DNA of 30,072 bases from a virus. The position numbers and the translations under genes were made by a program. Of the stretch, positions 1 to 30,072 are shown one piece after another (the stretch's first letter is position 1; every line of letters begins with the position of its first letter). Under the pieces are notes generated by a model. The model made no database searches. It was not told the DNA's origin and was given only the letters and a program-made list of their open reading frames with translations. The stretch spans positions 1-30,072 of the IMG/VR virus record IMGVR_UViG_3300035670_000960. One strand, written 5' to 3'.

Positions 1-2
1 TC

Positions 3-296
3 GACAACGCTGCATCGACTGGGGTGCAGTTCGTGGGCAATTTGCGGTTGTACCGCGACGACGGGACTTCTCCAGTTGTGGCCTCTACCACGGGCGGCGG
101 CTCCATCACGCTTTACGCTGATAAGGTCTACACGGTTGCGGTTGGGTCTGCGGTTCTTCCTTCTGATATTGTCGCTATCGCTGCGGCAGTTCTTGCTGCT
201 GCTGACGTAGCGCCAATTCATTCAGATATTAGAAAGGTTAACAACTACACGGTCACCGGAGACGGCACGGTCGGCGATCCGTGGGGGCCGGTGTAA
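3..296 (+). CDS. virion structural protein, C-terminal part (5' end outside window)
   Basis: The reading frame is open to the left edge of the window, so this is the last 97 residues of a longer gene. A GTG at 24 exists, but no ribosome site precedes it and the frame continues upstream, so it is probably not the start. The visible part is rich in Val, Ala and Thr. It ends in the segment HSDIRKVNNYTV followed by GDPWGPV, a tail I recognise as recurring in tail or appendage proteins of environmental phages (family memory, not a search). The next gene starts on the base after this stop, so both are probably translated as a coupled pair. Its role in the virion is inferred from the adjacent repeat protein and tail fibre; no enzymatic motif is visible. 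Confidence 0.7.
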   Translation, partial: DNAASTGVQFVGNLRLYRDDGTSPVVASTTGGGSITLYADKVYTVAVGSAVLPSDIVAIAAAVLAAADVAPIHSDIRKVNNYTVTGDGTVGDPWGPV

Positions 297-1271
297 GTGG
301 CATCCTCATGGGGAAGTTCATGGGGAACTTCCTGGGATGATTCATGGGGTACTGCCGGTGGCGCTTCCGTTACGGTCAATGTAACGGGAGTATCTGCCAC
401 AGGTCAGGTTGGTGACGAAACAGTTATAGGCGAGGCTCTGGTTTTAGAAACCGGGGTTTCCGCAACCGGATCTGTTGGAAATGTCGTCGTTAATGTTCAA
501 ACCATTGTTACTGTCAATGGTGTTTTGGCAACGGCAAATATTGGGAATGTCGTTGTCTCTGGCGAGGCTGTAACCACCGTTACGGGGGTTGTTGGCACTG
601 GCGCTGTCGGCTCTGTCACCGTCGTCCCTTCGGTCAATGTCTCGGTTACCGGGGTCTCGGCCACGGGCGCTGTGGGATCCGTTGCGGTCACGGGAACTGC
701 TTCTGTTGCGCTAACCGGGGTAGCTGCGACGGGCGCCGTAGGCTCCGTTGCGATCTCCATCAGCCAGGCGGTCTCGGCCACGGGCGTTTCGGCCACGGGC
801 GCAGTGGGGTCTATAACCACCGAGGCGGGTGCGCAGGCACTGCTCACGGGCGTTTCGGCCACGGGCGATGTGGGTGCGGTCACGCTCACGGGAACGGCCT
901 CGGTAGATCTGACCGGGGTGGTTGGGACGGGGCAAGTTGGCAGTGTCACTGCGATCCCTGGTCAAGAGGTCCTGGTCACTGGGGTCTCGGCCACGGGGGC
1001 GGTTGGATCCGTTGCGCTCACGGGCGGGGCGGATGTTTTGTTGGCCGGGGTTTCTGCGCAAGGATTGATTGGACCTGTGCTGGTTTGGGGCGTAATTAAT
1101 GACAACCAGGTCCCTGACTGGCAGAATGTGGATGACTCACAGGCACAAAGCTGGGTGGTCGTCAATGACGGACAGGTTCCCAACTGGCAGAATGTGGATG
1201 ATTCACAGGCGCAGACTTGGGTTGTTGTGGACGATACAAACGCGGTTAGCTGGACACGTGTTCTGACTTAA
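297..1271 (+). CDS. repeat-built virion appendage protein (eleven 22-residue units)
   Basis: The 324-residue protein has three repeat zones. Residues 3-18 carry four Trp-based tetrapeptides (SSWG, SSWG, TSWD, DSWG). Residues 30-265 hold eleven units of consensus TGVSATGAVGSV plus a variable half; ten are exactly 22 residues and the eleventh is shortened. Residues 269-323 hold five 11-residue units with Trp at unit position 7. The Val/Thr/Gly alternation suggests a beta-rich fibrous fold. Similar SATGxVGxV repeats occur in virion proteins of marine and freshwater phages (recalled knowledge). The start is GTG, directly after the previous stop, with no good ribosome site, so termination-reinitiation is likely. 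The S74 tail fibre gene follows after 11 bases. I infer a tail or adhesion appendage; there is no signal peptide and no catalytic motif. Confidence 0.8.
   Translation: MASSWGSSWGTSWDDSWGTAGGASVTVNVTGVSATGQVGDETVIGEALVLETGVSATGSVGNVVVNVQTIVTVNGVLATANIGNVVVSGEAVTTVTGVVGTGAVGSVTVVPSVNVSVTGVSATGAVGSVAVTGTASVALTGVAATGAVGSVAISISQAVSATGVSATGAVGSITTEAGAQALLTGVSATGDVGAVTLTGTASVDLTGVVGTGQVGSVTAIPGQEVLVTGVSATGAVGSVALTGGADVLLAGVSAQGLIGPVLVWGVINDNQVPDWQNVDDSQAQSWVVVNDGQVPNWQNVDDSQAQTWVVVDDTNAVSWTRVLT
384..1091 (+). repeat. 66-bp coding repeat array (22-residue units)
   Basis: Ten consecutive units of exactly 66 bases plus a shortened eleventh encode TGVSATGAVGSV-type units. The segment coding SATGAVGSV (for example gccacgggcgctgtggg near 660) recurs with mostly synonymous or conservative changes. 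The array is in frame throughout, so unit gain or loss by recombination would keep the gene open. Confidence 0.9.
1101..1265 (+). repeat. 33-bp coding repeat array (11-residue Trp units)
   Basis: Five 33-base units encode DNQVPDWQNVD, DSQAQSWVVVN, DGQVPNWQNVD, DSQAQTWVVVD and DTNAVSWTRVL. Every unit begins with Asp and has Trp at position 7. Units 1-2 and 3-4 form two nearly identical 66-base blocks (1101-1166 and 1167-1232), so the C-terminal zone keeps the 66-base period of the main array although its sequence is unrelated. Confidence 0.9.
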
Positions 1272-1282
1272 GGGACGGATTT

Positions 1283-3964
1283 ATGCCAAGTACCTACTCG
1301 ACAAACCTGAAGATTGAGTTGCAGGCCACTGGAGAGAACTCCACGACCTGGGGCACGATCACCAACACCAACTTGGGAACGGCGCTCGAGCAGGCGATTG
1401 TGGGGTACGGCAATCCGGACTACCTGTCGGATGCCAACCTGACGCTGACCTATACGGACACCAACTCGGCACAGACCGCTCGTGCGCTGGTGCTGGACGT
1501 GACTTCCGCCCTGAGCCTCACGAATACGCGAGAGCTGATTGTCCCGACGATCGAGAAGCAGTACATCGTCCAGAACAACACGACTGGCAGTCAGAGCATT
1601 ACGGTTAAGACTGCGGCCGGCACTGGCGTCACGATCCCGAACGGCCGCAAGGCGCATTTGTACGTCGACGGCACGAACGTCATCTACATGGATGACTACG
1701 TGGACATCAACGGCGGAGCTATTGACGGCACGCCGATCGGCGCGAGCAGTGCTTCGACGGGCACGTTTACGACTGTTGCTGCTACGACCGGCAACATCAC
1801 TACGGTCAATGCCACGACCGTGGGAGCTACGACGGGAAACATCACTACGGTCAATGCCACGACCGTGGACACGACCAACATCGAAGTGACGAACGTCAAG
1901 GCCAAGGACGGTACGTCTGCGGCCACTATCGCTGACTCGACCGGCGTCGTTTCCTTCACTGCCAACCCCACCCTCTCCGGCGGCACCGCCAACGGCGTGC
2001 TGTACCTCAATGCGTCCAAGGTGGCGACGAGTGGGAGTGCGCTCGTATTTGACGGTAGCAACCTTTTAATCGGCCAAACAACCAACAGCCAAAACTACAG
2101 ATTGGTCATTAAAGGCTCTGCTGGCACGGCTGATGACTTGGCGCTTAATACGGACGGAACGCGATCTGAAATTCAATCGTTTAACTCAAAGCCGCTTGAA
2201 TTAAACCGGCAGGGCAACAATGTTCTTATTGGCTCTGGTGGCTCTGGCAACCTCGGCATCGGGACGAGTTCGCCTGCAAGCAAGTTGCAAGTAGCCGGTA
2301 ATGAAATTCGTCACAATGATTCTAGTAACTCAACCGGGTACACGTTTAACGTAGCAACTGCCGGAAAAACAATTCTAGCGACTTTGTTCGGAGGGTCTTC
2401 GCTTGCTTTCCGTACTGGCGGTAGTTCAACGGACAATGTATTGCTTGACTCCTCCGGCAACCTCGGCATCGGGACGAGTTCGCCTGACTCAAAACTGCAC
2501 GTTGTCAGCGGGGCAGGTTCTACGCTTGCTCAATTACGCATTGGATTTAACGGCACATCGGTAAACTATTACGACGCTAACACGCATTATTTCCGCGATG
2601 GTTCTGGCCCGACGGACAGAATGGTTATTGACACCTCCGGCAACCTCGGCTTGGGCGTCACGCCGAGTACATCGTGGTTTGCGTCGTCAAAGGCAATTCA
2701 AATAGGATCTGCTGGCGCTCCGTATATGGGGCTTGCACAGCAGACCACGACGACCTGTGACGCCTATATGCTTTGGGGCGCCCGGCTTTCCGGAGACCGA
2801 GCATTTCAGTATGTCACCACGGGCGACTCGCCCGCGGCGTATCGGCAGAACGCCGGCGCACACGCGTGGTTTACCGCTCCGGCGGGAACTGCGGGCGGAG
2901 GGGTTACCTTCACGCAGGCGATGACGCTGGATGCGAGTGGGAATCTTGCAATGGGTGCTTCGGCTTCCACTGCCCGTGTTGTATTAACACAGCCTGTTGG
3001 GGATGGAACCGTAAAAGTATCTGGAGACGGAACAAACTACGCTATTTTTGATTACACAGGGTCGGCTTACGGACGCATTGGAACTACATCCTCAAATCCA
3101 TTTTTGTTTCTCACCAACGGCTTCGAACGCGCCCGCATCACGAGCGGGGGGGATTTTGTTGCAGGCGGAACGTCCGCCGTAGCAAGAATTACGTCTATAG
3201 GAACTACCCCGCTTTATGCCGGTTCTGATACGACTGGCGGCACTTATTTCGGGTATTTTGGTTCACTTTTATCAAACAGCATTAGTTGTGGTGTTGGCTG
3301 GTTATCAGACACTATTGGTACTGGCGGAGTAAATGGAGACTTGGGACTTTTCCCACGTAGTAGTGCTGGTGCAAGCATTCGGTTTTTTACTGGCTCAACT
3401 AGCCCCACCGAACGCGCCCGCATCACGAGCGGGGGGGATTTGCTGGTTGGGACGACGAGTAGCGGCGGAAAGTTAACCGTTGAGCAAGGCGGAGCAAATG
3501 CAAACGGCGCATTTATTACTAACCAAACATACAATTACCAGACGCTTGGATTGCACAATACCGCCACCGCAAACGATAACTTGTTGGTAGCGTTTGGAAC
3601 GGAAGCATCTTTTACGACGCGAGGTACTATTGACTACAACCGCGCAGGTGGCTTGACTCGTTACAACACGACTTCGGACTATCGCGCCAAAGATGTTTAC
3701 GGTTTGCTTGAAGGCACAGGAAGCGCCATTGATGCGTTGAAGGTGTACAACGGCAAGATGAAAGGCGCAACGCAAGAGCGCCCGATGCTCATTGCTCACG
3801 AAGCGCAAGAGGTTGCGCCGTATGCAGTCAGTGGCAAAAAAGACGAAGTAAACGAGGACGGCACGCCGAAATATCAGCAGATGGATCACTCATCGTTGGT
3901 GCCGTTGCTCATTGCAGAAATTCAGTCATTACGGGCGCGTGTCGCCGCATTGGAAGGAGCCTAA
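1283..3964 (+). CDS. tail fibre with C-terminal S74 intramolecular chaperone
   Basis: This 893-residue protein probably binds the host surface. The N-terminal about 140 residues (STNLKIELQATGEN, then TNTNLGTALEQAI) match a virion-anchoring domain I recognise from many environmental phage fibres. The middle holds several GNLGIGTSSP-type modules typical of trimeric beta-helical fibres. The C-terminal 96 residues are a peptidase S74 chaperone-of-endosialidase domain: SDYRAK begins at Ser798, with Lys five residues later as in the Ser/Lys pair of the endosialidase family. It is followed by AHEAQEVAP, YQQMDHSSLVPLL and a terminal coiled-coil stretch. In the family this domain trimerises the fibre and then cuts itself off before the Ser. 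AAGGGA lies 7 bases before the ATG. The central region is visibly AT-richer than its flanks, suggesting exchanged receptor-binding modules. Confidence 0.9.
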   Translation: MPSTYSTNLKIELQATGENSTTWGTITNTNLGTALEQAIVGYGNPDYLSDANLTLTYTDTNSAQTARALVLDVTSALSLTNTRELIVPTIEKQYIVQNNTTGSQSITVKTAAGTGVTIPNGRKAHLYVDGTNVIYMDDYVDINGGAIDGTPIGASSASTGTFTTVAATTGNITTVNATTVGATTGNITTVNATTVDTTNIEVTNVKAKDGTSAATIADSTGVVSFTANPTLSGGTANGVLYLNASKVATSGSALVFDGSNLLIGQTTNSQNYRLVIKGSAGTADDLALNTDGTRSEIQSFNSKPLELNRQGNNVLIGSGGSGNLGIGTSSPASKLQVAGNEIRHNDSSNSTGYTFNVATAGKTILATLFGGSSLAFRTGGSSTDNVLLDSSGNLGIGTSSPDSKLHVVSGAGSTLAQLRIGFNGTSVNYYDANTHYFRDGSGPTDRMVIDTSGNLGLGVTPSTSWFASSKAIQIGSAGAPYMGLAQQTTTTCDAYMLWGARLSGDRAFQYVTTGDSPAAYRQNAGAHAWFTAPAGTAGGGVTFTQAMTLDASGNLAMGASASTARVVLTQPVGDGTVKVSGDGTNYAIFDYTGSAYGRIGTTSSNPFLFLTNGFERARITSGGDFVAGGTSAVARITSIGTTPLYAGSDTTGGTYFGYFGSLLSNSISCGVGWLSDTIGTGGVNGDLGLFPRSSAGASIRFFTGSTSPTERARITSGGDLLVGTTSSGGKLTVEQGGANANGAFITNQTYNYQTLGLHNTATANDNLLVAFGTEASFTTRGTIDYNRAGGLTRYNTTSDYRAKDVYGLLEGTGSAIDALKVYNGKMKGATQERPMLIAHEAQEVAPYAVSGKKDEVNEDGTPKYQQMDHSSLVPLLIAEIQSLRARVAALEGA
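1781..1870 (+). repeat. 45-bp tandem duplication in the tail fibre gene
   Basis: Two adjacent 45-base units (1781-1825 and 1826-1870) encode ATTGNITTVNATTV followed by G or D. The last 31 bases of the shared block (1793-1823 and 1838-1868) are identical. The unit lies just after the conserved anchoring domain, at the start of the variable shaft. Confidence 0.85.
2246..2486 (+). repeat. 31-bp direct repeat in the tail fibre gene
   Basis: Bases 2246-2276 and 2456-2486 are identical and encode GNLGIGTSSP. A shorter third version begins near 2637 (cctccggcaacctcggc). The repeats bracket about 180 bases of lower-GC sequence and could serve as in-frame recombination points for module exchange. Confidence 0.85.
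3124..3441 (+). repeat. 33-bp direct repeat in the tail fibre gene
   Basis: Bases 3124-3156 and 3409-3441 are identical and encode ERARITSGGD. Each copy contains a run of seven G. The 252 bases between them include an AT-rich stretch; I counted 38% GC in the 60 bases from 3241. Confidence 0.85.
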
Positions 3965-3966
3965 TC

Positions 3967-4116
3967 GTGGAAGTCAAACTTGAAGTCACTCTGGAAGAAG
4001 CCGTCGCCATCGTGAACCTGTTGGGTAGCCTACCGACGAGTCAAGGCGCACACCCGCTGTGGGTTAAACTGAAGGCGCAAGTAGAACCGCATTTGCCGAA
4101 GCCGGAGGAAAAGTGA
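3967..4116 (+). CDS. small conserved phage protein, 49 residues
   Basis: A 49-codon gene with a GTG start, preceded at 7 bases by a strong AAGGAG site (3954-3959) that overlaps the end of the tail fibre gene. The product begins MEVKLEVTLEEAVAIV and ends PHLPKPEEK. It is acidic at the start and predicted helical, with an SLPTSQGAHPLW turn in the middle. I recall similar short proteins next to lysis genes in environmental phages but know no function. Its stop overlaps the next GTG start in a GTGA arrangement, placing it at the head of the tightly packed lysis operon. Confidence 0.75.
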   Translation: MEVKLEVTLEEAVAIVNLLGSLPTSQGAHPLWVKLKAQVEPHLPKPEEK

Positions 4117-4379
4117 ACACCGGCTGGCTGATCGTGTTTGTGCTGCTGAACGCAGCCGACATCTACACCACGCACACAGTGCTGAAGCAAGGCGGACGGG
4201 AACTGAACCCGGTACTCGCCAAGTTGTTTGAGCAGTTCGACCCTATCGTTGTGATGGTAACTTTAAAGTTACTGGCGGTGTGGGCGTTGTGGTATGTGGA
4301 CGTTTACTGGATCACGGCGCTGGCCTGCTGCGTGTATCTGTACGTTGTCGTTAATAACTGGTACGAGATCAAGAAATAA
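4113..4379 (+). CDS. small membrane protein, DUF5658-like; lysis cassette
   Basis: An 88-residue protein with a hydrophobic N-terminal helix (residues 4-15) and two hydrophobic stretches between 44 and 80 (VVMVTLKLLAVWALW and TALACCVYLYVVV). The segment LNAADIYTTHTVLKQGGRELNPV matches the D-x2-T, G-x-E-x-NP pattern I associate with DUF5658 membrane proteins. GGAGGA (4104-4109) precedes the GTG start, which overlaps the upstream stop by four bases. Its place directly before the holin candidate and the endolysin suggests a membrane role in lysis, for instance a second holin or antiholin. That role is inferred; the family function is unknown to me. Confidence 0.7.
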   Translation: MNTGWLIVFVLLNAADIYTTHTVLKQGGRELNPVLAKLFEQFDPIVVMVTLKLLAVWALWYVDVYWITALACCVYLYVVVNNWYEIKK

Positions 4380-4380
4380 C

Positions 4381-4926
4381 ATGGCACTCCCGGCAGTCCT
4401 TCTTCCGCTCCTTCAGCCCTTGCTCAGTAATGGTTTAAACCTCGTGGCGAACGCCGTCGCTGCAAAGGGCAAGGACTACGTAGAGAAGAAACTTGGGGTT
4501 GAATTGAAGCCGGACATGTCTCCGGAGGACATCATTCGCCTCAAGACTGCCGAGATGGAGCATGAAGAGGAACTGATGCGGTTACGCATCGAGGATGACA
4601 AACTTGACTTGGCCGAACTGGAACTGCGGCTCAAGGATACGGATTCAGCGCGGGATCGGGAGGTACAGATCTCCACCTCCGACAAAGCCCCTTTGTTAAA
4701 CAAGATCGTGACCCCCGTTCTCGCGCTGGGTGTTATTGGCCTGACGTTCGTTCTATTTGGGGCCGTGATGTTTGATACATCGGTCGTAGAACCCTCCCGC
4801 AAGGACATCCTGATTTACATCTTGGGGGTCTTGTCGGCCATCTCCACGCAGATCGTCAGTTACTACTTCGGCTCAAGTCAGGGCAGCAAGGACAAGTCTG
4901 ACCAGTTGAAGGAGGCGCTGAAGTGA
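4381..4926 (+). CDS. holin candidate, GTA-holin-like (3TM family)
   Basis: A 181-residue protein. Residues 1-27 are hydrophobic or amphipathic, 45-95 form a charged predicted helix (MSPEDIIRLKTAEMEHEE), then the motif DTDSARDREVQ leads into membrane segments at about 107-131 and 142-163. It ends SYYFGSSQGSKDK followed by a basic tail. The SAR-D-R/Q motif and the YYFGSSxGSxxK ending are hallmarks I recognise from the holin family described for gene transfer agent release. The ATG at 4381 is chosen because it opens the hydrophobic N-terminus; a longer frame from 4294 would lie inside the preceding gene. The endolysin follows with a four-base GTGA overlap, which supports a holin role. Confidence 0.75.
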   Translation: MALPAVLLPLLQPLLSNGLNLVANAVAAKGKDYVEKKLGVELKPDMSPEDIIRLKTAEMEHEEELMRLRIEDDKLDLAELELRLKDTDSARDREVQISTSDKAPLLNKIVTPVLALGVIGLTFVLFGAVMFDTSVVEPSRKDILIYILGVLSAISTQIVSYYFGSSQGSKDKSDQLKEALK

Positions 4927-5288
4927 GTAACGTCACTGACCAAGCCATTTTTCTGCTAGACGTCTGCAAACTCATCCAGAAAGCCACTGAACTCGGCTTT
5001 GTCGTTACTGCCGGTGAGTTGTACCGCACCCCTGAACAGCAGCAGATTTACGTCAAGACGGGCCGTAGTCGGACTATGAACAGCCTGCACATCCAGCGCC
5101 GTGCGGTTGATTTAAACTTCTTTTGGCAGGGCCAACTCTGCTACGATAAAAACGTTCTCGCCCCGCTCGGGGCGTACTGGGAATCGCTCCATCCCTTGAA
5201 CTCGTGGGGCGGCAACGGTGTGAAACTTGTGGACACACCGCACTTCTCTCGCGGTATGGGAAAGCCTGAATGGAGGCGCGTAACATGA
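4923..5288 (+). CDS. endolysin, M15-type peptidase (VanY/T5-endolysin-like)
   Basis: A 121-residue single-domain zinc peptidase expected to cut peptide cross-links or stem peptides of peptidoglycan. Zinc ligands of the family are visible: SLHIQRRAVDLN supplies His56 and Asp63 (H-x6-D), and DTPHFSR supplies His107 next to Asp104. The ELYRTPEQQ segment near residue 35 is the conserved substrate-side loop. There is no signal peptide or cell-wall-binding domain, so export depends on the holin. Length fits compact phage endolysins of this class. A strong AAGGAGG site (4909-4915) lies 7 bases before the GTG start. It overlaps both neighbours by four bases (GTGA before, ATGA after). Confidence 0.9.
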   Translation: MSNVTDQAIFLLDVCKLIQKATELGFVVTAGELYRTPEQQQIYVKTGRSRTMNSLHIQRRAVDLNFFWQGQLCYDKNVLAPLGAYWESLHPLNSWGGNGVKLVDTPHFSRGMGKPEWRRVT

Positions 5289-5443
5289 AAAAGCCAGTGT
5301 GGGACAAGAGCCGGCCGAAGGGCCTGGGCAAGTCAAAGCCGCTAGCTCCAGCCAAGAAGGCTGCCGCCAAGCGCATGGCGGCCAAGGCAGGGCGTCCCTA
5401 TCCTAACCTCGTGGACAACATGAGGGCCGCGAGGAAGCGCTAA
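5285..5443 (+). CDS. small basic conserved phage protein, 52 residues
   Basis: A 52-residue, Lys/Arg/Ala-rich protein beginning MKKPVWDKSRPKGLGKSK and ending in GRPYPNLVDNMRAARKR. GGAGG (5272-5276) is 8 bases before the ATG. The start overlaps the endolysin stop (ATGA), and its stop overlaps the next start (TAATG). The strong positive charge would allow nucleic-acid or membrane binding, but I see no fold signature. I recall comparable short basic proteins beside lysis genes in environmental phages, with function unknown. Confidence 0.75.
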   Translation: MKKPVWDKSRPKGLGKSKPLAPAKKAAAKRMAAKAGRPYPNLVDNMRAARKR

Positions 5444-7296
5444 TGGCCCTCCTCAGACTCTTCCTCAAGCCCGGTGTTGACAAGCAAAATACCGAGTACG
5501 GCGCCGAAGGCGGCTGGATAGACACCGACTACGTTCGGTTTAGGTACGGCTTGCCTGAGAAGATTGGCGGGTGGGCCTCGTTCGGTGAGTCTCCAGTCAA
5601 TCTGGTGGGCCAGCCGAGTGAAGTATTTGCTTGGAACTCCCTGAACAGCTCTCCGTATCTTGCGGTAGGGACCAACAAGAAGGTTTACGTCTACTACGGC
5701 GGAACCTGGGCGGACATCACGCCCATCCGCAAGACGTCCACAGGCGTGACCTTTGACACGACGTCCGGATCCAACCAAGTGCGGGTCAATGACTCGGGCC
5801 ACGGAGCGATCCTCGGGGACTTTGTTACGTTGTCCTCGGCCTCGGGCAACCCCGGAGGCATCACCAATGCGGAGTTGAACAACGAGTTTGAGGTGATTGA
5901 CGTCCCGAATGCCAACGAGTTTGTCATTCAGGTAGCGAGCAACGCTTCATCCTCTGTCACGGCGGCGGGCTCGGCAAACGCGGCGTATCAGATCAACACC
6001 GGCAGCGCTGTGAGCTATGCAGATTTCGGCTGGGGAACCGGTACGTGGGGCCTTAGCACGTGGGGCACGCCCCGTCCGCCTTCTGCCTCCGTGGCATTGC
6101 TGTCTCGAGTGTGGCAGTTTGACGCGTATGGTGAGAATCTCATCATACAGCAGGTGGACGGAGGCGTTTACGAGTGGCTGCCGAGTACCGGCATTGGCGT
6201 ACGTGCTTCTGCTGTCTCCGGAGCGCCGACCAAGAGCAAGTACGCGTTGGTGTCAACGCCTGATCGGCATTTGATCTGCTTTGGAACGGAGTCGACGATC
6301 GGTACGACGACTTCGCAGGATCCGATGTACGTTCGGTTCTCCAACCAAGAGGACATCAATACCTTTGTCGCTACTGCGACCAACACCGCGGGCGGTCAGC
6401 GGCTGACGGACGGTAACTTCATTGTCTCAGCCTTGCGCTCGCGCGGACAGATTTTGATCTGGACGGACACTTCACTGCACGGCATGCAGTACCTTGGTCC
6501 GCCCTACACCTTCGGCTTCCAGCAGCTCGGGGCCAACTGCGGATTGATTGGCCCGCATGCCTCGGCGGACGTAAACGGTGTGGCGTATTGGATGAGCAAG
6601 GACGCCTTCTTTGTGTTCGACGGTGTGGTGAAGAAACTCCCATGCACTGTGCAGGACTACGTGTTCGAGGACATCAACCTCACGCAGTCGCAGAAGACGC
6701 ATGTGGGAATCAACACGCAGTTCAACGAAGTCACGTGGTGGTATTGCCACAGCGGCAGTAACTACATCGATCGCTTTGTGACCTACAACTACCTCGAGCA
6801 GGTGTGGTCCGTGGGCACGATGCCTCGTACGTCATGGGCGGACATTGGTACTTATGCCTATCCGATTGCGACGGACTACGACCCGGCCAGTACTGCGGCG
6901 ACGATTAGCACCATTTACGGGCTGACTGCGGGCCGATCGCGGGTGTTCAACCAGGAGTTTGGCAAGAACGCCAATGGCTCGGCGATCGCGGCATACGTCA
7001 AGTCGGGCTATTTCGACATTGGCGATGGGGATCAGGTGCTTTTCATGAAGCGGTTCATCCCGGACTTCAAGAACCAGGAAGGCAACCTGACGGTGCGGCT
7101 GCTGTTGAGGTTGTACCCACAGGTCACTGCAACACCGAGTTCGCTTGACCCTTACGTGATCACGCCTACCACCGACAAGGTAGACACGCGAGCGCGCGGG
7201 AGACAGATTGCGTTGCAGATTGAAAGCTCTGACCTCGACACCAACTGGCGTTTCGGCACCATGCGTGTCGACATTCAGCCTGATGGCTTGCGATGA
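5443..7296 (+). CDS. virion structural protein, tail/neck type
   Basis: A 617-residue protein starting MALLRLFLKPGVDKQNT with the segment EGGWIDTDYVRFR, then GLPEKIGGW. I recognise this opening from structural proteins of environmental podovirus-like phages, sometimes compared with P22 gp10-type tail stabilisation proteins; that comparison is uncertain. The rest is aromatic- and Gly/Ser-rich and beta-like (for example DFGWGTGTWGLSTWGTP around residues 195-210), with no enzymatic motif. The start overlaps the previous stop by one base and is preceded by GAGGA. The stop overlaps the next ATG by four bases, so the gene is in one operon with the structural genes on its right. Confidence 0.75.
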   Translation: MALLRLFLKPGVDKQNTEYGAEGGWIDTDYVRFRYGLPEKIGGWASFGESPVNLVGQPSEVFAWNSLNSSPYLAVGTNKKVYVYYGGTWADITPIRKTSTGVTFDTTSGSNQVRVNDSGHGAILGDFVTLSSASGNPGGITNAELNNEFEVIDVPNANEFVIQVASNASSSVTAAGSANAAYQINTGSAVSYADFGWGTGTWGLSTWGTPRPPSASVALLSRVWQFDAYGENLIIQQVDGGVYEWLPSTGIGVRASAVSGAPTKSKYALVSTPDRHLICFGTESTIGTTTSQDPMYVRFSNQEDINTFVATATNTAGGQRLTDGNFIVSALRSRGQILIWTDTSLHGMQYLGPPYTFGFQQLGANCGLIGPHASADVNGVAYWMSKDAFFVFDGVVKKLPCTVQDYVFEDINLTQSQKTHVGINTQFNEVTWWYCHSGSNYIDRFVTYNYLEQVWSVGTMPRTSWADIGTYAYPIATDYDPASTAATISTIYGLTAGRSRVFNQEFGKNANGSAIAAYVKSGYFDIGDGDQVLFMKRFIPDFKNQEGNLTVRLLLRLYPQVTATPSSLDPYVITPTTDKVDTRARGRQIALQIESSDLDTNWRFGTMRVDIQPDGLR

Positions 7297-8669
7297 GTAA
7301 GATCACCAACGTCCGTTTGCCTAACGCGGCGACCGCCGGGTACAGCGCGGGGCAGTTCGACCAGCTTGTCCGATCGCTCGAGCAGGTTATTTTTCAGCTC
7401 AACAACACCTACACGCCCGTTGTTTCGGAAAATACGGCTGGCGCGTTGAGTTGGTTCGAGAGCCGTGGAGAATCAGAAGTGAACTCTAGTTTCAGTGCAA
7501 CCTCCTTTGACTCTTTCGGCCGTTTGCGCGTCGGCAACCCGTACACGTTGTTCGACAGCCAGAACCGGTATCAGAAGGACCCGCAGTTTAGCGAGTCGTT
7601 GTCCGGCTCTGGCACGGCATCGTACGTGGCCAACGAGAGCAGCGTGGACATGAACGTCACGACGGCCTCTGGCGACAAGGTAGTGCGCCAGTCGTTCCGC
7701 GTCTTCCCCTACCAGCCTGGCAAGAGCTTGCTGGTGCTTGCTACGTTTGTGATGAACGCGGGCAAGACCAACCTGCGTCAGCGCGTGGGGTATTTCAACA
7801 CGGACAATGGTGTGTTTTTCCAGGCCAACGGCACAACCAAGTCGTTCGTCCTGCGTACGAATACGTCAGGCACGCCTAGCGATACGCGGACCGTGAACCA
7901 AGCGGATTGGAACGGCGACAAGCTTGACGGGACGGGGCCTTCTGGGATTACGTTGGATGCTGCGAAAGCGCAGATCCTGTGGATGGACTTCGAGTGGCTG
8001 GGCGTAGGCTCGGTGCGTTGCGGCTTTGTGATCAACGGAGTATTTATTCTTTGCCATACGTTCAACAACGCGAACGACATTGACAAGGTTTACATGACGA
8101 CGGCCATCCTGCCGGTGCGTTATGAAATTGAGAACACGGGAGCTACGGCCTCGAGTTCAACGCTGACGCAGATCTGTTCTAGCGTGGTGTCGGAAGGTGG
8201 ATATGAACAAACGGCTGCGCTCACCTGGGCGCGGCAGACAAGCGCCACCGCGGGCATTGGCACCTCCTTCGTGCCCTTGGTTTCGATACAGCTCAAGGCC
8301 GCGAACCTTGGTGCGGTGGTACTGCCTAACACCATCTCCTTCATGCCTACTTCGGCGTCGGACTATTTCGAGGTCGCGTTGATCAAGAATCCGACGCTGA
8401 CGGGCGCTTCATTCACCAGTCTTTCGACCAACGTCAACTACGACATTACGGCCACTGCCTTAACGGGTGGGACAATCGTTAAGTCTGACTTTACGTCCTC
8501 CGGTGTACTCTCCTCTACCGCGATTGCTGATCCAAGTTCATACAACTTTGACCTACAACTTGGCGTTTCCATTAGCGGGACGAGCGATATCTACACCGTG
8601 GCTGCTCGCACCATCTCTGGGACAGGAGACGGTATTGGAGCGCTTTCCTTCTGGGATCTGACGGACTAA
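7293..8669 (+). CDS. virion structural protein, beta-rich
   Basis: A 458-residue protein. The N-terminal 60 residues carry a probable helical virion-binding segment (GQFDQLVRSLEQVIFQLNN). A compact beta-rich domain follows, containing SFDSFGRLRVGNPYTLFDSQ and later LWMDFEWLGVGSVR then CGFVINGVFILCHTF. I recognise the latter combination from tail-associated proteins of marine phages and related elements; a lectin-like or jelly-roll fold is plausible but unproven. It starts in a four-base overlap with the upstream gene without a strong ribosome site, so coupling is likely. Receptor or glycan binding is only inference. Confidence 0.7.
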   Translation: MSKITNVRLPNAATAGYSAGQFDQLVRSLEQVIFQLNNTYTPVVSENTAGALSWFESRGESEVNSSFSATSFDSFGRLRVGNPYTLFDSQNRYQKDPQFSESLSGSGTASYVANESSVDMNVTTASGDKVVRQSFRVFPYQPGKSLLVLATFVMNAGKTNLRQRVGYFNTDNGVFFQANGTTKSFVLRTNTSGTPSDTRTVNQADWNGDKLDGTGPSGITLDAAKAQILWMDFEWLGVGSVRCGFVINGVFILCHTFNNANDIDKVYMTTAILPVRYEIENTGATASSSTLTQICSSVVSEGGYEQTAALTWARQTSATAGIGTSFVPLVSIQLKAANLGAVVLPNTISFMPTSASDYFEVALIKNPTLTGASFTSLSTNVNYDITATALTGGTIVKSDFTSSGVLSSTAIADPSSYNFDLQLGVSISGTSDIYTVAARTISGTGDGIGALSFWDLTD

Positions 8670-8674
8670 CCGAC

Positions 8675-9007
8675 ATGGCCAACAAGTACTTCCGAGACTT
8701 TCTCAGCCCTGCCGCGGCGACGGAGACGACGATCTACACCGTCCCGGCGGCCAACTCGGCGGTACTGCGTTCCTTGCGTGTTACCAATGCGGGTACGGCA
8801 CCGGCCACCGTCACGGTAGCCGAGTACCATTCTGGGGACGTCACGACGCACTACCTGTTGAAGGCCAAGTCGCTGCCTGTGAACACCACGATTGACGTGT
8901 TCAACGGGGTACCTTGTGTGCTTGAGACGGGGGACGCGTTGAAAGTCACTTCGTCCAATGCTTCGGTGCATTTTTACCTCTCCTACATGGAGATTGATCG
9001 GTCGTGA
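8675..9007 (+). CDS. small virion structural protein, beta-sandwich type
   Basis: A 110-residue protein with the pattern IYTVPAANSAVLRSLRVTN followed by alternating hydrophobic strands, ending SVHFYLSYMEID. This resembles short phage structural proteins that I recall with a YTVPA(A/G)xxAxxxSLxVxN motif, probably a single beta-sandwich. It begins 6 bases after the previous stop, with only a weak ribosome site. It is the last gene before a promoter-bearing gap, so it probably closes the left structural operon. Confidence 0.7.
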   Translation: MANKYFRDFLSPAAATETTIYTVPAANSAVLRSLRVTNAGTAPATVTVAEYHSGDVTTHYLLKAKSLPVNTTIDVFNGVPCVLETGDALKVTSSNASVHFYLSYMEIDRS

Positions 9008-9011
9008 CAAG

Positions 9012-9041
9012 TGGACAAGTTCGGACAACTTGGCACATAAT
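9012..9041 (+). promoter_or_regulatory. candidate sigma70-type promoter with internal inverted repeat
   Basis: TGGACA (9012-9017) and CATAAT (9036-9041) are separated by 18 bases; each hexamer matches the consensus at five of six positions. The inverted repeat CAAGTT-cggac-AACTTG (9016-9032) lies between the two elements, where a repressor would block polymerase. It sits in the only gap of about 100 bases in the virion region and would drive the four large genes that follow. Confidence 0.5.
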
Positions 9042-9115
9042 CCCCCTCCGTACCGCGTCCTTTCCCGGCGCGCGACCCCTTGTTGGGTCATTGGCACAAA
9101 CTGGAAAGGACCCCT

Positions 9116-11377
9116 ATGGAAAATGAAGGCATCATGGGCCTGCCCGCAGGGCAAGCCATGCAAGATCCAAGGCCCACGGACCAGCCGACCTACGTTTCGA
9201 GCGCGGATAGCTATGACGCCGCTCTGACGGCACTGGGCATGTCCTCGGGCGACCCTGCACAGGCAGAGGCCGTCCGTCAGGCGGTCCGCGAAAGCATTGA
9301 CGAGCTTGACCTCAGCCCGACTGAGGTTTCGGCGGTACTTGAGGTCCTCGAGTACATGTCGCAGCGGCCGGATGAGTACCCGGCACTTCGCCAGCGCCTG
9401 ATTGAATCGGGGATGATGGACGAAGATGACCTGCCCGAGGCGTACGATCCGACGTTCCTCGGCATTGCCATCATGGCACTGAACGAATACCAGATGGCCG
9501 GCGCGCAGGGCGCGCAGGCGCCGATGCAGATGGCCCCGACTGTCGAAGGCCTTGAGCCGTTGGCCATGGCCAAAGGTGGGCTAGCCGATGTAGCGCAGTA
9601 CCTGGCCTCTCAGGGCCGCAACGGTGACTCGATCTTGGCGCACATCACGCCGTCGGAAGCCCGTTTGCTGAAGTCGATGGGCGGATCCGGGACGATCAAC
9701 CCGCAGACGGGGTTGCCTGAGTTCTTCTTGAAGAAGCTCTTCAAGAAGGTCAAGAGCGCCGTTAAGAAGGTACTGAAGAACCCGATCGTACGGATGGTGG
9801 CCACCGTTGCGTTGGCCACGGTCCTCGGACCTGCGGCCGCGGCGGTAACAGGTGGCCTTGGGATGTCTACTGCTGCCGCTACGGCACTGGCCTCCACGGC
9901 TGCCTCTGCGGGCGTCTCCGCGATGGCTGGCGAGAAGCTCAACGCCAAGAGCCTTTTGATCAACGCGGCGACAAGTTACTTCGGCGCGGGTGGCACGGTC
10001 GGCGGCGTCAATCCTGTTTCAAGCATCGCGAAGTATGCAGGCAAGCTTCCTGGCGTGACCGAAGGGGGCAAGGTCGCACAAGGTATTGGCGCGGGCTTGA
10101 CGAGTGCTGCGGTCGGCAAGGCCGCGGGCATGAGCACGCAAGAGGCGCTTGGAATGGGGCTTCAGACGGGCATCCAAGCCGGCATTGCTTACAAGCCGCA
10201 GGCACAGCCTGGAACAGCGGGCACCCCAGCCAATCAGGCTGCTGGGGATAAACCAAACTGGGCAAAGTCGGATAGTGAGCTTCTTTCACAGGGCTACAAG
10301 CCTGATGATATTGCTTTAATTCGCGCAAACAGCCCTTCTGCTCAAACCTCAGTACCCGCAGCAGGATCGCCTGCTTCTATGACGGATGCTCAGTTGTTCG
10401 GCATGGGCTACCAGCCTGACGAATTTGCTGCCGTTCGTGCAGCGGCGGCACCTTCCGCGGCTCCTGCGGGCAGTGCCTTTAGCCGTCCCCTTGACTACCT
10501 CAAGTCTCTTGCTCCGGGCGGAGAAGCGCCGTCGTTTGATAAGTTCAAAAATGCATTTTTGGTCAATCCTACTGCCAAAGAAGGCACACTTGCCCGATAC
10601 GTGCCGGGCGTCGCAACGGCGCTCACCGTCTCTGGCCTGGCTGGCGGCTTCCAAGCAGGAAAGGCTGACGAAAACCCGCTTTTCAACCGGGACTACACGG
10701 GCCGCGACTACATGCGGGACAACCCGGAGCAGTTCAAAGGTGGCTTGGCGCCTTACAATCCCACGCAGAACCCCTACAACCCGATTGTCCCAACCCCGGC
10801 CTATGGGTCAGAGCAGCCGTCGGGTCCGGCGGGCGTGTTGCCGCAGAGCCCGATGCCGATCTACATGGCCCCGGCTTCTTCCCCGACCAACATGCCGGGC
10901 GGCGTTCCGCAGCCCTATAACGTCTCGGGGATGTACGGCGTCCCGCTGTTGTATGGCAATCCGGCTCGCCCGGCGGGGTATGCGCAGGGCGGCCAGGTCA
11001 ACAGCCGGCTTCGGCAGGCTATCGCAGACCCGCGTCAGGTAGCGCAGACGGAAGGGCTGCTTTACAGCGGTCCCCAGGCCGCGCAAGCCGCAGGGCAGGC
11101 GATCCAGGCTCTGAACAACCGGCCTCCGCAACGTGGAATGGCCCCGCAAGGGCTGAAACACGGCGGCCAGCCAGAGCATTTCCCGCGTAAGACGGGTCCG
11201 ATCAACGGTCCTGGCACCGGAACGTCGGATTCCATCCCGGCGATGCTGTCGGACGGGGAGTTTGTCTTTACTGCACGGGCTGTTCGCAACGCGGGCGGCG
11301 GAAGTCGACGAAAAGGTGCGCGCCGGATGTACAAATTGATGAAAATGCTGGAAGGCGGCAAGGTCGAGGGCAAGTAA
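9116..11377 (+). CDS. large virion protein, candidate internal/ejection protein
   Basis: A 753-residue protein. The ATG at 9116 is chosen because AAAGGA (9105-9110) lies 5 bases upstream; a TTG 36 bases earlier has none. The order is an acidic helical N-terminus (about 30-130), then GDSILAHITPSEARLLKSMGG, a very basic stretch FFLKKLFKKVKSAVKKVLK from residue 203 running into a hydrophobic Ala-rich segment to about 245. Two copies of a GYxPDxxAxxRA motif follow (about 385-405 and 423-443), then a Pro/Tyr-rich zone. The end is TSDSIPAMLSDGEFVFTARAV then a basic tail, which I recognise from many phage virion proteins. The basic-hydrophobic pair suggests membrane interaction during DNA entry (inference). 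The next gene begins directly after its stop. Confidence 0.75.
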   Translation: MENEGIMGLPAGQAMQDPRPTDQPTYVSSADSYDAALTALGMSSGDPAQAEAVRQAVRESIDELDLSPTEVSAVLEVLEYMSQRPDEYPALRQRLIESGMMDEDDLPEAYDPTFLGIAIMALNEYQMAGAQGAQAPMQMAPTVEGLEPLAMAKGGLADVAQYLASQGRNGDSILAHITPSEARLLKSMGGSGTINPQTGLPEFFLKKLFKKVKSAVKKVLKNPIVRMVATVALATVLGPAAAAVTGGLGMSTAAATALASTAASAGVSAMAGEKLNAKSLLINAATSYFGAGGTVGGVNPVSSIAKYAGKLPGVTEGGKVAQGIGAGLTSAAVGKAAGMSTQEALGMGLQTGIQAGIAYKPQAQPGTAGTPANQAAGDKPNWAKSDSELLSQGYKPDDIALIRANSPSAQTSVPAAGSPASMTDAQLFGMGYQPDEFAAVRAAAAPSAAPAGSAFSRPLDYLKSLAPGGEAPSFDKFKNAFLVNPTAKEGTLARYVPGVATALTVSGLAGGFQAGKADENPLFNRDYTGRDYMRDNPEQFKGGLAPYNPTQNPYNPIVPTPAYGSEQPSGPAGVLPQSPMPIYMAPASSPTNMPGGVPQPYNVSGMYGVPLLYGNPARPAGYAQGGQVNSRLRQAIADPRQVAQTEGLLYSGPQAAQAAGQAIQALNNRPPQRGMAPQGLKHGGQPEHFPRKTGPINGPGTGTSDSIPAMLSDGEFVFTARAVRNAGGGSRRKGARRMYKLMKMLEGGKVEGK

Positions 11378-14374
11378 ATGGCAACAGATACGTCAATCCA
11401 GCAGCAAATTGTCCGCGAAGCCCCGGAAATCGAGGCCAAAAAGCTCAAACTGCTTGAAGAGGCGCAAAAACTTGCTTTTCAACCCGGGTTTGCTGAACAA
11501 ATCCCCGGTTATCAGGTTGCGGGCTTCTCTCCGGCCCAACAGGCGGCGATGCGTGCTGCAGAGCAGCAGGGAATTGGTGCATTTCAGCCTTATGTAACGG
11601 CGGCAAACCAAGGAATGGCCGGCGGCATGGGCATGACCCGTGAGGCGGCGGACGTTCTTCGTGGCGCAGACACTCGTGGGCAGTTTACCGATGCACAGGC
11701 CGCAATGCGGCAGGCGGGCGCTGCGGCGGCGGGTATCAGCGGCGGCATCAACCAGATCAACACCGGCCTTGGCTACATGGACCTGGCCGGCCAGCGTGCG
11801 CTTCAGGCGGATACGACCGGCCGTTTTGGTGGGGCCTACCAGGACATCGGCACGGGCATCAACGCTCTTGCAACTTCTCAGAACATGGCCGCCCGCGCTT
11901 CGCAGGCGGATCTCACGCCGGCAACTGCCGCGATCGGTCAGGGCATGCGCGGCATCTCCGATGCCCAGAGCATGGCCGCCCGCGCTGCGGGCGCGGACTT
12001 CTCTGGTTCGCAGGGGCTTCTTCAGAACGCTGCCCAACGCGCCGCGGGAGCCGCGGGCGTGCCGCAGATGGCGGGCGCGCAGCAAGCCGTTTCGCAGGGC
12101 CTCGGCACTGGCCAGCAAGCCATTACCATGGCGCAGCTCGCTGCACAACAGCCGGGGTTTGGCGCTGCGCAGCAGGCGCTTGGCGCGGCGATGGGCGCTG
12201 CCGGACAGGCCGGGCCGTCCAACTTTGGCGCCGAGGTCGCACGTCTCCAGGGCGCAGGGTATACCGCGGCAGATGCCTCACGGCTCGCGGCCCAAGCAAC
12301 ACAGCAGCCGGGGTTTGGTCAAGCAATCGGCCAGGGCCAACAGGCCATTGCGATGGCGCAGCAGGCGGCCGCGCAGCCTGCCATTCAACAAGGAATTAGT
12401 GCACTTTTTCAAGGCGCACAGCAGGCTCAGACAGCAACGGGGCAGCCGGGGTTTGAACGTGGAATCGCTGGGCTGTATGGGGCAGCCGCGCAAGGCGCTG
12501 CGGCAACGGGGCAGCCGGGGTTCCAGCAGGGCGTAGGCACCGCACTCGGTGCCGCCGAACAGGCGCGACAGGCCGCGCAACAGCCGGGTTTTGCCGCGGC
12601 GCAGGGTACGTTGGCGCAGGGCATCGGCACGATCGGCGGTGCGACGCAGGGGTTCCAGCCGGGTGCCGCAACACAGGCGTTCATGGATCCGTATCGCCAA
12701 CAGGTGATCGACGAAGCCATGAAGCAGATCAACCGGCAGGGCACGATTGCCCAGCAGGGGCTGTCCGCTCAGGCGGTACGTGCGGGCGCGTTCGGTGGGG
12801 AGCGCGAAGGCGTACAGCGTGCCGAAATGCAGCGCGGGCTGCTTGAGCAGAAGTCAAACACGATTGCCAACCTGCTCAGTCAAGGCTACTCACAGGCGCA
12901 GGCCAATGCGATGGCGAGCTTTGAGCAGCAACAGCAGCGTCAAATGGCGGCGGGGCAGAACATTGGTCAACTCGGCACCCAACAGGCGGCGGTCGCCGCC
13001 CAGCAAGCCGGGCTGAGTCAGCAGGCGGCCCAGCAGTTAGCACAAGCCGGTCAGCTTCAGACGTCTGTCGCGGGGCAGCAAGCGGGGCTTGGTTTGCAGG
13101 CAGCAGGGATGCAACAGGCCGCTGCACAGGGCGACATTGCCGCCGCAGCGCAGCGCGCGGGGCTCGGGCAACAGGCCGCGCAGATGATGCAAGCGGCAGG
13201 CACCGGGGCTATCAGTGCTGGGACACAGCAAGCGCAGCTCGGGCAGGAAGCCGCACGGCTCGCGGCCCAGCAAGCAGGACTCCAGGGACAACTTACTGGA
13301 CAGCAAGCGCAGCTTCAATTGCAAGCTGCCCAGCAGCGTTTTCAGCAGGCAGGGTTTGACGCAAACACTGCAATGCAAATGGCGCAGCTCGAACAAACCC
13401 GACAGCAGCAAGCTGCGCAACAGGCCGGGCTGTATCAAGGGATTGGGGGTCTTCAAGGCCAGCTTGCTGGACAACAAGCGCAACTTGGGCAAACGGCCGC
13501 ACAACTTGCCGCACAGCAGGCAGGCCTTGGTGTACAAGCCGGCCAGGCCATGGGTTCGCTCGAGGCGCAGCGCGCAGCGGCCGAACAGGCGGCAGCAGGG
13601 CAGATCGCCAACATCGGCCAGACGGTCGGGCAGCAGGCCGCCCAGCAGGCGCAGCTCGGTCAATCGGCCGCGGGGCTGTATGGCAACCTCTCGCAGCAGC
13701 AGATTGCCGCGGGCCAGGGCCTTGGTCAGCTCGGCGTAGAGCAGGCTCGTTTGGGCCAGTCCGCTGCGGGCTTGTACCAGCAGGCCGCGCAGGGCTACGG
13801 TAACCTTGCCTCCCAGCAGGGCGCGCTCGCCGGGCAAGAGTCGAACATTCAACAAAACGTCTCCAACCTGCTCATGCAGCAAGGCGCGGGGCGCACGAAT
13901 GCTGCCCAGGCACTTGCCGGCATCTACGGGCAGCAGTCGGGGCAGTTCCAGAACATTGCGCAGGGGATTGGCTCGCTCGCGGGGCAGCAGTTTGGCATCG
14001 GCCAGCAGACGGCGCAGGGCCTTGGTCAGTTTGGCCAACAGTACGGCCAGCAGGGCCTGCAGCAGCTCGGCATCGGCCAGGCCGCGCAGGGCATGCAGCA
14101 GTCCGACATCAACTTCCTCTACAACGTCGGTCAGGCGCAGCAGGCATTCAACCAGCAGGCCCTCGATGCGCAGCGTGCGACGCAGATGCAGCGCCTGTAT
14201 GCTCCGTACCAGCAGGCAGCGTTCCTCTCCGACATCTACCGTGGCGCTCCGTCCACGCAGATGGCGACGACAGCGGTCAGCCAGCCTTCGGCAAGCCCGT
14301 TCCAGCAGGCGGCGGGTATCGGATTGGCGGGATTGACAGCGGCCGCGGGCGCAAAAACAGCCGGATTGTTCTAA
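11378..14374 (+). CDS. Gln/Ala/Gly-rich repetitive virion protein, candidate internal/ejection or tape-measure-like protein
   Basis: A 998-residue, extremely Gln-, Ala- and Gly-rich protein. Residues 1-60 have IPGYQVAGFSPAQ. Residues 310-424 are five 23-residue units starting QPGF (one QPAI). A conserved-looking block (AFMDPYRQQVIDEAM, then AVRAGAFGGEREG, about 430-480) follows. Residues about 544-720 repeat (Q)A(G/Q)L units with helical spacing. The C-terminus (NVGQAQQAFNQQALDAQRA, later FLSDIYRGAPSTQM) is again non-repetitive. The non-repetitive blocks resemble proteins I recall from environmental phages. Little charge and high Ala/Gln favour long helices or a rod. It begins immediately after the previous stop (TAAATG). 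A tape-measure or ejection-channel role is inferred from size, composition and neighbours. Confidence 0.75.
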   Translation: MATDTSIQQQIVREAPEIEAKKLKLLEEAQKLAFQPGFAEQIPGYQVAGFSPAQQAAMRAAEQQGIGAFQPYVTAANQGMAGGMGMTREAADVLRGADTRGQFTDAQAAMRQAGAAAAGISGGINQINTGLGYMDLAGQRALQADTTGRFGGAYQDIGTGINALATSQNMAARASQADLTPATAAIGQGMRGISDAQSMAARAAGADFSGSQGLLQNAAQRAAGAAGVPQMAGAQQAVSQGLGTGQQAITMAQLAAQQPGFGAAQQALGAAMGAAGQAGPSNFGAEVARLQGAGYTAADASRLAAQATQQPGFGQAIGQGQQAIAMAQQAAAQPAIQQGISALFQGAQQAQTATGQPGFERGIAGLYGAAAQGAAATGQPGFQQGVGTALGAAEQARQAAQQPGFAAAQGTLAQGIGTIGGATQGFQPGAATQAFMDPYRQQVIDEAMKQINRQGTIAQQGLSAQAVRAGAFGGEREGVQRAEMQRGLLEQKSNTIANLLSQGYSQAQANAMASFEQQQQRQMAAGQNIGQLGTQQAAVAAQQAGLSQQAAQQLAQAGQLQTSVAGQQAGLGLQAAGMQQAAAQGDIAAAAQRAGLGQQAAQMMQAAGTGAISAGTQQAQLGQEAARLAAQQAGLQGQLTGQQAQLQLQAAQQRFQQAGFDANTAMQMAQLEQTRQQQAAQQAGLYQGIGGLQGQLAGQQAQLGQTAAQLAAQQAGLGVQAGQAMGSLEAQRAAAEQAAAGQIANIGQTVGQQAAQQAQLGQSAAGLYGNLSQQQIAAGQGLGQLGVEQARLGQSAAGLYQQAAQGYGNLASQQGALAGQESNIQQNVSNLLMQQGAGRTNAAQALAGIYGQQSGQFQNIAQGIGSLAGQQFGIGQQTAQGLGQFGQQYGQQGLQQLGIGQAAQGMQQSDINFLYNVGQAQQAFNQQALDAQRATQMQRLYAPYQQAAFLSDIYRGAPSTQMATTAVSQPSASPFQQAAGIGLAGLTAAAGAKTAGLF
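12305..12649 (+). repeat. 69-bp coding repeat array (23-residue QPGF units)
   Basis: Five in-frame units of exactly 69 bases begin at 12305, 12374, 12443, 12512 and 12581. Four start with cagccgggg/t coding QPGF; the second is a diverged QPAI unit. A further, irregularly spaced QPGF copy lies near 12150. Confidence 0.85.
13007..13528 (+). repeat. helical repeat zone with 7/11-residue spacing
   Basis: Triplets AGL, AQL or AGF, mostly preceded by QQ, occur at residues 544, 569, 594, 619, 633, 644, 658, 683, 701 and 715. The spacings are 25, 25, 25, 14, 11, 14, 25, 18 and 14 residues, each a sum of 7s and 11s. This is the signature of heptad/hendecad helical repeats. Confidence 0.8.
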
Positions 14375-14384
14375 GGGACCAACC

Positions 14385-16502
14385 ATGAGAGACAAGATGA
14401 AAGACGACTACGAAAACGTCGGAATCATGCAAGGGTTCCTTGACGATATGGGAGAAGAAGAGGACGCCCTCGAAGAGGAAGAGGGGTCTGATGAGGCCGT
14501 GGCAGCCAAGATGCTCGATCGGCGCGTCGACTCCCCTGAGATCCTCATGAACAACCTCCGCGGCGACATGCGCTCCGTCGATGCGCGTCGCGAAGAGCTT
14601 GCCGATTTGGTAGGCTACGAGGCCGCGTCCGAGACCCCCGAAACCGTCCTTGCGATGCTCCAGCCGGTGCTCGCGCAGGGCGGCGGGATTGGCGCGCTCC
14701 CCCAATCAGGGCCCATGGCCCAAGGGCCACAACCTCCGATGCCCCCGCCCCCGGGGGGAGCCATGGGAGCTCCTCCTCCTGGCGCTCCGCCCCTTCCTCC
14801 TGGTGGAGCCGCACCGCCTCCTGGCGGTGATATGGCCGCACTCCTTGCTGCTGGACCTCCTCCCGGGGGCGGTATGGCACCTCCGGGTCCCATGGTGGGA
14901 CCTGACGGACAGCCGATTCCGCCGGAAGGCATGCCGCCGATTCAAATGAAGGACGGCGGGCTTGTCCAGCGTTTTCAAGACGGGTCCGATGAGGAGGGCG
15001 TGACCCCGGCTGACGAAAGGAGTACTGCCGCGGGCATGCTCTACTCTCCTGAGATGGTCAATGCGGCGCAGATGGCGGCGATGGGTTCGCTGTTCCAGAG
15101 TCCGCAAGAAGTTCCGACACTCGAGTCGGCTATGAAGGCGCGGTTGCCGGAATACGAGCGGCTGCTTGGGCCGGATCGCAAGGCGACGCAAGCGAACATG
15201 CTGTTCGACGTTGCAGGTGCTGCCCTTAACTTTGCCGCGAACCGCGGCCCACGGGGCGAGGCGCTGCGAGGCTCGCCGTTGTCACGTTTGGCGGGGGCGT
15301 TCAGCGAACTTCCGGCCGCTATTCAGAAGCGCGTCAATGACATCGAGACGACTCAGCGTCAGCTCAAACTCTTGGCATTGCAGGCGGGCGAGAAGGACCG
15401 TGACGAGATCCAGCAGATCAACACCAAGCTTGCTTCAGAGAAGCGTTCGGTGCTCAACACCATCCTCTCTGCCGATGCCAAGTTCCGTGCTTCGGAACGT
15501 CGTGGCGCAGGCAGCCCGTTTGGCAAGGCCGACTGGGAAATGAACGTCTTCAACACGCCGGGGCTTGCCGAGCGGTATGCCGCGGGGCAGACGACGCCGC
15601 AGGAGAACCAGCTTCTCGCATCGGCGATCACAAGCTACACCGAGCCACGGTATCAGCCTGTTCTCAATCCTGATTCGGGGTTGCCCACTGGAAAATTCAG
15701 TACATTACCCGGTAAAAGACTTCCGCAGTTTATTAAGGAAGCACAGGCGCTGCGTAAAAACGGTAATGTCCCAGCGGGGACGTCCATCACGCTCAATCGC
15801 GAATCTACCGTTGAACGTCCTACTCGTGATGAAATGTCCCCGGGTGAGATGGTTGAAGCCCCCGCGCCATTGCTCTCGCCGGGCGGTGAACAGCCGACGG
15901 TGGCGGGTACCGCAGAACCTTCAGATCGCCCTTCGGGGGAACCCGCATTGTTGCCGCGTGAAGTGGCAATGGCCGCCCCTGTGTCGCTATGGCGTGATCG
16001 TGCAAAGATCGCAGGCCCCTTCGCGGCTGTTTACGCAGGAGTCTCAAAAACTCCTGGCCTTGGGGATCCAATGCGAGAAATCACCCTCGCTCGTTCTCAA
16101 GCAGAAATTATTGCCAAAGAGCTCAACGAGGCATTCATTAAGAGTGCTGCTAACAGCGTGACAGAGCAGAAAATGATCAATGAGATATTGAACATTAAGC
16201 CTGCCGTGCTTACAGACCCTGAAACATACGGTACGCAGTTGATCGCTCTTGCAACAACCATGGACCAGTTGATCGACGAAAATCGTAAGAAATCGGATAT
16301 CAGCGAAGGATCGCTTGGCGCTTCGTTATCTCCTTCCCAGCGCACAGAGGCCAGGGCGAAAGTTTCGTTCCTAGAAAGAATGCGCGGCAGTTTAGGCCTT
16401 CCGCCTGCCGTGTATAGTGAGGAAGAGATTGCTAGACTTCCGCCTGACGTCACAGAAGTTCTGTGGATGGGCAGAGTTCCGGCGAAAATTAGGGACCGAT
16501 AA
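14385..16502 (+). CDS. large virion protein with acidic and Pro/Gly-rich N-terminal region
   Basis: A 705-residue protein; AAGGGA (14373-14378) lies 6 bases before the ATG. Residues 23-35 are almost all Asp/Glu. Residues 45-90 (VDSPEILMNNLRGDMRSVD then ELADLVGYEAA) form a segment I recognise from conserved environmental phage virion proteins. Residues about 105-185 are a disordered Pro/Gly/Met linker, followed by MKDGGLVQRFQDGS. A long helical part (RVNDIETTQRQLKLLALQ to about residue 370) and a moderately charged C-terminus follow. There is no enzymatic motif or clear membrane span. Its location between the other giant genes points to a component of the same internal or tail assembly (inference). 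Confidence 0.7.
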   Translation: MRDKMKDDYENVGIMQGFLDDMGEEEDALEEEEGSDEAVAAKMLDRRVDSPEILMNNLRGDMRSVDARREELADLVGYEAASETPETVLAMLQPVLAQGGGIGALPQSGPMAQGPQPPMPPPPGGAMGAPPPGAPPLPPGGAAPPPGGDMAALLAAGPPPGGGMAPPGPMVGPDGQPIPPEGMPPIQMKDGGLVQRFQDGSDEEGVTPADERSTAAGMLYSPEMVNAAQMAAMGSLFQSPQEVPTLESAMKARLPEYERLLGPDRKATQANMLFDVAGAALNFAANRGPRGEALRGSPLSRLAGAFSELPAAIQKRVNDIETTQRQLKLLALQAGEKDRDEIQQINTKLASEKRSVLNTILSADAKFRASERRGAGSPFGKADWEMNVFNTPGLAERYAAGQTTPQENQLLASAITSYTEPRYQPVLNPDSGLPTGKFSTLPGKRLPQFIKEAQALRKNGNVPAGTSITLNRESTVERPTRDEMSPGEMVEAPAPLLSPGGEQPTVAGTAEPSDRPSGEPALLPREVAMAAPVSLWRDRAKIAGPFAAVYAGVSKTPGLGDPMREITLARSQAEIIAKELNEAFIKSAANSVTEQKMINEILNIKPAVLTDPETYGTQLIALATTMDQLIDENRKKSDISEGSLGASLSPSQRTEARAKVSFLERMRGSLGLPPAVYSEEEIARLPPDVTEVLWMGRVPAKIRDR

Positions 16503-16504
16503 GC

Positions 16505-19500
16505 ATGGCAACGCCTTCTGATCGTTTTCGGTTTGAAAACCTCACACCGGAACAGGTGTCGACTGTTCGCACATACATGTCGGATGTAGGGCTCGACCCG
16601 CAGTTCGCGATGAATCCGAACACGTTTAACACGCTGCCTGTTGACAAAAGGCAAGCCTTGTTCGCTCAGTTGCCGCGCATGACGCCGACAGCCGCCGCTC
16701 CTGATGTCCCCGTAACACGCATTGGAAATCGAAAGTTTGAAGAGGAACCCTCTGCGGTTGATAAAGCCAGTGTTGCTGCAATGGCGCCTGTTACGGCATT
16801 GGCTGCGCAAGCTGCCCCATCTCAAAATCTTCCGCCCAGCCTAGTCCCTATCGTTACTCCTGGAACGGAATCTTTGATGGGCGTGATCTTTGATCCGCTT
16901 CGTGAAGAAACCCCTCCGCTTCCGCCTTCCTTGACGCCTATTGGCCCCACGGTAGGAGAGAAGGCGGGACAGGTTGGCCTTGGCCTCGCAGAAGGCGCCG
17001 TGCGCTACGGCACTCCTGCCGCTGCTGCCGCTGCTGCCTTTACAACGACCGCTCCGTACGCGGCGATGATTCCTGTCCCGCATGCCTATGCAATTCCAAT
17101 CCTTGCGGCCGCTGGGGCGTATGGCGGAACGTATCTGCTGAGTGACACGCTTGCCGATTTCTTTCCTTCTCCGCCGCGAGAGGATCTTGTCCCCTACCGT
17201 GAAGGAGGCATTACCGCAGGAGGCATCCTCGGATCCGCGCCGTCTTCACTCCTTGTGCGTGCGCCTTCCGCCGTCTTTGTCGGAAACAACGTCGGCTCTC
17301 GCATTCACAAGTTGATCACCTACACTCCGGAGTTCGCCCGCCGCAGCCCGAAAACCTACCTGGGCATTGAAGCGCTCACCGCGGGCTCTGCCGGTCTGGC
17401 TGGCGGCGCTGCCGAAGCGTTCTACCCTGGTGAAGCCGGGATGCGCTTTGCCTCTGAGTTTGGCGCGAGTGTGTTTACTCCAGGCAAGTTGTTGTTGAAC
17501 GGCATCAATGTCGGGTACAACACGACCAAAAACATCATCTCGCGTCAGTTTAACGAAGGCGTTGTCGATCAGGGCCGGGCCAATCGTCTGTATGGCATCC
17601 TAGATGGGGTCCTCAAAGAATCCGCCCCGATCCGTGAACTCGAGCAGCTCGGCACCCCCGAGGCCTTGCAGAAGGCCTCCTTCCTGCGTGAGCGTTACTA
17701 CAAGAACCTCATCAAGCAGCTTGAGAAAGACTTCCCGCCGGATGCGAAACCGACCGCGGCTCAAGCGACAGGCGACCCGGGCCTTTCGATCCTTGAATTG
17801 AGCCTCGCCCGTGGCGATCCGATGTTCAAGTCGAAGGTGGAGAACCAGGCGCTGCTGGCCATGCGGGCACAGCAGTCGTTGATTCAGTCACTGCAAAATG
17901 TCGGCAGTCCAGCCGCACTACGTGCTGCCGCAGAAATGCAAGCTGGATTGTACGACAGCATGATCCTGGGGCGTATCGGCATTGCCGAACGCACTGCAAA
18001 GGACGCGGTATCGCGCATTTCAAGAGACGACCCCAGCAGCCGTATGCTGATCGGGGATGTCATCAAGAACAATGTCAACCAAGCGCTTGACGATGCCCGG
18101 GCCTATGAAAAGAAGCTTTGGGGCGAGGCGTTTCAGCAAAGCATGCGCGTGCGCAAGGGAGAGGTTGTCCCAAAGACGCTTGTTCCCAAAGGCACGTTGA
18201 CCACGTTCCTTGATATGGCGTCCAACATGACGCCTGAGCGTTATTCGGCACTTCCCGCCGAGTTGCGTTCAATCATGGGGCGTTTGGGGGTCAACGACGT
18301 GGCGATCGCCTCGTACAAGCGAGGCATGCGTACTCCGGAATACCTTGAAACTGGAAAAGTTCCCGAGGAGTTTTTGATTGGCGGCCTTCGAGAAGGACGC
18401 GGCGGCAAGGTGATTTACGAGCCGCTTGGAAAAAAGACCCCGGTGGACGAGCTTATCCGCATCCGTGGCGACCTGTTGGGCTGGGCGCGTGATGCGTCCT
18501 CGAGCACGGGCCAGCGCTCCCCGCAGGACGCCCGTATGTTTGGCATGCTTGCGGAGTCGGTTCTTGATGACTTTGCGCAGCTCAACACCAAAGCCTACGA
18601 CCGTGCACGTCAGTTCTCGCGTTCGCTGAACGATAACTTCACCCGCAGCTATGCGCGCGACATCACAGCGGTCACAAAGGCCGGTGCAGAGCGCATTCCA
18701 CCGGAAATCCTCGTCAGTCGGATGTTTGGACGCGACAGTGATTTGACCTATGCTCGTATGGAGCAGATCGAAGACGCTGTAGGTTTGTTCGGACGGCAGT
18801 ACGACGCACTGACAGAGCAGCTTGCCCAACTTCGCGCGGCCAAAGCGCCACCGACACAGATCGCGATCGTCCGACAGCAGCTCAAGGACATGGAGCCGCT
18901 GGCTAATATCTCCAAGGATCGGGTGATTTCCGTCACGGATGCTATGGAGCGTGTGCTGCGCTTGGCGATGACGGATCCGACCATTGTTAACCCGCGCACG
19001 GGGCGCGTTAACGAGCAGGCGCTCGCCAATTGGATGACGCGTAACCAGGCCAATCTGGAGAAATTTGGGTCGCTGAAGAACGATCTGAAAAACGCGCTCG
19101 ATGCAGAGACGGCGCTTGCTGCGCTTAACGACCCGAATTCCGCCGCCGCTCGGCAACTGCGTAACCAAGAAGCCTTTGCTGCCGTACTGGCAGGCGGGGA
19201 GAAGCCCAGTGCTGCGGTTTCTGACATCTTGACGAGCCGAACTCCAGTTTCTGGGGTGCGACAGCTCATCGAGGTGGTAAATAAAGCAGGGGACAACCGC
19301 CAGTCGGCCATGGATGGGCTGAAATCATCCATTTTGGAGTGGGCGTACACCAAGGCCGGCGGTACGGGTAACCAATTCAGCGTCAAAGCCTTCGACGACA
19401 ACCTCTTCAAGCCTCTCGCCCCGGGGCAGCCGTCGATCATCAACGTACTGCGCACGCAGGGCTTGATGACGTCCGATGAAGTCAAAAACATCCGCCGTTT

Positions 19501-20152
19501 GCTCACCCCAATGCGGCGTATCGAAGAGGCAAAGGGCAATCGGGCGTTCCTCGAGAACGTCATGGGCGGAGGCAATCCGCTTGACGCTTTTGCCGTGCGC
19601 TTTATTGCCTTGCACCTCGGCTCAGGCGCGATTCCAAGTGGCCCAGGCTCGCTTGCCGCGGCCAGTGCCGTGTCGAACACCGCCCAGCAGATCTTCAATC
19701 AAATGCCACGGCTCAATGCCCTGGCGGCACTCAAGGAAGCCGCGGCGGATCCGAAGGTCATGGCCGCCCTGCTGCGCAAGGGCCGTACGGACGAAGAGAA
19801 AATGGCCTTTTTGCGCGACGTGCAGTCGCAGCTCAGTGCCTCTGGCATCCTCATGCAGTCAGCCCAGCGCGGCACGATTCCGGCGCTCAACGTCACGGAA
19901 GAGCAAAAGGCCGACACTGCCCGCCGCCGCGAAGAAGCCCGTCGCACTCGCATGACCCCGCCCGCTCCAGCGACTCGTGGGATGCCGGGAATGCCTGCTG
20001 GCCAGGGCGGACCGCCGCCGGGAGGCCCTCCTCCGACCAGTGGTGGCCCGCCGTCCTCGCAGAGCCGGATGATGCTCCAGCAGCTCTTCCCGAACGACGC
20101 GATTACGGGGGCGGCTGCGATGCAGGCGGGGATGCCGCCGATGCCTGGCTAA
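16505..20152 (+). CDS. very large virion protein, candidate internal/ejection protein
   Basis: A 1215-residue protein, the largest here. AGGGA lies 9 bases before the ATG. A charged N-terminus (FRFENLTPEQVSTVRTYM) leads to an Ala-rich hydrophobic region at about 165-215 (TPAAAAAAAFTTTAPYAAM and IPILAAAGAYGGTYLL) that could enter a membrane. From about 330 to 1130 it is mostly helical and charged, which fits a long internal protein. The C-terminus has a Pro/Gly linker and then SQSRMMLQQLFPNDAITGAA, an ending I recall from very large phage virion proteins. I see no lytic transglycosylase motif. As the last gene of the late run, it overlaps the convergent nuclease gene by 50 bases. Ejection function is inferred from size and composition, not homology. 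Confidence 0.75.
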   Translation: MATPSDRFRFENLTPEQVSTVRTYMSDVGLDPQFAMNPNTFNTLPVDKRQALFAQLPRMTPTAAAPDVPVTRIGNRKFEEEPSAVDKASVAAMAPVTALAAQAAPSQNLPPSLVPIVTPGTESLMGVIFDPLREETPPLPPSLTPIGPTVGEKAGQVGLGLAEGAVRYGTPAAAAAAAFTTTAPYAAMIPVPHAYAIPILAAAGAYGGTYLLSDTLADFFPSPPREDLVPYREGGITAGGILGSAPSSLLVRAPSAVFVGNNVGSRIHKLITYTPEFARRSPKTYLGIEALTAGSAGLAGGAAEAFYPGEAGMRFASEFGASVFTPGKLLLNGINVGYNTTKNIISRQFNEGVVDQGRANRLYGILDGVLKESAPIRELEQLGTPEALQKASFLRERYYKNLIKQLEKDFPPDAKPTAAQATGDPGLSILELSLARGDPMFKSKVENQALLAMRAQQSLIQSLQNVGSPAALRAAAEMQAGLYDSMILGRIGIAERTAKDAVSRISRDDPSSRMLIGDVIKNNVNQALDDARAYEKKLWGEAFQQSMRVRKGEVVPKTLVPKGTLTTFLDMASNMTPERYSALPAELRSIMGRLGVNDVAIASYKRGMRTPEYLETGKVPEEFLIGGLREGRGGKVIYEPLGKKTPVDELIRIRGDLLGWARDASSSTGQRSPQDARMFGMLAESVLDDFAQLNTKAYDRARQFSRSLNDNFTRSYARDITAVTKAGAERIPPEILVSRMFGRDSDLTYARMEQIEDAVGLFGRQYDALTEQLAQLRAAKAPPTQIAIVRQQLKDMEPLANISKDRVISVTDAMERVLRLAMTDPTIVNPRTGRVNEQALANWMTRNQANLEKFGSLKNDLKNALDAETALAALNDPNSAAARQLRNQEAFAAVLAGGEKPSAAVSDILTSRTPVSGVRQLIEVVNKAGDNRQSAMDGLKSSILEWAYTKAGGTGNQFSVKAFDDNLFKPLAPGQPSIINVLRTQGLMTSDEVKNIRRLLTPMRRIEEAKGNRAFLENVMGGGNPLDAFAVRFIALHLGSGAIPSGPGSLAAASAVSNTAQQIFNQMPRLNALAALKEAAADPKVMAALLRKGRTDEEKMAFLRDVQSQLSASGILMQSAQRGTIPALNVTEEQKADTARRREEARRTRMTPPAPATRGMPGMPAGQGGPPPGGPPPTSGGPPSSQSRMMLQQLFPNDAITGAAAMQAGMPPMPG

Positions 20153-20822
20153 GGAAGCGTTCAACACGCTCGAGCCACGCTGCTTTGTAGCGATCGAACT
20201 CAGCTCCGCTGGTGCTGAACTCCTGCGTGCCGCCCGTTTGTAGCGAGATCAGCACGTAGCCGTGTTTGATTGTGGTGCCATGCACCACATCGTGCGCGAG
20301 TGCATACGCTGCGAGCTGGTGGAAATAGTCCTCGATCCACTCGTGCTTCTTGGGCTTCAGCGACTGCTTGAAGTCGACAATGGCAGGATTGCCGCGGTAT
20401 ACGCCCACCAAATCGGTGGTCCCTGCGTACTTATCGGGGTAGTACAACGGCACTTCCGAGCCCCAGATCTCGTTCAGGTTCATGAAGTACTCGTTGATGA
20501 GCCGATAGCCCATCTCATAGCCCTTGACCATGAGCCAGTTGGTAGGGCGCGGCAGATCCCGGTACGCGATCATCCGCTCGATCACCGCGTGCATGTGCGT
20601 CCCGACCGCGGCCGCCTCGTTTTTGATCCGGTTCGCTTCTGCCTCACCAACCCTCGCGGCCCACGCGTCAAGGCTGCTCTTGTCCTTCGTACCCGACAGC
20701 ACTGTCGTAACGCTAGGCAATGCAGGTGCATTACCGTAGACGTACCGCCGGCCCTCTGGCGCATCGATTCGCTTGAGTTTTTCGTACTTGTACAGCCGCC
20801 GAAGCGGGATCAAATCAACCAC
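20103..20822 (-). CDS. PD-(D/E)XK nuclease (RecB/Cas4-like exonuclease fold)
   Basis: A 239-residue nuclease. Motif I is GTHMHAVIER (residues 74-83), an acidic residue sits at Glu123, motif II is GTTDLVG (Asp137), motif III is IVDFK (Asp150, Lys152), and the trailing Q-x3-Y helix is HQLAAY (Gln169, Tyr173). This order is the RecB/Cas4/lambda-exonuclease-type active site, binding a divalent metal and cutting DNA. No CxxC cluster for an Fe-S site is visible, unlike Cas4. The GTG start follows AGGAGA 8 bases upstream, placed in the end of the HNH gene. A Pro/Ser-rich 15-residue tail lies in the antisense overlap with the large virion gene. Probable roles are end processing in recombination or replication, or host DNA breakdown. 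Confidence 0.88.
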   Translation of the reverse strand: MVDLIPLRRLYKYEKLKRIDAPEGRRYVYGNAPALPSVTTVLSGTKDKSSLDAWAARVGEAEANRIKNEAAAVGTHMHAVIERMIAYRDLPRPTNWLMVKGYEMGYRLINEYFMNLNEIWGSEVPLYYPDKYAGTTDLVGVYRGNPAIVDFKQSLKPKKHEWIEDYFHQLAAYALAHDVVHGTTIKHGYVLISLQTGGTQEFSTSGAEFDRYKAAWLERVERFLSQASAASPPASQPPP

Positions 20823-21302
20823 TTACCATCTCCTCGCGTGATCGGGCTTGGTAAATACGGCTTCCTTTGGAGGAATTCCTCGGTTAAGGCGGTAGATGAT
20901 GGTTTTTGGACCAACCCCGCTGACCTCAGACCACTGTTGAACTGTCTTTCGCTCTCCATCAACTTCTACCCATCGGTTAGTCCTGCGATTGTTCCCTTGC
21001 TCCTTTATCGTGGCCCATCGGCAGTTATCGGGGCCATACCCCTTTGTTGAATCAATCCGATCAATAGTTGCCTTTTCAAAGGGAGGAGGCCCCATGTCCG
21101 CTAAAAAACACTCGAACCCAGTCAATCCGTGTTCGCCGTATCGCCAGCGATCGCAAACAGTGATTCCTCTGGCCCCATAGCGAACATAGTCAGGATCGCA
21201 CGGCCGGAGGCACCGTGCTTTTAGGTTCATGAACCGGATATAGAGCTTGGACCACTTCCGTTTTCCGCTTATTTCTCGCGTATGCCCGTGACGCAATGCC
21301 AT
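20823..21302 (-). CDS. HNH-like endonuclease with C-terminal DNA-binding region
   Basis: A 159-residue protein of the common phage family with YGARGITVCDRW, then FLADMGPPP, ATIDRIDSTKGYGPDNCRWAT and EQGNNRR. These are the strand and metal-binding segments of an HNH/His-Me-finger-type nuclease (family assignment from memory). The C-terminal 50 residues (KTVQQWSEVSGVGPKTIIYRL then RGIPPKEAV) look like a helix-turn-helix module as in homing endonucleases. The ATG at 21302 is chosen because a perfect AGGAGGG (21306-21312) lies 3 bases upstream. A longer frame from a GTG at 21347 would overlap the helicase stop and an inverted repeat. Inserted between helicase and nuclease genes, it may be a free-standing homing gene, though no intron or inactive neighbour is visible. 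Confidence 0.82.
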   Translation of the reverse strand: MALRHGHTREISGKRKWSKLYIRFMNLKARCLRPCDPDYVRYGARGITVCDRWRYGEHGLTGFECFLADMGPPPFEKATIDRIDSTKGYGPDNCRWATIKEQGNNRRTNRWVEVDGERKTVQQWSEVSGVGPKTIIYRLNRGIPPKEAVFTKPDHARRW

Positions 21303-21305
21303 AGA

Positions 21306-21312
21306 CCCTCCT
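21306..21312 (-). promoter_or_regulatory. strong ribosome-binding site setting the HNH start
   Basis: AGGAGGG on the minus strand, 3 bases before ATG 21302. It makes the internal ATG far likelier than the upstream GTG at 21347, which has no such site. Confidence 0.75.
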
Positions 21313-21314
21313 GG

Positions 21315-21345
21315 GACATGTGATAAGACAATCCTAACACATGTC
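21315..21345 (-). repeat. perfect inverted repeat before the HNH gene
   Basis: GACATGTG (21315-21322) and CACATGTC (21338-21345) are perfect 8-base arms around a 15-base spacer. Each arm contains the self-complementary hexamer ACATGT, giving two sites 23 bases centre to centre. The right arm touches the helicase stop codon and the left arm lies next to the HNH ribosome site. It could be an operator, or an RNA hairpin that affects HNH translation. Confidence 0.8.
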
Positions 21346-22795
21346 ACTTGATCCAGTCACGTGCGTCTTCCCCTAAGACCATATTGGCTATGTTCATCTT
21401 CTTCTGAAGGGCCTCTACGATTTTTTCGTCCACAGTGTTTGGGGACACCAGATCGATGTATGTCATCTTGTTTGTCTGGCCATACCTATCAATGCGAGCT
21501 TCCGACTGTAGGCGCACCTCAAGATCGTAACTATTCGAGTAGTAGATCATCGTATGTGCGGCGGTCAGCGTCAGGCCGTACCCCCCTGTACGGGGCTGCC
21601 CAACAAAAAACCGCAGTTCACTCTCCATGTCTTGGAAGCGATTTACGATCTCAGCACGCTCCTCTCCCCCCGTATCCCCAAAGTAGGTTGCAACTGAGGT
21701 CATCCCATACTTTTGCGCCAACGCAAGCCGAATAGCCTCTATGTCTTGGCGGAAATGTGCCCATATGATGATTTTTCCACTGGACTCTTCAATGGCGGAC
21801 ATAAGTTCATCCATGCGTCCGTTTCGCAAAGATACGATCTGTCCGTTGTCCAGAGTCACGTGGCCACAGACTATCTGCTGTAACCGCATTATCTGAGTGA
21901 GTACGTTAACCGTACTACTGAGCCCCTGCTCGAGCGTGACAAGCGCCATCTGCACCATCTGGTCATAGGCCTTTCGCTGCTCTGTCGTCAACTCCACCTC
22001 GCGTCGCAAGAACACCTTGTCCGGTAGATCAAAGCATTCCTCTTTCTTGACGCGGAAGCTAAAGCGATCCAGCTTTTCTTTGAGTTCGTCAAGCTTCCTG
22101 TATCCGACGATCTGCTTGAAGCTATGCGTCGCAACGCGCCGCTCGAAGGTCACCGCGTAGCGCGCCTGGAACGCATAGTACGAGGGCGAGTCGAGGCATG
22201 CGTCAGACAGGAACGCGCACTGCTGGTACAGGTCAAGCGGTGATTTCGTCACCGGCGAGCCCGTCATGATGCGACGGTACTTCGCCATTTTGCCTGTTTT
22301 TTCAGTGTTTTTGCTGCGTTTGCTGTTTGGCGTCTTGATCGTCGTCGATTCATCAATCGCCATCATCGCGTTGTGCACGAACAGAAATCTTTGAGCAAAC
22401 TTCGTGCCCTTTGGCGTCGAAAACGCTTCGATGTTCATCACGAGAATTTTCAAGTCCTCAGTGATCTCGAACAACGAATCAAGGGCCTGCTCTTCCGCCT
22501 TGCGTGGCGTTGCTGACCACAACGCTACACGGTAGACCACGTGATCCGGCATGTGTTTAGGGATCTCAATTCCGCTCCAGTTGCGGTACACGCCCTTTGG
22601 CGCCACAATCAACGCCGCGTTGATACGGCCCTGGTCATACAACATCGCAATGTTGTTGATGAGCATGAAGCTCTTACCAGTTCCAGTGTCCGCGAACAAC
22701 GCAGCAACCTGGTGATCCCAGAATCGCTGAAGGTATGCGGCCTGGTGCGTAAAAGGCTTGTTTTTGAATCGATACGTCTGTAAAAATTGGCTCAT
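21344..22795 (-). CDS. SNF2-type superfamily 2 helicase/translocase
   Basis: A 483-residue DNA-dependent ATPase. Motifs in order: Q-like start PFTHQ (14-18), Walker A DTGTGKS (36-42), motif Ia APKGVYRNW, Walker B DEST (148-151, in place of DEAH), motif III MTGSPVTKSPLDLY (177-190). The second RecA domain follows with KIIIWAHFRQD, then TGGYGLTLTAA (motif V) and QSEARIDRYGQ (motif VI). The ending VDEKIVEALQKK is typical of SNF2 proteins. The ATG at 22795 is chosen because the domain begins there; an upstream extension to 22924 would cross the divergent promoter region and the next gene. It leads the minus-strand trio and is divergent from the early operon. Likely roles are fork remodelling, recombination or protein displacement during phage replication. 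Confidence 0.9.
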   Translation of the reverse strand: MSQFLQTYRFKNKPFTHQAAYLQRFWDHQVAALFADTGTGKSFMLINNIAMLYDQGRINAALIVAPKGVYRNWSGIEIPKHMPDHVVYRVALWSATPRKAEEQALDSLFEITEDLKILVMNIEAFSTPKGTKFAQRFLFVHNAMMAIDESTTIKTPNSKRSKNTEKTGKMAKYRRIMTGSPVTKSPLDLYQQCAFLSDACLDSPSYYAFQARYAVTFERRVATHSFKQIVGYRKLDELKEKLDRFSFRVKKEECFDLPDKVFLRREVELTTEQRKAYDQMVQMALVTLEQGLSSTVNVLTQIMRLQQIVCGHVTLDNGQIVSLRNGRMDELMSAIEESSGKIIIWAHFRQDIEAIRLALAQKYGMTSVATYFGDTGGEERAEIVNRFQDMESELRFFVGQPRTGGYGLTLTAAHTMIYYSNSYDLEVRLQSEARIDRYGQTNKMTYIDLVSPNTVDEKIVEALQKKMNIANMVLGEDARDWIK

Positions 22796-22819
22796 GTTGA
22801 TCTCGCTTTCTGACAGGGC

Positions 22820-22848
22820 TTGCAATCCCCGAAACGCGAGTATACACT
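22820..22848 (+). promoter_or_regulatory. candidate early promoter, plus strand (divergent region)
   Basis: TTGCAA (22820-22825), 17 bases, then TACACT (22843-22848), within GAGTATACACTG. The same layout recurs before the gene at 30034. On the opposite strand the overlapping bases 22839-22844 read TATACT, a good -10 element for the helicase operon, so the two divergent promoters may share this palindromic GTATAC core. Confidence 0.55.
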
Positions 22849-22880
22849 GACCCCCTGTTTTGAGAAAGGAGAAATGCCCC

Positions 22881-23225
22881 GTGCCTAAAGTGTATGTCGT
22901 TTCCGAGACCTTGCAGCACAACATCGCAAGTGCTCAGGACTACGGCCAAATCGAGACCATTCTGCCGCCTAACGCGCAGATTGCGTTCTCTGTCGTGCCA
23001 ACCGTACGGCGTATTCAGCGCAAGCTGGACAAATTCACCGACAACGACTATTTGTTGTTGATCGGGGATCCATCCGCAATAGGTATCTGTTGCGCGGTGG
23101 CGGCGTTCAAGAACAATGGACGCTTCAAGTGCCTCAAGTGGGACAAGCGGGAACGCCGCTACATCCCGCTCGAGGTGGATCTTTTCAAGAAAGGAGAATC
23201 TGATGAACCTTACGAGCTTGTTTGA
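22881..23225 (+). CDS. conserved phage protein of unknown function, 114 residues
   Basis: A 114-residue protein starting with GTG, 9 bases after AAAGGAG (22865-22871). An upstream TTG at 22860 overlaps that ribosome site and is rejected. The sequence PKVYVVSETLQHNIASAQDYG, then ILPPNAQIAFSVVPTVRRI and NDYLLLIGDPSAIGIC, reads as a small alternating alpha/beta domain. I recall near-identical architecture in other phages' replication modules, always uncharacterised. It is the first gene of the rightward early operon, behind the divergent promoter, and overlaps the next gene by 23 bases. First position suggests early expression. Confidence 0.75.
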   Translation: MPKVYVVSETLQHNIASAQDYGQIETILPPNAQIAFSVVPTVRRIQRKLDKFTDNDYLLLIGDPSAIGICCAVAAFKNNGRFKCLKWDKRERRYIPLEVDLFKKGESDEPYELV

Positions 23226-23754
23226 AAACGAAGCCGATGCACTGAAGGTCGAAGACGACCAAATCAGCGGCATCGCAGCCCTTGCACGTCGAGCCAAGTC
23301 ACTGGAGAAGCAAATCAGTGACGCGGAAGACATCCTTAAGGGCCACAAAGAACAGTACCGCAAGCTGACCGAGGAGACGATCCCGGAAGCGCTTTCCGAG
23401 CTGGGTATGACGTCGTTCCGCATGGACGACGGCAGTTCCATCGAAGTGAAGCCCTTCTACAGCGCCTCGATCAGCGAAGCCCGGCGTGCCGAAGCTTTCC
23501 AATGGCTCAGGGACCACGGCTTTGACGACATCATCAAGAACACCGTCAGCGTGCGCTTCGGGCGCGGCGAAGACGAGTTGTGCAACAGACTCCTCGGCAT
23601 GCTCGGACAACAGGGATTCCCTGCCGAGCAGTCCGAGAAGGTAGAACCCTCGACCCTTAAGGCCTGGGTCAAGGAACGGGTGACACGTGGTGATCAGTTC
23701 CCCATGGAGCTGTTCGGCGCGTACATCGGCAAAAAGGCCTCGATTAAATCCTAA
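23203..23754 (+). CDS. conserved phage protein with N-terminal coiled coil, replication module
   Basis: A 183-residue protein. The ATG at 23203 follows AAGAAAGGAGAA closely and is preferred over an earlier ATG at 23116 inside the upstream gene. Residues about 20-60 are a predicted coiled coil (ALARRAKSLEKQISDAEDIL). Next come MTSFRMDDGSSIEVKPFYSAS, an AFQWLRDHGFDDIIKNTVSV segment and a C-terminal ELFGAYIGKKASIK. I recognise this order from a widespread uncharacterised phage family that usually sits beside ssDNA-binding or recombination genes. It has no catalytic motif. The neighbour downstream is the putative ssDNA-binding protein, so an accessory DNA-replication role is inferred. Confidence 0.75.
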   Translation: MNLTSLFENEADALKVEDDQISGIAALARRAKSLEKQISDAEDILKGHKEQYRKLTEETIPEALSELGMTSFRMDDGSSIEVKPFYSASISEARRAEAFQWLRDHGFDDIIKNTVSVRFGRGEDELCNRLLGMLGQQGFPAEQSEKVEPSTLKAWVKERVTRGDQFPMELFGAYIGKKASIKS

Positions 23755-23767
23755 AGGACCACGAACC

Positions 23768-24541
23768 ATGGCTAACACAGCACTTGCAGAAAAGAACCAA
23801 TCCTCAACCGCGTTGGCAATTGCCTCGGCTTTCGAGGAGGATGCCAGCAGCAGCTTCTCTGGAATGAATCAGGACGATTTCGCCCTGCCATTCCTTCGCT
23901 TGCTGACGAACACCTCTCCCGAAGTGGGAGAACTCGACGGCGCTCTGCCCGGCATGATCCTCAACTCCGTCACGAACCAGCTTTACGACGGAAAGAAGGG
24001 CATCACCGTTGTTCCTTGCGCCTACGTGCGCCAGTACATCGAGTGGGCTCCTCGCGGTAGCGGATCTGGGGCGCCGCTTCACATTTACCCGGCTACGAGC
24101 GACATCCTGTCCCGGACCCATCGGGAACCCGGTGACAACAAGGATTACCTCGACAACGGTAACTACATCGAGAACACGGCCAACCACTACGTCATGGTCA
24201 TTGACGAAGATGGCACCCCGTCGCCGGCGCTTGTCGTCATGAAGTCCACGCAGCTCAAAAAGAGCCGCAAGTGGAATAGCATGATGCAAGCGGTTAAGCT
24301 TCAGGGCAAGAACGGCCTGTTCACCCCTCCGATGTACAGCCAGATGTACCGCCTGTCCACGCAGCCTGAGTCGAACGACAAGGGCAAGTGGTTCGGTTGG
24401 GAAATCGAGCGCATCGGCACGGTGGATAACGAAAGCATCTACGCCGTGTGCAAGGCATTCGCAAGCTCCGTGTCTTCGGGCGCGGTGAAGGCCAAGCATG
24501 ACGCAGATGGAGAAGGATCCGCGGGCGCCGCACCCTTCTGA
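23768..24541 (+). CDS. putative ssDNA-binding protein (conserved replication-module protein)
   Basis: A 257-residue protein; AAAGGA (23753-23758) is 9 bases before the ATG. A core begins FALPFLRLLTNTSPEVGE, then GMILNSVTNQLYDG, ITVVPCAYVRQYIEWAPRG and HYVMVIDEDGTPSPALVVM. It is followed by a Lys-rich KSTQLKKSRKWNSMM stretch. The last 15 residues are a flexible acidic tail (DADGEG) ending AAPF. Bacterial SSB tails end in acidic residues followed by PF and bind partner enzymes, so this ending supports, but does not prove, ssDNA binding. The core family is common in environmental phages and usually lacks a tested function. The primase gene follows after 77 bases. Confidence 0.65.
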   Translation: MANTALAEKNQSSTALAIASAFEEDASSSFSGMNQDDFALPFLRLLTNTSPEVGELDGALPGMILNSVTNQLYDGKKGITVVPCAYVRQYIEWAPRGSGSGAPLHIYPATSDILSRTHREPGDNKDYLDNGNYIENTANHYVMVIDEDGTPSPALVVMKSTQLKKSRKWNSMMQAVKLQGKNGLFTPPMYSQMYRLSTQPESNDKGKWFGWEIERIGTVDNESIYAVCKAFASSVSSGAVKAKHDADGEGSAGAAPF

Positions 24542-24618
24542 TTTTCCCCGGGGGCCGAACGTGATGAACTTCCCCGTCCACTCATTACAAGTAGGCCCTC
24601 TCTTCCGAGAAAGCAGAA

Positions 24619-26151
24619 ATGACCGATATCACACGTTTCAAGGCCATTTTCACTGGACTGGACATTGCGTACGGGACCTACAAGATAGAGGGGTCGAAAA
24701 GCAATGGTAAGCAGGCAGGAAAAGCCGTCGTCGTCCGCAAGCCGCCGACAGACGATCTCTGGCAAAAACATTTGGAAGGCGTGGAGCCTTCGCTTGGCAT
24801 CATCCCCATTCGCGCAGATAACTCCTGTATCTGGGGATGTATTGATATTGATCAGTACCCTCTCGATCACGCAGGGCTGATCAAAAAAATCCGCAGCCTC
24901 GAGCTGCCGCTTGTCGTCTGCCGCAGCAAGTCAGGCGGCGCGCACGTGTTCCTTTTCGTCAAGGAACCTATCCCCGCTGAGTCAATGCAGCGGTACCTCA
25001 AGGCGTCCGCTGCGCTACTGGGCGAGGCCGGCCGCGAGATCTTCCCAAAGCAAGCCGAAATCCTCGTCGAACGCGGGGACACCGGCAACTTCCTCAACCT
25101 TCCGTACTTTGGCGGCGACGACACCATGCGTTACGCCTTCAACGACGACGGGAAGGCCGCCACACTCGAAGAGTTTTACGCCCTCTACGACACGTTCGTA
25201 CAGGACCCTGACCTGAAGTTCCCCGAGGAGCCCAAGGCCGCTGAGTCTCCAATTAAGGACGGACCTCCATGCCTACAGGCTATCTGCGCGCAAGGCGTAC
25301 CCGAGGGAACACGGAACAACGCCCTGTTCAACATCGGGCTGTACCTGAAACGCGCTCATCCGGCGACCTGGGACAACTTGATGGTGGAGTACAACTACAA
25401 GTACGTAAGCCCACCGTTGCCGAACAACGAAGTCCAAGCGCTGGTCAAGCAACTGAGCAAGAAGGAATACAAGTACAAGTGCAAGGACGCTCCGCTCAAT
25501 AGCTTTTGCAACAGCGGCCTGTGCAGGACCCGTAAATACGGGATCGGGGCCCACGGGCCAGATGCCCCGCAGCTCTCCGCGCTTTCAAAGTACGCAAGCG
25601 AACCGCCCCTTTGGTTTCTTGACGTCAACGGCAAGCGCATCGAACTCGACACGGAAAGCCTCTTCAACCAAATGGCCTTCCAAAAGGCCTGCGTAGAGCG
25701 ACTGAACGTGCTGCCGCCTGCCGTGCGTAAGCAGGATTGGGAGCAGCTCTTGAACGCGCTTCTGACCGAGATGGTCGAAACAGAGCAGATCACGGTCGCA
25801 AGCGAGGACACTACCGTCACTGGCCGCTTCAACGACCTCCTCGAGGAGTTCTGCACGCACTTGCAACAGGCCATGGACCGCGACGAGATCCTGCTCGGCC
25901 GGCCGTGGACGAACGACGAAGAGGGCCGCACCTACTTCCGCATGAAGGACCTCGAAGCGCACCTGCTGCGGAACAACTTCAAGGGCATGACCCTACCGAA
26001 GATGGCGCAGCGCATGCGCGATCTTGGCGGCGAGCCTGTCAGCCTCTTCCTCAAGAACCGCGCGACACGGTGCTGGCGTATCCCCCGATTCGAGCGACAA
26101 GATTCACCGTTTGATACCCCTGAACAGAAAAAAACCAGGAGTCCCTTCTGA
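24619..26151 (+). CDS. DNA primase, archaeo-eukaryotic (AEP/TOTE-like) type
   Basis: A 510-residue primase. The AEP catalytic domain shows WGCIDIDQYP (Asp76 and Asp78, the hDhD metal site), then SKSGGAHVFLF (Ser105 to His109, the sGGxH nucleotide-binding motif), then REIFPKQAEI and GNFLNLPYFGG (139-166), as in TOTE-type primases. A PriCT-like segment (GTRNNALFNIGLYLKR, 230-245) is followed by C288, C297 and C302, a probable zinc site ending KYGIG. The C-terminal 190 residues are helical with no helicase motifs, so the enzyme primes but does not unwind. It would make primers for the polymerase encoded at 28112. No strong ribosome site precedes the ATG. The stop overlaps the next start by one base. 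Confidence 0.85.
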   Translation: MTDITRFKAIFTGLDIAYGTYKIEGSKSNGKQAGKAVVVRKPPTDDLWQKHLEGVEPSLGIIPIRADNSCIWGCIDIDQYPLDHAGLIKKIRSLELPLVVCRSKSGGAHVFLFVKEPIPAESMQRYLKASAALLGEAGREIFPKQAEILVERGDTGNFLNLPYFGGDDTMRYAFNDDGKAATLEEFYALYDTFVQDPDLKFPEEPKAAESPIKDGPPCLQAICAQGVPEGTRNNALFNIGLYLKRAHPATWDNLMVEYNYKYVSPPLPNNEVQALVKQLSKKEYKYKCKDAPLNSFCNSGLCRTRKYGIGAHGPDAPQLSALSKYASEPPLWFLDVNGKRIELDTESLFNQMAFQKACVERLNVLPPAVRKQDWEQLLNALLTEMVETEQITVASEDTTVTGRFNDLLEEFCTHLQQAMDRDEILLGRPWTNDEEGRTYFRMKDLEAHLLRNNFKGMTLPKMAQRMRDLGGEPVSLFLKNRATRCWRIPRFERQDSPFDTPEQKKTRSPF

Positions 26152-26450
26152 TGCTCAAGATAGACGGATTTGACGGCGCGTTGATTGGCATCGCTACGGT
26201 ATGGCAGCGGGAAGCAGACGGCGGGGCACGCCGTATTGACACGCTGATTTACGACGGCGACGCCATCGTCACCATCCTCATGCACCAGTCCGGGTTGTCC
26301 CAGGACGAGGCGGAGGAGTACATCAGCTACAACATCGAAGGCGCCTACGTCGGGGAGAACACCCCGATCATCGCGTGGCCCTGCGATATGGAGCGCGTGG
26401 AGACGATCCTTGAAACGGAAGACGGGCTCCGAGGCACCTCGGATGAATAA
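26151..26450 (+). CDS. conserved phage protein of unknown function, 99 residues
   Basis: A 99-residue acidic protein that starts on the last base of the primase stop (TGATG). It contains LIYDGDAIVTILMHQSGLS, then DEAEEYISYNIEGAYVGE and TPIIAWP. This pattern (EEAxEYxxYNxxGAYVGxxTP) recurs, in my memory, in many phage replication modules with no assigned role. There are no metal or nucleotide motifs. Translational coupling to primase is likely given the one-base overlap and the absence of a good ribosome site. Confidence 0.75.
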   Translation: MLKIDGFDGALIGIATVWQREADGGARRIDTLIYDGDAIVTILMHQSGLSQDEAEEYISYNIEGAYVGENTPIIAWPCDMERVETILETEDGLRGTSDE

Positions 26451-26619
26451 CCACCAGCGCATGGTGTTTGTCGTGTACTGGATCACGCCTAGCCATCCCG
26501 CGGCGATTGTCGGCGTGTACGACGACTACCGCGACGCAGAGGACAAGCAGGCGGAGCAGCCCGAGCAGTTTGTGATCCAGATTGCTCCGTACTTTCCGAC
26601 GCTGCCTACAGAGCCATGA
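26443..26619 (+). CDS. small hypothetical protein, 58 residues
   Basis: A 58-residue protein. The ATG at 26443 follows GAGG (26431-26434) at 8 bases and overlaps the upstream gene by 8 bases. A TTG in the same frame at 26410 has no visible ribosome site and is rejected. The sequence (MVFVVYWITPSHPAAIVGVYDDY, with a short acidic middle) suggests one small beta-rich domain with no recognised family. Its stop overlaps the helicase start in an ATGA junction, so it is part of the same translational run. Confidence 0.6.
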   Translation: MNNHQRMVFVVYWITPSHPAAIVGVYDDYRDAEDKQAEQPEQFVIQIAPYFPTLPTEP

Positions 26620-28115
26620 GCGTTGAGAAGGTCTTCGGTCCCCCGGGAGCAGGCAAAACAACCTACCTGCTCTCGGTAGTACAGCGCGAACTCGCGGCGG
26701 ACGTCCATCCGACGCAGATCGGCTACTTTGCATTCACCCGCAAAGCGGCTACCGAAGCCCGTGACCGCGCGATTCAGAAGTTCCCAGCGCTGAACCCGGA
26801 CCTAGACTTCCCCTGGTTCCGCACCCTGCACAGCCTCGCCTACCGCTGCCTCGGCATTACCGGTAAGGACATGATGGGACCCGAACACTACGCTGAGTTC
26901 GCGAAAGAGGCGGGGATTGAGCTGGGAGTTGAGAAGGGCGAAGAGGAGTTTGCCATCAAGGCCGACCACCCGATCCTGAACGAGGTGAACATCGCGCGGA
27001 TTAAGGGCAAGGACCTCAAGCAGCATTACAACGAAAGCCGAATGACGATCGAGTGGCACCACTTCGAGTACGTTGATCGAGCCTACCGACACTACAAAGC
27101 CTCCCGCGGTCTCCTGGACTTCACGGACTTGTTGGAAAAAGTTATCGAGGAGCCTGAAAGACTTCCGTCGTTGAAGACGCTGATTATTGACGAAGCGCAA
27201 GACTTGTCAAAGCTACAGTGGCGTCTCGTCAAAGAACTTATCGAACGAGCCGAACGGACGTATTTGGGCGGGGACGACGATCAAGCACTTTACACATGGG
27301 TTGGAGCTGACGTCGACAGTTTTCTTAACTTCGAAGGACAAGTCAAAGTCCTCGACCAATCCTACCGCGTCCCCTCGAAGATCCACGCGCTCGCTGACCA
27401 AGTAGTCAGCCGCATCCGCAAGCGCCAGCCCAAGATCTGGAAGCCGCGCACCGAAGGCGGTGCGATCGCCTACTACAACGACTTCCACCACGTCGACATC
27501 ACCAAGGGCGAGTGGCTCGTGCTCGCCGCCACAAACTACATGCTCACCGAGATGCACGAGTGGATCAAATCCCAAGGCCTGCTCTTTGAGCGCCACGGAC
27601 AACGGAGCATCCCCGAGTCTATTCTCCAAGCCGTTATCGGCTGGGAACGCCTGCGCAAGGGCGGCGAAGTATCCTTCGAGACCGTCAAACTGATCTACAA
27701 GTACCTCGATGGGAGTGCCGTCAAGCGCGGACACAAAGGGCTGAAGACAGCGAGCGTAGATACAATGTATACACACGCCTCGCTGACCAAGGACCACGGC
27801 CTACAGACCGATGCGATCTGGCACGAGGCGCTGACGAAGATCGCCGAGGACAAGCGTAACTACCTCATCGCGCTCCTGCGCCGCGGCGTGAAGGTCACGG
27901 GTAAGGTGCCGATAAAACTGTCCACGATCCACGGCGCCAAAGGCGGCGAGGCGGACAACGTGCTTCTGATTGGGGATCTGTCGACCAAATTCGCGCAGGA
28001 GTACGACAAGAACTCTGACGATATCAACCGCCTGCTCTACGTCGGCATCACCCGAGCAAAGCAGAGCCTGCATTTCATCCTTCCCAAGAATGCTTACAAG
28101 GGATTTCGACTTTGA
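26616..28115 (+). CDS. UvrD-like superfamily 1A DNA helicase
   Basis: A 499-residue helicase with all SF1A motifs: Walker A GPPGAGKTT (8-16), motif Ia FAFTRKAATEARDR (38-51), Walker B DEAQD (192-196), motif III GGDDDQALYTWVGA (218-231), motif IV QSYRVPS, motif V TIHGAKGGEADNV and motif VI LLYVGITRAKQS near the C-terminus. Family members translocate 3' to 5' on ssDNA. At about 500 residues it is much shorter than UvrD or Rep (about 670-720), so the insertion subdomains are reduced. It starts in a four-base ATGA overlap with the small gene before it and ends in a TTGA overlap with the polymerase. With no DnaB-like gene in the window, it may be the fork helicase (inference). Confidence 0.92.
   Translation: MSVEKVFGPPGAGKTTYLLSVVQRELAADVHPTQIGYFAFTRKAATEARDRAIQKFPALNPDLDFPWFRTLHSLAYRCLGITGKDMMGPEHYAEFAKEAGIELGVEKGEEEFAIKADHPILNEVNIARIKGKDLKQHYNESRMTIEWHHFEYVDRAYRHYKASRGLLDFTDLLEKVIEEPERLPSLKTLIIDEAQDLSKLQWRLVKELIERAERTYLGGDDDQALYTWVGADVDSFLNFEGQVKVLDQSYRVPSKIHALADQVVSRIRKRQPKIWKPRTEGGAIAYYNDFHHVDITKGEWLVLAATNYMLTEMHEWIKSQGLLFERHGQRSIPESILQAVIGWERLRKGGEVSFETVKLIYKYLDGSAVKRGHKGLKTASVDTMYTHASLTKDHGLQTDAIWHEALTKIAEDKRNYLIALLRRGVKVTGKVPIKLSTIHGAKGGEADNVLLIGDLSTKFAQEYDKNSDDINRLLYVGITRAKQSLHFILPKNAYKGFRL
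28098..28114 (+). promoter_or_regulatory. ribosome-binding site and TTG start of the polymerase
   Basis: AAGGGA (28098-28103), 8-base spacer, then TTG 28112-28114 overlapping the helicase stop TGA. The spacing favours TTG over ATG 28121, so synthesis of polymerase is probably coupled to and limited relative to the helicase. Confidence 0.55.
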
Positions 28116-29980
28116 ACACCATGCCTATGTTTCAGCGGCCTTCCGAGTGGGTGCCGCCTGCCAACTTTCCGGACCTTTCCGCTGCAACGGAGATTGCAAT
28201 CGACCTCGAGACATGCGACCCCAACATGGAGTCGATGGGGCCAGGATGGCCCCGGAAAGACGGCTACATCGTCGGCTACGCCGTCGCGGTGGATGGCTGG
28301 AAGGGTTACTTCCCGATCGCCCACCAGGGCGGTGGTAACCTCGATGAGCGCATCGTCAACCGCTGGATGAAGAAGGTGCTCGAGCTGCCGTGCGACAAGA
28401 TTATGCACAACGCTGCATACGATCTCGGCTGGCTTCGAGCCTCGGGCTTCACGGTCAACGGTAACATATACGATACTATGCTCGCGGCGCCTCTCATCGA
28501 CGAGAACCGCTTCAGCTACGCGCTCAACAGCCTCGGCTTCGACTACCTCAAGGAGGTCAAGTCAGAGCAGGGGCTGAAGGATGCGGCCTCTGACTTCGGC
28601 GTACACGCCAAGAAGGAGCTTTGGAAACTGCCCGCGATGTACGTCGGAGACTACGCCGAACAGGACGCGGCGCTTACGCTCAAGCTCTGGCACCACCTGA
28701 AGACGCTTCTTCGTAAGGAAGAGGTGGAGTCCATCTTCACGCTCGAGACCGAGTTGCTGCCGGTCCTCATCGACTTGACGTTTCAAGGCATCCGCTTCGA
28801 TCGCGACAAGTGCGAGCAGTTGATCGCCGACTTCAAGCGTAAGGAAGCCGAACACGTTCATCAGATCAAGGCGCTTTCTGGCGAGAAGGTCGACATCTGG
28901 GCCGCGGCAAGCATTGCTAGGGCCTTCGACAAGCTCGGGATCCCCTACCCCAAGACCACAACAGGCCTGCCAAGCTTCACGAAGACCTTCCTCGATGGCC
29001 ATCCACACGAGATCGCCAAGCTCATCATCGAAGCACGTGAGTTCAACAAGACCCACGGCACCTTCCTCGAGCCCTACCTACGGCATAGCGCCGCCGATGG
29101 GCGGATTCACCCACACATCAACCAGATGCGATCCGAAGACGGTGGTACCGTCACCGGGCGTCTCTCGATGAACAATCCCAACCTACAACAGGTCCCCGCC
29201 CGTCATGAAGTCATCGGTCCCCTGGTTCGATCGCTTTTCCTGCCTGAAGAAGGACAGCTCTGGGCAGCGAACGATTTCAGCTCACAAGAGCCTCGGCTTC
29301 TCGTCCACTACGCTACCCTGCTCGATCTACCAGGAGCGGAGCGCATGGCGGACGCATATCGCAACAACCCAGATACCGACTTCCACCAAATGGTGGCAGA
29401 CATGGCGGGGATCAAACGCAAGGCCGCCAAGACCATCGGACTCGGTTTGATGTACGGGATGGGCAAGCAGAAGCTTGCCAACTCCCTCGACCTGCCGCTC
29501 GATGAGGCCGCGGAGCTGATCAACAGCTTCCACATGAACGTCCCGTTCCTCAAAGGCACGGTGAATGCCGTCATGAAGCGCATCGACCACCCAGCCTCGG
29601 GAGGCTCGATCCGTACGCTGCTTGGCCGCAAGTGCCGCTTCCCACTTTGGGAGCCGGTGGAGTACGGCATCAACAAGGCCCTGCCTCGTGAGCAAGCCGT
29701 CATTGAATACGGACCACGGATCAAGCGGGCGATGACGTATAAGGGCCTCAACAGGCTGATCCAGGGCTCTGCGGCCGACCAGACCAAGGCCGCGATGCTT
29801 GCGCTCAAGAAAGCCGGCTTCCGCCTGCTGCTTCAAGTGCATGACGAAATTGCCATCAGTGTCGACAACGCAGAACAAGCGAAGGAAGCCTCACGGCTCA
29901 TGGCCGAGGCTGTCTCCCTCGAAGTCCCCTCCCGTGTTGACGTGGAACTCGGGCCTTCCTGGGGCGAAGCAAAAGGGTAG
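28112..29980 (+). CDS. family A DNA polymerase with 3'-5' exonuclease domain
   Basis: A 622-residue replicative polymerase. The proofreading exonuclease has Exo I IAIDLET (Asp31, Glu33), Exo II HNAAYDLGW (Asp104) and Exo III YAEQD (Tyr181, Asp185). The polymerase part has TVTGRLSMNNPNLQQVP (346-362), motif A NDFSSQEPR (Asp388, Glu393), motif B RKAAKTIGLGLMYG (Arg436, Lys440, Leu444, Tyr448) and motif C QVHDE (His577, Asp578, Glu579). The 5'-3' exonuclease domain of bacterial Pol I is absent, as usual in phages. Leu444 matches E. coli Phe762. AAGGGA lies 8 bases before a TTG at 28112, which overlaps the helicase stop (TTGA). The ATG at 28121 would be 17 bases from it, so TTG is preferred. Confidence 0.93.
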   Translation: MNTMPMFQRPSEWVPPANFPDLSAATEIAIDLETCDPNMESMGPGWPRKDGYIVGYAVAVDGWKGYFPIAHQGGGNLDERIVNRWMKKVLELPCDKIMHNAAYDLGWLRASGFTVNGNIYDTMLAAPLIDENRFSYALNSLGFDYLKEVKSEQGLKDAASDFGVHAKKELWKLPAMYVGDYAEQDAALTLKLWHHLKTLLRKEEVESIFTLETELLPVLIDLTFQGIRFDRDKCEQLIADFKRKEAEHVHQIKALSGEKVDIWAAASIARAFDKLGIPYPKTTTGLPSFTKTFLDGHPHEIAKLIIEAREFNKTHGTFLEPYLRHSAADGRIHPHINQMRSEDGGTVTGRLSMNNPNLQQVPARHEVIGPLVRSLFLPEEGQLWAANDFSSQEPRLLVHYATLLDLPGAERMADAYRNNPDTDFHQMVADMAGIKRKAAKTIGLGLMYGMGKQKLANSLDLPLDEAAELINSFHMNVPFLKGTVNAVMKRIDHPASGGSIRTLLGRKCRFPLWEPVEYGINKALPREQAVIEYGPRIKRAMTYKGLNRLIQGSAADQTKAAMLALKKAGFRLLLQVHDEIAISVDNAEQAKEASRLMAEAVSLEVPSRVDVELGPSWGEAKG

Positions 29981-30009
29981 TTGCGTTTCAGGTATCGAGC
30001 GAGTACAGT
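29981..30009 (+). promoter_or_regulatory. candidate early promoter after the polymerase gene
   Basis: TTGCGT (29981-29986), 17 bases, then TACAGT (30004-30009) inside GAGTACAGTG. Layout and flanks match the promoter at 22820-22848: the same TTGC, the same 19 bases between TTGC and TACA, and the same CGAGTA lead-in. A strong AAAGGAG follows at 30021-30027. Confidence 0.5.
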
Positions 30010-30033
30010 GCGCGCAGGAGAAAGGAGAACCTT

Positions 30034-30072
30034 ATGCCACGAGCAAAAAGAGCACCAGGAAGCGCGCCTCTA
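30034..30072 (+). CDS. start of a gene cut by the window edge
   Basis: ATG at 30034 lies 6 bases after AAAGGAG (30021-30027) and is preceded by a promoter candidate. Thirteen codons are visible: MPRAKRAPGSAPL, a basic and probably flexible N-terminus. Nothing can be said about function. The ribosome site GAGAAAGGAGAA is almost identical to those of the genes at 22881 and 23203. Confidence 0.65.
   Translation, partial: MPRAKRAPGSAPL

Follow-up and report, generated by a model that had tools for sequence, protein, structure and literature searches.

Why should a long, low-complexity phage protein space its repeats by sums of only two numbers, 7 and 11, and what might such a protein do? The question is raised by IMGVR_UViG_3300035670_000960, a single virus record of 30,072 bases that was analysed along its whole length (hereafter the window), and in which structural genes on the plus strand are followed by replication genes. 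One of these open reading frames, at 11378..14374 (+), encodes a Gln/Ala/Gly-rich protein of 998 aa, a probable DNA ejection protein judging by its IMG/VR relatives, the short forms of which match PHROG 4287. A 452-codon reading frame lies antisense to this gene (13037-14395, -) and is probably a by-product of the codon composition of the Gln/Ala-rich gene.

An earlier note, made from the letters of the sequence, had reported that the AGL/AQL/AGF triplets at residues 544-715 are separated by sums of 7 and 11. We find that they are, and that the numbering was right (position 13007 is codon 544). Two AQL triplets that had been overlooked (residues 669 and 708) still fit, giving spacings of 25, 25, 25, 14, 11, 14, 11, 14, 18, 7 and 7, and the run reaches residue 797 through further spacings of 43, 7 and 32; all 14 spacings between residues 544 and 797 are sums of 7 and 11. 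In a composition-preserving shuffle 47% of spacings below 60 fall in the same set, and 14 out of 14 is therefore unlikely, but repeats are non-independent events. The periodogram of hydrophobic residues at positions 516-905 has its peak at 3.570 residues per turn, with a power of 22.8 vs a 99% shuffle limit of 10.2. In windows taken one after another from about residue 526 to 925, the phase of the hydrophobic stripe stays between 198 and 240 degrees; elsewhere it has no stable phase. This peak and this constant phase support the previous suggestion that the low-complexity region is not random. The numbers 7 and 11 are no special code; they follow from any stripe with close to 3.57 residues per turn.

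The striped segment sits between two conserved blocks. Upstream of them, an N-terminal arm of variable length (residues 70-425; 11585..12652, +) carries QQPGF-type repeats; in its residues 250-425 (12100-12650) QQPGF/GQPGF repeats recur about every 23 residues. The periodogram peaks of the arm, 3.785 and 3.295, are unlike those of the striped segment. The arm is followed by a conserved core (residues 429-515; 12662..12922, +), recognised by invariant alignment columns of the form MDPY..V ... GAFGGxREGVQ. Its GAFGG motif (residues 470-474; 12785..12799, +), conserved in relatives, serves as our first anchor, and the distance from MNPY to GAF is 34 in 90 of the 90 members counted. Periodogram, phase and face analysis together delimit the striped helical segment (residues 516-905; 12923..14092, +), with its period of 25/7 and its three faces; the stretch originally noticed (residues 544-717; 13007..13528, +) lies within it and is made of 25-residue (7+7+11) units, as seen from the triplet spacings. 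Only 17 of the 390 residues of the segment are charged, and on its sequence the region behaves as a continuous striped helix, which agrees with the earlier picture of striped, almost uncharged helices. Alignments define a conserved C-terminal domain (residues 906-960; 14093..14257, +), which contains the second anchor, SDIY, at 951-954. The protein closes with a Gly/Ala-rich tail kept in close relatives (residues 973-998, SPFQQAAGIGLAGLTAAAGAKTAGLF; 14294..14371, +). A hydropathy scan of the 998-aa protein found no strong hydrophobic window; T7 gp14 and P22 gp7 fail the same crude test.

The family is large and its members differ greatly in length. A first scan recovered 24 loci, the best segment of each being 44-98% identical; their proteins are 522-1103 aa long, while that of phage DSL-LC04 has 294 aa. 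A profile scan gave 80 relatives among the matches listed, of at least 476, and homologues overall range from 261 to 1103 aa. When 17 non-redundant relatives were pooled, leaving out the L001 segment, the commonest hydrophobic lags were 32, 25, 7, 18, 39, 14, 11, 35 and 21, all of them sums of 7 and 11. Two relatives, L079 and L077, have in their C-terminal half a striped segment rich in Gly, Thr and Asn with little Gln, and L079 shows the strongest 3.57 peak (power 29). In a distant clade (L020, L021 and L024) the spacings are present and the full-segment periodogram has no significant peak.

We measured the anchor distance from GAFGG to SDIY and took as phase this distance divided by 25/7. 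In a first set of 58 members with both motifs, the 32 distance values, of 104-532 residues, cluster in phase with R 0.71, and an expected mean phase of about 0.1 turn was recorded from this set before further loci were fetched. The second set, 41 new distinct segments, has a phase of 0.08 turn with R 0.90 (range in this set 0.85-0.90), and the 12 lengths unseen in the first set give R 0.79 (p 1.5e-4). Taken together, all 44 anchor distances (104-532 residues) give R 0.73 at 25/7, with p at the 5e-5 floor, and the short forms alone (215 residues or fewer) give R 0.84. When periods from 2.2 to 12 were scanned, 3.57 came out best, with a corrected p of 0.002, the floor of that test. A control distance, measured in the N-terminal arm of these proteins, shows no lock (R 0.18, p 0.33), and the 44 lengths show none at periods of 3.5, 11/3, 7, 11 or 25 (R 0.08-0.19), nor at 14 or 50/7. 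Since there is no lock to 7, 11, 14 or 25, neither duplication of whole units nor a symmetric hairpin accounts for the lengths.

Homologues with insertions that break the 7/11 rule had been named in the earlier note as the cases to look for. Most length differences follow the rule: 220 of the 239 differences of up to 30 residues between related pairs are 7/11 sums vs 9 in 30 (30%) by chance, the pairs not being independent. Clear exceptions do exist, such as L009 (6001-8157), in which a 26-residue deletion relative to L010, with flanks 99% identical, breaks the phase rule; the lengths of L020 and L089 are further exceptions. Over the family the helical segment has lengthened up to five-fold, and nearly all of the steps leave a given side of the helix facing as before. 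The pattern is real, and it appears to be selected for.

The helical segment carries three faces, of Leu, of Gly/Ala and of amide/hydroxyl residues. Face analysis covered 14 proteins, 11 longer relatives and three short forms. In the 11 proteins with segments of more than 130 residues, the Gly/Ala face is offset from the hydrophobic stripe by +86 to +158 degrees and the Asn/Gln/Thr/Ser face by -78 to -140 degrees. The same faces are found in L079 and L077, though Gln has largely given way there to Thr, Asn and Ser, and the three shortest forms show the same trend with inconsistent significance. With about 130 degrees between them, the two stripes would suit side-by-side packing in a ring of some 6 to 8 helices, assuming one helix per subunit. 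The simplest such ring would turn the amide face outward and leave the lumen side mixed, so that Gln would not be in the lumen; the DNA channel suggested by the earlier note is plausible, and one lined with Gln is possible.

What the protein may do is suggested by its shorter relatives and by its neighbours. The window protein itself found nothing in Pfam, PHROG or PDB, and had no match to the PHROG 4287 profile at E 1. PHROG 4287, whose name 'DNA ejection protein' is an annotation, is matched by 39 of 52 aligned relatives, the short forms nearly over their full length, and the DSL-LC04 homologue matches it at 6.9e-9 over residues 10-288. The window protein in turn aligns with the DSL-LC04 homologue (tblastn E 1e-9, 57% over 68 residues) with all core motifs in register. 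By this chain of sequence comparisons through the short relatives, the window protein is homologous to the PHROG 4287 members, although it has about three times the length of the short ones. 

DSL-LC04 is the closest named genome found, and its gene order is that of the window. The genes upstream encode a virion structural protein of PHROG 3287 (5443..7296, +), the DSL-LC04 counterpart of which is annotated 'stabilization protein', and one of PHROG 1645 (7293..8669, +) that is 48% identical over 78% to a virion structural protein of Puniceispirillum phage HMO-2011. Immediately upstream lies a gene for 765 aa (9080..11377, +); its product ends in GTGTSDSIPAMLSDGEFVFTARAVRNAGGG, a motif common to several tape-measure PHROGs, yet the gene cluster is podovirus-like. 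Downstream, the next gene (705 aa; 14385..16502, +) is, by its position and its synteny in L026, a possible second ejection or internal virion protein; its product has a strongly acidic start and then about 100 Pro/Gly-rich residues. The third gene (1215 aa; 16505..20152, +) has a DSL-LC04 counterpart annotated 'DNA transfer protein' and an L026 counterpart 37% identical. A Pfam search of the window's own cassette found no hydrolase domain. An SLT transglycosylase is encoded two genes after the homologue in Chlorobiaceae phage CV-1-33, and in L029 and L030 the gene that follows the homologue has an SLT or Hydrolase_2 domain; such hydrolase neighbours fit the ejection-cassette pattern described for podoviruses (PMC8954989). 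The window protein is most likely, from this sequence evidence, a podovirus ejection (pilot) protein whose helices would pack alongside one another in an oligomeric rod or tube.

We propose that this protein would be the first in a run of podovirus DNA-ejection (pilot/internal virion) proteins, and that in each copy one continuous alpha-helix would span the distance from the conserved core (GAFGG) to the conserved C-terminal domain (SDIY). Such a helix would expose a Leu/Ile stripe, a Gly/Ala stripe turned by about 130 degrees from it and, some 110 degrees in the opposite direction, an amide/hydroxyl face. Both stripes would pack on neighbouring copies, giving a straight multi-helix rod or tube that would form most likely after ejection, in the cell envelope. 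Because this packing would run from end to end, changes in helix length would be allowed only in steps that keep the phase, namely 7, 11 and their sums. We consider this full proposal, a podovirus ejection protein with one continuous phase-locked helix per copy packed as a multi-helix rod or tube, moderately probable. It is tempting to speculate further that the result is a tube of adjustable length, with one phase-locked helix per subunit, Leu stripes set in the Gly/Ala grooves of the neighbour, an amide surface, and a length tuned to the host envelope in quanta of 7 and 11 residues; this elaboration is tentative, and we regard it as rather unlikely.

Several observations count against the full proposal. 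AlphaFold models the complete window protein as helical with low confidence (mean pLDDT 41.5), and this model was left out of the fold search. The segment is about 17% Gly, and the exceptions L009, L020 and L089 break the phase rule. An alpha-helix rises 1.5 A per residue. A straight helix of 482 residues would accordingly measure about 72 nm, too long for a head or a periplasm; within the virion, therefore, the long forms are probably bent, overlapping or folded. Finally, the model of a short relative, also helical (pLDDT 61.7), is predicted to break at residues 186-193. A Foldseek search with this short-form model against the PDB gave nothing significant; against viral models it returned relatives or unnamed proteins, with some neighbours named ICA or tail-fibre proteins.

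The predicted break leads to the most serious rival, a helical hairpin like that of ejected T7 gp14, the tip of which would be lengthened by the repeats. The short-form model consists of two long helices, 137-185 and 194-251, and the point at which repeats are inserted (residue 185 of DSL-LC04) is close to the break between them. Ejected T7 gp14 itself takes the form of a pair of antiparallel helices within a hexameric channel (PMC11784390). A hairpin, however, would be expected to grow in paired steps, as in the signalling coiled coil of bacterial chemoreceptors, where length classes also change in phase-preserving steps but do so by paired heptads in a hairpin, whereas the family of the window protein changes by single steps of 7 and 11 (PMC6628036). 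The missing lock at 14 and 50/7 and a stripe phase that is unbroken along the segment tell against it as well. We favour one continuous helix over the hairpin, which we judge unlikely but worth keeping in view.

Alternatively, the striped helix could be the shaft of a trimeric coiled-coil fibre or needle, external or at the tail tip, with the Leu stripe as its core. The fold-search neighbours named ICA or tail-fibre proteins would agree with such a shaft. Peptidase_S74 is a chaperone typical of trimeric fibres. In L029 (7707-8942) and L030 (7872-8774) the homologues have this self-cleaving domain (the endosialidase chaperone), with an SDxRLK motif, at their end instead of the Gly/Ala-rich tail. 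Against a fibre, Pfam finds no S74 domain in the window protein, its helix has a second, buried-looking Gly/Ala stripe, the PHROG is named for DNA ejection, and wall hydrolases are among the neighbours; the known needle P22 gp26, by comparison, is 21% charged and lacks such a period. We rate a fibre a little below the hairpin.

A third explanation is that the segment expanded neutrally, slippage adding whole units and the phase being a structureless by-product. The 25-residue units do exist, and the length of the region varies strongly. However, Tandem Repeats Finder detects no repeat at the DNA level, and identical residues of adjacent units differ in their codons at about the rate expected by chance; because the codons differ between units, the units are old, and they have been kept at the protein level. 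In addition, the lengths are not locked to 25, the lock is present in the short forms of up to 215 residues, and the faces persist under a different composition. Neutral expansion is largely refuted, and we consider it very improbable. The least credible idea, raised by the earlier note, is that of a length ruler or tape measure for tail or head: it would suit a long, quantised helix and an upstream gene with a motif common to tape-measure PHROGs, but two indirect proxies for virion size speak against it, since the neighbouring virion genes stay almost constant in length while the homologue runs from 294 to 1103 aa, and contig size shows no link to protein length (Spearman -0.25, p 0.48, 10 contigs). 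In addition, two Pelagibacter phages with short homologues, HTVC023P (gp81) and HTVC027P, are members of a group described as Podoviridae.

Compared with known systems, the proposed ejection protein shares features with several and is the same as none. As with P22 gp7 and T7 gp14, the homologue in the relatives precedes further ejection genes and is rich in Ala, Gln and Gly, and gp7 also has a Gly/Ala-rich C-terminal tail. P22 gp7, in contrast, belongs to another family, PHROG 598, and hhalign against a 7-member gp7 alignment was not significant (probability 0.3%, E 0.18). Spacings in gp7 look similar by eye, but the 3.57 stripe was not significant in its testable homologues (p 0.06-0.79), and neither the ejection proteins of P22 and T7 nor the P22 needle has a period of the 3.57 type. 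Size differs too, gp14-like proteins having 181-240 aa (PMC8954989) vs 998 aa in the window protein and 261-1103 aa in its homologues. The nearest working analogue is the DNA-pilot tube of phiX174 H, likewise a long helix of hendecads and heptads, rich in Gln and with few hydrophobic residues (PMC7354561). It comes from an unrelated virus, PDB searches with two profiles gave no sequence match to it, and the lining of the lumen by Gln, proven in phiX174 H, is only putative for the window protein, as any contact with DNA would be.

The refolding that ejection proteins undergo during infection makes them difficult to study. In this case a strong constraint on the folded form comes from the genome record by itself and points to a helix that holds its phase across hundreds of residues even as its length varies five-fold. 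How a podovirus builds its channel, and whether the length of this channel follows the host envelope, could thereby be put to a direct test. Moreover, the phase-lock test may be applied to other phage proteins of variable length.
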